Origin: Halobacteroides halobius DSM 5150
GTDB taxonomy: Bacteria; Bacillota; Halanaerobiia; Halobacteroidales; Halobacteroidaceae
Direction: 5' to 3'
NCBI RefSeq assembly: GCF_000328625.1
Contig: NC_019978.1
Span: 2,108,001-2,172,000, forward strand
Length of the DNA stretch: 64,000 nucleotides
In this document: positions 1-64,000 of the stretch, one piece after another
Layout: each line of letters begins with the position of its first letter
Position numbering within the stretch: position 1 is the first letter of the stretch
The notes under the pieces: generated by a model
Databases searched by the model: none
The model's input: only the letters and a program-made list of their open reading frames with translations
What the model was told of the DNA's origin: nothing
Program-made: the position numbers and the translations under genes

Positions 1-8
1 TGCCACAT
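1..8 (-). CDS. Start codon of the next glycolytic gene (partial, probably phosphoglycerate mutase)
   Basis: Only the first codons are inside the window: an ATG at position 8 on the minus strand followed by TGG, preceded by a good ribosome binding site (GAGAGGTGATAA) just after tpiA. In Firmicutes the gene after tpiA in this operon is usually the 2,3-bisphosphoglycerate-independent mutase. The identity is inferred from gene order; the start itself is visible. Confidence 0.45.
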
Positions 9-24
9 TTATCACCTCTCTATA

Positions 25-777
25 CTATTTAAACTTCACTATCTTAGAGAAAGATTCAGCTTCTAAACTAGCGCTTCCTACTAAGGCACCATCAATATTT
101 GGCTGAGCCATAATCTCTTCTACATTCCATGGCTTAACGCTGCCACCATATTGAATTCTAATTGCTTCAGCAGTCTCTTCATCATACATTTTAGCAACTG
201 TTTCTCTAATAAATTTAATGATTTCTTCAGCTTGCTCTGGTGTAGCACTTTCTCCAGTACCAATAGCCCATAATGGCTCATAAGCTAGCACCATATCTTT
301 TACATCTTCTGCTTCAATACCAGATAAATCAGCTTCTAATTGAAACTTTACTCTAGCAAAATGTTCACCAGCTTCTCTTTCTGCTAATTTTTCTCCAATA
401 CATAAAATAGGCTTAATATCATTAGCAAAAGCTGTTTTTAGCTTTAAGTTAAGCAATTGATCATCTTCACCAAAAATTTCTCTTCTTTCTGAGTGACCAA
501 TGATTGCATATTCACAACCAACAGATTTAATCATAGCTGGAGATAGTTCACCAGTATAAGCACCACTTTCCTTGTAGTACATATTCTCAGATCCAAGTTT
601 AACATTAGTATCAGCTAATACTTCGTTTAGTGGATATAAATCAATTGCTGGAGCACAAATTCCTGCTTCTACATCATCTACATCAGCAACTAACTCTTTA
701 AATTCTTTTGCCATTTCTACTGCTTCCTCAACAGTTTTATGCATCTTCCAATTAGCACACATAAAAGGTGTACGCAT
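25..777 (-). CDS. tpiA: Triosephosphate isomerase
   Basis: Interconverts dihydroxyacetone phosphate and glyceraldehyde 3-phosphate in the cytoplasm. About 250 residues, the normal length. Visible family marks are the substrate lysine in NWKMH (residues 9-13), the catalytic histidine in GHSERR near 95, the catalytic glutamate in AYEPLWAIGTG near 165, and the phosphate loop IQYGGSVKP. An in-frame GTG lies three codons upstream, but AAGGAG sits 8 bases before the ATG at 777, so that start is preferred. It follows pgk by about 120 bases and closes the visible part of the cggR-gap-pgk-tpiA operon. Confidence 0.97.
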   Translation of the reverse strand: MRTPFMCANWKMHKTVEEAVEMAKEFKELVADVDDVEAGICAPAIDLYPLNEVLADTNVKLGSENMYYKESGAYTGELSPAMIKSVGCEYAIIGHSERREIFGEDDQLLNLKLKTAFANDIKPILCIGEKLAEREAGEHFARVKFQLEADLSGIEAEDVKDMVLAYEPLWAIGTGESATPEQAEEIIKFIRETVAKMYDEETAEAIRIQYGGSVKPWNVEEIMAQPNIDGALVGSASLEAESFSKIVKFK

Positions 778-896
778 AAAAATCACTCCTTCTGTAGTTT
801 AAATTATACTTTGAAATTATGTAAATATCCCTTAAAAATAAGGATAAGGTGGAGGCAAAGGAAAAATTTAACCCTAGCCTCAACCCAAAACTATAT

Positions 897-2084
897 TTAC
901 TTATTATCTAGTGCTTCTACCGCTTGTAATGGCTTTCCTTCAAAGAATTGTAGTGAAGCTCCACCACCAGTAGAAATATGTGTCATTTCAGATTCCAAAC
1001 CTGCCTTCTTAACAGCAGCTGCAGAATCTCCACCACCAATAATAGTCATTGCATCAAGATTGGCTAAAGTCTTAGCTACTTGATTAGTTCCTTTAGCAAA
1101 AGCATCCATTTCAAAGACACCCATTGGTCCATTCCAAACTACTGTTTTAGCATCTTTAAGTACTGCACTAAACTTCTCTATAGTTTTAGGGCCAATGTCT
1201 AAAGCTTGCCAACCTTCTTCAATCTCATCAGCTGGTACAGCTTTATTATCAGCATCAGCAGCAAAGTCATCAGCAATTACTACATCTTCAGGTAGTACTA
1301 AATTAACTCCTTTAGCCTTAGCTTTTTCAATTAGTTCACCAGCTAAATCAATTTTATCTTCTTCAACTAAAGAATCACCAGTTTCATAACCTTGAGCAGC
1401 AATAAAGGTATTGGCCATTCCACCACCAATTAATAAAGCATCTACCTTTTCAATTAAAGTTTCAATAACTCCAATCTTATCAGATACTTTAGCACCACCA
1501 ATAATTGCTACATAAGGATGCTCTGGATTATAAACTGCTTGGCCCATTGTTTCTAATTCATTTTGAATTAAGAAACCAGCAACAGCTTCATCTACATAAT
1601 CAGCAACTCCTGCAGTAGAAGCATGAGCTCTGTGAGTAGCACCAAAAGCATCATTAACATAGATATCAGCAAATTGAGCTAATTGCTTAGAGAATTCTGG
1701 ATCATTCTTCTTTTCACCAGGATTAAATCTAGTATTCTCTAATAATACAACATCACCTTTTTCCATATTAGCAACTGCTTTTTGCGCATCTTCTTCAACA
1801 GTATCATCCACTTTAGTAACTTTTTTATTTAATTTATTAGATAAAACTTGAGCTACAGGATCTAAACGTAAGTCCTCTTTAACTTCTCCACCTGGACGAC
1901 CAAAGTGGGCCATTAAAATAACTTTAGCATCATGCTTAAGTAGATACTTGATTGTAGGCAAAGCAGCTTCAACTCTTGTTGCATCAGTTACATTACCTTC
2001 ATCATCAACAGGTACATTAAAATCAACTCTTACTAAAACCTGCTTATCATCTACATTAACATTCTTTAGAACCTTCTTATCCAT
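897..2084 (-). CDS. pgk: Phosphoglycerate kinase
   Basis: Transfers phosphate from 1,3-bisphosphoglycerate to ADP, the first ATP-yielding step of glycolysis. 395 residues, typical of bacterial enzymes. The N-terminal RVDFNVP motif, the GRPGG basic patch, the hinge region around GGAKVSDK and the C-terminal nucleotide loop GGGDSAAAV are all present. The ATG has a GGAGGTG binding site. It lies between gap and tpiA and shares their CggR-controlled transcript. Confidence 0.97.
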   Translation of the reverse strand: MDKKVLKNVNVDDKQVLVRVDFNVPVDDEGNVTDATRVEAALPTIKYLLKHDAKVILMAHFGRPGGEVKEDLRLDPVAQVLSNKLNKKVTKVDDTVEEDAQKAVANMEKGDVVLLENTRFNPGEKKNDPEFSKQLAQFADIYVNDAFGATHRAHASTAGVADYVDEAVAGFLIQNELETMGQAVYNPEHPYVAIIGGAKVSDKIGVIETLIEKVDALLIGGGMANTFIAAQGYETGDSLVEEDKIDLAGELIEKAKAKGVNLVLPEDVVIADDFAADADNKAVPADEIEEGWQALDIGPKTIEKFSAVLKDAKTVVWNGPMGVFEMDAFAKGTNQVAKTLANLDAMTIIGGGDSAAAVKKAGLESEMTHISTGGGASLQFFEGKPLQAVEALDNK

Positions 2085-2148
2085 GCTTACACCTCCGTGA
2101 TTTTTAATTGATACGTAAAATCAATTATTATCCTAATATAATAAGGTA

Positions 2149-2169
2149 GGGCCACACAAAAGTTGGCCC
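2149..2169 (-). terminator. Hairpin between gap and pgk
   Basis: A 6-bp GC-rich stem (GGGCCA with TGGCCC) lies just after the gap stop codon. No run of T follows on the minus strand, so it may be a processing or attenuation hairpin within the operon rather than a full terminator. Confidence 0.3.
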
Positions 2170-2184
2170 CACAATTAATTTCTA

Positions 2185-3186
2185 TTAACCAATCATCTTA
2201 AGAGCTAAGTCAATAACTCGATTAGTATAACTTAATTCGTTATCATACCAAGAAATGATCTTAACCATATTATCAGCAACTTGCATAGTCGCTCCAGCAT
2301 CAACTTTAGAAGATTCAAATTGACCCATAATATCTCGAGAAACAAGTGGCTCTTCAGTATAACCTAATACGCCTTCCATTTCTCCTTCAGCTTTTGCTTT
2401 AAGAGCAGCATTTACTTCTTCTGCAGTTACATCTTGTTCTAGAGTAAATACTCCATCAACGCAAGAACCATTAGGAACTGGAACTCGCATAGCCATACCA
2501 TCAATCTTACCTTCTAATTCAGGTAATACCTTAGTAGTAGCAATTGCTGCACCAGTAGTTGTAGGAATAATATTTTCAGCAGCAGTTCTACCTCTTCTTG
2601 TTTTGCTTGCAGGAGCATCTAAGATAGCCTGGCTAGCAGTATATCCGTGCACAGTAGTAATTAATCCTTTTTCAATACCAAACTCATCATTTAACGCTTT
2701 AGCTAATGGAGCTAAGCAATTAGTTGTACATGATGCATTAGAAACAATCTTATCATCATCAGATAACTCATCACCATTAACACCTAATACGATAGTATTA
2801 TCAAGCTCATCTTTAGCAGGTACAGTTAATAGAACTTTGTCGGCTCCAGCTTCTAAATGCTGTTCTAAATCTTCTTTGTATCTAAATACTCCAGTAGACT
2901 CAATTACAAGGTCTACATCCTTTTCATCCCAAGGTAATTCAACAGGATTCTTAATTGCAGTAACTTCAATCTCTTTACCATTAACAACTAAGTTCCCATT
3001 ATTAGTATCTACTGTACCATCAAACTTACCATGTACAGAATCATACTTAAGTAAATAAGCTAAATTTTCTACATCAACTAAGTCGTTGATAGCAACAATC
3101 TCTAAGTCTACACCTCTTTGATTAATAAGTCTTAAGAAACCTCTCCCAATTCGTCCAAATCCATTAATTGCAACTTTTTTTGTCAT
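2185..3186 (-). CDS. gap: Glyceraldehyde-3-phosphate dehydrogenase
   Basis: Oxidises glyceraldehyde 3-phosphate to 1,3-bisphosphoglycerate with NAD+. 333 residues. The Rossmann start NGFGRIGR (7-14), the catalytic cysteine in SNASCTTNCLAP near 150, the catalytic histidine in TTVHGYTASQ, and the C-terminal WYDNELSY motif are intact. It has a GGGGGAG binding site. It sits immediately after its repressor gene cggR, the classical Firmicutes arrangement. Confidence 0.97.
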   Translation of the reverse strand: MTKKVAINGFGRIGRGFLRLINQRGVDLEIVAINDLVDVENLAYLLKYDSVHGKFDGTVDTNNGNLVVNGKEIEVTAIKNPVELPWDEKDVDLVIESTGVFRYKEDLEQHLEAGADKVLLTVPAKDELDNTIVLGVNGDELSDDDKIVSNASCTTNCLAPLAKALNDEFGIEKGLITTVHGYTASQAILDAPASKTRRGRTAAENIIPTTTGAAIATTKVLPELEGKIDGMAMRVPVPNGSCVDGVFTLEQDVTAEEVNAALKAKAEGEMEGVLGYTEEPLVSRDIMGQFESSKVDAGATMQVADNMVKIISWYDNELSYTNRVIDLALKMIG

Positions 3187-3236
3187 TTTAACTCCCCCTT
3201 ATTTAGGATAAATTTATTATAAATAAAATTGTAAAC

Positions 3237-4253
3237 TTAAACTAAATTTAAGATTTTATTAGCAGCTTCTTCATCAGTAATTAAAACATCTTGATATTTA
3301 TCTGAAACGGCTGCTAAAATAGCTTCTGCTTTATACTCTCCTCCAGCAATAGCAATTACCTTTTTTATCTTAACCAAATCTGATAGTTTTAATCCAACAC
3401 TTGCTGTAGAATAAACAATTTGCCCAGCTTGATTAAAATAATAACCAAAACTCTCTCCTACAGCACCTTTTTCCTCTAGTTTCTTAATTTTACTTGTTGA
3501 CATCTTACGTCTCTTTGCCATTACTTGAGCAGTTCCTACACCATGAACCAAAATATCAGCACTTTTAGCCAAATCAAGAATATGTTTGATAGAAGGTTCT
3601 ATAACTAACTGAGAAATAGTATCTGCCTTTAAATTATCAGGTATATGTAATAAATGGTACTCTCCACCTAACTTGTTAGCAATCTTAGCAGCAATAGTAT
3701 TTGCTTGTATCTCTACCTGCTCTCCTAATCCACCTCGACCGGGGACTACATTAACATCTAATTTTTTCTTCAGTGGTGTCATCATCTTAGCTACTGTAGC
3801 TAAAGTAGTCCCTCCCGTTACAGCAATTATATCTTTAGGGCCAACCAACTCTGTTAAAAACTCAGCTGAGAATCTCCCTAATTCACATTTAGACTGATTA
3901 TAGTTTGGCCCTTGAGGAACAATATGAACTTCTACCCCTAAAACCTTAGCTAGCTTTCTTTCTAAGTCTTTAGTGCCCCTCAGTTCTTTAATATAACCAT
4001 CCAGGTCAGATAAAATCCTTATTCCTGCCTCAGTAATCTGTGCTCCAGCATTAGTAGTTGAAATAAATTGTTTTTCTTTCAAGAAGTTTAGATTCTTTCT
4101 TACAGTCCGTTCACTTAATCCTAGTTTTTTAGCTAAAGAACGGCGTCCTATTGGCTTAAAACGATAAATCATTTTAAGAATCATATATCTTCTATCAATA
4201 ATTTTAACTAATTCTGGAGCAATTTTTTGCTGTAACTTAAAATAATTAGTCAT
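3237..4253 (-). CDS. cggR: Central glycolytic genes regulator CggR (SorC family)
   Basis: Repressor of the lower-glycolysis operon; in the family fructose-1,6-bisphosphate is the inducer. 338 residues. An N-terminal winged helix-turn-helix (around 35-70, GRRSLAKKLGLSERTVRK) precedes a SorC-type sugar-binding domain with the loops AVTGGTT and HGVGTA. It is the first gene of the operon, and operator-like GGGACA/TGTCCC repeats lie just upstream of its start, consistent with autoregulation. Confidence 0.93.
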   Translation of the reverse strand: MTNYFKLQQKIAPELVKIIDRRYMILKMIYRFKPIGRRSLAKKLGLSERTVRKNLNFLKEKQFISTTNAGAQITEAGIRILSDLDGYIKELRGTKDLERKLAKVLGVEVHIVPQGPNYNQSKCELGRFSAEFLTELVGPKDIIAVTGGTTLATVAKMMTPLKKKLDVNVVPGRGGLGEQVEIQANTIAAKIANKLGGEYHLLHIPDNLKADTISQLVIEPSIKHILDLAKSADILVHGVGTAQVMAKRRKMSTSKIKKLEEKGAVGESFGYYFNQAGQIVYSTASVGLKLSDLVKIKKVIAIAGGEYKAEAILAAVSDKYQDVLITDEEAANKILNLV

Positions 4254-4278
4254 AGAATATCCCTCAATCCTTAAAACT

Positions 4279-4312
4279 GGGACACAAATGTCCCTTTGTA
4301 TAAAATTGTCCC
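4279..4312 (-). promoter_or_regulatory. Putative CggR operator
   Basis: GGGACA at 4279-4284 and two TGTCCC repeats at 4289 and 4307 (18-base spacing) lie between the likely promoter and cggR. CggR operators in Bacillus are tandem GGGAC/TGTC arrays of about this period. A further GGGACA is at 4401-4406. Confidence 0.7.
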
Positions 4313-4341
4313 AGTACTTTCAAAAATAAAATTACATTCTT

Positions 4342-4372
4342 ATTATAGTAAGATACACAACTTATTATTCAA
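4342..4372 (-). promoter_or_regulatory. Putative sigma-A promoter of the cggR-gap-pgk-tpiA operon
   Basis: On the minus strand, TTGAAT (-35, 4367-4372) and TATAAT (-10, 4342-4347) are separated by 19 bases, upstream of the operator repeats. The spacer is slightly long, so the assignment is probable only. Confidence 0.5.
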
Positions 4373-4497
4373 TAAACATCCTACTATTTTTAAATTAGTC
4401 GGGACAATTAAACCCCGGTGAGATTTATTTATCCCACCGTCTCCATACTTAAGTTTCTAGACTAAATATATATATCCTGCAAAAAAAATAAATTTTT

Positions 4498-5433
4498 TTA
4501 ATTTTTATTTCCTTTTAGCTCTTGAGCTATTTTTTTTAGTCTTCTAAATCTGTGATTTACACCTGATTTAGTTATATCTATCTTTTCTCCTAACTCTTTT
4601 AAACTAGAATACGGATCTTCTCTCCTTAGCTGAGCTATCTCTTGTAAACTAGGTGCTAAATTATCTAGCCCCTTTAGTTCATCAATTAATTCAATATTCT
4701 CTAGTTGTCTTTGTGCAGCAGCTACAGTCTTATTTAAATTAGCCGTCTCACAATTTACTAATCTATTAACTCTATTTCTTACCTTCTTATGAACTAGAGC
4801 ATTTTCAAACTGTAATAAAGCAGAATGGGCCCCTATATAATTTAGCATTTTATTAATATCCTCTGCTTTTTTAAGATATAACAAATATATATCATCACGC
4901 TGCCTAAATTTAATATCTATCTTAAACTCCTTAAATAAATTAATCAGTTCTGTAGCATATTCTTGATAATTTATTCTAAATTCTACATGATACTCTTTTT
5001 CAGGATGACTAATAGACCCACTAGCTAGAAATAACCCTTTTAAATAAGCTTTTTTGCAACATAAACTATCCAAAAACTGCTCTTTAATTTTATAATTTAA
5101 AGAATAAGTCTTATCTATTAATCCACACTCAACTAGTAATTCTTTAACTCCAGGTTGCGGGCCAACCTTAATAATATAATAATTCCCTTTATCTAGATAC
5201 ATCTTCTTTCTAACTATTATTTCCGTTACAAAATCAAATTGTTCCTGCAATAATTTATATAATTTACGGGCTACAACTGCTTGTTGACTGACTAGTTTTA
5301 ACGCTAAACTATTATTGATTATCTCTAAACTTCCTTCAGCTTTAATTAGTGCAGCTAACTCTGCTAAATGGCAACACTGATTAGAATTATCTTTTCGCAC
5401 TACTTCATGCTTAACCTTATCTGTAAATGACAT
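4498..5433 (-). CDS. whiA: WhiA-family DNA-binding regulator
   Basis: 311 residues, the usual length for WhiA (DUF199). The N-terminal half is the LAGLIDADG-like degenerate homing-endonuclease fold (CCHLAELAALIKAEGSLEI near 20-40). The C-terminal part carries the helix-turn-helix, with SLKELGEKIDITKSGVNHR near 278-296. In Bacillus it influences chromosome segregation and division. It is last in the rapZ-yvcK-whiA block conserved across Gram-positives, with about 30 bases between it and yvcK. Confidence 0.93.
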   Translation of the reverse strand: MSFTDKVKHEVVRKDNSNQCCHLAELAALIKAEGSLEIINNSLALKLVSQQAVVARKLYKLLQEQFDFVTEIIVRKKMYLDKGNYYIIKVGPQPGVKELLVECGLIDKTYSLNYKIKEQFLDSLCCKKAYLKGLFLASGSISHPEKEYHVEFRINYQEYATELINLFKEFKIDIKFRQRDDIYLLYLKKAEDINKMLNYIGAHSALLQFENALVHKKVRNRVNRLVNCETANLNKTVAAAQRQLENIELIDELKGLDNLAPSLQEIAQLRREDPYSSLKELGEKIDITKSGVNHRFRRLKKIAQELKGNKN

Positions 5434-5464
5434 ACTATCACCTAACTTTTCTAGTTTGAAATTA

Positions 5465-6763
5465 CTACTTTAACTCTTCTACAACTAAATTCATAATTAC
5501 TTTAGCCAATTTATCAGAATTATGTCTAACCAAATCAGACTGGTTAATCATTGACTCTTGAATAACTTGTAAACCTTGCTCATGTAATTTATCTAAATCA
5601 ACTTCAACAGGACTAGATCCTTCTTCAGCATATTTTTTTATTAGCTCTGATTCTATAGTTTCATTATTAACTAGTATATAATCCATAATCTCTGAATCTA
5701 TATGATCATAGATAGCTTGCACATGATCACTAGCGGTATAATTATCTGTCTCACCAGGCTGGGTCATTACATTACAAACATAAGCAGTTAATGCATCAGT
5801 CTTTTTAATAGCACTACTTAATTGCTCAACCAATAAATTAGGTAATACACTAGTATATAAACTACCTGGCCCTAAAATAATTGCATCGGCTTCTTTAATA
5901 GCTTCTAAAGCTGCTGGTAATGGATCACTATCAACTGGATTAATAAATACCTGTTCAATCTCTCCTTGGGCCTCAGGGATTTGGGATTCCCCTTCAATTA
6001 CTGTACCATTCTTTAACCGAGCAGATAAGGTTACATCTTCTAAAGTAGCCGGCAATACTCGTCCTCTAATAGCTAATACTTCACTTGAAGCTTTAACTCC
6101 TTCTTCAAAATCACCTAGTATCTCTGACATAGTAGCAATAAATAAATTACCAAAACTATGTCCTTTTAGATCAGTTCCTTTCTTATAGCGATACTGAAAT
6201 AGACTCTCCATTAGTGGCTCAGTATCAGCTAAAGCTACTAAACAATTTCTAATATCTCCGGGAGGTAAGATCCCTAACTCCTCTCTTAACATTCCAGAAC
6301 TACCTCCATCATCTGCTACTGTTACTAAAGCTGTCAAATTTGATGTATACTTTTTAAGTCCTCGTAGCAAAGTAGATAAACCAGTCCCTCCTCCAACTAC
6401 TACAATCTTTGGCCCTTTATTTAAATATCGTTTCTGATAAAATAAATCTACTAATTCAGTATCTTGTTCTGGCAATAAAACGTCATAAACTGAATTAATC
6501 ATTCGTTTGATTCCAAAGCCTACAAAATATAATCCAATGATAATTATTATAGCTCCTAAAACTTTATTAATTAGTGGAGTAAATTTTCCTGTGATTTTAT
6601 AGACGAGTTCAATCAAGACACTTTCTATTAGACTTAATGATTCAAAACCAATTAAAATTGCTACTCCAACACTAACTAATAGAATTCCTAATCCTACTAG
6701 GGCCAACCATCTTTTAAACCTCATTCCTGGATATAACCATTTAAGTTTCTTCACTACAGACAC
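5465..6763 (-). CDS. yvcK: YvcK/CofD-like gluconeogenesis and cell-shape factor
   Basis: 432 residues, longer than Bacillus YvcK because two predicted membrane helices (about 18-45 and 65-90) come before the catalytic-like fold. The YvcK/CofD core begins at VVVGGGTGLSTLLRGLK (near 121) and includes DDGGSSG and LPPGDIRNCLVAL, which bind UDP-GlcNAc in characterised relatives. It is needed for normal growth on gluconeogenic carbon and for wall homeostasis in Bacillus. It lies 3 bases after rapZ. Confidence 0.92.
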   Translation of the reverse strand: MSVVKKLKWLYPGMRFKRWLALVGLGILLVSVGVAILIGFESLSLIESVLIELVYKITGKFTPLINKVLGAIIIIIGLYFVGFGIKRMINSVYDVLLPEQDTELVDLFYQKRYLNKGPKIVVVGGGTGLSTLLRGLKKYTSNLTALVTVADDGGSSGMLREELGILPPGDIRNCLVALADTEPLMESLFQYRYKKGTDLKGHSFGNLFIATMSEILGDFEEGVKASSEVLAIRGRVLPATLEDVTLSARLKNGTVIEGESQIPEAQGEIEQVFINPVDSDPLPAALEAIKEADAIILGPGSLYTSVLPNLLVEQLSSAIKKTDALTAYVCNVMTQPGETDNYTASDHVQAIYDHIDSEIMDYILVNNETIESELIKKYAEEGSSPVEVDLDKLHEQGLQVIQESMINQSDLVRHNSDKLAKVIMNLVVEELK

Positions 6764-6766
6764 TCC

Positions 6767-7630
6767 CTATTTATCGGAGTCACGATGCTTTATTAATACA
6801 TTATATTCATCCTTAAACTCCTCATATAATTTTTCAACCAATGTCACAGAACGATGATGCCCCCCTGTACAACCAATAGCTATTGTTAAATGAGTTTTTC
6901 CTTCTTTAATATACTGGGGTAATAAAAAATCAATCATATCAAATAATTTATGTTTGAACTTCTTTGTAATTGGCCACTTTAGAACATAATCTTGCACTCT
7001 TTTATCCTCACCAGTCAATGGTCTTAAAGAATCAACATAATGGGGGTTAGGTAAAAATCTAACATCAAACATTAAATCAGCATCTAAAGGTACTCCATAC
7101 TTAAAGCCAAAAGAAAGGATTGATAAGGTTATTTGATCTTTTTTCGTATTTTTTACAAAACTACCTTCAATCTCTTTCTTTAATTCTTTAGGATTTAACT
7201 CAGTAGTATCAATTATCTTATCAGCTGCACCTCTTATTTTTTCTAATTTATTTCTTTCTAAATTAATTGCCTCCGAGATTCTACCTTCTGGAGCTAAAGG
7301 ATGGCGTCGCCTAGTCTTTTTAAAACGGTTAATTAATACATCAGTAGCAGCCTCTAAAAAAAGAATTCGATAATTAAAGCCAGCAGTTTCTAATTTAGAT
7401 AGTTCCTCAAATAGACTATCAAAGAAGTCACGCCCTCTAATATCAATTACTAAAGCTGAATCTTTAACTTTATCATTAGAATGGCTACATAACTCTGCAA
7501 ATTTAGAGATTAAAGCAGGCGGTAAATTATCAACACAAAAATAACCAAGATCCTCTAACACATTAATAGCTTCTGATTTACCTGCTCCAGACATTCCTGT
7601 AACTATAATAAAATCAACCTCTTCTGCCAC
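6767..7630 (-). CDS. rapZ: RapZ/YvcJ nucleotide-binding protein
   Basis: About 287 residues. Walker A GMSGAGKS is near the N-terminus, and the C-terminal RNA/ligand-binding domain carries GCTGGHHRSV. In Escherichia coli RapZ adapts small RNAs controlling GlmS; in Bacillus YvcJ affects competence. The start is uncertain between GTG codons at 7639 and 7630. AGGTGG is well placed for 7630, which is used here. First gene of the rapZ-yvcK-whiA block. Confidence 0.92.
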   Translation of the reverse strand: MAEEVDFIIVTGMSGAGKSEAINVLEDLGYFCVDNLPPALISKFAELCSHSNDKVKDSALVIDIRGRDFFDSLFEELSKLETAGFNYRILFLEAATDVLINRFKKTRRRHPLAPEGRISEAINLERNKLEKIRGAADKIIDTTELNPKELKKEIEGSFVKNTKKDQITLSILSFGFKYGVPLDADLMFDVRFLPNPHYVDSLRPLTGEDKRVQDYVLKWPITKKFKHKLFDMIDFLLPQYIKEGKTHLTIAIGCTGGHHRSVTLVEKLYEEFKDEYNVLIKHRDSDK

Positions 7631-7678
7631 TTTATCCACCTCACCTTATTAGTTTACAATTTCAGTGTGTACTCATCA

Positions 7679-8416
7679 TTACTTAACATTAATAATCCTA
7701 TCAGCAGTTAATCCTATCTGCTTAGCAATAGCTAGTGAATCTTTAACATCCCCTACCCGTTTAGGCTTATGAGCATCACTTCCTAAACTAAATTTAACTC
7801 CTTGCGCAGCAGCTTTTTTTATGTATTCTTTTTTAGGTAGATGTTTTGTATTAATCTCCAAAGCTACATTATGCTTAGCTGCCTTTTGGGCCAAAGTTAC
7901 AGTATCAATATTAATCTGATAGCCAGGATGAGTAATTATATCAATATCATAATTATTCATCACCTTAATTAATAATTCAGTATTTTGATATCTAATCTCT
8001 TCTTGCTTTATTCCTACTTGTTCTAAAACTAAATTATTAAAAATAATTCCTACTGCATCTCGCCAACTAGCAGGTTTTACAAATAAATGAAATCCTACTA
8101 ATACCTTATCTAACTCTTTTAAGATAAAATTAGGTACATCTAACTCTCCCTCTAAGCTAACCACATTAGCCTCTACTGCTGATAATACTTTAATTTCAGG
8201 ATATAATCTATCATATTTTTCAACTTTCTTCTTGATTTCTAATAAAGTAACAGCATCTTCTACCCCTAACTTAACTAAACTATGACTGGCTGGACCATGG
8301 TCAGCAATTGCTATCTCTTCTAACCCTTGCTCAATTGCAGCTTCAATATTCTCTCTAATAGTCCCTTGGCCATGACTATGATGAGTATGAGTATGGTAAT
8401 CAGCATAAACCTCCAT
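7679..8416 (-). CDS. PHP-domain phosphoesterase
   Basis: 245 residues comprising one polymerase-and-histidinol-phosphatase fold. Metal ligands are visible in DYHTHTHHSHG (residues 6-16), IADHGP, the glutamate of SAVEANV, THPGY and the C-terminal GSDAHKP. Family members hydrolyse phosphomonoesters with two or three bound metals; the substrate is unknown. It is paired with the related gene upstream (12 bases apart) and follows the transcription direction of rapZ. Confidence 0.85.
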   Translation of the reverse strand: MEVYADYHTHTHHSHGQGTIRENIEAAIEQGLEEIAIADHGPASHSLVKLGVEDAVTLLEIKKKVEKYDRLYPEIKVLSAVEANVVSLEGELDVPNFILKELDKVLVGFHLFVKPASWRDAVGIIFNNLVLEQVGIKQEEIRYQNTELLIKVMNNYDIDIITHPGYQINIDTVTLAQKAAKHNVALEINTKHLPKKEYIKKAAAQGVKFSLGSDAHKPKRVGDVKDSLAIAKQIGLTADRIINVK

Positions 8417-8428
8417 CTATTTCACCTT

Positions 8429-9169
8429 CTACCTTTTATTTAAGATTTCTTCTTTAATCTTTCTTTTAGAATTAATAAAATCTTTTACTTTCTCTAATGA
8501 AGTATTGATAATATCTCCTTCTTCTAATCCAGCTTCTTCTATAATCTTAATCGCTTCGGGAAATAAACCTAACTGGTCTGCATAATGGGTATCAGTTCCT
8601 AAAATTAATTTAAGACCTTCCTTTTTAGCTTGTCGAGCAATTTCAATACAACGCTCTTTACTACCTGGTCGACTATGGTAGGAACTATTATTAATTTCTA
8701 ATAAAGTATCATGCTCCTTAGCAGCTTGAACTACTTCTTTAAGATTGACTTTATAAGCAGGATTTCCAGGGTGCACTATAATATCAACTAATGGATTAAC
8801 AATAGCATTTAACATAGCTTTAGTATTTTCTTTCTTACTTTTGGGGTTATATCCAGTATCATTATGTAATCCAACCAATACAATATCTAATTTGGCTAAA
8901 TCAGTAGTAGATAAATCTAATGTCCCTTGCCTATCAGTTATATTGGCCTCTATCCCTTTTAGCACTCTAACCCCACTTATTTTTTTAGGCAAAACTTTTA
9001 AATTGGCAAAATGATATGGATGGGCGCCACCAGGCATACTTGGCCCATGGTCTGTTATTCCTATCATTTTAATCCCCTTCTCTTTTGCAGCCTTTGCTAA
9101 TTCATTAACTGTACAATAAGCATGCCCACTCGCAACTGTATGTGTATGTAAATCAACAACTAAATTCAT
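8429..9169 (-). CDS. PHP-domain phosphoesterase (YcdX-like)
   Basis: 246 residues, a second PHP hydrolase. Metal ligands are seen in DLHTHTVASGHAY (6-18), ITDHGPSMPG, KGIEAN, VHPGNPAY, EINNSSY and GTDTHYAD, an arrangement close to YcdX. It is distinct from its neighbour (different spacing and C-terminus), so the pair is an old duplication at most. Substrate unknown. Only 4 bases separate it from the upstream membrane protein. Confidence 0.87.
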   Translation of the reverse strand: MNLVVDLHTHTVASGHAYCTVNELAKAAKEKGIKMIGITDHGPSMPGGAHPYHFANLKVLPKKISGVRVLKGIEANITDRQGTLDLSTTDLAKLDIVLVGLHNDTGYNPKSKKENTKAMLNAIVNPLVDIIVHPGNPAYKVNLKEVVQAAKEHDTLLEINNSSYHSRPGSKERCIEIARQAKKEGLKLILGTDTHYADQLGLFPEAIKIIEEAGLEEGDIINTSLEKVKDFINSKRKIKEEILNKR

Positions 9170-9173
9170 TTTA

Positions 9174-10088
9174 TCACCTCAATAATCCATATTGTGAACC
9201 TATAATTCCTAATAATATTGCTATAAAATAAAGTTCTATTGTAGTTAATTTAAAAAATCTCAACCCCGCAAATAATACCAATAAAAGATCAATCCATAAA
9301 ATATATTGTAAAGCTCCAGTCAATAGTTGACTCCTTAATTCTATAATCTCAGATGCTATTATAACTGCTAAAACAGCTATACTTAATTTAAGATAATCCT
9401 TAAACTTTAAACTCCGAATCTGATCCCACAAATAATATATCGTATACCAGACTACAGGAAAGAAGATAAGTCCAAAGTAGTAATTATTAAAAGCAAAAAT
9501 AGCAGTAACTAAAGTAGCAATTCCATAAGCATAGTACCACACATTATCTCTTGCAAAAATAGGATTAACTCCTTGACTTAAAAACAAAGCTAGTCCTATT
9601 ATCGGGATTAATCCTCCACTTACCTGTAGACTATTTATAAACTGGGCTGGAATCCAACCTAACATTATTTTAATTAATGGGGCACTACTTAATACTAATA
9701 GATTAAACAAAAAAACCAAGCCACTAAAATATCTCTCCTGCTCAAGAAAATCTAGACTCTCTTGAAAACTATAAACTAATATTACTACTAAGGTAAGATT
9801 AAAATACAAACTGATATTATTAGTTAAATTCATCAATACTATTGTTAACAAACTAACTAATAATCCGTACTTTAATCCTGTATTATAATCAACTAGATTA
9901 CTCCCCCATAAAAGTTCAACTAAAGCACCTAAAAAAACTCCAGTTGTAAATCCGCCCCAACCAAAAAAAGAACCTACTAAAGGGGTTAATAAGATAGGAT
10001 GAAATAAAACTTTAAGCTTAAAACCCACTTTATAACGTAGATAAAATAACAGAGTAATAACTAGCGCTAAACCTATTTTAAACAGCAT
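9174..10088 (-). CDS. Orphan mannose/sorbose-type PTS EIIC-like membrane protein
   Basis: 304 residues, almost entirely hydrophobic with about 8-10 membrane segments. The stretch around FHPILLTPLVGSFFG with TTGVFLGALVELLWG, and later IPAQFINSLQVSGGLIP, resemble EIIC of the mannose/sorbose PTS family. No EIIA, EIIB or EIID gene is adjacent, so it may have lost transport-phosphorylation or serve with distant partners. The RBS (GAGGAATTT) is adequate. Confidence 0.6.
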   Translation of the reverse strand: MLFKIGLALVITLLFYLRYKVGFKLKVLFHPILLTPLVGSFFGWGGFTTGVFLGALVELLWGSNLVDYNTGLKYGLLVSLLTIVLMNLTNNISLYFNLTLVVILVYSFQESLDFLEQERYFSGLVFLFNLLVLSSAPLIKIMLGWIPAQFINSLQVSGGLIPIIGLALFLSQGVNPIFARDNVWYYAYGIATLVTAIFAFNNYYFGLIFFPVVWYTIYYLWDQIRSLKFKDYLKLSIAVLAVIIASEIIELRSQLLTGALQYILWIDLLLVLFAGLRFFKLTTIELYFIAILLGIIGSQYGLLR

Positions 10089-10300
10089 AAATTCCTCCTC
10101 TAACTTTATTTATTTTCTCTATCACTTAATTTATACTATATTTAATAGAAAATAATCTGATTTCTATACTTATTAATTCCATAATTTATTCTAATTTCCT
10201 GCTAAAAATCAAGTCTTATAATATTTTATCCAAACTTGAATACTTAAAACTAATATTAAGCATATTAAGACTAGATCACACTAAAAAGAGGTGGACCTTA

Positions 10301-10603
10301 ATGCTATGGATCTCAGCTATTATTATTTTACTGGGGTTAGGCGTCTTTTATTTTTACTGGCTTAAAGATGATACAACAGAAGATCAACCCCCATTAAACA
10401 ATGCTAACTATAATTATGATATGGAGACTGGTACAGAGATTGGCCCTGAGACTAAAGGAGTAATAGAACCACTTATGGGAAATGAAAGAAATCAAATTGA
10501 ACTAGGTAAATTAGAAAATGATAACTACCAAGTAGAGGCAGGAAAAAGAATCACCCCTAAAGATAAACGAGTAATAGAAGTAATTAATGACGATGATGAA
10601 TAA
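10301..10603 (+). CDS. Small membrane-anchored protein, unknown
   Basis: 100 residues, not recognised. One N-terminal membrane helix (residues 2-20, ILLGLGVFYFYWL) is followed by a hydrophilic acidic tail, so it is probably anchored with the tail on one face of the membrane. The tail contains two similar phrases, TKGVIEP and DKRVIEV. A GAGGTGG binding site precedes the ATG, and a perfect terminator follows. It is one of very few plus-strand genes here. Confidence 0.65.
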   Translation: MLWISAIIILLGLGVFYFYWLKDDTTEDQPPLNNANYNYDMETGTEIGPETKGVIEPLMGNERNQIELGKLENDNYQVEAGKRITPKDKRVIEVINDDDE

Positions 10604-10606
10604 ATA

Positions 10607-10632
10607 AACTAAGGAGCAATTGCTCCTTAGTT
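10607..10632 (+). terminator. Rho-independent terminator
   Basis: A perfect 13-bp inverted repeat (AACTAAGGAGCAA and its complement) ends in TTTT. It lies 4 bases after the small plus-strand gene. Confidence 0.85.
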
Positions 10633-10676
10633 TTGTAAAGATAATGGCTAATATAAGTAACTATTACACTATAAAA

Positions 10677-10700
10677 TTACCTCCGGTTAACCGGAGGTAA
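10677..10700 (-). terminator. Terminator of the carbohydrate-binding protein gene
   Basis: A perfect 12-bp palindrome (TTACCTCCGGTT) is followed on the minus strand by TTTTATAG, directly after the stop of the small CBM gene. Confidence 0.8.
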
Positions 10701-10706
10701 TCTAGT

Positions 10707-11027
10707 CTATTGAGTATATAAATCTCCATTATGAACTTCATAACTCCAATTATTCCCAGAATTATTATCCCAATTTTCTGCACTATCTTTAAAGCAAAAG
10801 TTAAATCTTTCTGCACTATTAATTCTTAATTGGGCGACCCAATCCCCATTTTGCTCTTGTTTCATTTGAATATTAGTTACATCTTGCCAATTATCTCCCA
10901 TTCCTACTCCAGCATGTAAATATACTTGGTCTGCTCCTGATTGAGCAAGCAATCCTTGATAATTTATAGTGATTCTTTCTCCAGCAGTAATTGGAGTAGG
11001 GTTAACTTGTACTCCGTTATCTTCCAT
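10707..11027 (-). CDS. Stand-alone starch-binding module (CBM25-like)
   Basis: 106 residues forming a single carbohydrate-binding domain without a signal peptide. The fold is suggested by GERITINYQG, HAGVG, and the aromatic loop WDNNSGNNWSYEV, which is typical of CBM25-type starch-binding modules. Single modules like this are found near glycogen and starch genes in Clostridia; it may bind intracellular glycogen. The context of two amylase genes and a glucodextranase-type protein supports alpha-glucan binding. Confidence 0.75.
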   Translation of the reverse strand: MEDNGVQVNPTPITAGERITINYQGLLAQSGADQVYLHAGVGMGDNWQDVTNIQMKQEQNGDWVAQLRINSAERFNFCFKDSAENWDNNSGNNWSYEVHNGDLYTQ

Positions 11028-11102
11028 GTGTTTTGCCTCCTTTACTTAATTTATTACTAGTTCTAGTTTATCCTAAGTTAATTATTTTATAAGTAATAAA
11101 AT

Positions 11103-11981
11103 TTATCTAAAATTACCAATCCTGTTTGTTACAAATTTAAAGACTGCTCCTACTAAGGTAAGCACTAAAATCACTATAAAACCTATAATAATCATAAACT
11201 TAAGAGATAGACTAAGATCAGGGCCCACCGCTCGTAAAGTAGCTACCCTTCCTTCATCTAAATCAAAACTACCTAGTATCTCCTTTTGACTCATACCTTC
11301 TGGTACTAATGTATCTATCACATTAGGATTCAACTCAGTATCTGTCCCACCACCAAACTTCCAACCTTGTGCTTCTTCTACCACTGGCCGATAGTTATCA
11401 TAGCCAAAACCATCTAGTCCTCCTACTAATACATAATAGTGCGCTTCTTTTAAATCACCAATTTTTTCTTTAGGAATAGTCAATTTAATAGTCTTATCAT
11501 TTAATTTTACTTGAGCCTCCTGTACCCTATTTTCTACTTCAGCCTTATCACTAGAAGAATATAACTCTACTGACCAACCGGTTATCTTAAGTAATTTGTC
11601 CCACGGATGCTGTTCTTCAAATTTAACCCGCGCTCCTGGTTTAAAAGTTTCTGTAATACCTCCATCTTGATTATCGATATAAACTTGAATTAATTGATGA
11701 CTAAACCCGTATGGAGCATGCCAAGGATTAGTTACTTCTACAAATTTAAAATAAAAATTATATTTATCAGCTGTAGCTTCAACCTTAAAATTCATTAAAT
11801 CAAATAGTCCTTCATAAGGACTAAACTGTTCACTAGTAGGATACGTATAACTACCTGGTCCATATTCATCTCCGACTGGATCTCTTAGTTTAAAAATACT
11901 TTTTTCTTCAGCTCTAATTACAGGAGACAATAACATTATAATAATTAACATTAATAAGCTAAATCTTAGTTTCCTAGTCAT
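11103..11981 (-). CDS. Membrane-anchored glucodextranase C-terminal-type domain protein
   Basis: 292 residues. An N-terminal signal peptide (about 1-24) precedes a single domain resembling the C-terminal module of glucodextranase (DPVGDEYGPGSYTYPT, then VYIDNQDGG and GFGYDNYRPV). A C-terminal membrane helix (about 262-285) ends in a basic tail. It is therefore displayed on the cell surface. No catalytic domain is present; a role in holding alpha-glucan near the amylase is inferred from its neighbours. Confidence 0.75.
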   Translation of the reverse strand: MTRKLRFSLLMLIIIMLLSPVIRAEEKSIFKLRDPVGDEYGPGSYTYPTSEQFSPYEGLFDLMNFKVEATADKYNFYFKFVEVTNPWHAPYGFSHQLIQVYIDNQDGGITETFKPGARVKFEEQHPWDKLLKITGWSVELYSSSDKAEVENRVQEAQVKLNDKTIKLTIPKEKIGDLKEAHYYVLVGGLDGFGYDNYRPVVEEAQGWKFGGGTDTELNPNVIDTLVPEGMSQKEILGSFDLDEGRVATLRAVGPDLSLSLKFMIIIGFIVILVLTLVGAVFKFVTNRIGNFR

Positions 11982-12066
11982 ATTTGAATCCGCTCCTCCT
12001 CATCATTTCTCTTGCTTATATTTATGAGAGAAAACAAGTATATATGTATTACATAGCTAATAAAAA

Positions 12067-12088
12067 AAGTGCTCCCAAGGGAGCACTT
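12067..12088 (-). terminator. Terminator of the GH13 gene
   Basis: A 10-bp stem (AAGTGCTCCC) with a 2-base loop is followed on the minus strand by TTTTTTT, 6 bases after the stop codon. Confidence 0.9.
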
Positions 12089-12093
12089 AAAAT

Positions 12094-14547
12094 CTAATTC
12101 AGCTCATAAATACCTACAGTCTGAGGAGCAACATGTAAAATCAAATTACCTTCCCTATCAGTAGTTAGTTTCTGATCAGTCATTAAATTAACCACTGCAT
12201 CTTTTGCATTTAATTTCTGCTTTAATATTTTTTGTACTGAGAAACTTTGACCACTTTTGCCTTTATTAATCATTACTATAATTTTTTCTCCTTTATAAGT
12301 TCGGGCAAAAACTAATATATCTTCAGCAACATGAATGCTTTGGTAATTTCCTCTTCTTAAGGCTATTTCTTGATTACGTAACTTAATTAATTTTTTATAA
12401 TAAGCTTTAACAGCTAAATTTGGTTTCTCTAAATGTTGCTTTTCTTTATCCCACGGCATAGGTTCCCGATAATAGCGGTCCTTCCATGTATTCACTTTAT
12501 TATGGTCTCCACTTTGAGATAAAGCAATTTCATCACCATAATAAATAATTGGAGTTCCTGGTAATGTAAATTGAGCTGCTGCAGCTAACTTTAGTATTTG
12601 CGGATTATTTCCTGCTTCAAAAATAAAACGTGGCATATCATGACTATCTAAGAAAGTATTAATTACATATTCATCTGGATAAACCTTTTGGTTTTGCTCT
12701 ACAGTCTTATTCAATACTGCCATAGACTTATCTTTAATAAATGTATCATAAAATGCTCCTTGCATTTCAAAACCTACAGCTCCATCTAATTCTCCTGCAT
12801 AAGAATTAATCTTTTTTCGGTCAGCCCAGACTTCACCAAAGATATAGGCATTAGGTTTAATACTTTTAACTTTATGCCGGAAATCTACCCAAAAACTATA
12901 ACTTGGCCCTTTAGCATAGTCAAGTCGAAAACCATCTATACCAATTTCGTTTAACCAGTAAGCAACTACCTCATTTAACATATAATTTCTTGCTTGATAA
13001 TTGTTATTATTAAACTCTGGTAACTCTTTAATACTATAGAATGTTTCATACTTATTAGGCCAATCAGTAAATGTATACCAATCGTAATACTTACTTCTTT
13101 TACCTTTTTCTAAGGCTGATTGAAAGAAAGGATGTCGATTAGAGCTGTGATTAGCTACAAAATCATAAATTATTTTAATCCCTCTCTTATGAGCTGCTTT
13201 GACAATTTCTTTCATGATTTGTTTATTACCAAAATGAGGGTCAATCTTTTTAAAACTTGCTGGGTGATAACCATGAGAGTAAGGCCCTTTATAAACTGGA
13301 GAAATCCAGATAGCATTGACCCCTAACTTATCAATATAATCTAATTTTTCTTTTAAACCTACTAAGTCTCCCCCCATCCATTTCTTTAACTGCTGGCTAT
13401 AAGGTAACTGGTCTACACCGACTTTATCATTGTTTGGGTTACCATTTCTAAAGCGATCTACAAAAACTTGATAGATGATTGCATCTTTGGCCCAATCTGG
13501 AGTTTGATAATTATCTACATAATAAGCAAACTCAGTCGCTCCTTGAGGAGTCAAACTATTTGTATCTGCAAATTGAGAACCTTGACTTTGTTTATCCCAA
13601 ACATCAATTATATATTTAACAGGGGTCCTATTCTCTTGAGCTGGAATAGTTCCAGTTAAGGTTGATTTTGTAATCTTTCCCTTAGTAGTTGATTTTGTTA
13701 TTTGTAAAGATGCAAATTGACCATTCTTAACTGTGCCTCTTTTACCTACAGGGGCTGAACCATCAGTAGTATAATAGATACCTCCAGTATCTATATTTCC
13801 GTAATGCTTAACTGTAACTCTAATCTGTACTTCTTCTTTACTGTTAGGAATTGATGGCTGATAACTAAAATCATGGGTTACACTCTTAGCAACTGGTATC
13901 TTCTCCCAGGCTACAACTCGATCTGTATAAACTTTATTTTCTTTAGTGAAAGTTGCTTGCCGTAATCTCTTTCTAGTCTCTAAATATTTTTTATCATTTA
14001 AAGCATACTGATAAGTAAACTTTTCTCCTGGTTTCCCAGATAACTTAATAGTCCATACTCTATTCTTCTTCCTCTTTAGTTTGGTTATAGTATAATTAAA
14101 ATTATTTAGACTAGAACCTAAAGTAAGATTAGTCCACTGAGGTGTTTCAGATGGTACAGTAACTTGTAAAGTAGCTTGGCCCTGGTACTGACTGACTAAC
14201 TGAACATCTACCTTACGCTCCTTTTGAGGATGAAACTTAAATACATACTTCCCACTCTGGGGCGGGGTAAACTTTAAGTTACCACCAGGCATCCACTGAT
14301 CATCATAAACATACTTAAACTGAAGTGTCTTTCCTCCTGTTAGTTGGATAGGATTGCTCTGCCAAGTCTTAGTAGATTGATTATAAGTTAGTGGATTATC
14401 ATTAGAACTCCAGTCTAATGGAGCCAAACTCCCTCTTAATACTACAGTCTGATATCTTTTTTTAACCTGAGCAAAGCTAAAAGTTGATACCATAATAAGT
14501 AAAGTAACTAAAACAACAATAGTGAATTTTTTGCGGTTAATAAACAT
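12094..14547 (-). CDS. Secreted GH13 alpha-glucan hydrolase (pullulanase/neopullulanase-type)
   Basis: 817 residues with a signal peptide (about 1-27). Two starch-binding beta-sandwich modules occupy about 30-215 (the first is X25/pullulanase-like). A CBM34-like module (about 220-340) then leads into a GH13 barrel. The four GH13 regions are visible: DFVANHSS, GFRLDYAK (nucleophile Asp), FGEVW (acid/base Glu) and FLDSHD. It hydrolyses starch-like polymers outside the cell; exact specificity cannot be read. It has a good GGAGGT binding site and its own terminator. Confidence 0.88.
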   Translation of the reverse strand: MFINRKKFTIVVLVTLLIMVSTFSFAQVKKRYQTVVLRGSLAPLDWSSNDNPLTYNQSTKTWQSNPIQLTGGKTLQFKYVYDDQWMPGGNLKFTPPQSGKYVFKFHPQKERKVDVQLVSQYQGQATLQVTVPSETPQWTNLTLGSSLNNFNYTITKLKRKKNRVWTIKLSGKPGEKFTYQYALNDKKYLETRKRLRQATFTKENKVYTDRVVAWEKIPVAKSVTHDFSYQPSIPNSKEEVQIRVTVKHYGNIDTGGIYYTTDGSAPVGKRGTVKNGQFASLQITKSTTKGKITKSTLTGTIPAQENRTPVKYIIDVWDKQSQGSQFADTNSLTPQGATEFAYYVDNYQTPDWAKDAIIYQVFVDRFRNGNPNNDKVGVDQLPYSQQLKKWMGGDLVGLKEKLDYIDKLGVNAIWISPVYKGPYSHGYHPASFKKIDPHFGNKQIMKEIVKAAHKRGIKIIYDFVANHSSNRHPFFQSALEKGKRSKYYDWYTFTDWPNKYETFYSIKELPEFNNNNYQARNYMLNEVVAYWLNEIGIDGFRLDYAKGPSYSFWVDFRHKVKSIKPNAYIFGEVWADRKKINSYAGELDGAVGFEMQGAFYDTFIKDKSMAVLNKTVEQNQKVYPDEYVINTFLDSHDMPRFIFEAGNNPQILKLAAAAQFTLPGTPIIYYGDEIALSQSGDHNKVNTWKDRYYREPMPWDKEKQHLEKPNLAVKAYYKKLIKLRNQEIALRRGNYQSIHVAEDILVFARTYKGEKIIVMINKGKSGQSFSVQKILKQKLNAKDAVVNLMTDQKLTTDREGNLILHVAPQTVGIYELN

Positions 14548-14731
14548 GATCTACCTCCTACTTTTATTTAGTCAAATGAACTTATGATCTTCTAGGCTTA
14601 TAGATCATTTGTTAAAACGTTTGCATAGACTAAAAATCAAATTATAAATCTTATAAAATATACTCTTATATTGTCTTCTTTAGATATTAATTTAAAAAAT
14701 CCTCCCTAGTTTTAAAATAAATTGTATTCTT

Positions 14732-15149
14732 TTAATTTTCTTTCCAACTCTCCCATTTGAGTGGTACCCAAACTGACCATCCTTGAGCTTCAGATAATTT
14801 AACTTTAAAATTACCTTTACCAGTGGCATCAGTAGTTACTCGACCAGAAATATTCCCTGTATAATCAATATAAGTGGTATTAGGCCGAGCTGAATTAATA
14901 GTCCTAGAAACAACTTCACCACTAGTACCATCAGAGATTAACATTACTAAACCAGTCCCTGGAGTACTATTTAATCCTTCCCGAATATAGCTATAAACAT
15001 CATTATCACTTGGCCCTTCGTGGCTTGGCCCGTAAGCAAAATACTTTCTAGCTTCAATTAGCTTATTTAATCCTTCTTTCATATTCCAAGTATAATAGTC
15101 CTTCCAAAATACAGTTGGAGTAGCGTAAGCTCTAGTTAAGATAACTGAT
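14732..15149 (-). pseudogene. Remnant of a second alpha-amylase (C-terminal end only)
   Basis: The reading frame is open from about 15149, after an in-frame TAA, and matches only the C-terminal end of a liquefying-type alpha-amylase. It shows the last barrel segment (LTRAYATPTVFWKDYYTW), the LIEARKYFAYG helix and the terminal beta domain (SDGTSGE, TGNISGRV, GWSVWVP). The catalytic residues are all missing. An internal ATG at 15082 could express 116 residues, but this is best read as a decayed gene beside the intact GH13 enzyme. Confidence 0.85.
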
Positions 15150-15185
15150 TATAATATTCCTGCAAAAAAATCAAAAAAATATATT

Positions 15186-16535
15186 TTACCCAGGTAATTG
15201 ATTGAGTTCTACTCTATTCCATTTATTTGTGTTGAATCTATAGATACAAACTAAAGCTCTAAACCATTCATCTACTACCATAGCAAGCCAAATTCCTACT
15301 AATCCTAATGATAATTTAACCCCTAGTAAATAAGTAAGTGGTAAAGATAAACCCCATACTCCTATAAAAGTTAAATACATAGGAAACTTAGTATCACCTG
15401 CTCCTCGAAATGTTCCACCTAGAATCATATTTAAAGCTTTAGCAGGCTGGGCCAAGGCTAAAATCTGTAAACAAAGCGCTGCTTTAGGTATTAACTTAGG
15501 GTCAGAAGTATAAATTCTAGCCAACTGTTTAGGGAAGAGAAAGAATAAACCTCCTAACACTAAAGTAGCAAGTATACCAAACTTATTAGCTAATAAACTT
15601 CCTTCTTTAGCTTCATCATCTCTTTTAGCTCCCAGTTTCTGCCCTACTAAAGTAGTAGTAGCGATTGATAATCCATAACTTGGTAAGATGGAAAAAGTCT
15701 CTATACTTAAAGCTATCTGTCTAGTAGCTACTGCTACTGTACCTAAAATAGCTATAACCCGCATAATAACTAATTGTCCACCTTTAAAAGCAAATCTTTC
15801 AAAAGCAGAGGGAATTCCAATTCGTAAAATTTGCTTTAAAACCTTAAAATCGAACTTAAGTATCTGTTTATAATTAAGCTCAATCCCAAATTGATTATTA
15901 ACCAACCTCCAAATCACAATTCCTACCCCTACACTTCTAGCCACTAAAGTAGCTACTCCAGCTCCAATAAGCCCTAACTTAGGTAAGACACCTATCCCGA
16001 AAATAAGCAAATAGTTTCCTACAATATTGATTATATTAATTACCCCCGTTACAATCATTGGAGACTTTGTATCTCCTCCAGCCCGTAAAACACTATTACC
16101 AATAATCATTAAAGCAGCTGGAATCACTGAAGATAAAATAATCTTTAAATAGTCAACTCCTAGGTTTAAAACTTCCGGTTTTGCTCCTAGCAACTTTAGA
16201 CTTACTGAGGCCAAGAAGAAACCAACTCCAAAGATCAAACCTCCTAATAATAATCCAATCAATATAGACTGGTTAACTACTTTACTAGCCAATGAGTAGT
16301 CTTTAGCCCCTACATACCTAGCTACTAAAGCAGTAGTACCGGTTGCTATAGCAAATAAAATAATAGTATTTATTCCTGCAAGTTGTTTACTTAAACCGGC
16401 TGCTGCTAAAGCAACACCACCTAACCTACCAAGCATAATTGTATCAGCATTAATTAAAGCTAATTGTAAAAACATTTCTCCAATTGCTGGTACTGATAAG
16501 TTTATTATCTCTTTTTTTAGCTCACTTTGGCCCAT
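15186..16535 (-). CDS. MATE-family multidrug efflux transporter
   Basis: 449 residues with 12 predicted membrane helices in two homologous halves. Each half has the MATE pattern, for example SVPAIGEMFLQLALINADTIMLGR at the start and RIGIPSAFERFAFKGGQLV in the middle. Exports cationic compounds using a Na+ or H+ gradient; the substrate is unknown. Single gene with a weak GGGGGTAATG binding site. Confidence 0.9.
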   Translation of the reverse strand: MGQSELKKEIINLSVPAIGEMFLQLALINADTIMLGRLGGVALAAAGLSKQLAGINTIILFAIATGTTALVARYVGAKDYSLASKVVNQSILIGLLLGGLIFGVGFFLASVSLKLLGAKPEVLNLGVDYLKIILSSVIPAALMIIGNSVLRAGGDTKSPMIVTGVINIINIVGNYLLIFGIGVLPKLGLIGAGVATLVARSVGVGIVIWRLVNNQFGIELNYKQILKFDFKVLKQILRIGIPSAFERFAFKGGQLVIMRVIAILGTVAVATRQIALSIETFSILPSYGLSIATTTLVGQKLGAKRDDEAKEGSLLANKFGILATLVLGGLFFLFPKQLARIYTSDPKLIPKAALCLQILALAQPAKALNMILGGTFRGAGDTKFPMYLTFIGVWGLSLPLTYLLGVKLSLGLVGIWLAMVVDEWFRALVCIYRFNTNKWNRVELNQLPG

Positions 16536-16588
16536 TCATTACCCCCTTCTTTCAATAAAGCTTATTCAAACGTTTTCACAAGCTATTA

Positions 16589-16619
16589 AAAAAGGGCAGA
16601 GATAATATCTACCCTTTTT
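16589..16619 (-). terminator. Terminator of the HutP-family gene
   Basis: An imperfect stem (AAAAAGGG with CCCTTTTT, plus AGA with TCT) ends in TTTTTT on the minus strand, directly after the HutP-family stop. Confidence 0.75.
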
Positions 16620-16624
16620 ATAAT

Positions 16625-17101
16625 TTATTTATCTTCCTCACGTCTTAAACCATAATAATGAACTCCTAAACCTGAAATCTCATGGTCAACCTCTAAGCCA
16701 GGGATTCCAATCTTTCCGTGAATTGCCACTGCCAAATGAACACCATGCTTAACAATTCCAATCTTAATTCCAGCTCCTGATATACTACTCATTGGCCCAT
16801 TTAATCCTGTTAAAGCCCGTTCAACACAACGAGTTAGCACTCTACGATTTTGAATATCATCACCAATAACATTTCCCTTTACAGCTGCACCTAAGGCATT
16901 ACGTAATACTTTATTCTTTAACTCTTCACCTTTTCCTCCAGCTCTAGTAATTACCGCATTATACCCTTCTTCCATAAAGGTGTTTACTAACTTATCATCA
17001 GCTTTATCTTTCACCATTGCTAACATTGTAGCCATCTTACCTAAAGCTCTATCTTTATTAATAGTAACAAAATCTTCTGCCGTAAAATCACTTAAATCCA
17101 C
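16625..17101 (-). CDS. HutP-family RNA-binding regulator
   Basis: About 158 residues of the HutP family. In Bacillus HutP is a histidine- and Mg-dependent antiterminator that binds the hut mRNA. The core GKMATMLAM, ITRAGGKGEELKNKVLRNALGAA, GIVKHGVHLAVAIHG and GLEVDHEISGLGVHYYG fit the family, including conserved histidines. No hut genes are nearby; many Clostridia carry such a copy beside hprK. GTG starts at 17110 or 17101 are both possible; GGGGTGA precedes them. Confidence 0.85.
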   Translation of the reverse strand: MDLSDFTAEDFVTINKDRALGKMATMLAMVKDKADDKLVNTFMEEGYNAVITRAGGKGEELKNKVLRNALGAAVKGNVIGDDIQNRRVLTRCVERALTGLNGPMSSISGAGIKIGIVKHGVHLAVAIHGKIGIPGLEVDHEISGLGVHYYGLRREEDK

Positions 17102-17128
17102 ACACGTCACCCCATTTGTTTTATTATA

Positions 17129-18046
17129 TTATTTATCCTTTAAAGCTTGATTAAGGTTTTTGGTAAATTCTTCCGCTGCATTATACCCCATACTTTTCAA
17201 TCTAAAATTCATAGCTGCAACTTCCATTACCATAGCTAAATTCCTACCAGGTCGCACTGGAATTGTTACTTTAGGTAATGTAACACCTAAGATTTCCTGA
17301 CTTTCTTCTTCTAAACCTAAACGATCATAAGTTTGTTTATCATTCCATTCCTCTAATTCAATAATAAAATCTATATGTTGTTCTTCCCTAATAGCACCTG
17401 CTCCAAATAAAGTCTTAACATTAATTATACCTAAACCTCTTAGTTCCATATAATGTTCAGAAATATCTGGTGATGAGCCTACTAAAGTATTTCTCATTAC
17501 TTTACTCATTACTACAGCATCATCAGCTACTAAACGATGTCCTCTCTTAACTAAATCTAGAGCACTTTCACTTTTACCAATCCCACTACTACCTTTTATG
17601 AAGACTCCCACACCATAAACTTCTACCAAAACTCCATGTTTAGTAACTTCAGGAGCAAATTTTTCTTCTAAGTATTCTGTTAACCTACTAACAAAACTCG
17701 TTGTTGAATAATCAGTCCTTAAAATTGCAACTTCGGCCTCAGTGGCTAAATCTATTAGTATCTGTGGTGGTTCCATTCCTCTAGTAACTACAATACACGG
17801 AATATTATAACTGACAAACTTTTTTACCCTTTCAACTAATAATTCCTTGGGTAACTCTTTTAAAAATGATATTTCAGTTCGTCCTAGAATTTGTATCCGC
17901 TCTGGAGTAAAGTAATCAAAAAAACCTGCAAGTTCTAGTCCTGGTCGCTTAATATCACTAACCGTAACGTCCCGATTAACAACTACTTGATTTGTTTTTT
18001 CTAATCCAAATTCATCAATTATTTCTTGAACAGTTAATTCTTTCAT
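17129..18046 (-). CDS. hprK: HPr kinase/phosphorylase
   Basis: 305 residues. Phosphorylates Ser46 of HPr in response to glycolytic intermediates and removes it again, so it governs carbon catabolite repression. Walker A GSSGIGKS and the family signature region around LRGLGIINVKTLFG are present, with the C-terminal VPVRPGRNLA stretch. A GGAGTG site favours the ATG at 18046 over one six codons upstream. Close to the HutP-family gene (27 bases) and near PTS parts. Confidence 0.95.
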   Translation of the reverse strand: MKELTVQEIIDEFGLEKTNQVVVNRDVTVSDIKRPGLELAGFFDYFTPERIQILGRTEISFLKELPKELLVERVKKFVSYNIPCIVVTRGMEPPQILIDLATEAEVAILRTDYSTTSFVSRLTEYLEEKFAPEVTKHGVLVEVYGVGVFIKGSSGIGKSESALDLVKRGHRLVADDAVVMSKVMRNTLVGSSPDISEHYMELRGLGIINVKTLFGAGAIREEQHIDFIIELEEWNDKQTYDRLGLEEESQEILGVTLPKVTIPVRPGRNLAMVMEVAAMNFRLKSMGYNAAEEFTKNLNQALKDK

Positions 18047-18105
18047 ATTTTCACTCCAAACCATTCATTTAGATAGTATTTATTAAGGCCTGTATATCTC
18101 TTTAC

Positions 18106-18426
18106 TTATCCTTCTACTTTTTGGTGTAACTCAATCAATTCCTCAATTAATACCATTTCCGATTTAGCAGCCATCAAATGATCCATTGCATGGGCCAATA
18201 ACATATTAGTATAAACCTTATCCTCTTTATCATCCTGTTTCATAGCCTGAGATTGAACCTCATGTCCTTTATTAAACTCTTCTCTAGCTTCTTCTAGTAA
18301 GTTTTCTGCTCGCTCATTATTACCTTCTTTTGCTGCCTTTAAAGCATCATGAGCTAAATCCTTAGCATTGCCACCATGTAAAGTAATATTAAAAGCCACC
18401 TTATTTAAGTTTACCTGTTGAGACAT
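18106..18426 (-). CDS. PTS EIIA, lactose/cellobiose type
   Basis: 106 residues, all-helical. The active-site histidine is likely in LLAHAMDHLM near residue 80. Accepts phosphate from HPr and passes it to an EIIB of the lactose/chitobiose family. No EIIB or EIIC is adjacent, so it serves a transporter elsewhere or is regulatory. It lies between hprK and glucokinase, a carbon-control neighbourhood. Confidence 0.85.
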   Translation of the reverse strand: MSQQVNLNKVAFNITLHGGNAKDLAHDALKAAKEGNNERAENLLEEAREEFNKGHEVQSQAMKQDDKEDKVYTNMLLAHAMDHLMAAKSEMVLIEELIELHQKVEG

Positions 18427-18477
18427 AATTTACCCCTCCTGTATAAGTTATATTCTAAACAAACCATTACCAGACCA

Positions 18478-19449
18478 TTAAGACAATTCTTTTAAGCCTA
18501 CTAAAGCTGTCGCAATAGCTCCTTTTACTCCTATTTTATCCTCTAACTGAGAAGTGACAATTTCTACTTCAGCAGTTAACGCTTCCATAGCTCTTTGTTC
18601 AACATTAGCCAAAACAGTATCCTGTAATAGAGGCCAAGACTTTGATACTCCTCCACCAATGATTATTTTTTCTGGATTGAAAATATTGATTAAACTAGCA
18701 AACCCAATCCCTAAATACTCTGCTATTTGCTCTACTATTTCAGAAGCTACTTGATCTCCTTTTTTAGCTGCTTTAGCAATCACAGCTCCATTAACCTCAG
18801 TTGCATCATCTACTAAATCAGCTAATAAAGTATCTTCACCATTTTTGACAGCTTCACGCCCTAATCTGCTTAATGCTGTTCCAGAAGCTACTGCCTCCCA
18901 ACAACCATAATTACCACAACCACACTTTTGATCACTATTGGGCAATAAGGTTAAATGACCAATTTCTCCAGCACCATCACTAGCACCATGATATACCTCA
19001 CCACCAATAATAATCCCACCACCAATTCCTGTACTTACAGTTACATAAATTAAATCTTGAGCATCTTTACCTGCTCCAAAATACTTTTCTCCTAATGCAG
19101 CTGCATTAGCATCATTTTCCAGGAATATAGGAGGACCAACATCCTTTAATTCTTCAATAATATTTACATTATCTAGATTTAGATTAGGAGTATGATAAAT
19201 AATTCCTTCTTCAATATTAAGCGGACCAGGGGATCCTAACCCAATTCCTTCCACTTCTTCTATTGCTACCTCTGTTTGCCCTAATACTTCATAAATAGTA
19301 TCCTTAATTTTAGCAATTACACTATTCTTTCCTTTATCAGCTTCAGTTGGCTTTCTTACCTCAGCTAATATATTACCTTCTAAATCAGCTAAAGCAGTTA
19401 AAATCTTAGTACCACCTAGATCAATACCAATCACATATTCTTGCTTCAC
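18478..19449 (-). CDS. ROK-family glucokinase
   Basis: 323 residues starting at GTG, with GGGAGGA 6 bases upstream. ATP-binding DLGGTKILTALAD (10-22), the substrate loop ENDANAAALGE, GTGIGGG, and the zinc motif CGCGNYGCWE (near 173) mark a ROK sugar kinase. It phosphorylates glucose or a related sugar after the release of glucose from alpha-glucans, which fits the nearby amylases. It is not a ROK repressor, since no N-terminal helix-turn-helix is present. Confidence 0.9.
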   Translation of the reverse strand: MKQEYVIGIDLGGTKILTALADLEGNILAEVRKPTEADKGKNSVIAKIKDTIYEVLGQTEVAIEEVEGIGLGSPGPLNIEEGIIYHTPNLNLDNVNIIEELKDVGPPIFLENDANAAALGEKYFGAGKDAQDLIYVTVSTGIGGGIIIGGEVYHGASDGAGEIGHLTLLPNSDQKCGCGNYGCWEAVASGTALSRLGREAVKNGEDTLLADLVDDATEVNGAVIAKAAKKGDQVASEIVEQIAEYLGIGFASLINIFNPEKIIIGGGVSKSWPLLQDTVLANVEQRAMEALTAEVEIVTSQLEDKIGVKGAIATALVGLKELS

Positions 19450-19496
19450 AGTTAGTCCTCCCTCTTATTATATTATAAATTATTGATTATGATAAT

Positions 19497-20219
19497 CTAA
19501 AATGTACCTGGGCCATTCATTTTCTCCTTAACTCCATATTTAACCAGTAAATTAACTGTTGCATTATTAGCAAATAAACTTATTCCACCCATAAAAAGAA
19601 TAGGTAAACCAATCACTAAAGCTCCACTAACTGCTGAAAAAATAATAATATTTAGAAAAATAACCAGGGTATATTTTAATTCCTTTAAGGTTAAAAAAAA
19701 TGAATATTTAAATAAATCTAGAAAAGAAAACTCCTTATCTATCCGTTCAAATTCAATTAATAAAGGAAAAATATACATGGTTAATACAGATATAAAAACT
19801 AATACATAAATCCACATCGGACTTACTAATTTTAAAATATAGTATCCAAATAACTTAAATTCTGAATCTAGAAAAAATTTAAAATCAATGCCAATAACAA
19901 TCACAGCTAGACTTAATACTAAAGTAACACCTACTGCAGGTAAAAAATAACGTTTAATACCAATAAAGAAATCCTTAAATCCTACTTGCTCATAATTAGC
20001 AATTTTATTGGTAATATAAAAACTACCAGCTGTGGTCGGGCCAACAAAAAGACTAGCTAATAAAGCAGGTACTAATAGAAATTTAGCTTCAATTCCTACA
20101 ATAATACCTGCAATCAAAGCTCCAGCTGTAAAAAACCAAGTAAAACTGGCCCATAAAACTGAGAATATATGTTTATAAATTTCTTTATAACTTTTTTTAA
20201 GTAAACTCCAAGTACTCAT
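19497..20219 (-). CDS. DUF624/YesL-like membrane protein
   Basis: 240 residues, with about five to six membrane helices. The N-terminus (SLLKKSYKEIYKHIFSVLW) and the following GP-containing loop (LFVGPTTAGSFY) match the YesL/DUF624 family, whose members are often encoded near sugar-uptake genes. Function unknown. Probable operon with the glucokinase downstream (47 bases). Confidence 0.7.
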   Translation of the reverse strand: MSTWSLLKKSYKEIYKHIFSVLWASFTWFFTAGALIAGIIVGIEAKFLLVPALLASLFVGPTTAGSFYITNKIANYEQVGFKDFFIGIKRYFLPAVGVTLVLSLAVIVIGIDFKFFLDSEFKLFGYYILKLVSPMWIYVLVFISVLTMYIFPLLIEFERIDKEFSFLDLFKYSFFLTLKELKYTLVIFLNIIIFSAVSGALVIGLPILFMGGISLFANNATVNLLVKYGVKEKMNGPGTF

Positions 20220-20301
20220 ACTATCTCCTTTCTTAAAACCTCACTAGTCTTATACTTCTCGATTAAATACCTTATATCCTGCAACTATTTTTAAATTAGG
20301 T

Positions 20302-21342
20302 TTATATTCTACGTTTCAAACGAGGATTATTAGTTATTCCAGGAATTCTACCCCTTTTAGCTATCGGTTGTCCTGCAACTTCTTTTAGATCCATTGTCAT
20401 ATTAATTGCTTTAGCAGAAGAAATATAACTGCCAACCCCAAAACCACTGGCTCCTAGCTTATCAAATTCCTTTATTCTTGCTGGTGTTAAACCTCCAGAT
20501 ATGAAAATATTAACGTGCTCATAACCAGCTTGGTCTAATCTAGCTCTAACTTCTTTAAGTAAACCAGGAGTAACTCCTCCTCTTTCTGATGCAGTATCTA
20601 ATCTAATACCATCTAAATTGGCTTTAAGTTCTTTAGCAAGTCGTAATGACTCTACTGCTTCATCCTGAAAAGTATCTACTAGAATAGTTCTTGGTTCATT
20701 TTCAGGCATCAAATCATGATAAGCTTGAGCAACTTCTAAAGTATCACCCACTGTTAAAATCAAAGCATGAGGAACTGTCCCCGCTGGTTCTTGGCCCGTT
20801 GCTTTGGCCCCTAAGATACAACTAGCGCCATCCGCACCACCAATTAAAGCTGCTCTCTCCATTACTGGAGCTACCGCTGGATGAACATGACGAGCTCCAA
20901 AGCATAACATTGGCTTCTCTCCAGCTGCTTCTTTACACTCTTTAGCAGCAGTGGCCCAACCACTTGAATTGGCTAAGGTTCCTAAGATAGCTGTTTCAAA
21001 AATCCCAAAGTCATTATAAGAACCTTCTATTCTCATAACTACTTCTTTTTTCTCTATCTTAGCTCCTTCTTCTAAAGCCCAAACTTTAACTTCTTTAGTC
21101 TTTAATAAATTTAGGGCTTCATCAATCCCTGCTACTATTCCAGGACTACTTGCAAAAACCTCAGCTACAACTTTAGTATCTGAATGTCCTAACTTTTCTA
21201 AAATCTCTCGTGTCTTAATAAAATAAATATCTGTTGTAAGCCCCTGTTCTATTTCTTCTGAAGTAGCTGAAAAAAGTTTTCTATCCTTTGTAATACTAAA
21301 TTCTTTTACATCATTTAAATCTTTTAACTCTCGTTCACTCAT
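20302..21342 (-). CDS. pncB: Nicotinate phosphoribosyltransferase
   Basis: 346 residues, the shorter bacterial/archaeal type. Makes nicotinate mononucleotide from nicotinate and PRPP in NAD salvage. Visible marks are SSGWATAAKECKEAAG, FGARHVHPAVAP, the GGADGAS loop, VDTFQDEA, and the phosphate-binding end FISGGLTPARIKEFD followed by GVGSYIS. GGAAGGAAGG is the binding site. It appears monocistronic. Confidence 0.93.
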   Translation of the reverse strand: MSERELKDLNDVKEFSITKDRKLFSATSEEIEQGLTTDIYFIKTREILEKLGHSDTKVVAEVFASSPGIVAGIDEALNLLKTKEVKVWALEEGAKIEKKEVVMRIEGSYNDFGIFETAILGTLANSSGWATAAKECKEAAGEKPMLCFGARHVHPAVAPVMERAALIGGADGASCILGAKATGQEPAGTVPHALILTVGDTLEVAQAYHDLMPENEPRTILVDTFQDEAVESLRLAKELKANLDGIRLDTASERGGVTPGLLKEVRARLDQAGYEHVNIFISGGLTPARIKEFDKLGASGFGVGSYISSAKAINMTMDLKEVAGQPIAKRGRIPGITNNPRLKRRI

Positions 21343-21413
21343 TTTTACCTTCCTTCCTTTATTATCTTATAAATTATAATATACTCTACTTTAACTTAAT
21401 AGCTGCTTTTATT

Positions 21414-21435
21414 AGAATCTATTTAAATAGATTCT
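21414..21435. repeat. Perfect 22-bp palindrome between pncB and the HAD gene
   Basis: AGAATCTATTT and its exact complement, 71 bases upstream of the pncB start and 45 bases after the HAD-gene stop. Few T residues follow, so it is either a weak terminator or an operator for pncB. Confidence 0.5.
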
Positions 21436-21479
21436 AAGCTAACAAAAAAACTCCTCCTTTATTTTCCATCTTTTTAAAT

Positions 21480-22283
21480 CTAGTTAAGAATAAACTTCTC
21501 AATTATCTCCGCTACCCCACCTTCATCATTAGATGAAGTAATATAATCTGCCTTTTCCTTTAATTTATCACGAGCATTATCAACTGCTACCCCAAATCCA
21601 GCATACTCGATCATATCTAAATCATTATAGCTGTCTCCAATAGCTATTATCTGATCTCGTTCTATATTTAAATCAGACGCTAATTTTTTTAAAGCCCTTC
21701 CTTTGGAAGCCTGCTGATTCATAATTTCTACAAAGTGTGCTTTAGAAGCTGTTACATTTAAATCATCACTAAACCTATCCTGTAAAGCAACTAAAACTTC
21801 CTTTACTTTAGCTAAGTTTTCTTCTACAATTAATAACTTAGTAGATGGTTGATCTATACATTGACTTAATTTTCCTTTAATTAAAGTTGGTTTAACTCCT
21901 GATATCCTTTCATAATAATCAGCTCCAAATCCTGATTTATTGACATATAACTGATCATCTAAATAAAGATTAAGGTGTAAATTATTCTCCTCTACATAAT
22001 CTACTATCTTACGGGCCAACTTTTTTGGCACTGGTCGATGATCTATAATTTTATTAGAAGCAACTTGTTTAACTAAGGCTCCATTATAAGTTATTGTTTC
22101 TTTTGTTAAATTTAATTGCTTAAGATAGGGCAGAGCTGAACTATACATCCTTCCTGTAGCAATTACTACTCTAAGCCCTTGCTTTCTTGCTTCTTTAATT
22201 AATTTTTGCGTTCTATTTGAAATCTTTAAATCCTGGCCTAATAATGTATCATCTAAATCTATAGCTAATAGTTTATAATTCAT
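21480..22283 (-). CDS. Cof-type HAD phosphatase
   Basis: 267 residues. HAD motif I DLDDTLLG (9-16), motif II ATGRM, motif III lysine region (SKGRALKKLA) and motif IV GDSYNDLDMIEYAG are all present, with the Cof-type C2B cap between. Such enzymes dephosphorylate sugar phosphates or flavin precursors; the substrate cannot be told from sequence. Confidence 0.9.
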   Translation of the reverse strand: MNYKLLAIDLDDTLLGQDLKISNRTQKLIKEARKQGLRVVIATGRMYSSALPYLKQLNLTKETITYNGALVKQVASNKIIDHRPVPKKLARKIVDYVEENNLHLNLYLDDQLYVNKSGFGADYYERISGVKPTLIKGKLSQCIDQPSTKLLIVEENLAKVKEVLVALQDRFSDDLNVTASKAHFVEIMNQQASKGRALKKLASDLNIERDQIIAIGDSYNDLDMIEYAGFGVAVDNARDKLKEKADYITSSNDEGGVAEIIEKFILN

Positions 22284-22303
22284 TACTAATTCCTCCTGTT
22301 ACA

Positions 22304-22693
22304 TTATACAACTTCAGTAATCTGTGGTGTATACTCCTCTTGTTTATAATCACCAAATTTTCTTGCTGTTATAAAAGAAAGAAGCATAAATAACAATCCC
22401 AGCATGATTTTAAATCCTTCTGCAACTAATCCTAAAGTGGGGGCTAATATATAACCACCTATTAATCCTAATATCGGCACTAGATAAACTACTACTGCTG
22501 CACTTGATATATTGCTTCCTTTCATTTCTAAGGTTACCATATCTCCAGCTTTAGCTTCTATGTCATTAGTAACAGTTAGTGTTAAATCATCCGCATTACT
22601 ACACTCCCCACACTTATCACAAGACGAATGCTTAGTCACCCTAACTGTAGCAGTTTGGCCTTTAACGTCTATCACTTGGGCAAAACGTTTCAT
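22304..22693 (-). CDS. RseC/MucC-family redox-associated membrane protein
   Basis: 129 residues. An N-terminal soluble part has a cysteine cluster (CDKCGEC near 25-31). Two membrane helices (about 68-88 and 93-113) and a short tail follow. This is the SoxR-reducing/RseC family layout, which is linked to electron-transfer complexes such as Rnf. It lies 12 bases after the CsoR-like gene and is probably cotranscribed with it. Confidence 0.85.
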   Translation of the reverse strand: MKRFAQVIDVKGQTATVRVTKHSSCDKCGECSNADDLTLTVTNDIEAKAGDMVTLEMKGSNISSAAVVVYLVPILGLIGGYILAPTLGLVAEGFKIMLGLLFMLLSFITARKFGDYKQEEYTPQITEVV

Positions 22694-22705
22694 TTTCTCA
22701 CCTTC

Positions 22706-22978
22706 CTATTTGGTAAATTTATTAATAACTTCCATTAATTCATTAATAATTTCTTCTCCTTGATCATTAGCAACAGCTTGTTTAACACAACCATGAGTAT
22801 GTTTTTCTAAAATCTTCATTCCTACCTTATTTAATGCTCCTTTAACCGCAGCTATCTGAGTTAATACATCAACACAGTATTTTTCATCTTCAATCATATT
22901 TTGTAACCCACGTACTTGTCCTTCAATTCTACTTAATCTGTTTAATAAATTTATTTTTTCTGATTTATAAGAAGCCAT
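22706..22978 (-). CDS. CsoR/FrmR-family metal- or sulfur-sensing repressor
   Basis: 90 residues of DUF156. The RLSRIEGQVRGLQNMIE helix leads to the sensor residues C in EKYCVDVLTQ (near 35) and H and C in EKHTHGCV (near 60-65). This C-H-C set is the Cu(I) pattern of CsoR, although persulfide sensors share part of it. It probably represses itself and the RseC-like gene; the HMA-fold gene downstream adds to a metal theme. Confidence 0.85.
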   Translation of the reverse strand: MASYKSEKINLLNRLSRIEGQVRGLQNMIEDEKYCVDVLTQIAAVKGALNKVGMKILEKHTHGCVKQAVANDQGEEIINELMEVINKFTK

Positions 22979-23043
22979 TCTATCCCTCCATTAATAAAAT
23001 AATACTTCTCTATATATTATACAACAAATTAACCAAAATTAAA

Positions 23044-23077
23044 AAGACCACTTCAATTAAATAATAGAAGTGGTCTT
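23044..23077 (-). terminator. Terminator after the HMA-like gene
   Basis: An 11-bp stem (AAGACCACTTC) with a 12-base loop is followed on the minus strand by TTTTTAATTTT, just past the stop at 23084. Confidence 0.9.
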
Positions 23078-23083
23078 AAAATT

Positions 23084-23299
23084 CTAACTAACCTCATAGC
23101 CAGTAGCTCTTACTTCAGTTTTAAGATCCTTTAGTTTAGTCTTTTGCTTATCAAACTTAACATTTACTTGGCCCTGTCTTTCTTGTTTTAAATTAAATTT
23201 TGCCTGACTAACTCCTTCTAACTTATTTAAAGCTGACTCAATCGAACTTTTAGCTTGAGGACTAGTAATCCCTTTAACTTTAAAGTTAGCTGTTTCCAA
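23084..23299 (-). CDS. Heavy-metal-associated (HMA) fold protein lacking the CxxC motif
   Basis: 71 residues when started at the TTG at 23299, which has AGGAGG seven bases upstream; an ATG further up has a poorer site. The ferredoxin-like HMA fold is readable: beta strand FKVKGI, helix SSIESALNKLEGV, strand QVNVKF, helix LKDLKTEVRATGYEV. However, the usual metal motif after the first strand is replaced by TSPQAKSS, with no cysteine. It probably cannot bind Cu(I) in the usual way and may act in protein contacts. Confidence 0.75.
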   Translation of the reverse strand: METANFKVKGITSPQAKSSIESALNKLEGVSQAKFNLKQERQGQVNVKFDKQKTKLKDLKTEVRATGYEVS

Positions 23300-23367
23300 T
23301 TTAACTCCTCCTAAACAGCTGTTTATCATTAGCATCTCCTGTTTAAAAGTTTTTATACTTTATGAGT

Positions 23368-23556
23368 TTATCTAGTATGGCTATAATTAATAATACTTTT
23401 TAACTCCCAAGTTAAATACTCTTTTTCTCTTCTACAGCCTTTACATTCTAATATTCCTTTATCTGAATGAGATAAGTCACTTTTTAACTCCATTTTTTGC
23501 CCACACCCCTGACAAGGATAATCTAGATATTGACCCTTCTCAAATTTAGTTGGCAT
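23368..23556 (-). CDS. Small zinc-ribbon protein
   Basis: 62 residues with two CxxC pairs (CQGCG near 16 and CKGCR near 38), the spacing of a zinc ribbon. Clear binding site (GGAGGG). No further domain. Similar stand-alone ribbons act in transcription or as unknown small proteins; the function is not assignable. Confidence 0.7.
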   Translation of the reverse strand: MPTKFEKGQYLDYPCQGCGQKMELKSDLSHSDKGILECKGCRREKEYLTWELKSIINYSHTR

Positions 23557-23677
23557 ATTTTCCCTCCTAATGAGGTTCTAGTGGATTTACTCTTAATTAT
23601 AAATCATTTCTAAATAATTGTCAAAAATTTTGCAAATATGATAATTTTCAGACAATTATTTTACAGGAAACGCCCCT

Positions 23678-25489
23678 TTAGGGACGTAAATTAAGCTTCA
23701 TATATTCTTTTATTTGCTGGGCCAACTGTGGGCCAATTCCTGCTACTTCTACCAACTCTTCTTTACTAGCTTGTTTTATCTTCCCTAATGAACCAAAGTG
23801 TTGTAATAAAGCTTGTCGCTTTTTAGTGCCTACTCCCGGAATATCATCTAACATAGAATGGGTTAATCTTCGTGAGCGTAACTTGCGATGATAATTAACA
23901 GCAAAACGATGAGCTTCATCTCTTACCCGTTGGACTAAATATAAAGCATCTGATTTACGAGGTAATAGAATAGATTCTTCTCTGTTAGGTAAAAAGATCT
24001 CTTCCTTCTTTTTGGCTAAACTAATAATTGGTTGGCCACTTTTGTTTAACTTCTCTAATATATTAACAGCTGCATTAAGTTGGCCCTTACCACCATCAAT
24101 TAAGATTAAATCAGGGAACTTTTTCTCCTTTTCAATCAACCGAGAGTATCTACGCTCAACTACTTCTTGCATCGCCCCAAAATCATCTTGGCCCTCTAAG
24201 GTTTTCATCTTAAAGCGACGATAATCACTCTTTTTAGGTACTCCATTTTCAAAAACTACTAAAGAGGCCACTGTAGCTTGGCCCTGGATCGTAGAAATAT
24301 CAAAACCTTCAATTCGATAGGGCGCAGTTGCTAAATTAAGTTCTTCTTTTAACTCTTTAACACCTCGTCCAATATGAGAAGAGTGTAAAGTAGTCTGTAA
24401 CTTATGCTCTTTTAGATTATGACGAGCATTACGGTAGGCCATCTCCACTAATTCTTTCTTAGCTCCCTGTTTGGGTAACTTAATCCCTACCTTACTCTCT
24501 TGTTCATTACTTAACCACTTGGCAATTAAGCTTTGGTCCTCTAATTTAGTATCAATTAAAATTTCTTCTGGGATATAATAAACTGTATCATAGTATTGTT
24601 GTAAAAAAGAAGTTAAGGTTTCCTGTTTATCTTGAACTTCAGTGAAGATAAAATCTTCTTTTCCTATCAAACGACCATTACGAACAATCAATAATTGTAA
24701 ACAAATAAGCTCCTCCTCCTGAGCTAAAGCAACAATATCCCGATCAACCAGATCCTTAGTAACAACCTTTTGCTTTTGAGTAATCTTATCAATTGCTTTA
24801 CTCTGATCTCTTAGTTGAGCAGCTCTTTCAAAGTCTAGACTTTCAGCAGCAACTTCCATCTGGGCCTCTAAATCTTGCTTTAAATTAGCCTCTTTACCCT
24901 CCAAAATCATTAGAACCTGCTCAATCATCTTTTGGTACTCTTGAGGATTAATCTCTTCAATACACGGGCCAAGACACTTATCAATATGGTAGTTAAGACA
25001 AGCTCGCCCTTGCTCTTTAGTTAAATCCTGCTTACAAGTCCGTAACGGAAATAAATCATGAATTAAATCTAACATATCATTAACTGCTTTAGGATCAGTA
25101 TACGGGCCAAAATAGCGGGCCCCATCTTGCTTAACTACCCGCGTTTTATAGACTCTAGGATACTTAGTAGTAACTGTAACCTTAATGTAAGGATAGGTTT
25201 TATCATCCTTTAGCTGAATATTAAATTTAGGATTATACTTTTTAATTAGATTATTCTCTAAAATTAAAGCCTCCATTTCAGTATCAGTAATAATATAATC
25301 TAAATCAGCAATCCGCTTAACTAAGACTGTCGTCTTAAATCGTTGGTGCTTAGTATCTTGAAAATAAGATCCAACTCGATTTCGTAAAGACTTAGCCTTA
25401 CCAACATAAATCACTTGGCCCCGTTGGCCCTTCATCAGATAAACCCCAGGTTCATGAGGTAGATTTTTCACCTTTTGTTTAAGCTTCAT
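23678..25489 (-). CDS. uvrC: Excinuclease ABC subunit C
   Basis: About 603 residues. Makes the two incisions in nucleotide excision repair with UvrA and UvrB. An N-terminal GIY-YIG nuclease (PGVYLMKGQ, VIYVGKAKSLRNRV) comes first, then a UVR helix pair (DFERAAQLRDQ). The RNase H-like nuclease follows (DGGKGQLNAA near 460) and two helix-hairpin-helix motifs end it (DDIPGVGTKKRQALL, VAGIGPQLAQQI). GAGGTG selects the ATG at 25489. uvrB is not in the window. Confidence 0.96.
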   Translation of the reverse strand: MKLKQKVKNLPHEPGVYLMKGQRGQVIYVGKAKSLRNRVGSYFQDTKHQRFKTTVLVKRIADLDYIITDTEMEALILENNLIKKYNPKFNIQLKDDKTYPYIKVTVTTKYPRVYKTRVVKQDGARYFGPYTDPKAVNDMLDLIHDLFPLRTCKQDLTKEQGRACLNYHIDKCLGPCIEEINPQEYQKMIEQVLMILEGKEANLKQDLEAQMEVAAESLDFERAAQLRDQSKAIDKITQKQKVVTKDLVDRDIVALAQEEELICLQLLIVRNGRLIGKEDFIFTEVQDKQETLTSFLQQYYDTVYYIPEEILIDTKLEDQSLIAKWLSNEQESKVGIKLPKQGAKKELVEMAYRNARHNLKEHKLQTTLHSSHIGRGVKELKEELNLATAPYRIEGFDISTIQGQATVASLVVFENGVPKKSDYRRFKMKTLEGQDDFGAMQEVVERRYSRLIEKEKKFPDLILIDGGKGQLNAAVNILEKLNKSGQPIISLAKKKEEIFLPNREESILLPRKSDALYLVQRVRDEAHRFAVNYHRKLRSRRLTHSMLDDIPGVGTKKRQALLQHFGSLGKIKQASKEELVEVAGIGPQLAQQIKEYMKLNLRP

Positions 25490-25520
25490 CGCTAACACCT
25501 CAATCTTAAATTCATATCTA

Positions 25521-26726
25521 CTAATAATATATATCTGCAAATTCGACCTTTAGCCTTTCCACTAGTCCTTGCTTATTATAACTATCATTAGATTTACCAC
25601 AGTTAGCTATTCTTTTATCAGGAAGATAGATAATGAATTCACTCCCTTTACCATATTCACTCTTAACTTCAATACTACCCTGATGTAAATCAACTAAGGA
25701 CTTTACAAGGGATAACCCCACCCCATTATTAAAATTATTTTTACTAGCTAATTCACTTTCATTAACTTGTTTAAAACGATTAAATATTTTTTGCTGATCA
25801 CTATTTTTCATCCCTGCTCCAGTATCTTTAACAGAAATAATAACCTCATTACCATTACTATCAATAGTTATAGCTATTTGATCACCTTCAGTAGTATATT
25901 TAACTGTATTGGAAACTAAATTTAGGATGATTCTTTCAATACTAAAGGGATCACAAGCAATCAGTTTATAGTCTTCCTTCTTATTAAATTCAAATGATTT
26001 ATTTTGATCTTGAATATAATCTTTAATTGACTGTACTATTAAATTAACAACCTCAACTATATTATGATTTTCTAAGTTAACATCATAAGAATTGGCACTA
26101 ATTTTAGTAAGGTCAACTAAATCATTGACTAATTTTAATAACCTATAACTATTTTGTCTAATCGTATGTGTATAACCATTAATCTTTTCTATATTCTTTT
26201 GCTCTAAATTATTTTCAGAAAACATATTTAAAACTTGAACTGAGGATAATATTAAATTTAGAGGAGACTTTAAATCATGCGAGATATTAGAAAAGATTAC
26301 TTCTTTTCTTTTATTTTGGTTAAGTTCTTCTTTCAGTTTCTTTTGCTTTGTAATATCTGATAAAGATACAATACTGCAAGCAGTATTTGGAATCATTTCT
26401 ACTTGAGATAATACAACCTTACTATTTCCCTGCTTATCTATTAATTCAAATTCATATTTATTAGGTATATTTCCTTTATCTAACCTTCTTTTATAATGAT
26501 AGGATAATATTTGCTCTAAATCTTCCTTGTCAGCAATGAAATCAACTAACTTCATTTCACCTTCAATTTCTGATTTAGAATATCCAGCCAACTGCTCCAC
26601 TGCTTGATTAACCATAGAAATAGTAGTATCTTCTTCAACAACCAAGATAGCTACTCCTGTCTTCTCAAAAATAGTTCTATAAAGCTTTGTTTGACAATCA
26701 ATATTTTGATATATAGATTTCTGCAT
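25521..26726 (-). CDS. Cytoplasmic PAS-domain sensor histidine kinase
   Basis: 401 residues with no membrane segment. A PAS domain (about 20-130, GVAILVVEEDTTISMVNQAV) is followed by the phosphoacceptor helix with FSNISHDLKSPLN. The ATP-binding domain shows N (LNLVSNTVKYT), G1 (DTGAGMKN) and G2 (NGVGLSLV) boxes. No response regulator is adjacent, so the partner is elsewhere. The ATG at 26726 is preferred, with GGGAGG ten bases before it. Ligand unknown. Confidence 0.88.
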   Translation of the reverse strand: MQKSIYQNIDCQTKLYRTIFEKTGVAILVVEEDTTISMVNQAVEQLAGYSKSEIEGEMKLVDFIADKEDLEQILSYHYKRRLDKGNIPNKYEFELIDKQGNSKVVLSQVEMIPNTACSIVSLSDITKQKKLKEELNQNKRKEVIFSNISHDLKSPLNLILSSVQVLNMFSENNLEQKNIEKINGYTHTIRQNSYRLLKLVNDLVDLTKISANSYDVNLENHNIVEVVNLIVQSIKDYIQDQNKSFEFNKKEDYKLIACDPFSIERIILNLVSNTVKYTTEGDQIAITIDSNGNEVIISVKDTGAGMKNSDQQKIFNRFKQVNESELASKNNFNNGVGLSLVKSLVDLHQGSIEVKSEYGKGSEFIIYLPDKRIANCGKSNDSYNKQGLVERLKVEFADIYY

Positions 26727-26833
26727 TTGATCATAGCCTCCCAATCAACTATAGAATTATTTGGTATTCGCTTGTATATTTTTATATAAATTATATATGT
26801 TTCCCTTTATCTCTATAGCGATATTAGCTAAAA

Positions 26834-27646
26834 TCAAATTATTAAATCTTTACTAGATATATTAAATGCCTTAGCTATTAATCTGATACTCCGTAATGTT
26901 GGGCTCTTCTTTCCATTCTCAATATCACTTAAGAATGATTGAGAAATATCTGCCCTGTCAGCAACTACCGTTTGGGATAGAGATCTTTGTTTTCTAAGTT
27001 TCCTAATCCTTCCTCCTATATCCTGTTCCTCTATTAATTCAGTTTCTGATAACTTTTCTTCAAGACCTTTAATAGCTGTTAAAACTATGATTAGATTTTG
27101 GGGGGCCGCGTACTTAGTAGGAACTGAAACATTTAAAGCAGCAATAATTTTATTCCTTTTATCTCTAATAGGCAAACCAAAGCAACATAAATGTCGATAC
27201 CTCTCTACATAATGCTCTGCCCCATAGATTAATAAAGGTTTTCCTTCTTTTAAAGCGGTTTCAATAGTACTGTTTCCTACATAATCTTCTGCATAATTTA
27301 TCCCTTCACCTATACCGTCCCCTTTTAAAGTACCCATAAGCCCAATAGCCCAAGCATCTTTATCTGTTAAAAAGATAACATGAGGAATATTTCTCAAACT
27401 TAAAGAAATATCCTCCATAAAAGGTTTAGCAACTTTGATTATTTTTTTATTCTCTTGTTGTTTAATCTGTAGTTCTTCCTTAGATAGGGAATAATATGTA
27501 GGTAACTTAGGGTTGACATCCTTCTTCTTACATCTTTTCCATGCCTTTAGGGTGATTTCTCTATAGGTAGGATTATACTTAACATTACTAATTATTTTAT
27601 TCCATTGCTTTATTAGATTATCAATTACTATCTTATTTACATCAAT
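26834..27646 (-). CDS. GAF-XRE transcriptional regulator, apparently started at ATT
   Basis: 270 residues. The N-terminus (YREITLKAWKRCKK) and following GAF-like domain (about 75-190; AWAIGLMGTLKGDG, GLPIRDKRNKIIAALNVS) resemble the sensing part of AcoR-type activators. An XRE helix-turn-helix closes the protein (near 215-265; LSQTVVADRADISQSFLSDIE). The frame is open up to a TAG at 27649 with no ATG, GTG or TTG before 27418. AGAGGTGG lies 5 bases before an ATT at 27646. Starting at the first ATG would cut the GAF domain. Confidence 0.75.
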   Translation of the reverse strand: MDVNKIVIDNLIKQWNKIISNVKYNPTYREITLKAWKRCKKKDVNPKLPTYYSLSKEELQIKQQENKKIIKVAKPFMEDISLSLRNIPHVIFLTDKDAWAIGLMGTLKGDGIGEGINYAEDYVGNSTIETALKEGKPLLIYGAEHYVERYRHLCCFGLPIRDKRNKIIAALNVSVPTKYAAPQNLIIVLTAIKGLEEKLSETELIEEQDIGGRIRKLRKQRSLSQTVVADRADISQSFLSDIENGKKSPTLRSIRLIAKAFNISSKDLII

Positions 27647-27794
27647 CTATACCACCTCTTACCATAAGCCAGACCTACAAGCTAAAATATTTCACTTTTA
27701 ATATATTCTATTAAAAAGATATGACACCTTCAAAAACGACAAAATTCGACTTGTGAAATATTAGCTATCAGTAAGTAGGTGGTATGATTAACTT

Positions 27795-30611
27795 TTAATT
27801 ATTAATTATCTCTTCTAAGAACTGACCTGTATAAGAACCTTCAACCTTTACTATTTTCTCTGGGGTACCAGTAGCAACTACTGCCCCTCCTTTATCTCCG
27901 CCTTCAGGTCCTAAATCAATAATATGATCAGCTGATTTTATAACATCAAGATTATGCTCAATAACGATAATCGTATTACCGCCTTCTTTTAGCCGCTGTA
28001 AAACACTTAATAACTTATTGACATCTTCAAAATGAAGACCAGTTGTTGGTTCATCTAAAATATAAACTGTACTACCAGTACTACGTTTACTTAATTCTGA
28101 AGCCAATTTAACACGTTGTGCTTCTCCACCTGATAAAGTGGTCGATGGCTGTCCTAATTTCATATACCCCAAACCTACATCATATAAGGTTTGTAATCTT
28201 CGCTTAATCTTAGGAATATTCTCAAAGAACTCTACTGCTTCTTCAACTGTCATATCCAATACATCTGCTATTGTCTTATCCTTATATTTAACCTCTAGTG
28301 TCTCTCGATTATACCTCGCCCCATCACAGACTTCACAGGGAACATACACATCAGCTAAAAAGTGCATCTCAATCTGCACTATACCTTGGCCCCCACAAGA
28401 TTCACAACGTCCACCTTTAACATTAAAGCTAAACCTTCCTTTCTTATAACCTCTTTCTTGGGCCAAAGGAGTTTTCGCAAAAACATCTCTAATATAATCA
28501 AACACTTTAGTATAAGTCGCCGGATTAGAACGTGGTGTCTTACCAATTGGAGACTGGTCAATACTTACCACTTTATCTATCTTTTCTAATCCTTGTATCT
28601 GATCATGATCACCTGGTTTTAACTTAGAATCATAAAACTCTTGCATTAAACTTCGTTTTAGAGTCTTATCAATTAACGTACTCTTCCCAGAACCAGAAAC
28701 CCCTGTAATACAAGTAAAGATTCCTAAAGGAATTTCAACATCAATATCTTTCAAATTATGCTCTCTAGCTCCTTTAATCTCTAGATAATCACCACTAGGT
28801 TTAGTTCTCTCTGCTGGAACTTCTATTTTCTTCTTACCTGATAGATACTGACCAGTTAATGATTCTTCTTCTTGCTTAATTTCTTCTATCTTCCCTTGAG
28901 CCACTATCTTTCCACCATGGCGTCCTGCTCCAGGGCCAATATCAATTATTTGGTCTGCTGCTTTCATTGTATCCTCATCATGTTCAACTACTAACACAGT
29001 ATTTCCTACATCCCTAAGTTCCTGCAAAGTATTGATTAAACGTTGGTTGTCTCGTTGGTGCAAACCAATACTTGGTTCATCTAAAATATAAATTACACCA
29101 ACTAATTGAGAACCAATCTGAGTAGCTAAGCGAATCCGTTGGGCTTCACCACCAGATAAAGTTCCAGCAGAACGTCCTAGGGTTAAATATTCTAAACCAA
29201 CTTCATTTAAAAAATTAAGTCGTTGTCTAATTTCCTTTAAAATCTCGCTACCAATTACTTTGTCCTGGCCTGTTAATTGCAATTCAGAAAAAAACTGATA
29301 TGAATCACCAATCGGCATGCTTGTTACTTCAGCAATTGATTTATCTCCGACAGTTACAGCTAGACTAGCCCTATTAAGTCTTTCCCCTTCACAATTAGGA
29401 CAGGGCAGAATTGTCATATACTTCTCTAACTTCTTTTGGGCCCGATTAGAATTCTTACTTTTAAGCTTCTCTTTTAAAATAGCCAATAAACCTTTGAATT
29501 TAATCTCATGAATCTTAGTCTTACCTCTACGGTTAGTATACGGGAAAGTAACTGAACTATCATCACCATACAATAAAACATCAATAAATTCATCATCTGC
29601 CTCACCTAAAGGCTGGTCTTTATCTACCCCATATTTATCTGCTACAGCACTTACTACTTGGGGCTGAAAGCGACTTCTAGATCTACGCCAAGGTATAATT
29701 GCTCCATCATTAAGAGAACGCTCCTCATCTAAAATTAAATCTGGATCAAATTCTCGTTTGTTTCCTAAACCATCACAAACAGAACAAGCACCATAAGGAC
29801 TATTAAAAGAAAACATTCGAGGGGATAATTCTTCTAAACTAACACCACAATCTGGACAAGCAAATTGTTCACTAAATAATAAATCTTCCCCATCGATTAA
29901 ATCAATGATTACTAAGCCATCTGCTAAACCTAAAGCTGTCTCTAAAGAATCAGTTAATCTTGATTTAATATCGTCTTTCATAATTAATCTATCTACTACA
30001 ACTTCAATGGTGTGCTTCTTGTTCTTATTTAATCGAATATCCCCTGCTAAATCTCTTACTGTACCATCAATCTTAACCCGCACATACCCTTCTTGTTGCA
30101 TACTTTTCAATATATCTTGGTGCTCTCCTTTTCTACCTCTAACTACTGGGGCCAAAATCTGAAATTTAGTTCTCTCTTCTAGCTCCATTACTTGATCTAC
30201 AATCTCCTGTACAGTTTGAGAAGAAATCTCTTGGCCACACTCTGGACAATGAGGTATTCCTACTCGAGCGTATAATAATCTTAAGTAATCATAAATTTCC
30301 GTTACCGTCCCTACTGTTGAACGAGGATTCTTACTTGTCGTCTTTTGATCAATAGAAATAGAAGGAGATAAACCTTCAATATATTCTACCTTCGGTTTTT
30401 CCATTTGTCCTAAAAACTGCCTTGCATAAGCTGATAAACTCTCTACATACCTTCGTTGGCCCTCAGCATAAATAGTATCGAAAGCCAATGAAGACTTCCC
30501 TGAACCACTAAGACCAGTCAACACCACCAATTTATCACGAGGAATTTCTACATCTATATCCTGTAAATTATGCTCTCTAGCACCTTTAATTACAATCTTT
30601 TCTTGTGTCAT
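27795..30611 (-). CDS. uvrA: Excinuclease ABC subunit A
   Basis: 938 residues. DNA damage-recognising ABC ATPase of nucleotide excision repair. Both nucleotide sites are intact: Walker A GLSGSGKS and GVSGSGKST, and the signature LSGGEAQR twice. Zinc modules CPECG, CPDCG with CSVC, and CESCG with CEVC are visible. GGGGTGAC places the start at 30611 rather than ten codons upstream. It is in line with the GAF-XRE gene, the kinase and uvrC, but 148 bases separate it from the regulator. Confidence 0.97.
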
Positions 30612-30767
30612 TTTTGTCACCCCATATTTTGATATTGTCAATATTATAACAATAATTATTACTACTTACAAGGGAGCTAATTACCTTTAAATTTTGAATA
30701 AAAGCAGGATTTTTAATTAATTTATTTAATTTATACTATAGACAATAGTATAAGGGATGATCTAATA

Positions 30768-31406
30768 ATGAAATTAAAACAATATAATTTACACAAAATA
30801 ATTAGCATTATTTTTAGAATTATAACAATCATAGTAATTGTGGGAAATATACTAACTCAAAATTGGTTTAATTTGTTTGTCTCATTACTTACTTTATCAA
30901 TGACCTATCTTCCTTTTATAGTAGCACAAAGAAAACACATTCATATTCCTATAGATTTCCAGATAATTATTTCTTTCTTCCTCTTTGCTTCTTTATATTT
31001 AGGAGAATTAAAAGAGTATTATTTAAAGTTTTGGTGGTGGGATTTAATGCTTCATACTTTATCGGGGATAATTTTAGGATTTATTGGTTTTATCCTAGTC
31101 TATTTTCTAAATAATGAAGAACAAATTGATGTAATCCTCAGCCCCTTATTTATTGCTATCTTTTCTTTTACCTTTGCTGTTGCAACAGGAGGATTATGGG
31201 AGATTTTTGAATTCACTATGGATTCTACTCTAGGTTTAAATATGCAAAAATCAGGACTAGTTGATACTATGTGGGATTTAATTGTTGATTCCTTAGGAGC
31301 TTTAATCACCTCATTTATTGGATGTTTATATCTTAAAATAGATGGTGGCCCTTATTTTAAGCGGTTAGTAAAACGAATTGCAGATGATAATTCCATCAAC
31401 AATTAA
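30768..31406 (+). CDS. DUF2238/YjdF-like membrane protein
   Basis: 212 residues with about six membrane helices. The motifs WWWDLMLHTLSGI and GGLWEIFEFTMDS, followed by DTMWDLIVDSLGA, are typical of the YjdF/DUF2238 family, whose acidic and histidine residues sit at helix ends. Function unknown. It is read on the plus strand, divergent from uvrA. Confidence 0.75.
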   Translation: MKLKQYNLHKIISIIFRIITIIVIVGNILTQNWFNLFVSLLTLSMTYLPFIVAQRKHIHIPIDFQIIISFFLFASLYLGELKEYYLKFWWWDLMLHTLSGIILGFIGFILVYFLNNEEQIDVILSPLFIAIFSFTFAVATGGLWEIFEFTMDSTLGLNMQKSGLVDTMWDLIVDSLGALITSFIGCLYLKIDGGPYFKRLVKRIADDNSINN

Positions 31407-31413
31407 ATTGTTT

Positions 31414-31872
31414 TCACTTCCTATTATTAATTATACTTCTAATTATAAATCCTATCCCCAATCCTAAACAAATAAATAATATTGGCAAAAAAACTGGCCC
31501 TAATAAGACACCAAAGATTCTCAATGTTGGTGAATAAATAACTCCAATTGTACCCAAATAAGATGATATAATAAAAGGTATAGCCAAATATGAGACTTGA
31601 TCCTTACTAGCAACCTGATAAGCATCCCAAATAGCAAACATATAAATACAAGGGTAAAACATTAGCCATTGATAATTAACCTGATTAATTGCAACTTCCA
31701 TATCACCATAGAAGCTAGCAATAATTGCACTATTTAAATTAGCATTTCCATTAATTAAAACTTCTAATCCAATTAATAATACACCTTTAAAATAATTTCT
31801 GTTTAATAATTGCCCAAACCCTGGTATAGCAACACTCCATAGTGCTTTCTCAACTCCATTTCCACTACTCAT
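31414..31872 (-). CDS. Small multi-pass membrane protein, unknown
   Basis: About 152 residues beginning at the ATG at 31872 (GGGAGAG upstream), with about four hydrophobic segments. The start, SVAIPGFGQLLNRNYFKGVLL, resembles the GxGQ-containing first helix of TM2-like proteins, but the rest is not recognised. It overlaps no gene and lies 47 bases after the next membrane gene. Confidence 0.6.
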   Translation of the reverse strand: MSSGNGVEKALWSVAIPGFGQLLNRNYFKGVLLIGLEVLINGNANLNSAIIASFYGDMEVAINQVNYQWLMFYPCIYMFAIWDAYQVASKDQVSYLAIPFIISSYLGTIGVIYSPTLRIFGVLLGPVFLPILFICLGLGIGFIIRSIINNRK

Positions 31873-31918
31873 CTTATCTCTCCCTATTCTTATCTTCTTA
31901 TTAATTAACAACTCCTAG

Positions 31919-32401
31919 TTAAGTAAATAAACTATCCATATCTCTTTTCCAGTCATTAAACCATAAATAAAAAACTAACCAAATAAACCAACTGGCAAAC
32001 CATAATATATAAGAATGATACCACCGATATCCATTACGATAATCCAATAATCGAGTAAACCTTTCAATCGGAAGTTCAACTAACATTAAGACAGTTGTCC
32101 AAATAAAGGCCCACCATAATTGCTCTCTAAATCTAAGTGGACAATATCTGACCCAAATCATTGCCATAATTGGAACTACTATCATATTAACCACTATTGA
32201 AATATCGTCTACTAAAGAAAATAATTTCCACTGATGATTATAGTGCCACAAGTTAAAATAAATCGCAATATAACACCATAAGTTAGCATATAAACTAGCA
32301 AACAAAGCCACTGGGACATACTTCTTCATTCCTTTTCTTGTTAAAAATAATATAGCTACAGCAATAAAAATTGATCCATACTGAATTAAATATTCTATCA
32401 C
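31919..32401 (-). CDS. CBO0543-family membrane protein
   Basis: 160 residues with five predicted membrane helices and many tryptophans (NLWHYNHQWKL, WWAFIWT). The pattern fits the CBO0543 family of clostridial and bacillar membrane proteins with unknown function. The protein at 39965 has a related layout. Followed by the small membrane gene at 31414. Confidence 0.6.
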   Translation of the reverse strand: MIEYLIQYGSIFIAVAILFLTRKGMKKYVPVALFASLYANLWCYIAIYFNLWHYNHQWKLFSLVDDISIVVNMIVVPIMAMIWVRYCPLRFREQLWWAFIWTTVLMLVELPIERFTRLLDYRNGYRWYHSYILWFASWFIWLVFYLWFNDWKRDMDSLFT

Positions 32402-32544
32402 ATTATTTCCCCCTCATCATATAGTACATAATTTATTTTGGCCCTTTCTAACCTCACTACACTTGGTAATTACTTGCAAACGACAACATTCTACAAAAAA
32501 GAACATTAATCTCTAAAATAAAACAGAATATGCTATCAAAAAAT

Positions 32545-32578
32545 AGCAGTGGTGCTGGTTTAAACCAGCACCACTGCT
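32545..32578 (-). terminator. Terminator of thrC
   Basis: A perfect 17-bp palindrome beginning AGCAGTGGTGCTGG, followed on the minus strand by an AT-rich run, 7 bases after the thrC stop. Confidence 0.8.
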
Positions 32579-32585
32579 AAAAAAT

Positions 32586-34079
32586 TTATTCTATCTCTAA
32601 AATATCCTTTACTTCCGCTTTAATCCCTTCACTACTAGACTTGCGATTATGTCTAACCTCTTGTTGATCTAAGTCTTTAAGTCCTTGATGAATCTTCAGG
32701 CCAGAGACTTCTTTTAATTTAGCTAAAATTTCAAATTCATCTTTTAGCTTATTTTCACCTTCTAGTGCTTGTAATACTGCTTTACTAAATTTATATGGGT
32801 TTGCTGTAGATGCAATAATTGTTGACGTTTGATCATTAGTATCTGCCTTGTACTTTTGGTAGGACTTAACTCCTACTGCAGTATGGGTGTCAAGAGTATA
32901 GTTATATCTTTTAAATACCTGATTAATAGTCTCTAGCGTCTCTTCTTCTGTAGCATAATAACCACTAAAGACCTGCTTAATCTCTGCTTTAGTCTCCTGG
33001 TCAACCTTAAACTTTCCTTCATCTTGCAATTGCTGATACCACTTATTAACTTTAGCAGCATCATGACCCGTTACCTCAAATAAAAACCGCTCTAAATTAG
33101 ATGAAATTAAGATATCCATTGAAGGACTAATAGTCTGTTTAAAACTACGGTTAATATCATAAACTCCTGTCTTAAGAAAATCAGTTAAAACATTATTATC
33201 ATTAGAAGCACAAATAAATTGATTGACTGGTAGCCCCATTTGATAAGCATAATAAGCTGCTAAAATATTCCCAAAGTTACCTGTAGGAACACTAATATTT
33301 ATTTTATCTTCTTCTTCTAACTCATTATTGCTTAATAAATTAGCATAAGCTACAAAATAGTAAATAATTTGTGGTAATAAACGTCCCCAGTTAATTGAAT
33401 TTGCAGAAGAGAACTGATACCCTTCAGTTTCTAATAATTCTTTAAATTCCTGATCAGCAAAGATTTCTTTGACTGTACTTTGACAATCATCAAAATTTCC
33501 TTCAACAGCTACTACTGCAGTATTATCTCCTTTAGTAGTTATCATCTGTCTTTCTTGGACTTTACTGACACCTTCGTCCGGATAGAAAACAATAATCTCA
33601 ATACCGTCTACATCCTTAAATCCTTCTAAAGCAGCCTTACCTGTATCCCCAGAAGTTGCTACCAAAATAACAACTTCTTCCTCTAATTCTACCTTTTCAA
33701 TTGCCTTAGCAAGCAAATAAGGCATAATTTGTAAAGCCATATCCTTAAAGGCAGCGGTTGGCCCGTGCCATAATTCTAAAATATACTGCTCATCTAACTT
33801 AACTACAGGCGTTATTTCTTCAACCGTAAAATTATCTTGATTATAAGCAGCATTAACAACTTCCTCTATTTCATCCGCTGTATAATCAGTTAAAAACTCC
33901 TTTAATACTTGACAAGCAATTTCTTGATAAGTATTATCTTTCATACCATAGATTTCTTCTTCACTAAAAGTTGGAATTTGCTGAGGAACAAATAATCCTC
34001 CTGTTGGTACCATCCCTAATTGAATTACTTCAGCCGCACTTACTTGTTTATAATTCCCACGAGTACTAATATACTTCAT
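32586..34079 (-). CDS. thrC: Threonine synthase
   Basis: 497 residues, the long form. PLP enzyme converting O-phosphohomoserine to threonine. An N-terminal extension (MKYISTRGNYKQVSAAEVI) is typical of this form. The PLP lysine is in GPTAAFKDMALQ near 112, and the phosphate loop is VATSGDTGKAALEGF. No other threonine gene is adjacent. Single gene with a strong terminator. Confidence 0.95.
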   Translation of the reverse strand: MKYISTRGNYKQVSAAEVIQLGMVPTGGLFVPQQIPTFSEEEIYGMKDNTYQEIACQVLKEFLTDYTADEIEEVVNAAYNQDNFTVEEITPVVKLDEQYILELWHGPTAAFKDMALQIMPYLLAKAIEKVELEEEVVILVATSGDTGKAALEGFKDVDGIEIIVFYPDEGVSKVQERQMITTKGDNTAVVAVEGNFDDCQSTVKEIFADQEFKELLETEGYQFSSANSINWGRLLPQIIYYFVAYANLLSNNELEEEDKINISVPTGNFGNILAAYYAYQMGLPVNQFICASNDNNVLTDFLKTGVYDINRSFKQTISPSMDILISSNLERFLFEVTGHDAAKVNKWYQQLQDEGKFKVDQETKAEIKQVFSGYYATEEETLETINQVFKRYNYTLDTHTAVGVKSYQKYKADTNDQTSTIIASTANPYKFSKAVLQALEGENKLKDEFEILAKLKEVSGLKIHQGLKDLDQQEVRHNRKSSSEGIKAEVKDILEIE

Positions 34080-34193
34080 CCTACTCCATCCTTTCTACTC
34101 TAGTTTGTCCTATTATATCAGAGGTGCTAAAGTATTAAAAGTTCCAATCTAAAAAGCCTTTCTTTTATTAGATAAGAACTTCTTTTTTATATT

Positions 34194-34862
34194 TTAATAT
34201 GTACCCTCTAATCTTTGCGTTAATCTTCTTCCTATCTCCTTAAGCCTAATTACTATATTTCCACCTTTAGAAATTTTTTCTGGATGTTGGTTATCTAAGC
34301 CTGGAATTTTATCATCCTTAATATTAAGTGGCAAATCATAAATTTCTGCTAATCCACCGACTGAACATTCATCTCCATAACCACAACTAAAACAAGCATA
34401 CTCTCCTTGGATTTCTACCTTAGTTGTTATTTCAATTCTTGCATCGGTATAAAAGTTAGTTATATCTGTTATCACAGCACTTGAATCTCCATCCCCGCTT
34501 ACTCCTATGACAACTCCGAGTTTACCATCTAACGGAAAATGTTTATTATGTCGTGTACTAAAACAAACTCGCTCCCAAAAAGCTCGACCTTTTGCATTCA
34601 TTCCTTCCCAATACTCTGGAGCCCCAAATATAATTCCACTTGCTTCTTTCATTTCTTTTAAAATCTGATTTAATTTATCATCCTTAATACATCTGTGACT
34701 CTCAATACAGCTATTACAAGCATCACAAGTTAATATTTCAAAATTAGAAAGAGAATAAAATTGATAAGCTAATCCACTAGCCTCTAAAATAGTTTTGATA
34801 GCTCTTTCAGTTACCCTATCTTTTCTTCCAGCACTGATACCTATTATATTTTTTTCACTCAT
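34194..34862 (-). CDS. Iron-sulfur flavoprotein (NADPH-dependent FMN reductase fold)
   Basis: 222 residues. The flavodoxin-like start GISAGRKDRVTERAI is followed near 47 by CDACNSCIESHRC, the compact cysteine motif binding a 4Fe-4S cluster in Isf-type proteins. The FMN loop FGAPEYWEGMNAKGRAFWERV is present. Found in strict anaerobes, where it transfers electrons or handles oxygen species. GGAGGT precedes the ATG. Confidence 0.85.
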   Translation of the reverse strand: MSEKNIIGISAGRKDRVTERAIKTILEASGLAYQFYSLSNFEILTCDACNSCIESHRCIKDDKLNQILKEMKEASGIIFGAPEYWEGMNAKGRAFWERVCFSTRHNKHFPLDGKLGVVIGVSGDGDSSAVITDITNFYTDARIEITTKVEIQGEYACFSCGYGDECSVGGLAEIYDLPLNIKDDKIPGLDNQHPEKISKGGNIVIRLKEIGRRLTQRLEGTY

Positions 34863-35066
34863 CCTTTACCTCCTTTGATTTCTCAACATAAGAATACTAT
34901 TTTTAATATTAATTAGCAAATCATTCTTTATATCCAAACATAAAAACAACCCTAATTTGATAACTAAACCTAAACCTTCTTTCCTAGAGGACAAACCACG
35001 TAATACATTTTTCAAAACATCTAGGCCTTAGTAGCAAAACTAATTTATTATTATCTACAAATAAAA

Positions 35067-35088
35067 GCCCTGCATCTGATTGCAGAGC
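35067..35088 (-). terminator. Terminator of the PRD regulator gene
   Basis: An 8-bp stem (GCTCTGCA with TGCAGGGC, one G-T pair) is followed on the minus strand by TTTTATTT, after the stop at 35116. Confidence 0.8.
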
Positions 35089-35115
35089 CAACCTTTTTTA
35101 AAATAAACATTATAA

Positions 35116-37347
35116 TTAATTTAACATTTCTTCTATTTTAGTTATAACATCTTTTGGTCTATCTACTGTCAACATTTTTTCTACAAAATCATATTCATCA
35201 ATTAATTTCAATAGTTCAGATAAAGCAGACAGATGAGAAACTTCATCTATCGGAGCTAGGGTGAAGATTAGATGAACCGGATCATAATCATGACCAAAAT
35301 TAACTCCTTCTTTGATAACTCCTAACCCCATACTCTTATTTACAACTCCATCTTCGGGTCTAGCATGTATTAAACTAATATGAGGTGCGATTACTACATA
35401 AGCACCTTTTTCTTCAACAATTTCTATTGTTCGGTCAACATATTCTTCTAGTATATGACCCTGATCTACTAAAGGCTTTCCTGCTACTTTAACCCCTGTT
35501 CTCCAATTATCTATCTTATCAATTACTGCTACATTATTTGCAGTTAACAATTCTAATAATCCTGTACCACTTTCTTCTATACTTTGGGTATCAGCTGTAT
35601 CATCTACTTTATCTAAAACTTTAACTTCTTTAGAAGCAAAAAAATCTTTTAAATCTTTTTTTAGTCCCTCTTTATCTCCTACAATTGCTTCTCGTTCTAT
35701 AACCTCAATTACTTCTTCAATCGCAAAAGAATAATCTCTTTGCAATTGAGAGTTCTCATTAGCTTCAATAGCATCAAAAACATCTTGTTTACTATGAATA
35801 ATTGCTTTAATATTTTTCTTATCTTCTTGACTTAATAACGGGTTAACCTGTAATACTAAAACATCATCAATATCTAAAGGAATAGTTGTAATAATTAAAT
35901 CAATATTTTCTAAATCAACTTCATTATTCTCTAATTGAATCACAGAAAAAACATCACAAATTTTAATCTCAGAAAATTCTTTATTCAATCTAGAAGATAA
36001 CAAATTAGTTGTTCCCACTCCACTTGAACAAACTAAGACTACCCTTAATTTTCTACTAGATTGTAAAGATTTACTTCTCTCTAAAGCAGCTCCAAGATGA
36101 AGAGTAATATATCCAACTTCATCTGAACTAATTTCTTTTTGAAATTTACTCTGTAATATTTTAGTTGCTCTTTTAGCTGCTTTAAATATTTCTCGATACT
36201 TACTTTTAACATCTAATAGTAAAGGATTTTTTAGTGGCAAGTCATACTTTATGCGATTAATAGTTGGTTTTAAATGTAATGCTAAACCAATTATTAACTG
36301 AGTATCATCAATTAATTTAACCCCTAAATAATCCTCAGCCACTTTAACCATTTCTTTAGTTAAAATAATTAATTCTTGATCTAAATCTTCATCGACAAGC
36401 TTTTCATAATCATCATCACCTATTTTTTGCCATAATTTAGCTCCCATTAAATGTAAAGTGACATAACCTAACTCCGAATCAGGAATGCTTATTTCAAAAA
36501 TTTGCTCCATGATCTTTCCTATCTTCTTAGCTATCTTATACTCATCGCTTTTTTTAATAATCTCTAAGCGTTCCTTAGGTAACTGAATATCTTTACCTTC
36601 TAATAATCTACTGATTGCTAAAGCTAAATGAACTAATAAACTAGCATAAGCTTCATCAGCAAATTGAAATCCTAATTGCTTTTCAGCAAATGAAATTACA
36701 CTTTCAATCTTAGTTAAATCAATATCAGATACTAATTTATCAAATTCTTTAAAAAATCCTGGCTCTAAATTTCTATTTTCTAATGCTTTTTTCTGAATCT
36801 GTCGTAATAAACCAACTAATTCCTTTTCATTTGCTGTTTCTTCTAAAACATTCATCATTGCATGTCTAATATCTATCTCTTCACCTTTTATTTCTAAACC
36901 ATAATTTGTCTTTCTAATCAGTGTTAAATTATGATTTGATAACCATTCTTCAACTTTATCTAGATCTTTAATTATTGTTGATTTACTAATACGTAACATT
37001 ACCTCTAATTCTTTAATAATAATCGGTTCATTAGCTTGAAATAGTCTAAATAAAATTAAATGCTGGCGTTCTTTAGGAGATAAAACTCGTTCAAGCCCAT
37101 GAATATCCACTAATTCATTTTGAATTTTATTTAACTCTTCTTCTTCTCCCTCTAAATAAACTCCAACTCGTCTTTTTCTTATTAATTCAGCATCATAGGA
37201 AGAGATACTAGATTCTATATCATCTAGATCATACCTAATTGTTCTACTACTAACATTAAATTTATCCGCTAACTGTTTAATAGAGACTGCTTTCTCTTGG
37301 TTAATTAAATATTTTAATAATTGACAAACCCGTGGCTTCAAACTCAA
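35116..37347 (-). CDS. PRD-domain transcriptional activator with EIIB and EIIA domains
   Basis: 743 residues. Domains in order: HTH (about 15-55, LADKFNVSSRTIRYDLDDIE) and a second helix-turn-helix (near 105-150); two PTS regulation domains (about 185-290 and 300-405); an EIIB-like domain (cysteine in VVLVCSSGVGTTNL near 430); and EIIA (histidine in IHARPEDGV near 660). This is the MtlR/LicR layout: PTS components phosphorylate the protein and set its activity. It sits next to ulaABC, so it probably controls that transporter. Confidence 0.9.
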   Translation of the reverse strand: MSLKPRVCQLLKYLINQEKAVSIKQLADKFNVSSRTIRYDLDDIESSISSYDAELIRKRRVGVYLEGEEEELNKIQNELVDIHGLERVLSPKERQHLILFRLFQANEPIIIKELEVMLRISKSTIIKDLDKVEEWLSNHNLTLIRKTNYGLEIKGEEIDIRHAMMNVLEETANEKELVGLLRQIQKKALENRNLEPGFFKEFDKLVSDIDLTKIESVISFAEKQLGFQFADEAYASLLVHLALAISRLLEGKDIQLPKERLEIIKKSDEYKIAKKIGKIMEQIFEISIPDSELGYVTLHLMGAKLWQKIGDDDYEKLVDEDLDQELIILTKEMVKVAEDYLGVKLIDDTQLIIGLALHLKPTINRIKYDLPLKNPLLLDVKSKYREIFKAAKRATKILQSKFQKEISSDEVGYITLHLGAALERSKSLQSSRKLRVVLVCSSGVGTTNLLSSRLNKEFSEIKICDVFSVIQLENNEVDLENIDLIITTIPLDIDDVLVLQVNPLLSQEDKKNIKAIIHSKQDVFDAIEANENSQLQRDYSFAIEEVIEVIEREAIVGDKEGLKKDLKDFFASKEVKVLDKVDDTADTQSIEESGTGLLELLTANNVAVIDKIDNWRTGVKVAGKPLVDQGHILEEYVDRTIEIVEEKGAYVVIAPHISLIHARPEDGVVNKSMGLGVIKEGVNFGHDYDPVHLIFTLAPIDEVSHLSALSELLKLIDEYDFVEKMLTVDRPKDVITKIEEMLN

Positions 37348-37379
37348 TTTCTTACCTCCTCACATTCTTTAAAGGGAAA

Positions 37380-37405
37380 AGCTCTTGTAATTAATTACAA
37401 GAGCT
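37380..37405 (-). terminator. Terminator after ulaA
   Basis: A perfect 13-bp palindrome (AGCTCTTGTAATT) is followed on the minus strand by TTCCC. It lies about 110 bases after ulaA and 33 bases before the regulator gene. Confidence 0.65.
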
Positions 37406-37511
37406 TTATAACAATTCTGATCAGATTTTTATAGTAATATTATTTCAGAAGCACTTACTCCAAGTCTTCTATACTAATAATCCTAGTTCCTCCCTTTTTA
37501 TTACTAATTAA

Positions 37512-38777
37512 CTAATTAATTAATTTAGCTATTGTTCCAATAATAATACCTACAACTCCAAAATCTGCATCCCCAAAAGTAGTATTAGCAAAACCTAACT
37601 TTCCTAACACCGGAAGTAATAAAGCAGGTAAGAAAGTTATTAATAATCCATTAGCAAAAGAACCAAAAATGGCTCCTTTTTTACCTCCAGTAGCATTACC
37701 AAATACTCCTGCAGTAGCTCCAGTAAAGAAATGTGGTACTAATCCTGGAATGATTATAGATAATCCTATTGGTCCTAGTAAAAACATTCCTACAATTCCA
37801 CCTAGGAAACTAAATAGGAAACCAATAGTTACAGCTGTTGGAGCAAAGTTAAAGGTAACTGGACAATCTAAAGCTGGTTTAGCATCTGGAACTACTCTTT
37901 CACCGATTCCTTCAAAGGCTGGAACAATTTCTCCTAAAATCATTCTTACACCTGACATGATAATACTGACTCCTGCAGCAAACGTAATCCCTTGCATTAC
38001 AGCAAACATAAACAAGCTCTGATCTCCTGCATATTCGCTAACAATTTCTGGACCGGCTTTAAAAACAATAATTAAAAAGATAACTATCATAGTTAAAGCG
38101 GTAGATAATAATGATTCTTTTAAAAAACCTAATGACTTTGGAACTTCAATATCTTCTGTAGTATCTTCTGGGTCTCCTACTAAACTACCAATAAAGCCAG
38201 CTGTAATATAACCTGTTGTTCCAAAGTGTCCTAGAGCGATATCATCACTACCAGTTACATCTTTCATATATATATCTGCTAATGCAGGCATTAAGACCAT
38301 TAAAAAGCCTAATATTGTTGACCCTACAATTACTAATGGAGCTCCTGTTAAACCTGCAGTTCCTAATACTGCTGCCAATAAAGCGGCCATAAAGAAAGTA
38401 TGATGTCCTGTTAAAAATACATACTTTAAAGGAGTAAAACGAGCATAAGCTAAATTAGCTAGAAAACCAAAGCCCATAATCAAAGCTGTTTCTTTTCCTA
38501 ATGTCTTCTGAGCCATAGCTACTATAGCCTCATTAGTTGGAATCACACCATGAATATTGAAGGCTTCTCTAATTATTGGCCCGAAGTTATTTAAGCTTTC
38601 AATTAAAACCCCTGCTCCTGCTCCCAAAATAACAAAACCAATAATACTCTTTAACGTCCCGGACATAATTTCAGAAAAATGTTTCTTAGAAGCTATCAAA
38701 CCAATGCAAGCCATTAATCCTACCAAAACAGCTGGTTCACTTAATACATCGTTAACTAAAAAATTTAAAAATCCCAT
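37512..38777 (-). CDS. ulaA: PTS EIIC, ascorbate (Ula) family
   Basis: 421 residues with about ten membrane helices, somewhat shorter than the roughly 465 of E. coli UlaA. Conserved phrases include GFGFLANLAYARFTPLKYVFLTGHHTFFM and TFNFAPTAVTIGFLFS. Transports ascorbate or a related sugar acid. The membrane subunit is the last gene of ulaC-ulaB-ulaA. No ascorbate-degrading genes lie next to it, so the substrate is only family-based. Confidence 0.88.
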   Translation of the reverse strand: MGFLNFLVNDVLSEPAVLVGLMACIGLIASKKHFSEIMSGTLKSIIGFVILGAGAGVLIESLNNFGPIIREAFNIHGVIPTNEAIVAMAQKTLGKETALIMGFGFLANLAYARFTPLKYVFLTGHHTFFMAALLAAVLGTAGLTGAPLVIVGSTILGFLMVLMPALADIYMKDVTGSDDIALGHFGTTGYITAGFIGSLVGDPEDTTEDIEVPKSLGFLKESLLSTALTMIVIFLIIVFKAGPEIVSEYAGDQSLFMFAVMQGITFAAGVSIIMSGVRMILGEIVPAFEGIGERVVPDAKPALDCPVTFNFAPTAVTIGFLFSFLGGIVGMFLLGPIGLSIIIPGLVPHFFTGATAGVFGNATGGKKGAIFGSFANGLLITFLPALLLPVLGKLGFANTTFGDADFGVVGIIIGTIAKLIN

Positions 38778-38843
38778 TTTTATTCCCCCTTGTTTTTGAA
38801 ATAAATTATTATATTTCTTATTTTATTATTAAATAATAGAGTT

Positions 38844-39110
38844 CTAAGAAATATAATCCATAATTTTTTCTTTAATTTCATTTTTATCAGCCATATTCTT
38901 AATTGCAATTACTTCAGCAGAATGACCTTCTAATTGCTGGGCAATCTCTGGCGCAGCTATGATAATATCTGCACTTTCACCTTTAGCACTACTAACATCA
39001 CTCACTTCAACAGTTCCCTCTATTCCTTCAGCCTTAAGAACCTTCTCAGCAGCCATTTTTAACATTAAACTACTTCCTAGTCCCATTCCACAAACAGCTA
39101 AAATCTTCAT
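38844..39110 (-). CDS. ulaB: PTS EIIB, ascorbate (Ula) family
   Basis: 88 residues. The phosphocysteine lies in LAVCGMGLGSSLM near residue 6, inside the P-loop-like turn of this EIIB class. It passes phosphate from UlaC to the incoming sugar in UlaA. Spaced 18 bases from ulaC. Confidence 0.9.
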   Translation of the reverse strand: MKILAVCGMGLGSSLMLKMAAEKVLKAEGIEGTVEVSDVSSAKGESADIIIAAPEIAQQLEGHSAEVIAIKNMADKNEIKEKIMDYIS

Positions 39111-39128
39111 TTACACTCCTCCTTTTTA

Positions 39129-39584
39129 TTAAGCATTATTTACAATCTGACTTATATAATCAAATACTTCGCTAGAAGTATCCTTAGCACATATTTCATC
39201 AACTGAATTATCTTCCAATAAAACTGTCATCAGTTGAGACATCGCTTCAACATGTTTGTCATTATTAATTGAACCAAAAGCAAAGGCTATTTTTACTGGG
39301 TCATTATTTTCATGACCAAATTCTACTGGTGACTCAAGAGTAATTAAACTCATTCCTGTTTCTTTTACACCATCCTCTGGTCTAGCATGAAAAACTGCTA
39401 CTCCTTTAGCCATTACAATATATGGACCATTATCTTCTAATGATTTAATCATTGCATCTATATATCTATCCTCAACTAAGTTATCTTTTAACAGAATTTC
39501 TCCAACTTTTCTACCAACCTTACGCCAATCTTTTGCTCCTACTTTAGTAGCTATCCGTTCTTTAGGTAATAAATCTAACAACAT
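39129..39584 (-). CDS. ulaC: PTS EIIA, ascorbate/mannitol type
   Basis: 151 residues. The phosphohistidine is in VAVFHARPEDGVKETG near 66. First gene of the operon. The C-terminal domain of the neighbouring regulator is a homologue of this protein, so the two may compete for phosphate from HPr. Confidence 0.9.
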   Translation of the reverse strand: MLLDLLPKERIATKVGAKDWRKVGRKVGEILLKDNLVEDRYIDAMIKSLEDNGPYIVMAKGVAVFHARPEDGVKETGMSLITLESPVEFGHENNDPVKIAFAFGSINNDKHVEAMSQLMTVLLEDNSVDEICAKDTSSEVFDYISQIVNNA

Positions 39585-39701
39585 CCTTGATCGCCCCTTT
39601 CCAAAATTATAAAATATTTTAAATATATCAATTTTCCTTTTGTTGTTACTTATATCTTACACCTAGAGATATTGAAATTCAATTCATAATTATTGCTTTT
39701 C

Positions 39702-39732
39702 TTTTCTGAAAAGATTATGGCAAATTAATAAT
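39702..39732. repeat. Direct repeat copy 1 upstream of ulaC
   Basis: The first of two near-identical 30-base copies in the 380-base gap 39585-39964 (core TTATGGCAAATTAATAAT). It may be an operator for the PRD regulator upstream of ulaC. Confidence 0.6.
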
Positions 39733-39860
39733 ATTATGTACTAATTGTAGCTTAAACAAGCAAACCAATTTTCTTTTCTCCTAAATATTTCAAAAATATT
39801 TATTTTTTGTAATGATAAAGTTATAATATTCCTTTTTAATTTATTAATTAGTCTACTTTC

Positions 39861-39890
39861 TTTCTGAAAGAATTATGGCAAATTAATAAT
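39861..39890. repeat. Direct repeat copy 2 upstream of ulaC
   Basis: The second copy, 159 bases from the first and differing at only a few positions near its left end. Apart from these copies, the gap 39585-39964 holds AT-rich promoter-like DNA and the terminator at 39914. Confidence 0.6.
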
Positions 39891-39913
39891 AATCGGTTGT
39901 TTAAAAGCAAAAA

Positions 39914-39945
39914 AGACCTCCTAGGATTATTATCCTAAAAGGTCT
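39914..39945 (-). terminator. Terminator of the 147-aa membrane protein gene
   Basis: A long interrupted stem (AGACC plus TAGGAT with ATCCTA plus GGTCT) is followed on the minus strand by TTTTTTG. Confidence 0.8.
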
Positions 39946-39964
39946 CTTACTTATATTAATTAAA

Positions 39965-40408
39965 TTACTTCGCTTTCTTTATTATATATCTAGAAATCAT
40001 AAAACTAAGCGGTAATAAAACAAGTAATTGCATGACAGGTACTAGCCCAATATTAGTCCCTGGAAACAGAGGCATCTGAACACTATACCCCCAACGATTA
40101 TAATACAAAGCATGAATTTCAAAATAAAAACTGACAAATAAAGCATATAAGATGCTAATTACATAATCTTTACGATTCCTCTGCTTCATTAACCAGTTAA
40201 GATCATTACTAGTAAAGACTAAGATTAAATATAATCCAACACTTATTCCCACATCACCACTAATAGCACTTATCATTAATGCATAGTATTCAAGTACACT
40301 TTGTTCTTCCATAGTATAAAAAATTCCACATTGAATAAACTCCCAAATTCCATGTAATATTAATGAAACAACTGCTACTACAACTAAATTACGAATAAAT
40401 TTTTTTAT
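39965..40408 (-). CDS. Small membrane protein, apparently started at ATA
   Basis: 147 residues with about four membrane helices. The frame is open to beyond 40408 and has no ATG, GTG or TTG before the methionine at 40312. That methionine would remove the first helix (NLVVVAVVSLILHGIWEFI). AAGGAG lies 8 bases upstream of an ATA at 40408, giving IKKFIRN as the N-terminus. It shares the layout of the CBO0543-like protein at 31919 but is not clearly the same family. Probably cotranscribed with the SHOCT gene. Confidence 0.6.
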   Translation of the reverse strand: MKKFIRNLVVVAVVSLILHGIWEFIQCGIFYTMEEQSVLEYYALMISAISGDVGISVGLYLILVFTSNDLNWLMKQRNRKDYVISILYALFVSFYFEIHALYYNRWGYSVQMPLFPGTNIGLVPVMQLLVLLPLSFMISRYIIKKAK

Positions 40409-40425
40409 CTTATCAGCTCCTTAGT

Positions 40426-40662
40426 TTATTTATCTAGTACTTGTCTTCTTTCAATAAATTCTTCTTTACTAATTAACCCTTTAGCAAATTCTTCTTTCAA
40501 AAGTCGCATAGCTTTATCTTCCCTTTTAGATTTGGGTATTATTAATCTAATTACTAAATATATCATTCCTACAAATAGACCTAAACGTAATACCATCATT
40601 CCTAAAAATTGCCAACCAGTAAAACTATAATTATATAATCCTGAACAAAAACTCCCCCACAT
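40426..40662 (-). CDS. SHOCT-domain membrane protein
   Basis: 78 residues. One membrane helix (about 18-45) is followed by a charged linker and a C-terminal SHOCT motif (LLKEEFAKGLISKEEFIERRQVL). SHOCT domains occur at protein ends and probably mediate oligomerisation. AAGGGGG is the binding site. First gene of a two-gene unit with the 147-aa membrane protein. Confidence 0.75.
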   Translation of the reverse strand: MWGSFCSGLYNYSFTGWQFLGMMVLRLGLFVGMIYLVIRLIIPKSKREDKAMRLLKEEFAKGLISKEEFIERRQVLDK

Positions 40663-40762
40663 TAAATTATCCCCCTTATATTGAAAAATTATTATTTAAC
40701 CTTTTAATGATTACCATCAATCATAATGCTTCATTACTTAAAATTTTATTTATAAATTATCT

Positions 40763-40779
40763 TGTATACATAGTATACA
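40763..40779. promoter_or_regulatory. 17-bp palindrome upstream of the SHOCT gene
   Basis: TGTATAC ATA GTATACA, a perfect 7-bp inverted repeat about 100 bases upstream of the SHOCT gene start. Shape and position suit a repressor site. The remainder of the gap 40663-40971 holds the direct-repeat copy at 40845. Confidence 0.4.
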
Positions 40780-40844
40780 GAGGGAATGTTAAGAAAGTAT
40801 TAAGAGAATACTAAATTTCTTTAAAGATTATTTCTTAAACCAGC

Positions 40845-40911
40845 TCCAAAAAATTAAAAAAGACTGTTTTTGGAAAACAGTCATGAGTTCTTGCAATAAT
40901 AAGGGCGAGAA
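40845..40911 (-). repeat. Direct repeat, left copy (terminator plus selC-downstream sequence)
   Basis: About 67 bases that match 42804-42870 with scattered differences, including a terminator-like hairpin (AGACTGTTTTT with AAAACAGTC) and TTGCAATAATAAGGGCG. On the other copy this is exactly what follows the 3' end of the tRNA-Sec fragment. The two copies bracket the DUF1703 gene. Confidence 0.7.
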
Positions 40912-40971
40912 CCTGCCACACTACTTCTATTCTCATTTTGTGTGAATTAACTAAAACGTCGGGCCAACTTC

Positions 40972-42636
40972 CTAATTACTTTTAACCATCACTTCTTTAC
41001 CACAAAAAGCTATTCCTAACTCTAAAATATCATTAATCCCTAGTTCTTCTAATATATCTCTATAATCTCTATCTGCTATCTGCTCTAATGCTTCTCTAAC
41101 TCCTCTTTCTAAACTTTCATCTTGATCTACCTTCTTAAACTCCATAATAATTCCTAATTTATCTTTACTACTAGGAATCAACATTACATCATAACGTCCA
41201 TAACCACTTTCTCGATTAGATTTAACTTGATATTCACCTCGTAAATTAACTACTAATCCTAATACAAAAGCATGATAAAAATTCTCTGAATTACCTCTAC
41301 CAAGATCAAAATAACTAAAAGAGGATTTAACTATCTTTTTAAATATCTTACTAAAGGTCTCTACATCACCTTCAGTTAAACTCTTTAGCATCCATTCTAG
41401 TTCTTCATTATTTAGATTTTCCTTAAACCAATCTAAAATAATGCTCCGATAAATATACTCTACCTCTAAATTAGGAATTTCAAGCTGACAGTATAAATGG
41501 CCTAAATCTCTTTCTTGGTTACTTGCCTTTAAATAGCCACTTAATAATAGAAAACTCCAAATAGTAGTATTCTTCCGTTCTAAATCTGAAAAAACAATAT
41601 TGTCATCAATCTCTTTTTGAATATCTGTTCCCTGTAACAACAATTCTAAATCTTTCTTTACTTCACTACCTGCTTCTGTAATTAACCTTCTAATTAATTG
41701 ATTACCACTAGTATTGGCCCAATAAGGTCTAAACTCACCTTCTTGGTAGATACAATTAACTATTGACCAAGGATTATAAACTATTTTTTCACCAAAACTA
41801 TATCCATTATACCATTCTTTAACCTGGTCAACTTGATAAGCTAAATTATAATAGTTAAATATTTCTTCAACTTCTTCTTCTAATAACCCAAAATAAGAAT
41901 CATAAACCTTATCTAATAAGGTACTAACTAATAAATTATTTAATCCTGAAAAGATACTCTCCTTCGCCACCCGCAAAATTCCCGTTAAAACCCCTTTCTT
42001 TAAATGTAGATTATCCTTTAAACCACCACTTAATAAATTACGCATAAAATTCATAACTTGCTTATAGTAACCTGCTAAATATCCCCGTTGGATCGGCTGG
42101 TCATATTCATCAATTAAAATCATTACCTTTTCTTTATGATAATTAGCTAAGTGTTCAGAAAGGCTTCTTAAAGCATCTTCATAAAAAGGAAGTTCAGCTT
42201 GCAAAGATATAATATCCTGAAATTGTTTTTTATCATATTTATCTAATACATCACTCTCTAATAAATATTTATGTCGTTTATACTCTCTAGCTATAACCTG
42301 TTTTAATTTTGTATAAGTTCTTGGCCAATTATTCTCCTTTATATCTTTAAAAGTTAGCATAATTAAAGGGTAGTTCCCTTGGTGCTCCAAATACTCTTTC
42401 TGCTCTTCAATTTTCAAACCAGTAAACAAATTACTATTATCTTGCTTGTTCTTTTCAAAAAAGTAGCGTAACATTGAAATATTAAGTGTTTTACCAAAAC
42501 GACGAGGTCGAGGTAATAAAATCACTTCGGCATCTTCATCTATTATTTCTTTAATAAATAAACTCTTATCTACAAAATAATAATTTTCTTCTCTTAACTT
42601 TTTAAAGTCACTAATACCTATTGGTAATTTCTTCAT
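40972..42636 (-). CDS. AAA-ATPase/PD-(D/E)XK nuclease family protein (DUF1703)
   Basis: 554 residues. The N-terminal AAA-like part starts at LPIGISDFKKLREENYYFVDKS, has a nucleotide loop PRRFGKT (near 44-51) and an acidic LIDEYDQPI. The C-terminal nuclease-like domain has the SGYGRYDVML and IIMEFKKVD strands of the PD-(D/E)XK core. Such genes are found in many copies in anaerobes and are thought to be selfish or defence-like; activity is unproven. It is flanked by direct repeats, as if it had inserted next to selC. Confidence 0.8.
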   Translation of the reverse strand: MKKLPIGISDFKKLREENYYFVDKSLFIKEIIDEDAEVILLPRPRRFGKTLNISMLRYFFEKNKQDNSNLFTGLKIEEQKEYLEHQGNYPLIMLTFKDIKENNWPRTYTKLKQVIAREYKRHKYLLESDVLDKYDKKQFQDIISLQAELPFYEDALRSLSEHLANYHKEKVMILIDEYDQPIQRGYLAGYYKQVMNFMRNLLSGGLKDNLHLKKGVLTGILRVAKESIFSGLNNLLVSTLLDKVYDSYFGLLEEEVEEIFNYYNLAYQVDQVKEWYNGYSFGEKIVYNPWSIVNCIYQEGEFRPYWANTSGNQLIRRLITEAGSEVKKDLELLLQGTDIQKEIDDNIVFSDLERKNTTIWSFLLLSGYLKASNQERDLGHLYCQLEIPNLEVEYIYRSIILDWFKENLNNEELEWMLKSLTEGDVETFSKIFKKIVKSSFSYFDLGRGNSENFYHAFVLGLVVNLRGEYQVKSNRESGYGRYDVMLIPSSKDKLGIIMEFKKVDQDESLERGVREALEQIADRDYRDILEELGINDILELGIAFCGKEVMVKSN

Positions 42637-42803
42637 AATTCACCTCCATACTTACATTATTTTTATTATACCATTAAATTAATATAAAATAAAAAAAGAA
42701 ATTTTATTAAAAAATTATCTTTTAACATCAGCGTTGCAATGGTACATCTTAGAAAACGAAATAAGAACAGAACCTAAAAATAGGTAGATTATAAATTTGG
42801 GTG

Positions 42804-42870
42804 TCCAAAAAACTAAAAAAAGACTGTTCTTAGAAACAGTCCTCAAGCCTTGCAATGATAAGGGCGGGAA
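42804..42870 (-). repeat. Direct repeat, right copy (terminator downstream of tRNA-Sec fragment)
   Basis: Partner of 40845-40911. On the minus strand the tRNA 3' end runs into CTTATCATTGCAAGG and then a hairpin (GACTGTTTC with the matching AGAACAGTC) with a T run, the natural terminator of selC. Confidence 0.7.
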
Positions 42871-42930
42871 AGTGTGGGAATCGAACCCACCACAGACAAC
42901 TAAAGCTGCCTGCCACTGGATTTGAAGTCC
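42863..42930 (-). pseudogene. selC: 3' half of tRNA-Sec (selC), probable island attachment site
   Basis: On the minus strand the sequence reads GGACTTCAAATCC (anticodon TCA), a perfect 8-bp variable arm (CAGGCAGC with GTTGTCTG, loop TTTA), a T arm (GTGGG with CCCAC), then the 3' acceptor strand ACTTTCCC, G and CC. These are tRNA-Sec features. The matching 5' acceptor (GGGAAAGT) and D arm are absent; upstream of the anticodon the sequence is AGCTACCTGCCA. A tRNA cut at the anticodon loop is the signature of a tyrosine-recombinase element, with the intact gene at the other end. Confidence 0.75.
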
Positions 42931-43050
42931 TGGCAGGTAGCTTTTTTCTATTATAACTAACATAATTAAGCCTTACAAAGCCTGCAACTACGCTATTTAT
43001 TTAGTAATAAGTAAATAAATTTAAAATGTTCCCCTCTGATTTGACGACAT

Positions 43051-43323
43051 CATGGCGACAAAGTGACGCCATGCTACTGCAACTCGATGTCGTTAACTTT
43101 CGATTAGGTGACGTTTTAATGTCACCTAATCGCATAGTTCACGACGTCCTATTAAAGATAAGCAACTTTTAATTGCACTGACGGTTGGAATGGAATGAAA
43201 AATGGTGATCTACCGGGTCCTGCGATTTTTGCAGGTTGTAGATCACCATTGAAAGTGGAATGGAAACTGTCATAATTTTTTATAGGAGACATGACTATGA
43301 AGTTTATAGTGATGTCTCCTATA
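43051..43323 (+). other. Structured non-coding element A (multiple long hairpins)
   Basis: No gene lies in 42964-43351. This region, visibly richer in GC than its surroundings, forms four strong hairpins. They are CATGGCG (43051-43073); a long one at 43086-43148 with an inner perfect 12-bp stem CGATTAGGTGAC; hairpin 1 at 43201-43250 (13-bp perfect stem AATGGTGATCTAC); and hairpin 2 at 43281-43323 (12-bp stem, a G opposite G, then 5 bp, loop GAAGTTT). Hairpins 1 and 2 recur with altered, compensated stems in element B at 61.0 kb. Family unknown. Confidence 0.6.
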
Positions 43324-43351
43324 AGTTGGTAGAAGTTGGCCCGTACAGAAT

Positions 43352-43516
43352 TTATATCTCTTTTGCAATTTCTTTTAATGAATCTTTATCATTAGATGAA
43401 TATCTATAAGAAATACTATCAATATCTTTACTTCTAGCGTACTCTTTTACTTTCTCTCTTGAATCAGAAAAAACTAATTCATTAGCTACCTTAAATAATT
43501 CATATTTTTCTGTCAT
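43352..43516 (-). CDS. 54-residue protein downstream of the GIY-YIG gene
   Basis: 54 residues, not recognised. AAGGAG lies 9 bases before the ATG. Highly charged, with a helical N-terminal half (YELFKVANELVFSDSREKVKEYARS) and a C-terminal KDSLKEIAKEI. It follows the GIY-YIG gene by 78 bases in the same direction, so it may be an immunity or partner peptide of that pair. Codon use matches the island. Confidence 0.6.
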   Translation of the reverse strand: MTEKYELFKVANELVFSDSREKVKEYARSKDIDSISYRYSSNDKDSLKEIAKEI

Positions 43517-43594
43517 TCTATAATCTCCTTTTAATTTAGTAAATTAAAAATAATAACTTATAATTCTTCAGTAATTAATTATCTTTTAAACAAC

Positions 43595-44071
43595 TTATAA
43601 ATATTCATATTTTTCTTTAAATTTATTTACAATTTTTCTAGCACATTTTTTAACTATAGATTTAGAAGCCAAATCAATATATCTAACATTAGATATAACC
43701 TTAAAAGATGGATCTAAGTTTCCTCTAATAATTTGCAACTCTTTTTGAACTAAATATTCAACTGCCTCTCGATAAGAACTGCCAGCATTAATAAATTCAC
43801 TTTTACTTGGTAATACAAATGATAATAACATTACATCATTGGCTTTTTCAAGACCTATCCCAATTTTATTTTCAAAGTTTTTTCTGAAAGCACCATTGGG
43901 CTGCATATGGGAAGAAAGTCTTCCTAAAGTTCCTAATGCATCATTAGTTTGCCCAACATATACAGCCTCCCATTTCTTAGACACTAATATGTATATATAT
44001 GCTTTTTGATTACCATTAAAAATTGTAGAAACAGATGTTACAATTGATTTCATTTTCATATCTCTATCCAT
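43595..44071 (-). CDS. GIY-YIG nuclease-domain protein
   Basis: 158 residues. The motif AYIYILVSKKWEAVYVGQT (near 24-42) is the GIY-YIG core, followed by a conserved arginine in GRLSSHM and an acidic residue in the later helix (YREAVEYLVQKE). The C-terminal lysine-rich helix suits DNA binding. Its start lies within a few bases of the end of the HSP90-like ATPase gene, and a tight translational link is likely. I infer it to be the DNA-cutting partner of that ATPase. Confidence 0.8.
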   Translation of the reverse strand: MDRDMKMKSIVTSVSTIFNGNQKAYIYILVSKKWEAVYVGQTNDALGTLGRLSSHMQPNGAFRKNFENKIGIGLEKANDVMLLSFVLPSKSEFINAGSSYREAVEYLVQKELQIIRGNLDPSFKVISNVRYIDLASKSIVKKCARKIVNKFKEKYEYL

Positions 44072-44076
44072 AAAAA

Positions 44077-45843
44077 TCACTCATTAAAAGGCGGTAATTC
44101 ATTTTCAACTCTTCTGCATAATTCTTCTAAATATCTTGAAGTATAACGCCTAAATTCAGTAATTAATTTTTCAACCTGTTCCATTTCCAAATCTTCTACA
44201 TTTTTATAAGCATAATGTTCTGCTTCCACAGCTTCTAATAGAAAAAGTTCAAATAATACTTGCATAGCAGTATTATCGCTATTATCTTCAAAAACTAATT
44301 GTGAAAATCTATGAGAGGTATTTATTCTTACACAATTTTCACGATCAGTATCATAATATGGTTCCCAAAGCAAATGGTCATCTATACTTTCAACCCTATC
44401 AATTTTCTTTATAAACCTATGTTCGCTTTTTTCTTCTTTACCTTCTTCTTTACCTTCTTCTTTACCTTCTTCTTTACCTTCTTCTTTACCTTCTTCTTTA
44501 CCTTCTTCTTTACCTTCTTCTTTATTCTGCCCATATTTCTTTTCAAGTTCCTCTTCTCTTCTTTTTTTCTCCTCTTCTTCTCCAGAAGGTTCACCTGGTA
44601 AATTTTCTGGCGGTTCATATTCATTAGCAATATCATTTGATTTATTATTTGAAGTTTCATTTAATCTTTCGTTATATAACTTTGAAGCATTATTCCAGGC
44701 TTTTCTACTTTTTCGTTTATATTGAGCAGATAAATCACTAATAGTTCTCCAAGCATCTTCAGATAAAGTAATATCTGACTTTTTGACATCTATATTAAAA
44801 CAATCATCTGCTGAATCATCTATTAATATTCGTCCTCTAAATGAATAATAGTCTTGGTCTAGTGGAATAATAGGTCCATTTTTTGTACTAAACCGTTCTG
44901 CTAAATTATCTGAACTAGATATTAATCTTTTATTTCTATATACATAATATCCATAATTTCCAGCCCCAATATTATATTTATCTCTTATTTCTTTATCTTT
45001 ACCTTTTTCTTCAAGTTTGAATATTGGAGGGTATGGTAATTGAGTTACTTCAATTTTTGCTTTCACCCCTGCATCTGCATCTAACGTTACTTCTTGTGAT
45101 TTTTCAATAAATTTAACACTCTTACCATCCCAGTCATGTTCATTTAGATTACCATTTGCTTCTGCCTCATCGATAAAAAGTGGATCAAATGCATTAATAA
45201 CATTACCATCTACTGAAATTTGAACCCCATCTTCTTTAATAAAATAATAATAATTAATTCCTACTTTTTCCTTTAATTCACTAACTGTATTTTTAATACT
45301 TGGATGATCATCATTTCTAACATCTGCAATTCTAACTATAGTTCCTTTACCCTCATCTAAATTTTCTTCAATTAACTCTTTATCTTTATCATTTAATTCA
45401 ACTTCCTTAGCAAAATAGTCACCTTCTTGTTTTATGTCAGGTAATGACACAATAAATTTATTAAACTGACTATCGGCAGATGAAGAAATTAAATGTAGTT
45501 CATTTCCTTGAGAAAATGAAGCTGATTTGAGTCCTAAACCAAATTTTGATAATGAATTCTGTTCATAATTTTCATCAGTTGACCCCAATTTTAATGCTTC
45601 TTTCATTTTGGATTTGTTCATACCACAACCATCATCAATCACAAGATATTCCTGAACATTATTCTTTCTTCTATCATTATATTCTTTATTTTTCTTTAAA
45701 ATTTTAATATTTATATTACTAGCATTTGCCCTAATAGAATTATCTACTATATCACATAATGCAGTTACAGGAGTATATCCAATACGACTCAATCCATAAC
45801 ATAACCTCCAAGCATCCATTCCTAGTTCTTCTTTATTATACAT
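44077..45843 (-). CDS. HSP90/MORC-type GHKL ATPase
   Basis: 588 residues. The N-terminal GHKL fold has DNS (34-36), DDGCGM (70-75) and GLGLKSASFSQG (102-113). It continues through a transducer-like region with a conserved lysine (near 370, NIDVKKSDI). A linker with seven EEGK repeats (near 440-470) and a C-terminal helical domain follow. GHKL ATPases clamp on DNA by ATP-driven dimerisation. The gene has its own strong binding site (GGGAGGGG) and follows the terminator after the cysteine desulfurase. Coupled to the GIY-YIG gene. Confidence 0.8.
   Translation of the reverse strand: MYNKEELGMDAWRLCYGLSRIGYTPVTALCDIVDNSIRANASNINIKILKKNKEYNDRRKNNVQEYLVIDDGCGMNKSKMKEALKLGSTDENYEQNSLSKFGLGLKSASFSQGNELHLISSSADSQFNKFIVSLPDIKQEGDYFAKEVELNDKDKELIEENLDEGKGTIVRIADVRNDDHPSIKNTVSELKEKVGINYYYFIKEDGVQISVDGNVINAFDPLFIDEAEANGNLNEHDWDGKSVKFIEKSQEVTLDADAGVKAKIEVTQLPYPPIFKLEEKGKDKEIRDKYNIGAGNYGYYVYRNKRLISSSDNLAERFSTKNGPIIPLDQDYYSFRGRILIDDSADDCFNIDVKKSDITLSEDAWRTISDLSAQYKRKSRKAWNNASKLYNERLNETSNNKSNDIANEYEPPENLPGEPSGEEEEKKRREEELEKKYGQNKEEGKEEGKEEGKEEGKEEGKEEGKEEGKEEKSEHRFIKKIDRVESIDDHLLWEPYYDTDRENCVRINTSHRFSQLVFEDNSDNTAMQVLFELFLLEAVEAEHYAYKNVEDLEMEQVEKLITEFRRYTSRYLEELCRRVENELPPFNE
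44431..44522. repeat. 12-bp tandem repeat inside the GHKL ATPase gene
   Basis: About seven and a half copies of TTCTTTACCTTC. On the coding strand each unit encodes Glu-Glu-Gly-Lys. The copy number is prone to change by slippage, in steps that keep the reading frame. Confidence 0.95.
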
Positions 45844-45897
45844 TTAACCCCTCCCAATATATAAATATAAATTCTTACCATTTATTTATATAAAAAA

Positions 45898-45931
45898 AAA
45901 CAAATTCCTGCATAATAACAGAAATTTGTTT
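45898..45931 (-). terminator. Terminator after the cysteine desulfurase gene
   Basis: A 9-bp stem (AAACAAATT with AATTTGTTT) is followed on the minus strand by a long T run. It separates the phosphorothioation operon from the GHKL ATPase gene. Confidence 0.85.
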
Positions 45932-45949
45932 GATGATTATTTTTACTTA

Positions 45950-47095
45950 TTATATTAAAAAATCATTTAATGCATCTTTTAAATTATTTATATTATTTTT
46001 GTCATTAAAATAACCAATACTAAATCTCACAAGACCATTAGGCATTGTTCCCAAAAATTCATGAGTTTCAGGAGCACAATGTAATCCAGTCCTTACCGCT
46101 ATATTAAATTTTTCATCTAAAATTTTTCCTATATTATGTGGGGAATAACCAGAAACACTAACTGATACAACATTAAAATGATTCTCTAAATTATCTGGAA
46201 TAAAAATATCTATTTCCATAAATTCATTTAACATTGCTATTAATTCTTGAGTTAACTCTTTTTCATGCTTAAAAATAGTTTCAATATCCTTTTCCTGTAA
46301 CCATTCTAATGCAGTATTTAAACCAGCAATAGCTTGAATATTACTACTGCCTGCTTCGTATTTAACTGGAATCTGTTGTGGCATATTCTTTCTTTCTGAA
46401 GCTCTTCCCGTACCACCATGAATTAAAGTAGCAGGTTCTTCCGCATTTTCATCCATTATGATTCCAGCAATTCCAAATGGACCATAAAAAGTCTTATGCC
46501 CCGTCCATACATAATAATCAACATGTTCTAAATTAACATCAACTAGCCCAGCACCTTGAGCTCCATCAACTAAAACACTACTATTGTATTCCCGGGCCAA
46601 CTTAGCAATCTGCTCTACTGGAGCTATTAGCCCACATACATTACTAACATGAGATACAGCTACCAACCTAGGTGTTTCCTTAATAAACATCTGCTTTAGC
46701 TTATCTAATTTAAATTCTAAACTATCTTCTTCTACAGGAATCTGTCTTAATTTTAAGTTATACTTGTCTTTTAAATAGTACAAACTTCTTAAGACAGCAT
46801 TATGTTCAAAGGGAGAATAATAAACCACATCCCCCTTATTCCAATCTAAACCTTTTAATATTAAATTAATTGCTATTGTAGCAGATTCAGTAAAAACAAT
46901 TTCTTTATTCTGCTTAACATTAAGTACAGAAGCCACTTTTTCTCTAGTTTCATCTATTAGTCTACTAGCTTCATTGGCCACTTGATAAGAACCTCGTCCT
47001 GCATTAACTCCATACTCTCTATAAAATTTATCCATTTCATTATAAACAGACTCTGGTTTCGGATAAGTAGTTGCAGCATTATCAAAATAAATCAT
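45950..47095 (-). CDS. Cysteine desulfurase of the phosphorothioation system (SspA/DndA-type)
   Basis: 381 residues. PLP-dependent enzyme supplying sulfur from cysteine. The N-terminal IYFDNAATTYPKP, the histidine of HVSNVCGL, the PLP lysine in WTGHKTFYGPFG near 200 and the active cysteine in RTGLHCAPETHEF near 335 are present. The latter loop is of the SufS/CsdA type. Its ATG overlaps the stop of the large ATPase gene by 4 bases, so it is the last gene of the operon rather than a housekeeping iscS. Confidence 0.88.
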   Translation of the reverse strand: MIYFDNAATTYPKPESVYNEMDKFYREYGVNAGRGSYQVANEASRLIDETREKVASVLNVKQNKEIVFTESATIAINLILKGLDWNKGDVVYYSPFEHNAVLRSLYYLKDKYNLKLRQIPVEEDSLEFKLDKLKQMFIKETPRLVAVSHVSNVCGLIAPVEQIAKLAREYNSSVLVDGAQGAGLVDVNLEHVDYYVWTGHKTFYGPFGIAGIIMDENAEEPATLIHGGTGRASERKNMPQQIPVKYEAGSSNIQAIAGLNTALEWLQEKDIETIFKHEKELTQELIAMLNEFMEIDIFIPDNLENHFNVVSVSVSGYSPHNIGKILDEKFNIAVRTGLHCAPETHEFLGTMPNGLVRFSIGYFNDKNNINNLKDALNDFLI

Positions 47096-50000
47096 ACTAT
47101 CCCATCCTGTTCAAACATATCCTTCATTAAATTAATTAAAACCTGCTGCTTTTCTCGATCACTAACTGCTGGACCTATATCTTCAAAACTACTTTTAATT
47201 TTATTTTCTAATACTTTAGATAAACCATCTAGAGAAACTTCCTCAAATCTTCGCTCATATTTTTCTCCATCTTTATCAACTAAAACAAATTCATAAACAT
47301 TATTCTCTTTTTCCTCATCAGATTCCTCTAACTCTATTCCTTCAACTTCTTCTTTTATATCTTTAATATTATCTAAAAAATCTTCTACCGTTTTATCATT
47401 CCAATCATTTATATCAAAACCAGTTAAACTTCTACAAATTTCATTTAATAGCTTTTCTTCTTCAATTTCACTAATTTGTAATTTTCGTAGAATATTTAAA
47501 AAAGCATTTATTTCCCGAGTATAAGTATTAGTTTTAGCCTTCTTATCTAAGTTTTGATACCAAGTTGCTAAACTTTCCTTGAAAGTAACATTTTTAGCAC
47601 TAGCAAATAAATTACAAATTGAAATCTGTAATTTATTTATTAAATGATAATAAGCTTGATTATGTTCTTTAAAGAAAGTAGTTATTAGCTCTTTTAACTC
47701 ATCTACATTATTTTCATTAATAGAAGTCCCTAATAGCTTTTGAGGTATAATCTCTAATAAAATCCTTTTTACTTCTGAGGATCTCTTATTTAAAATTTTT
47801 CTAATAGTTACTGAACTTTTAGATAATTCAGTAGTTTCTCTAGAATACTTCGGTAATCCTTGGTACCATTCTTTAATTGCATTATATAATTTTTTTAATC
47901 TATTTACTTCTTCACTATTATTTTCTTCTAATCTATCATCATAAAGTTCCTCTAAAAATAAAATATATTCTTCCTTAGCAGAATCCCAAGTAGTCTTTTC
48001 AATTGTATATCTAGTTGGATGTTTATTTATTCTTTCAAATAACTTAGCATTGATTTCCCTTTCTTCACCATTATGTCTAATGATTGCATGTTTTAAATCA
48101 TCATCTATTTCACCTGCTATTACTAATAAAATAGGAATAATGCCTAATCTAAGTCCATAAGGTGGTCTTCTTAATTGATCATAAACTTCTTTAAACTTCA
48201 CTTTATCCGTTGAACAGTATAGTTTTTCTCTAATCAATCTAATAATTTCTTTTAAATTTTCATCTATTCCTTCCTTACTTCCTTCACCATCTGAAGTATG
48301 AGTTAGATTTTGTTCTATATTTTTCCTGGACTCATTATCTAAAATCTCTGGATTAAACATTAAGTTCTCTGACTCTTTACCTTCTTTTAATAATAATTTA
48401 GTCTTAATTAACATAGTTCGATAAATTAAAAAGTTAGGTCTATATCCTTCAATACCTAATCTTTCTGTTAAATCCCTAAAGATTAATCTATTATTTATAT
48501 CTTTACGAGCTGATTTTTGGGGACTACTTATTTTATTTTTAACAACTAATTCATTATTAATAACTGGAGTCTTAGCAAAATATTCTTCACAAACTTCAGA
48601 TATTTTTTTAGATATATCTCTACGTGACTTTATTCTAGAAATTACACTACCTTGGTGATAATATAAAGCATTATCATAATAAGGTTCTATGAATTTAGTT
48701 AATTTATTATCTAACAATTGTCTAGTCTCAGTTATATAAGCATTTAATTCTTTCTCTGCTAAAGAGTCTTGCTTTAAAAATTCTTTATCTTCTTTTAGAA
48801 TCTTTTGAGCATCAAAACTTCTTAATAATTCATTTAATTCTAGAGGCTTTTTAGGTCGTACAAAGATTACCCTGTCACTATTTATCTCATCACTCATTTC
48901 TTCAATATATTTAGTGGCTTCTTCTATCTCTTGGTTAGATTCTAATAAAAGGTAAGCTATCAGTCCATCTTCATAATTTTTATCATTATGTTCAATTAAA
49001 TATTCATCCCAATCATTAATACTTTTTAATTCATCTAAATAGAAATAATCACTTACAAAATAACGACGAATCTTATATTGATGATTATACTCTTTAGGAT
49101 AAATTGGAGCTGGTTTAAAATTCTCTTCTAATAAATATTTAGGAGAAAAGGTATTTTCTCGTTCTGCCTTTGTTTCCTCTATTTTTTTATTAAAGTCAAT
49201 TTCACTTCCCTCAAAAAATACAAAATGATCTAAACTCTTGCGGTGTAAAATAACTTTAGATTCAACTAATTTATCAACTAAATTATCAAATTCTTGTTCA
49301 CTTAAATGATCTAAAGCAAATTTTAATATTTCTTTAGAAGGTGGAATCTCTGAAAAGTTATTAACTGCAGTTATAATTCCTAGACTTTTAATGAATTCCT
49401 GCTTGTTCTTTTCATCAAATTCAATTTTCTGTAAAGCTCTCTCTGAATCAGCCCAAGCTTGATGAACCTGAGTGTAATCTAACTCTTGTTGCATTAAATC
49501 TGCAAAATAATCATAAATACTAGAAGGTTTAACTATTGGAAAATCCTCATTTCTATTCTCCTTAATAAACTCTCCTAAAGTATTTTCCTCTTCAGTTGAT
49601 AAATAAGTGAAAATAGTCCTTTCATTTTGAGCTATCTTCTGCGATAATTTTGGTAGTAAAATAGTCGTTAAAGGATGTAAAGGATAACAGCCTCTTAAAA
49701 TATATTCTTCCTTTTCCTGTTCATTATAATCAGGGCCAATATTTAAATCTTTAATCCACTTATTATAAAACTCAAAGTTTTCTTGATTATTCTCTTGAAA
49801 TTCTTCCCAAGAATCTTGTTCTTTAACAATAACATTAGACATTAATTCATAGATTTGACTAGAATACTCAGTAGCATCTAATGTTTTAAATCTTTCTTGA
49901 ACCTTTTTCCATTCATTAACTTGGGATTCAGATAAATCAGTAGTATATTGAACCATTTTTTTATGAGAAACTAATAGTAAGTGGATTTCATTCTCTCCAC

Positions 50001-50844
50001 TTCTAGTAGCCATTTCAGCAAAGTCTTGTAATTCCTTACTATTAAAACTTTCAACATTTCTTTCAAGTAACTTATTAAACTCATCAAAAACAACATAAAT
50101 CCCTTGATACCCTCTTTTTCTTATCTCACTATTAACAGCTCGATAAATATCCTCTAAATTACAACCATAAAAAGGATTAAATTCTCCCCCAGAAGTTAAT
50201 TTAGGATATTTATTCACAAAGAACTGATAACTTTCCTGGTCAAAATTATTTATTTTATCTTTAAACTCATCTATATCTACTCCACGTTCCTTTTCTAATA
50301 AATCAATAAAATCACTATAGGTAGCCTCATAATCTTTCTCCCATTGCTCTAACTTATGTATTATAGAATTAAAATAAGTAGCTGGGAATATATCTTCTAA
50401 TCCATTCTTACTTAATGCTTGTTGCAAAGCCGCCAACATACTTTGCTTAAAGCTACCACCATCTGTTGTAGGTAATACTATTAAATAAGGATCTTTTTCT
50501 GTAATTTCTTGTTCTAATCTAGTGGCTAATGTATTATCAAATCTACCTATTTTACTAATAAAATTATCATATTTTTTAGGATCCTGTTTATTAGATAATA
50601 TTGTACCTAAAACTGTTCCAAATAAAGATTTACCCGTCCCATAAGCTCCAATTAGAAGATGAGCTCGACTAATTGCATTATCTTTAAAAGAATCAAAAAT
50701 CTCTTGAAAAAGTTTAATGTTTTTAGCAGTTGGTACATAATTATTTAATTTTTCAAAATCTCCAATATCAAACTTTATATTTACTGAATATTTAAAACTA
50801 TTCTCAGTATTAATAAATGATAGCGTATCCTTTGGCATTATCAT
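47092..50844 (-). CDS. Large P-loop ATPase of the phosphorothioation system (SspC-like)
   Basis: About 1,250 residues. Walker A GAYGTGKS (66-73), Walker B VVFDEFNK (near 250) and a sensor-like LLLVSHKK (near 290) mark an AAA+/STAND-type ATPase core, followed by a long helical region without known domains. Similar giant ATPases sit beside DUF4007 and PAPS-reductase-like genes in single-strand phosphorothioation (Ssp) operons, where the ATPase is needed for modification. The SspC assignment rests on position and the P-loop. ATG at 50844 has AAGGGG upstream. Confidence 0.75.
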   Translation of the reverse strand: MIMPKDTLSFINTENSFKYSVNIKFDIGDFEKLNNYVPTAKNIKLFQEIFDSFKDNAISRAHLLIGAYGTGKSLFGTVLGTILSNKQDPKKYDNFISKIGRFDNTLATRLEQEITEKDPYLIVLPTTDGGSFKQSMLAALQQALSKNGLEDIFPATYFNSIIHKLEQWEKDYEATYSDFIDLLEKERGVDIDEFKDKINNFDQESYQFFVNKYPKLTSGGEFNPFYGCNLEDIYRAVNSEIRKRGYQGIYVVFDEFNKLLERNVESFNSKELQDFAEMATRSGENEIHLLLVSHKKMVQYTTDLSESQVNEWKKVQERFKTLDATEYSSQIYELMSNVIVKEQDSWEEFQENNQENFEFYNKWIKDLNIGPDYNEQEKEEYILRGCYPLHPLTTILLPKLSQKIAQNERTIFTYLSTEEENTLGEFIKENRNEDFPIVKPSSIYDYFADLMQQELDYTQVHQAWADSERALQKIEFDEKNKQEFIKSLGIITAVNNFSEIPPSKEILKFALDHLSEQEFDNLVDKLVESKVILHRKSLDHFVFFEGSEIDFNKKIEETKAERENTFSPKYLLEENFKPAPIYPKEYNHQYKIRRYFVSDYFYLDELKSINDWDEYLIEHNDKNYEDGLIAYLLLESNQEIEEATKYIEEMSDEINSDRVIFVRPKKPLELNELLRSFDAQKILKEDKEFLKQDSLAEKELNAYITETRQLLDNKLTKFIEPYYDNALYYHQGSVISRIKSRRDISKKISEVCEEYFAKTPVINNELVVKNKISSPQKSARKDINNRLIFRDLTERLGIEGYRPNFLIYRTMLIKTKLLLKEGKESENLMFNPEILDNESRKNIEQNLTHTSDGEGSKEGIDENLKEIIRLIREKLYCSTDKVKFKEVYDQLRRPPYGLRLGIIPILLVIAGEIDDDLKHAIIRHNGEEREINAKLFERINKHPTRYTIEKTTWDSAKEEYILFLEELYDDRLEENNSEEVNRLKKLYNAIKEWYQGLPKYSRETTELSKSSVTIRKILNKRSSEVKRILLEIIPQKLLGTSINENNVDELKELITTFFKEHNQAYYHLINKLQISICNLFASAKNVTFKESLATWYQNLDKKAKTNTYTREINAFLNILRKLQISEIEEEKLLNEICRSLTGFDINDWNDKTVEDFLDNIKDIKEEVEGIELEESDEEKENNVYEFVLVDKDGEKYERRFEEVSLDGLSKVLENKIKSSFEDIGPAVSDREKQQVLINLMKDMFEQDGIV

Positions 50845-50854
50845 CACTTTCCCC

Positions 50855-51724
50855 TTATCTTAATTTAGAATTATAGTATTCCGCTAAAACTTCACCCTTA
50901 GAAAGTTTCTTTAATTTAATTGAGTTCAACCCAGCTTGTCTATCTAACCGTAAATAATCAAGTTCTTGTAGATGCTCTAAGTATTCATGTAATAAAGTCA
51001 TATTAAGCTTAAAAACTTTTCCTATTGAACCTTCATCATTTAAAACCTCTTCTATATTAACTGAATCTTCATTATCTAATGAGTCTAATAAACAATAATA
51101 CAAAATTCTAGGTGGTAAATTATCAACATCAGGTCTTTGTACTCTATAATTTCCTTCATCTGTTTTAACAAGTAATTTTAATTCTCGAAATGGAGATTCC
51201 ATTGAATTTTCAGGTGAAATATTTTCTTCTGGATCATATAAATACATTCTTCTAAAAACCTTAAAGTCTCTTTCTAAAGAGGTTTTAGCTGGAGGTTCTT
51301 CTCCTGTCCTTTTAATATATTTCTTTAATCTTTCTATAAATAATTCCTCATTAAACTCTAAATGATTAAATTGATTAAAAAACCAGTACCAACTTGTTGC
51401 TGATTCTTTATTAGTTGCTATATTAAAATGTAATAACCAAAATGTAGCCGGGTCTTCAAAATACTCATCATACTCTAAAATCTCTTTAGCTAATTTTTTC
51501 TTAACTTGAATTTTCTTTCTTTTATTAAAATCCACTTCTGTTAAACCTGCAGTTTTCATCCAATATCTTAAAGCAGATACCATATTTTTTCCTATTCCCA
51601 ACTCATCCATAGCTAGAATAGTTTCTAAAAATATATGATTATTTTTTTCAATAGCATCTAATCCTTTACGAAACCATCCTGTTCTAATATGAAAAGTTTC
51701 GTGTCTAGCAAAACTATAACTCAT
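50855..51724 (-). CDS. DUF4007 protein (SspB-like, DNA-binding or nicking subunit)
   Basis: 289 residues. The start SFARHETFHIRTGWFRKGLDAI and NMVSALRYWMKTAGL fit the DUF4007 family, which travels with phosphorothioation genes. Helical with likely winged-helix parts (FKLNMTLLHEYLEHLQELDYLRLDRQAGLNSIKL near the end). In the described Ssp system the corresponding subunit nicks DNA for sulfur insertion; no nuclease motif can be seen here. 17 bases from the upstream gene and 10 from the large ATPase. Confidence 0.75.
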   Translation of the reverse strand: MSYSFARHETFHIRTGWFRKGLDAIEKNNHIFLETILAMDELGIGKNMVSALRYWMKTAGLTEVDFNKRKKIQVKKKLAKEILEYDEYFEDPATFWLLHFNIATNKESATSWYWFFNQFNHLEFNEELFIERLKKYIKRTGEEPPAKTSLERDFKVFRRMYLYDPEENISPENSMESPFRELKLLVKTDEGNYRVQRPDVDNLPPRILYYCLLDSLDNEDSVNIEEVLNDEGSIGKVFKLNMTLLHEYLEHLQELDYLRLDRQAGLNSIKLKKLSKGEVLAEYYNSKLR

Positions 51725-51741
51725 CTTATCCCTCTTTCTAT

Positions 51742-53649
51742 TTAATAATCGACCATTGCCTTAGTAATTAAACATCCTTTATGGAAATGAGCAACACAAT
51801 CCATACAATGGTCACACTTTTCTTCATCAACTTTATATCCTCTAGTTAGACTTATTGCATCATTAGAACAGACATTTAAGCAAGCAGAACAACTTATGCA
51901 GGACTGATACTTTCTGATTTGACATTCAATCCTTTGAAATAACAAATGGGAACTTAATTTCTTATCTTTAGTTCGCTGTTCTTTTATTTGTTTTAAATTT
52001 TCTTCAAATACTATAATCTTAAGCTGATTACTTCCTTTATTTCCTTGTAATTTAATTTTTGGGATTCCTGCTTCTAAAATATAAACTTCACCTAACATTT
52101 GATCGCCGATATCTTTATTAATAACCCCAAAAGGTTTAAAGAACTCATATAGACTATCATCAATTGGTCGTGTTAAATCATAGTTTTTAGCCTTATTTTC
52201 TAAAGCACAGGGTTCAGCTTCTAAAACAGTATTGCTTGTATCTAAACCTTGTCCTCCTTGTCTAGCTTTCCACTTACCAGTATCCACATATACTTCAGGG
52301 TCTGGTTTACCAACTTTTTTAGCAAAATCAACTAAGAAATCTCTCCAACTTTCAGCTCTCTTAGGCATAAAAATCTTACATAAAAATTCTGACCAAGCTG
52401 AATTATTAGGACAACACCAACAACCAACTCTAGTAAATCCTAATTTATAAGCCTCATTAAAATCTATTCCTCTCGTTAAAAGATACAACCACACTTCCGA
52501 ATCATGCCAATCAATAATTGGAGAAACTACTAATTGTTTAGAAATCTTAGGACTTTGCGTTATTTTATCATACTTACTTCTGGAAGTAGATTCCGAACGC
52601 CTAACTCCATAAAATGTTAAGATCTCTTGCTGATTTGCTACTTCCCTAAACAAATTACCAATTGGCCCTGTTTTAAAAATACTACAACACCAACTAATAA
52701 CTCGACTAGGCGGGCCAAACTGCTCAGCTAAATCATAAAAACTTTGGTTAGGAGTATCTACTGGAAGAAATGGAGGACGATTAGGTTTATTTTTAATCCG
52801 CTCAATATAATCATAAGTAAAGGGAAACTCGAGAGTAGTATCACCAAATACATGCAAAACATCTTGACTACTAAAGGCCCTTCTTACAAGATCAGAAACT
52901 ACGGTAGAATCTTTTCCTCCACTGAAAGAAACAACTTCTAATCTTTTATTAAAAATTTCAGATGTTTTTTCAATAAAATCAATAGCATTTTTATCAATAT
53001 AATTAAAATGCTCTCTATTTACTTCAATAAACTTAGAAAAATCCACTTCTCGATCATTTTCTTCAACTTTCTGTTGTATCTTTTCTATCTTTTGATCTAG
53101 ATTATCAGCATTATATAAATCTTTAATTACTATATCACTTGTTTCACCATCGATAATGTATCTATTTCCCACTCCATTCCAAATGTTAGATTCAGTCACA
53201 TCTCTATCTAACAGAATACTAAGCATTATCCGTTCTTTCATAAAAACTGGTCTAATATCTTTACTCACATAATTTATTTCATTATTACAATTTGGACAAA
53301 ATTGTTTTTGATTATTGTTATCTTCTTGATCTGCTAACTTTAGCTCTAAATATCTAAAAGTGAATTCTAATAATTTATCTCTATTACCCATTTTTAAATC
53401 TACTGTAGGTTCTTCAATTATCTCTTTTTTTATTTCTGTTTTTTCCTTTTTATTTTCAATCCTCTTATCTACTTCTTTTTTTAACTGGATAAATTTAAAA
53501 TAATCTGCTTCATTACCTGCATTATCTAAAACCCACTCAATAACTTCATCTTCAATATCTAAATAAGGATTTTCCTCTGCTCTTTTTTTATCCTTATTCA
53601 TTGTTTGTAACACTGGAACCTCACAATTACTACACCAAAATACTTCCAT
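51742..53649 (-). CDS. PAPS-reductase-like sulfur transferase with Fe-S domains (SspD/DndC-type)
   Basis: About 635 residues. An N-terminal split zinc finger (CSNCEVP and CPNCNN) is followed by an ATP-pyrophosphatase/PAPS-reductase domain with SFSGGKDSTVVSD near 245. A cysteine cluster (CCSIFK, GCWCCPN) follows. A ferredoxin-like tail (CISCSACLNVC and CDHCMDCVAHFHKGC near 590-630) could bind two 4Fe-4S clusters. It activates DNA backbone phosphate for sulfur transfer. First gene of the modification operon; GTG at 53658 is less likely than the ATG at 53649. Confidence 0.85.
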   Translation of the reverse strand: MEVFWCSNCEVPVLQTMNKDKKRAEENPYLDIEDEVIEWVLDNAGNEADYFKFIQLKKEVDKRIENKKEKTEIKKEIIEEPTVDLKMGNRDKLLEFTFRYLELKLADQEDNNNQKQFCPNCNNEINYVSKDIRPVFMKERIMLSILLDRDVTESNIWNGVGNRYIIDGETSDIVIKDLYNADNLDQKIEKIQQKVEENDREVDFSKFIEVNREHFNYIDKNAIDFIEKTSEIFNKRLEVVSFSGGKDSTVVSDLVRRAFSSQDVLHVFGDTTLEFPFTYDYIERIKNKPNRPPFLPVDTPNQSFYDLAEQFGPPSRVISWCCSIFKTGPIGNLFREVANQQEILTFYGVRRSESTSRSKYDKITQSPKISKQLVVSPIIDWHDSEVWLYLLTRGIDFNEAYKLGFTRVGCWCCPNNSAWSEFLCKIFMPKRAESWRDFLVDFAKKVGKPDPEVYVDTGKWKARQGGQGLDTSNTVLEAEPCALENKAKNYDLTRPIDDSLYEFFKPFGVINKDIGDQMLGEVYILEAGIPKIKLQGNKGSNQLKIIVFEENLKQIKEQRTKDKKLSSHLLFQRIECQIRKYQSCISCSACLNVCSNDAISLTRGYKVDEEKCDHCMDCVAHFHKGCLITKAMVDY

Positions 53650-53836
53650 AACTATCACCTGCTATATTATAAAAATAGATATTCAATTTTTTATTACTAA
53701 ATCTAAAATAGTACTCCAACAGTTAATTATAAATTATTATCTTACACTTGTCTAGTCTTAAAAACATCTAATTAAGTATTACTATATAAAAGACAAATAA
53801 CCTCTTCTAAAACTAATTTTAATGATTAAAATAAAT

Positions 53837-53871
53837 AAAACCTAGATTATATTTAACATAAAATCTAGGTT
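53837..53871 (-). terminator. Terminator between the two phosphorothioation operons
   Basis: A 9-bp stem (AACCTAGAT with ATCTAGGTT) is followed on the minus strand by TTATTTATTTT. It shows that the upstream operon ends after the 173-aa gene and that the modification operon has its own promoter in the 249-base gap. Confidence 0.85.
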
Positions 53872-53907
53872 AACTAATATAAAAGCAAATTATAAATAAT
53901 AAAAGAT

Positions 53908-54429
53908 TTAACTCATTAACGCACTTATAATAGCTCTATCAGCACTATTATCTATTTGTTCATTTTCTATCTTCTTAATAAAATCATAATAGTTACGCAA
54001 ATAAGCATCTTTATCAGTCGACTCTCCTATTATCTCGCTATGAAGTATATCAATTCCACCAATCGCATATGACTTAAATAAATCATACTTTTGATTTTCC
54101 TCTGAGACTTCATTCTTAGTATTTGCAAACCAATCAGAAAATGTCTGTTTCAATAATTTATCTTTTTCTAAACTATTATCATTATTCTCAATTAGAAAAG
54201 CTAAACTAGATAAATATTTTATTCTCATACGTTCATTTTGAAGCTGTTCAGCAAAAATGGTTACTTTATTTTTATCCCTTTTTTCTTCTTCTTTACTATT
54301 AAATAACATTCCTACCACTCCACCAACAATATATACATCTAAAAAACGTTCAAATAAATTAGTATCATTCTTTAAAGAACGAATTTTATTAGCAGTAGAT
54401 CCATAAAAGATAAGACTACTTGTTAACAT
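53908..54429 (-). CDS. 173-residue protein of the DndD/helicase operon, unknown
   Basis: 173 residues, not recognised. Helical, with a hydrophobic N-terminal part (LIFYGSTANKIRSL; FLDVYIVGGVVGMLFN near 30-45) that could be a buried helix rather than a membrane span, and acidic segments later. It starts 2 bases after the DndD-like stop, so the two products are probably made together and may interact. No nuclease motif seen. A third-subunit role like that in SspFGH is possible but untested. Confidence 0.6.
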   Translation of the reverse strand: MLTSSLIFYGSTANKIRSLKNDTNLFERFLDVYIVGGVVGMLFNSKEEEKRDKNKVTIFAEQLQNERMRIKYLSSLAFLIENNDNSLEKDKLLKQTFSDWFANTKNEVSEENQKYDLFKSYAIGGIDILHSEIIGESTDKDAYLRNYYDFIKKIENEQIDNSADRAIISALMS

Positions 54430-54431
54430 AT

Positions 54432-56384
54432 TTACCCTCCTATTACTTCTGTATATTTCTCATCTTCAATCTTCATATCTAATTCATACTCTTTACCTAT
54501 TTGTCCCTGAATAGCTTCTTCTATATCTCCTTCATATTGACTATCAACTGTAAATAAAATAAATTGCTCAACTATTTCTGGTAAAACATTAGCAACATTC
54601 TTTCGATGGGCTTTAGATAATTTAGCAAATGGAGCATCCATAATCAAAGGATATGGTTCTGTAACTTCAATATCTTCATGTCTTTCTTTGGCCAACTTAA
54701 TTAGTCCCCCAATAAAAGCAAAACTAGTTATAACATCTTGCCCTTGAGAAGTAGCATCTTCACCATCTATATCTATTACTCTAAATGTATAATCATCATT
54801 AATTTCTATTTTATGATTAGTTTCAATTAGTTGGTCAAAAACTTCACTTACTTTTGCATTTAACTTTTCTCTCACTTCTTCTTCTTTCTTTTTATAATAC
54901 TCTAATATCTCTTTTTTAACTTCATTTGCATATCTCTTTCTTACTGCAATTTTAGTATTTTTAGTACTATTTAAAGCTAACTTATCTAATTCAGCTTCTT
55001 TATTTTCAATTTCTCCCTTAACCTTTTTTAATTCAGATAAATTATCAGTATGTTTATCTTTTAATTCCTCTAATTCTTCTTCATGGTTTTCTTTCTTTTC
55101 TTCTAATTCTTTAACATCTTCAGCATCTCTTAGTTCTTGTGAAATTTCTTCAACTTTCCTTTCAAGATTTTCAATTTGATCACGCTTTCTTTCAATATCT
55201 TTATACTTTTCTTCAAATGAATTTACAAAGTTACTACCTTTATTCTTTACATCTTCTGTTTTATCATTAAATTGTATAATTATTGTTCCAAGGCTAGCTG
55301 GAGGCTGATATTTTTTCTGTTCTAATAATTTTTGATAATGTTTCTCACCTTTTTTTATTTTTTGACCACATATACATCTTCCCGATTCAATAATAGAATC
55401 AATTGCTGAACCATCTATTCCAGATATTCCTTTAGATTCTAATTCACTTAAATCAAATTTATCTCTACATAAACTTAATAATTTACTTGCTATAAATTCT
55501 GGTAAATTATCCTTATTGATTTTTTCTATATCTTCTTTTAATGCCTCAATATCTCTTTCTAAACTTTCTATCTGATCTTCATATTGTTCCCTTGCTTTTT
55601 GTTTTTCAGCAGCTGATGCATTTGCTTTAATTTTTTCAGTTAATTCTTCAATCTTTTCTTTTACTTCTTCTATTTCTTCTTCATTTGTATTAACTAGTTT
55701 TTTATACTTCTTTTCTTTCTTCCTGTCTTCCCTTAACTCCTCTCGAAGAGACTTCATTTGACTAGAATTATCATCATTATAGTCAGATTCAAACTCTTTA
55801 ACCAATTTTCTTAAATGTTTTTCAGCATTTAATAATATATCTAATCCTAAAATATTCTTTACTGCCTCACTTAAATCTTTTTTTCCTTTTCTATTAGATT
55901 TAGATAAATTTTCTATCCTTTCACCATCAAAGAAAAAATAAGTAGATAAATCATCAGGTAATATGTTATCTATTTCTCTTTTAGGACGCTTTATATCTTT
56001 TAAAGTCCCATCATTCTTTTTCATTTGGATATTAAAATCTCTCGATTTTCTATCCAAATCTTCATTATCTTTCTTCATAAATTCTTCTGATCTTTTAATG
56101 AAGTATTCAGTATTATTATGTTCTAAATTTATTTTTACAAATAATTCAGCAGTATCTTTTGGTTTTAATCTATTAGCCAAGTCTGTGTTCAATAGTCTAT
56201 CCTTATTAGGCAAATTTAATTTTTTATATAAACACCAAGAAAATGATTCTAATAATGTAGTTTTACCTGCTCCATTTTCTCCTTTTATAACTGTTATATT
56301 CTTATCTGGATCAACTGAAAAATCTATCTTTTGTTCTCCTTTATATTGTCTAAAATTTTTCAGGGTTATACTTTTAACTAACAT
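54432..56384 (-). CDS. DndD-like SMC/Rad50-type ATPase
   Basis: 650 residues. ABC-type head split by coiled coils: Walker A GENGAGKT (35-42), the FFFDGERIENL segment near 150, a hook-like cysteine pair RCICGQ near 340 in the middle of the coils, then SQGQDVITSFAFIGG and Walker B LIMDAPFAKLS near 590. This matches DNA sulfur modification protein DndD and related restriction ATPases. It is in a different operon from the PAPS-reductase gene. The start overlaps the 53-aa gene by 11 bases; GAGGAGGT is its binding site. Confidence 0.82.
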   Translation of the reverse strand: MLVKSITLKNFRQYKGEQKIDFSVDPDKNITVIKGENGAGKTTLLESFSWCLYKKLNLPNKDRLLNTDLANRLKPKDTAELFVKINLEHNNTEYFIKRSEEFMKKDNEDLDRKSRDFNIQMKKNDGTLKDIKRPKREIDNILPDDLSTYFFFDGERIENLSKSNRKGKKDLSEAVKNILGLDILLNAEKHLRKLVKEFESDYNDDNSSQMKSLREELREDRKKEKKYKKLVNTNEEEIEEVKEKIEELTEKIKANASAAEKQKAREQYEDQIESLERDIEALKEDIEKINKDNLPEFIASKLLSLCRDKFDLSELESKGISGIDGSAIDSIIESGRCICGQKIKKGEKHYQKLLEQKKYQPPASLGTIIIQFNDKTEDVKNKGSNFVNSFEEKYKDIERKRDQIENLERKVEEISQELRDAEDVKELEEKKENHEEELEELKDKHTDNLSELKKVKGEIENKEAELDKLALNSTKNTKIAVRKRYANEVKKEILEYYKKKEEEVREKLNAKVSEVFDQLIETNHKIEINDDYTFRVIDIDGEDATSQGQDVITSFAFIGGLIKLAKERHEDIEVTEPYPLIMDAPFAKLSKAHRKNVANVLPEIVEQFILFTVDSQYEGDIEEAIQGQIGKEYELDMKIEDEKYTEVIGG

Positions 56385-56535
56385 CTACTTCTACCTCCTC
56401 TTCTATAAGCTTCTTAATTTCAGCCCTTTTATCTCTTTCCAGCATAGATTTTTTATGTGCGCATTTTTTCTCCAATTTTATAATTTCTGTTATTAATTTT
56501 TCTACTTTATTGGAATCAACAGAAATATCGTCCAT
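56374..56535 (-). CDS. 53-residue coiled-coil protein between helicase and DndD-like genes
   Basis: 53 residues with GGAGG about 10 bases before the ATG. Rich in Lys and Glu and probably one long helix or coiled coil (VEKLITEIIKLEKKCAHKK). It begins 5 bases after the helicase stop and overlaps the DndD-like start, so it is translationally coupled to both. Its position suggests a linker or regulatory subunit of the helicase-ATPase complex. No family recognised. Confidence 0.65.
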   Translation of the reverse strand: MDDISVDSNKVEKLITEIIKLEKKCAHKKSMLERDKRAEIKKLIEEEVEVDVS

Positions 56536-56540
56536 CAAAA

Positions 56541-58703
56541 TCAATCCTCCTCTTCAGAATATTTATTATAAACTTCTTCAATCTCTTCTAAAGGTTTTAA
56601 TGCTTTGCGATGATTCTCTGCTAAGCTAGCAAATTCTTTAGCTCTCTTAACTTCTTTTTCAACCAATGAAAGATCATATTTAAGCAATTGTTGGTCTATT
56701 AATGGTACCTCTTCAATCGGACGTGGTAAAGTAATAAAATCATATATATAAGCAAAATCTTTTCCTTTAAACTGTCTAAGAACTCTTCCTCTCCTTTGTA
56801 TAAATTCTCTAGGATTAGTGCTACTAGCAAGAATATATGCATTCTCAATAGCAGGTATATCTACTCCCTCATCTAAACATTTTATTGCTACTATAGATTG
56901 TAATGTCTCTCCATCACTAAAGTTTTTTATTATTTTCTTTCTTTCTTCCATTGATTCTTCTGCCGTAAATTTAGCTACTCTCATATTTAATTCATTACCT
57001 AATATTCTAGTTACAGCTTCTATCTGCCGCATTTCTCTATTACTAAATTCATCTTCAACATATGTAGATCCGCAATAAACTAAATTATAATTACTTTCAG
57101 TCCTTTCTTTCATTAATTCTCTTAATTCATCTAGTTTATTAGTAGCTCCAGCAACTAAACGGGCTCTTTTAATTAACAATCTCTTAGCTACTTCTGTTAG
57201 TTCAGTTCCTTCATCAGTATGGGCTAGACTTTTATATGCTTTTTTAGATATTTTTAAATATTCATCATACTCTTCATTAGTCAAGTATACAATTTGTGGA
57301 TAATAATAATATTGAGTCAAAAAACCATCAGCTATAGCTCTTTTTAATCCAAAGTGATATACTTGTTTATCAAAATAATCAAATATAGCTTTAGTACCTT
57401 CTTGATCAAAATGCCTCTTAGGAGTAGCAGATAAAGCTAATCTATACTCAAAATTATTATTTAATACTTCTAAAAATCCAGTCGCTCCTGCATTATGTAC
57501 TTCATCCACTACAAAAACTACATTCTCATTAATATTATCAATTAGTTGTTGAAATTTATCTGTTTTATAAGTTCCATTTGTTGTAACAATAGATATATGA
57601 TTTATAATATCTAAATTATATCTGTGAATTTTTTTATCTAGTATTTTACGCCAATTTTTTTGATCAGAACTAGAATAGGCAATAATTGGATCCATGTTAA
57701 ACTCAACTATATCTTCTCTCCATTGCTCTACTAAGTGGGTATAGGGACAAACTATTATAACAACTAATTTATCATCTAAATCATTCCATAATTTTGTTAT
57801 ACCAGATAATGCAGTAATAGTTTTTCCAGTTCCCGTAGCCATATTTAATAATCCTACATAATCATTAGCTATCCAAGAATCAATTGCTTTTTGTTGATAA
57901 CCTCTAATATCTAACCAATCTGGTAACTTAGGATAATTAGTTTTATAACTATAGGTTGCTTTACTTTCAGAAACTTTATTATTTAAATTTAATATTCTTT
58001 CCTCTTTTTTTACATAACCTTTTTTATAATTTAAAATTTCATCTCTAACAGCATCAGGAAAATCATAAATAGCTAAACGATTAGTTTCATTTTTCCATAA
58101 TTGATCAAAATCTCTAGATTTATTTCTAACCCTTTCTAAATCTGTTCCACCATTCCAAGAACAATAAACATCTATAGATTCAAAATTACTTTGAATTGCA
58201 TTTTCAGTTTCATTAAGTGAACCAGTAAAGGCAACTTTATTTCCTAACTCATCCTCTACAATTCCAATTTTTTCATGGTATATTCCTCGAGTTTTCCCTT
58301 CATCTATTAATGCAATTTTAATATCTAATTGATTATTACTTATTAAATGAGCAAGATAATTGTATCTTTCTTTTTCAATATCATTTTTTGGTTCTCTAAA
58401 ATTTCTAAATAAAGCTCTCTTCATAACTTCATCCCTTAATTCATAGCCTGTCTGAATTGCTTCAATATCATCCTGATTTAATTCTGGTGATGCAACTATC
58501 TGTATTTTCCCATTATTATCAATTAACTTAGATATACCTTTCGATAGTTGCAATAATACAGCACTCGAAAAATAACCTACTGCTCTTTTATAAATCACAG
58601 CATTAGATAAAACTGGAATATAAAAATTCCGTATAAGCTCATCTTTATTATCAGATCTATATCCAATTTTTAAATCCAAATCCTTTAGTGACATATTATA
58701 CAC
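56541..58703 (-). CDS. SF2 helicase with N-terminal phospholipase-D-type nuclease domain
   Basis: 720 residues. The N-terminal PLD-like domain has IYHEKIGIVED followed by TGSLNE (near 140-165), a slightly altered HxK motif. The helicase core begins near 270: Walker A MATGTGKT, motif II VVDEVHNAG, motif III LSATPKR, and motif VI QRRGRVLRQ near 645. It can be read as a nuclease that moves along DNA, and it is the best candidate for cutting DNA in this operon. Related helicases occur in restriction and phosphorothioation clusters. Confidence 0.82.
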   Translation of the reverse strand: MYNMSLKDLDLKIGYRSDNKDELIRNFYIPVLSNAVIYKRAVGYFSSAVLLQLSKGISKLIDNNGKIQIVASPELNQDDIEAIQTGYELRDEVMKRALFRNFREPKNDIEKERYNYLAHLISNNQLDIKIALIDEGKTRGIYHEKIGIVEDELGNKVAFTGSLNETENAIQSNFESIDVYCSWNGGTDLERVRNKSRDFDQLWKNETNRLAIYDFPDAVRDEILNYKKGYVKKEERILNLNNKVSESKATYSYKTNYPKLPDWLDIRGYQQKAIDSWIANDYVGLLNMATGTGKTITALSGITKLWNDLDDKLVVIIVCPYTHLVEQWREDIVEFNMDPIIAYSSSDQKNWRKILDKKIHRYNLDIINHISIVTTNGTYKTDKFQQLIDNINENVVFVVDEVHNAGATGFLEVLNNNFEYRLALSATPKRHFDQEGTKAIFDYFDKQVYHFGLKRAIADGFLTQYYYYPQIVYLTNEEYDEYLKISKKAYKSLAHTDEGTELTEVAKRLLIKRARLVAGATNKLDELRELMKERTESNYNLVYCGSTYVEDEFSNREMRQIEAVTRILGNELNMRVAKFTAEESMEERKKIIKNFSDGETLQSIVAIKCLDEGVDIPAIENAYILASSTNPREFIQRRGRVLRQFKGKDFAYIYDFITLPRPIEEVPLIDQQLLKYDLSLVEKEVKRAKEFASLAENHRKALKPLEEIEEVYNKYSEEED

Positions 58704-58741
58704 ACCTACATTCTAATTTTAAAGTAGTAGCAAAAATAACT

Positions 58742-59203
58742 CTAATATGTTTTTCTACCTTTTTTAATAAACTCACACTGCTCAATATCCCATTTTTCAT
58801 CATCTTCAGAAGCTTTAACTAATAGATATTCTTTTTCTACTTTTTTTACTTTTGCTCTATTTCCAGTTTCATTTTCAACAATATCATTCTTTTCAAATTT
58901 TCTATTTGAATTAGTGAGTTCCATATCTTTTAAAATCCTAATTAATTTTATTAATTGCTCTTTCGTACAAGTTACTCCTTTACCTGGCTTTCCATCTTTG
59001 CTCCATTTTCTAATTTCATATTTATATTTTCTATTATTCCAACTAGTTTTGGTAACTTGAATCTCCCAATTTTTTGATAAATTTATTTTACCAAATATCT
59101 CTTCTTTATCATAATTAAATGCAAAATTTTTCTTCTTTGATTTCTTCGAATTTTCTTTTTTATTATTTAGAGCTTTTTCTATAGTTTTACTGTAATTAGA
59201 CAT
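58742..59203 (-). CDS. PC4/YdbC-like single-strand DNA-binding protein
   Basis: 153 residues. After a lysine-rich N-terminus, WEIQVTKTSWNNRKYKYEIRKWS with DGKPGKGVTCTKEQLIKLIRILK (near 47-95) is the PC4/YdbC fold, which binds single-stranded DNA. A C-terminal SH3/KOW-like part (FEKNDIVENETGNRAKVKKVEKEYLLV) follows. First gene of the helicase-DndD operon. It could load the helicase on DNA or regulate the operon. Confidence 0.75.
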   Translation of the reverse strand: MSNYSKTIEKALNNKKENSKKSKKKNFAFNYDKEEIFGKINLSKNWEIQVTKTSWNNRKYKYEIRKWSKDGKPGKGVTCTKEQLIKLIRILKDMELTNSNRKFEKNDIVENETGNRAKVKKVEKEYLLVKASEDDEKWDIEQCEFIKKGRKTY

Positions 59204-59380
59204 TTCACTACCTCCCCTTCTCTAAATAATCATTTGAAATTTCTATTCTTAACTAATCTTAGATACAGATCTTTTATCCACAATAGTAATCAAATTGTTC
59301 TATATGAAATTTTATACTATTCATTTTTAAATTTATACATAAAATTTAAAATTCCTGCTAATTTTTATTCTAAAAAATAA

Positions 59381-59410
59381 AAAAACCTCCAGGGCCAACC
59401 CCAGGAGGTC
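59381..59410 (-). terminator. Terminator of the phage lysis cassette
   Basis: A 6-bp stem (ACCTCC with GGAGGT) enclosing a GC-rich inner stem is followed on the minus strand by TTTTTTTATTTTTT, just after the DUF3006 stop. Confidence 0.9.
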
Positions 59411-59417
59411 AAAAAAA

Positions 59418-59627
59418 TCAACTATCTATTAAGCTATATAACAAATCTTCTAGCTCCTCACTTCTTTTGATAGTAACCTTTTTATCTAATCTAAAATCTA
59501 ATCTCAGCCAATCACCTTCTACCACATTATCTGGTAATTCTTCTCTAGGCACATTAAGTTCTACTTCTTCTGGGCCAACCAGCAACAGACCATAATCACC
59601 TACAAATCTATCAATGACTGCTCTCAT
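59418..59627 (-). CDS. DUF3006 protein
   Basis: 69 residues starting at the ATG at 59627 (GGGAGGG upstream). MRAVIDRFVGDYGLLLV, then VPREELPDNVVEGDWLRL, is the DUF3006 pattern, common next to endolysins and metallo-hydrolases in Clostridia. Function unknown. It starts 2 bases after the preceding gene. Confidence 0.8.
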   Translation of the reverse strand: MRAVIDRFVGDYGLLLVGPEEVELNVPREELPDNVVEGDWLRLDFRLDKKVTIKRSEELEDLLYSLIDS

Positions 59628-59629
59628 AT

Positions 59630-59998
59630 TTAGCCCTCCCTCTCCAACTTCCACTCTCCATTTCTCCAAGATACCTTAGCCTTGTTATCTCGTTTCAACT
59701 GTCCTTTAACCCTATTCTCAATTTTAGACTTAGTAGACTGATCAATTTGATAGCCTGCTTCTTTTAACTCTGTAAGCAATTTTTCAATTACATCATCTAC
59801 TTTATTTAAAGTCGGACTATCTGGATACTCCAATAAAATCTTATCCAAAATATCATCTACCTCAGCCAAAATGATACTTCCTGTCTGAAAATAAGAATCA
59901 ACTTGGGGATTATATTTCTTGAGCACAACTATTAAAGCACTAAGCATAGGTAAACTAGCCACTACCAAACTAGCTGTCTGCTCTACTAACTCTTTCAT
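59630..59998 (-). CDS. Phage membrane-associated protein (LLH-type holin-like)
   Basis: 122 residues when started at 59998, with AAGGAG upstream. The N-terminal hydrophobic helix (about 5-28, SLVVASLPMLSALIVV) is followed by a charged, partly coiled tail. This looks like LLH-family phage holins or their accessory proteins. Position between endolysin and DUF3006 in the lysis cassette supports it. Not certain. Confidence 0.6.
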   Translation of the reverse strand: MKELVEQTASLVVASLPMLSALIVVLKKYNPQVDSYFQTGSIILAEVDDILDKILLEYPDSPTLNKVDDVIEKLLTELKEAGYQIDQSTKSKIENRVKGQLKRDNKAKVSWRNGEWKLEREG

Positions 59999-60015
59999 TT
60001 TATCACTCCTTTTTA

Positions 60016-60525
60016 TTATAAAATTAAGACTCGCTTCAACCAACCTCTAATAAACTTCTTTTGTGACTTATCCTGTTCTACAATCCGAATGTATTTAACG
60101 CCTTGTAGGATATTAAGTAGCTTAATCAACTCACTTTTATAGGCGCAATCATTAACTGCCTGTAAAGTAACTGGGCCAACTACTCCATCAACTGCAATTT
60201 CCTCTTCTCTTAAAAAATTACAAGCTCTTTGTAAATGTTGATTAGCAGTTTTAGGGCCAAAGTTAATAGCCTGGTCGAGAACTTCAAGAGCTATTCTATC
60301 ATCTTCAATCTGATTATATTTAAGATTGGCCCAATAATTTTCGTAATATATTTCAGTTGCTTCCTTTTTAGTAAGCTCTTTTAGATCTCCTTTATAATCT
60401 GACCTTCTAGCAGTAGATTCAGTAACTCCAAATTTAGTTGGCCCGCCGCTATCATCCTCATCATCTGTATAGCCACCTTCATAGTTTAACACTTCCTGCA
60501 AAATCTTCTTAAATCTATTCCTCAT
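60016..60525 (-). CDS. Phage endolysin, GH108 family
   Basis: 169 residues starting at 60525. The catalytic motif EGGYTDDEDDSGGPTKFG (near 16-33) is the GH108 N-acetylmuramidase pattern. A C-terminal peptidoglycan-binding part (DGVVGPVTLQAVND) follows. It cleaves cell-wall glycan at phage release. Preceded by the holin and followed by the LLH-like gene: a normal lysis cassette. Confidence 0.9.
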   Translation of the reverse strand: MRNRFKKILQEVLNYEGGYTDDEDDSGGPTKFGVTESTARRSDYKGDLKELTKKEATEIYYENYWANLKYNQIEDDRIALEVLDQAINFGPKTANQHLQRACNFLREEEIAVDGVVGPVTLQAVNDCAYKSELIKLLNILQGVKYIRIVEQDKSQKKFIRGWLKRVLIL

Positions 60526-60550
60526 CTTAACCACCTTTCACTAACTCAGC

Positions 60551-60961
60551 TTAATAGTTTTTCTTATCTTTAAGTTGTATTAGCGATCTTTTTAAAAACT
60601 CTGGAATAGGAACTCCCACTTGGCCTAGATTTTCTAATGCACTAATCCCTTCTTTAGAAATATAAAACCAAATAGCCATTAATCTAATCATTCCTCCACT
60701 TGCTAGTATCTGATCTGCCAAATGAGCTATTGCAACTGTCAAAAACATTCCCACTTTCTGAGCTACTCCTTTTTTACCTATAGCACTATCAATCTCCTGT
60801 AACACATAAGCCGATAATAGACCAGTCAGATAATCAACTACCACCATAGCTAATAAAATCTCTAGCGCTTGATCATAGCCACCTAACCAATAACAAATCC
60901 CCCCGCCAAGGAAGCCTACAATATAATTGAAATATTCTACTATCTTATCGAGCCAATCCAT
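60551..60961 (-). CDS. Phage holin (toxin secretion/phage lysis family)
   Basis: 136 residues starting at the ATG at 60961, with GGAGG upstream; a longer frame reaches into element B. Four hydrophobic segments (FLGGGICYWLGG, LEILLAMVVVDYLTGLLSAY, FLTVAIAHLADQIL, RLMAIWFYI) and the MVVVDYLTGLLSA signature mark this holin family. It opens the membrane for the endolysin encoded 26 bases downstream. Confidence 0.85.
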   Translation of the reverse strand: MDWLDKIVEYFNYIVGFLGGGICYWLGGYDQALEILLAMVVVDYLTGLLSAYVLQEIDSAIGKKGVAQKVGMFLTVAIAHLADQILASGGMIRLMAIWFYISKEGISALENLGQVGVPIPEFLKRSLIQLKDKKNY

Positions 60962-60984
60962 AGTATCAAACCTCCAATCATAAC

Positions 60985-61334
60985 GAATTGTCATGCTAAA
61001 AATCAGCATCACAATTCTTGAAGCCCAACGCCCAGTTCCAGTCATTACATTCAGCATATCTACAAGCTGACAAGTCAGCACCCGGTAGATATGCTGAACT
61101 CCATTCCTTCCACTAGGCTAAACCAATCCCCGAAAGCAACCACATTGTATCCCTCATTCCCTTTCCCCCAAACCCCCTAACCCTTTAACTCCCTTCCCGA
61201 CAGATCGGCAAAAACCAGCCGATCAAATAAGGTTGCATTAAATTGGGGGGAAGGGAAAATTGAGGGACACGATTTGAGCTGATGAGAAATGACGCATCAG
61301 TTTCTCATCTATTCTCAGGTTGCTTTCGGGGATT
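60985..61334 (-). other. Structured non-coding element B (multi-branched hairpins)
   Basis: About 350 bases upstream of the holin. A perfect 17-bp outer inverted repeat (AATCCCCGAAAGCAACC at 61125-61141 and 61318-61334) encloses a C-rich/G-rich stem (61150-61171 with 61243-61267), a 7-bp GATCGGC hairpin and a 9-bp GATGAGAAA hairpin. Downstream on the minus strand come hairpin 1 (61050-61098, perfect 14 bp) and hairpin 2 (60985-61017), homologous to those of element A. Apart from this element and two terminators, the gap 60962-61631 holds nothing else visible. Confidence 0.6.
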
Positions 61335-61365
61335 CTACAACCATAAACCCCAAACAATATACAAA

Positions 61366-61393
61366 AAACACCTAGAATAAACTCTAGGTGTTT
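61366..61393 (-). terminator. Terminator upstream of element B
   Basis: A perfect 11-bp stem (AAACACCTAGA with TCTAGGTGTTT) is followed on the minus strand by TTTGT. Confidence 0.8.
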
Positions 61394-61488
61394 AGATAAC
61401 AATATTTTATATTTTCATTGTATCAGATAACTAGTTGGTATTTCTCCCAAATTTATCTCAAAGTTGGCCCGATACTATACAAAAATAA

Positions 61489-61513
61489 AATGCCATCCTA
61501 AAAGGATAGCATT
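61489..61513 (-). terminator. Second terminator in the same gap
   Basis: An 11-bp stem with one mismatch (AATGCTATCCT with AGGATGGCATT) is followed on the minus strand by TTATTTTT. Confidence 0.75.
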
Positions 61514-61631
61514 AAATCAAGTAGAATTAGTAGGTAAATAATTAAACTCTAAAAATAATTTTACCAATTTTAACTAATTGATACGTTATATACTTTTTTA
61601 TTTTGGTTAAAATAAATTTAGAGGTGATAAA

Positions 61632-61766
61632 ATGGAACTTATCAAAACACTACTACTAAATAAAAAAACTTTATCGGAAGTTACATTAATTACTATAACC
61701 TCAATTTTTATATTTTTAATTAGCTTCATTGCTGGAGCTATTTGTATTCTTAATACTGCAATTTGA
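61632..61766 (+). CDS. 44-residue single-span membrane peptide
   Basis: 44 residues on the plus strand. GAGGTG lies 5 bases before the ATG. A short basic N-terminus is followed by one hydrophobic span (about 17-42, VTLITITSIFIFLISFIAGAI). Size and layout fit small phage or toxin membrane peptides, but no family is recognised. It lies alone, opposite in direction to its neighbours. Confidence 0.5.
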   Translation: MELIKTLLLNKKTLSEVTLITITSIFIFLISFIAGAICILNTAI

Positions 61767-61941
61767 TTTTCTACACTTAAAATATTACATCACTATAATA
61801 TCTCCAAAACTCAATACAGAGTTGGTGACTAAACTTTATTCTGATGAGATATTAACCCACACTAGAATATGCGACCTGCCCATAACCACCACTAATCCTG
61901 TGTTAGACAAAGCAACTCTTTACTTCCTTAAAAAATATAAA

Positions 61942-62529
61942 TCAATGATTTTCGCTATTTTCTTTATTTTGTTTCAAATTTTCTTCTAATTTATTAACTT
62001 CCCCTTGAGACAATTTCTTAGTTTGCGGTTGTTCAACACCACTTTTTTTCTCTTTAAAAATTATATCCATCATAATACTAACTATTCGCTGAGAAGTTAA
62101 ACCAAAATAAAATACTAAAAAAACCCATAAATCAGTAATATAATTAACGAGATCTAATTTAACTCCTGATATAATAAAATCATTTATTTCAGCTCTTATA
62201 TACAAAAAACAAGAAATAACTACTATAGATATTCCTGAAATTAAAGCAGCTCTAAAATAATTTAAAAGCGTTTTCTTTTTCGTATGCTCAAAAATAACTT
62301 TTATCAATTTAAGATCCCTTAAAGTAAATAGTATACCAAGTAACACACCTAAAAATCCTAATATTATCGAACTGAACATAATTGCACCATCTAATAATTT
62401 ATTGAAATTAGTAAAGGAAGAACAAAATCCAAAAATATTTACAACTATAATTGTTATAATTAAAGCTCCTATAGGAGGATACCACTTTTGAAACAACTGA
62501 CTTTCTAATAATTTTGATACCCATTTCAT
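61942..62529 (-). CDS. Membrane protein, second gene of a two-gene unit
   Basis: 195 residues with four predicted membrane helices (near 17-38, 48-70, 90-110, 130-150) and a hydrophilic, coil-forming C-terminal tail with many Glu, Lys and Asn. GGAGGAGGT binding site. It follows the frameshifted gene by 28 bases. A cytosolic sensor plus membrane protein pair resembles several anti-phage systems, but no known one is recognised. Confidence 0.65.
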   Translation of the reverse strand: MKWVSKLLESQLFQKWYPPIGALIITIIVVNIFGFCSSFTNFNKLLDGAIMFSSIILGFLGVLLGILFTLRDLKLIKVIFEHTKKKTLLNYFRAALISGISIVVISCFLYIRAEINDFIISGVKLDLVNYITDLWVFLVFYFGLTSQRIVSIMMDIIFKEKKSGVEQPQTKKLSQGEVNKLEENLKQNKENSENH

Positions 62530-62557
62530 TTATTACCTCCTCCTTTTGAAAACTAAA

Positions 62558-63489
62558 TCAATTCTTTTCTAAAGACTCCATAATCTCTGCAATACTTTCT
62601 TGAAACTTAGAATACATTAAAGAAGCCAATTCATAACAATCTACACCCTCTTTCTCTTCTAAATCCATATGAATTTTATCTCTTATTTTATCTTGAAATA
62701 AATCTATTTTCTCAACTTTCGTGTCTTCAGTCTCTTTTATATGAAATTTAGCCTTTTTAACCATATGTTCATTTTTCTTTATTTCTTCTAAAGTATCATA
62801 TACCGTTTCTGAATTTAAACCTTCCCCCCTTGTATATCCCATTGTCACAGCTACTTCAGCATTTATTGCTTCATATTTTCCAAATTCTTTAATCATCTTT
62901 TTTAAACTAGCATTTCCTTCATCATATTCTTTATCAGGTAAATCAGCAAATCTAATTTGAATTTTTCTATATCGCTTAGCCGCTTTTATTTTTTGAGGTA
63001 AATCTTTAGGAGGAATAGGTCTTAAATAAATTTTTTCCCCTCTTTATTTCCCCATAATAAATTTAAATACTGTTCTATTCCTGTAGGACTCAAACTATGC
63101 TTATTTCTTTGTAACATTAAAATGTTTTCTTGAGCATTGTATATTCCCACAACTTCTTCTCCAATGTATTCATTATCTTCTAAACTTATAGGTTCCCCTT
63201 CATTTTTTTCAGTTGCTGTATGAGGTAAGTTTGTTTGTCTTAATCTAGCAAATTTAAGTGCATATACTCCTTCCTCTAATAACCATATATTATCTAATCT
63301 AGCTTCTTCTTGATAATAAGTATATGTTAAATCATCATATGTGTTCTCCTCTTCGCTGGGTAAAAATTGATTGGCTTTTTTAATCCATCTTCTAAAATCA
63401 AAAAAAGCATCTGGATTATCATCAGATTGATCATTTTTTCTGCAAGCAACTGCATAATATTCACAAATTATCTTTTTTCTATATGCCAT
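62558..63489 (-). pseudogene. Split gene (frameshift at 63025-63040), about 310 residues if joined
   Basis: The upstream frame (MAYRKKIICEYYAVA to EGKKFI) stops at 63022. The next frame continues without a break from IYLRPIPPKDL through LKKMIKEFGKY to MESLEKN at 62558. The switch lies at GGGGAAAAAA: one extra base would join them. The whole would be a soluble protein, possibly of the DUF6731 type, named only tentatively. Causes could be a real one-base deletion, an error in the sequence, or slippage at the A run. Confidence 0.7.
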
Positions 63490-63542
63490 TGATTATCCCC
63501 CACTCATTTAATGATATTATAAGCAATAAAGTCTGATTTCAT

Positions 63543-64000
63543 TTAACGTACCCAATCCTTTAGTTTATTCCAAAAATCTTCTACTCTAATCATTTTTTTG
63601 ATAAAATTACTTTCACAAGGTCTTGATCTTTGCTCCATAGTAATAGATTCTGGAGCATCAATTGTTTCTTTTCTTATTGAAATTTGATTATCTTTATATG
63701 GTTTGTATAAATTTCTGTTATTTTTAAACTCTTTTGCATCCCACTTAAAATTTTGATTAGGAAATCTTACTTTTCCAAATGGACTTCTATTAACCACCCA
63801 TACTTCTTTTTCTGGATCCCTATAATTACATCTCCTGTTATGATATTTGAGATACTTACTATGAATTAATATATTCTTTACTTTTACTTCTCTTTCCAAA
63901 AATATTGGAGAGCCATATCCATATAATCCCCCATCTGTTGTATAAGAAGTAATTGTATTTGTTCTATATTCTATAGTAGATTTTTCATTTAATAACTGTT
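63543..64000 (-). CDS. Incomplete gene at the right edge, unknown
   Basis: The frame is open from the edge to a stop at 63543, at least 152 residues; an apparent TTG start at 63899 is inside it and is not the true start. Contains GGLYGYGSPIFLEREVKVKN and RRCNYRDPEKEVWVVNRSP. No family recognised. It lies about 50 bases before the split gene, possibly in the same unit. Confidence 0.6.
   Translation of the reverse strand, partial: QLLNEKSTIEYRTNTITSYTTDGGLYGYGSPIFLEREVKVKNILIHSKYLKYHNRRCNYRDPEKEVWVVNRSPFGKVRFPNQNFKWDAKEFKNNRNLYKPYKDNQISIRKETIDAPESITMEQRSRPCESNFIKKMIRVEDFWNKLKDWVR

Follow-up and report, generated by a model that had tools for sequence, protein, structure and literature searches.

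A MORC-type ATPase encoded with a GIY-YIG nuclease: a probable, undescribed restriction partner of phosphorothioation systems

As judged from gene order and phylogeny, a MORC-type GHKL ATPase and a GIY-YIG nuclease are encoded together and inherited together in bacteria of several phyla. The pair recurs beside genes for DNA phosphorothioation (PT) and is probably an undescribed restriction partner of PT marking, in which a nuclease different from that of the sister MORC operons has been swapped in. We infer from the sequences that the pair probably restricts DNA, and it is reasonably likely that the two proteins form a restriction module working together with the PT mark.

The gene pair and its setting

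The pair was found in a stretch of 64,000 nucleotides of the Halobacteroides halobius chromosome, here called the window. An ORF check recovered, on the minus strand, all three reading frames that the initial annotation had described, with the boundaries given in the following list of features.

44077..45843, minus strand: MORC-type GHKL ATPase, 588 aa (Pfam HATPase_c_3 3.7e-25; GHKL and S5 motifs; AF2 model; MORC3 match)
43595..44080, minus strand: GIY-YIG nuclease, 161 aa (Pfam PF01541; invariant residues; AF2 model; I-TevI match)
43352..43516, minus strand: 54-aa ORF 3' of the nuclease gene (ORF; AGGAG Shine-Dalgarno-like sequence upstream)
44431..44524, minus strand: in-frame tandem repeat, 12 bp, 7.8 copies, 100% match, coding for the EEGK-type linker of the ATPase
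45898..45931, minus strand: terminator-like hairpin in the interval between sspA and the ATPase gene (14-bp stem and T-tail)
45950..47095, minus strand: SspA/DndA-type cysteine desulfurase (profile searches: Pfam, PADLOC, NCBIfam)
47092..50847, minus strand: SspC ATPase (PADLOC SspC 1.2e-153)
50855..51724, minus strand: SspB, DUF4007 (Pfam DUF4007 2.6e-91)
51742..53658, minus strand: SspD-type PAPS reductase with 4Fe-4S domain, BrxP-like (PAPS_reduct 1.7e-34, Fer4; PADLOC BrxP 6e-93)
53908..54429, minus strand: protein of 173 aa, probably the one of the PbeD position (by location; dnd_assoc_4 matches weakly, E 0.01)
54432..56384, minus strand: PbeC, DndD-like ABC ATPase (PADLOC PbeC 2.7e-224)
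56374..56544, minus strand: small gene in the PbeB position, 56 aa, without family (position only)
56541..58703, minus strand: PbeA, PLD-helicase (PADLOC PbeA 1.9e-256)
42806..42933, no strand assigned: att-like direct repeat of 128 bp, comprising the 3' part of tRNA-Sec (94% identity with the copy at the intact gene, 27.3 kb off)

Read 5' to 3' on the minus strand, the order is sspD-sspB-sspC-sspA, the terminator-like hairpin, the ATPase gene, the GIY-YIG gene and the 54-aa ORF, and a PbeABCD restriction module, not named for this locus in the initial annotation, lies in the same operon as the Ssp genes (PADLOC and position). The profiles for SspA, SspC, SspB and the PAPS reductase, together with the hairpin at 45898-45931, bear out the earlier placement of the pair 3' of an Ssp-like operon and behind a terminator. 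The nuclease gene starts at a GTG in a 4-bp overlap with the ATPase stop codon, and 9 bp further on there is an ATG in the same frame.

The ATPase is, on sequence criteria, a member of the MORC family and not of paraMORC1-5, because every family member carries the S5 motif defined in 2008. Its N-terminal GHKL domain is followed by the S5 domain, an acidic linker and a C-terminal domain (about residues 480-582). The HATPase_c_3 match (E 3.7e-25) is above the Pfam cut-off, the ATP-binding motifs DIVDNS, DDGCGM and FGLGLKSA are present, and residues D31, D34, N35, D70, G72, G74, G102, G104, K106, G167 and T168 are invariant across 11 homologues. The S5 motif reads GYYVYRNKRLI, fits the prokaryotic MORC pattern GhXhhpXXRhl and is kept in 18 of 18 family members. 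The best structural match of the AF2 model (pLDDT 77) is MORC3 with a Z score of 23.6 (rmsd 3.1 over 302 residues), followed by MORC4 (Z 22.9), SMCHD1 and MORC2, the latter also as the structure with DNA (Z 20.6). The EEGK-type linker repeat (44431-44524) does not occur in the aligned relatives; gain or loss of one 12-bp unit would change the linker length without a frameshift.

The GIY-YIG assignment of the 161-aa protein is safe. Its AF2 model (pLDDT 86) gives modest Z scores in VIA with I-TevI (6.5, 90 of 94 residues), PD-T4-3 (5.3) and Slx1 (4.4), and the assignment is secure despite these values because the Pfam score (PF01541, 27.3 bits with a cut-off of 22.6) and the invariant residues Y30, Y41, R54, H58 and E108, which include the Tyr, Tyr, Arg and Glu catalytic in this superfamily, agree; G43 is likewise invariant among the 11 homologues. 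All nine best VIA matches are GIY-YIG proteins, while Foldseek returned no significant match for the model and a search of PDB sequences with the GIY profile gave none. A GIY query against plasmids, viral contigs and 121 relatives found no homologue beyond the window copy. Pfam matches, motifs and structure models thus concur with the initial annotation in calling the ATPase MORC-type and its partner GIY-YIG. In Leucothrix the corresponding protein (L091:3464-4456) is longer, with 330 aa, has a C-terminal HEPN_Swt1 match just under the cut-off and is possibly a GIY-HEPN fusion.

The 54-aa ORF is probably co-transcribed with the nuclease gene. No family was found for it below E 0.01 in Pfam, PADLOC, NCBIfam or PHROGs, nor a further copy in the genome or a phage match, and a counterpart is absent from the related loci. 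It had been regarded as part of the system; being missing from related loci, it stands outside the recurrent module. A role as antitoxin or inhibitor was considered and dropped, as no homologue was found. Just 3' of the ORF, an inverted repeat of 18 bp with a single mismatch is visible by eye (window 43281-43323); transcription of the pair may terminate there, although the repeat is absent from the terminator scan list.

The PT operon, the Pbe genes and the MORC-GIY pair are cargo of a ~27.3-kb element integrated at tRNA-Sec. The repeat of the tRNA-Sec 3' part (42806-42933) matches the copy at the intact tRNA-Sec gene over 128 bp at 94% identity, 27.3 kb apart, and a tyrosine integrase gene ends beside the intact gene at the far end of the element (L211:5455-6793). 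ARAGORN detected no tRNA in the window, as no more than the 3' part of tRNA-Sec is present there. Other genes of the element encode a phage-like repressor, an ImmA-like protease, DnaD/DnaC-like and lysis functions; no structural genes were seen among the ORFs scanned.

Distribution and association with phosphorothioation genes

A profile-guided scan of genome contigs yielded at least 80 loci with MORC-like ATPases. With a profile of close relatives, 18 sequences (window included) scored 448-884 bits and the others at most 230 bits among the matches listed, and this gap holds with the GHKL profile built without the L086 paralogue. The family ATPases form one clade with a support of 100/98 (IQ-TREE), which spans Bacillota, Bacteroidota, Pseudomonadota, Actinomycetota, Poribacteria and Melainabacteria; several of the loci are on MAG contigs. 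A GIY gene lies 3' of the ATPase gene within ~20 bp in 11 of the 14 genome loci among the matches listed. The loci without a downstream GIY gene are L084, where the ATPase is shortened, L085, at a contig end, and L087, on a MAG contig of short length. GHKL and GIY distances correlate with a Spearman coefficient of 0.84 over 11 rows, of which the L086 row represents the wrong paralogue.

The family is sparse in the groups surveyed. It occurs in 5 of 299 Flavobacteriaceae genomes, in near-identical copies, and in two other orders (248 and 250 genomes) only the starting genome reached the family score range. Viral contigs gave no match with a single-protein GHKL query and only other MORCs with an alignment query. 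PLSDB plasmids and phage records likewise held no family members, only distant MORCs of 22-30% identity. In the sister MORCs, an HNH nuclease gene comes next in 10 of 10 tested; on annotated plasmids this MORC-HNH combination stands with Dcm (cytosine methyltransferase), Vsr, a helicase and an EcoRII-N protein.

Counting SspBCD, SspFGH or DndFGH, with family and control loci scanned alike, PT genes lie in the fetched stretches of 11 of the 14 family loci listed versus 0 of the 66 other MORC loci (P = 3e-11); with Flavobacteriaceae counted once, P = 8e-9 for the loci listed. The initial annotation had called for a survey of GHKL-GIY pairs near PT genes and had reasoned that pairs found mostly without them would speak against a connection; in the loci listed the opposite is seen. 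This is further supported by DUF4007, which is present in 10 of 14 family genomes and 0 of 14 control genomes from the loci listed. An intact DUF4007 gene is found in 12 of 299 Flavobacteriaceae, and all five family genomes are among those 12; the remaining seven SspB loci keep sspBCD without MORC-GIY.

Gene order points in the same direction. Five loci (L079-L081, L088 and L090) have sspB-sspC-sspD-MORC-GIY on one strand, and three others (L089, L091 and L143) have sspC-sspD-MORC-GIY, with sspB of L089 and L143 located outside the stretch with the pair, elsewhere in the genome. The arrangement is sspB-C-D-DUF6997-sspF-G-H-MORC-GIY in Paenibacillus (L082/L193). Clostridium (L083) has dndF-G-H-MORC-GIY with a DUF262 gene next in line, and its genome encodes DndC on a separate contig, next to genes resembling DndD and DndA. 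In Streptosporangium (L086/L192) SspABCD and SspE are found ~13 kb from the pair, and L084 and L087 carry neither PT genes nor a GIY gene. The terminator between Ssp operon and pair is specific to the window copy, since in ten relatives the ATPase gene comes next after sspD, sspH or dndH on the same strand. The PT link looks old, because all four deeper branches of the clade (L091, L086, L089 and L143) are PT-linked. The pair can be the only nuclease of an Ssp system, as in Flavobacteria, Poribacteria and Methylococcaceae; elsewhere it is stacked on SspFGH, DndFGH or SspE, and in the window on PbeABCD.

Further GHKL genes were observed near PT systems. A GHKL-like gene for ~830-850 aa with a weak HATPase_c_3 match lies 5' of sspB in two flavobacterial stretches (L191:1892-4441 and L080:1844-4342), and a similar one is found beside a flavobacterial sspBCD without MORC-GIY (L201:811-3279); it is possibly another GHKL partner of PT systems. 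A second module by sspBCD, in Streptosporangium (L192:11677-16195) and Flavobacteriaceae (L202:334-4769), consists of an SF2 helicase, a GHKL protein of 611-628 aa that falls outside the MORC-GIY clade and a protein of ~300-316 aa, PLD-like in L192. The Methylococcaceae genome with L143 has, on a second contig (L195:792-4905), an sspC-like gene, sspB and another sspC-like gene in a row.

Proposed role and alternative readings

MutL works with MutH in cutting DNA, and a similar division of labour is proposed here. The MORC protein would dimerise upon ATP binding around DNA and form a clamp, its C-terminal domain or linker would recruit the GIY-YIG protein, and the latter would nick or cut the clamped DNA. 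Sister bacterial MORCs may act likewise with the HNH nuclease encoded by the adjacent gene. PT marks on host DNA would reset the ATPase or block productive clamping, so that self is spared and unmarked invader DNA is cut. By analogy, we favour PT as a protecting mark over PT as a licence: SspFGH and DndFGH, on which the pair is also found stacked, damage DNA that lacks PT. Since the sister MORCs go with HNH and cytosine methylation genes, the GIY pair would represent the same MORC chassis with another nuclease and another modification.

It is a tentative suggestion that the MORC clamp itself reads PT through its ATP cycle and thereby gates the nuclease. For the restriction module in general there are precedents. 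Human MORC2 is an ATP-driven DNA clamp that compacts DNA with ATP (PMC12216690), and DndI, whose gene is transcribed together with dndFGH, is a PT-sensing nickase that works independently and that PT releases from self DNA (PMC11662687); DndI and SspE exemplify two modes of nuclease control by a PT-linked NTPase. Against a PT-coupled module stands the window itself, where the terminator separates the pair from an Ssp operon that already has PbeABCD; the loci L084 and L087 and the rarity of the family also count against it.

The pair might instead be an effector of the SspE kind, in which contact with host PT switches the MORC on, the GIY-YIG protein attacks phage DNA and the system is silent rather than toxic without PT genes. 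The other single module known to partner SspABCD, SspE, requires PT for its activity (PMC9646914), and at some family loci the pair is the sole nuclease of the Ssp system. We regard this reading as unlikely, as a protecting mark is favoured both by the loci shared with SspFGH and DndFGH and by the parallel to MORC-HNH systems linked to methylation, although neither is decisive.

A contribution to modification rather than restriction, with the pair nicking or opening DNA for sulfur insertion or repairing failed insertions, is improbable. It would be in line with the SspB nick needed for PT insertion (PMC8092258), with the position after sspD in one operon (L079-L081 and others) and with the L089 and L143 stretches, which hold the pair without the sspB found elsewhere in these genomes. 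However, sspBCD is kept without the pair at 7 of 12 Flavobacteriaceae SspB loci, and the pair ends SspFGH and DndFGH operons, behind the restriction genes.

A comparably low probability attaches to a backup suicide effector that would cleave DNA indiscriminately upon failure of the PT system, as conceived for the standalone URI/GIY nucleases of Rakesh et al. While URI nucleases do lie at the boundaries of Dnd systems (PMC10853773) and the window pair sits at a border, behind a terminator, in the relatives the pair shares its strand with the PT operon and the nuclease invariably comes with a MORC ATPase of its own, unlike a standalone enzyme. Finally, an independent defence system merely sharing defence islands with PT genes, which the initial annotation had also offered, would account for the terminator that separates the two units here, the 13 kb gap in Streptosporangium (L086/L192) and the PT-free loci L084 and L087, yet it is disfavoured by the PT linkage and very improbable, given that the other MORC loci listed, also defence genes, are near PT genes in 0 of 66 cases and that the same-strand operon order extends across several phyla.

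A restriction module coupled to PT marking would also have a place to fill. In one survey sspE or sspFGH lie beside only ~7% each of 2,678 sspBCD modules (PMC8092258), so many Ssp systems lack an assigned restriction partner. MORC-GIY would fill part of this gap, standing beside 5 of 12 intact Flavobacteriaceae SspB genes in near-identical copies. A two-gene construct makes the role of a bacterial MORC testable. If the MORC clamp does read PT, PT-dependent restriction would gain an additional class, and bacterial MORC proteins would be tied to self/non-self discrimination based on the DNA backbone.

Comparison with known systems

PADLOC, NCBIfam, Pfam and PHROGs hold no profile for the pair, the best match being MzaB, far under its cut-off. 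The MORC-GIY combination is not mentioned in the 2026 BREX survey, the SspFGH paper or the 2008 MORC paper; the last names neither GIY/URI nor sulfur (PMC2292703), and Rakesh et al. 2024, who place URI (GIY-YIG) nucleases at Dnd locus borders, do so in a text without GHKL, MutL or gyrase (PMC10853773). The earlier description of the pair as undescribed therefore stands for profile libraries and CC-licensed papers, where no other name was found, a description in a subscription journal or preprint being possible.

Among named profiles, MzaB of the MZA system comes nearest to the ATPase (PADLOC 1.3e-16, NCBIfam 3e-26). The window protein was rejected as MzaB with 91.7 bits versus an NCBIfam cut-off of 850; the Z1 and AIPR genes of MZA are missing among the window neighbours and present at the distant relative L028. 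The sister MORC group was likewise rejected as MZA, with HNH next in 10 of 10 tested. BREX type 4 combines PglZ and BrxL with a PAPS reductase, DUF4007 and BrxC; PglZ or BrxL were not detected by PADLOC in the main window ORFs (43352 to 59203), the PAPS reductase itself being BrxP-like.

SspFGH, DndFGH and PbeABCD are PT-linked restriction modules that occur in the same operons as the pair and can coexist beside it; in the window, PbeA and PbeC are genes separate from the pair. The pair has no homology to these modules, with PADLOC giving MzaB for the ATPase and weak UzuA and PDC-S14 matches for the nuclease. SspE and DndI (DUF262-DUF1524) resemble the pair as single PT-linked restriction units in which an NTPase controls a nuclease. 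In L083, MORC-GIY appears to share a transcript with dndFGH, which is also the arrangement of DndI. SspE and DndI are, however, each one protein with other ATPase and nuclease folds, whereas MORC-GIY comprises two proteins, and Pfam and PADLOC detect no DUF262 or DUF1524 domain in the pair. The view that the pair is none of DndFGH, PbeABCD, SspE and SspFGH is thus upheld.

CMoRE/PD-T4-3, a GIY-YIG type IV restriction enzyme (PMC12923530) and the second-best structural match (Z 5.3), also employs GIY-YIG in modification-based defence. It is a single protein with its own sensing domain, directed against 5hmC, while the window nuclease has no sensing domain and is accompanied by an ATPase. In VcSduA, an anti-phage GHKL-Shedu fusion, a GHKL ATPase controls a nuclease as proposed for the pair; there the nuclease is a fused PD-(D/E)xK domain, and the portion of the source considered here reports no PT link (PMC12137116).

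A close likeness is also seen to the prokaryotic MORC restriction-modification operons of Iyer, Abhiman and Aravind (2008, PMC2292703), namely the group with MORC, HNH, Dcm, Vsr, helicase and EcoRII-N. Both have a MORC gene directly followed by an endonuclease gene and a link to DNA modification, and the ATPases share the S5 motif and the C-terminal region. The two differ in nuclease and mark, with HNH and cytosine methylation in one and GIY-YIG and PT in the other, whose pair includes no helicase or EcoRII-N gene. Together they would amount to a natural module-swap experiment, in which one MORC chassis is combined with HNH and cytosine methylation genes in the sisters and with GIY-YIG and PT genes here.
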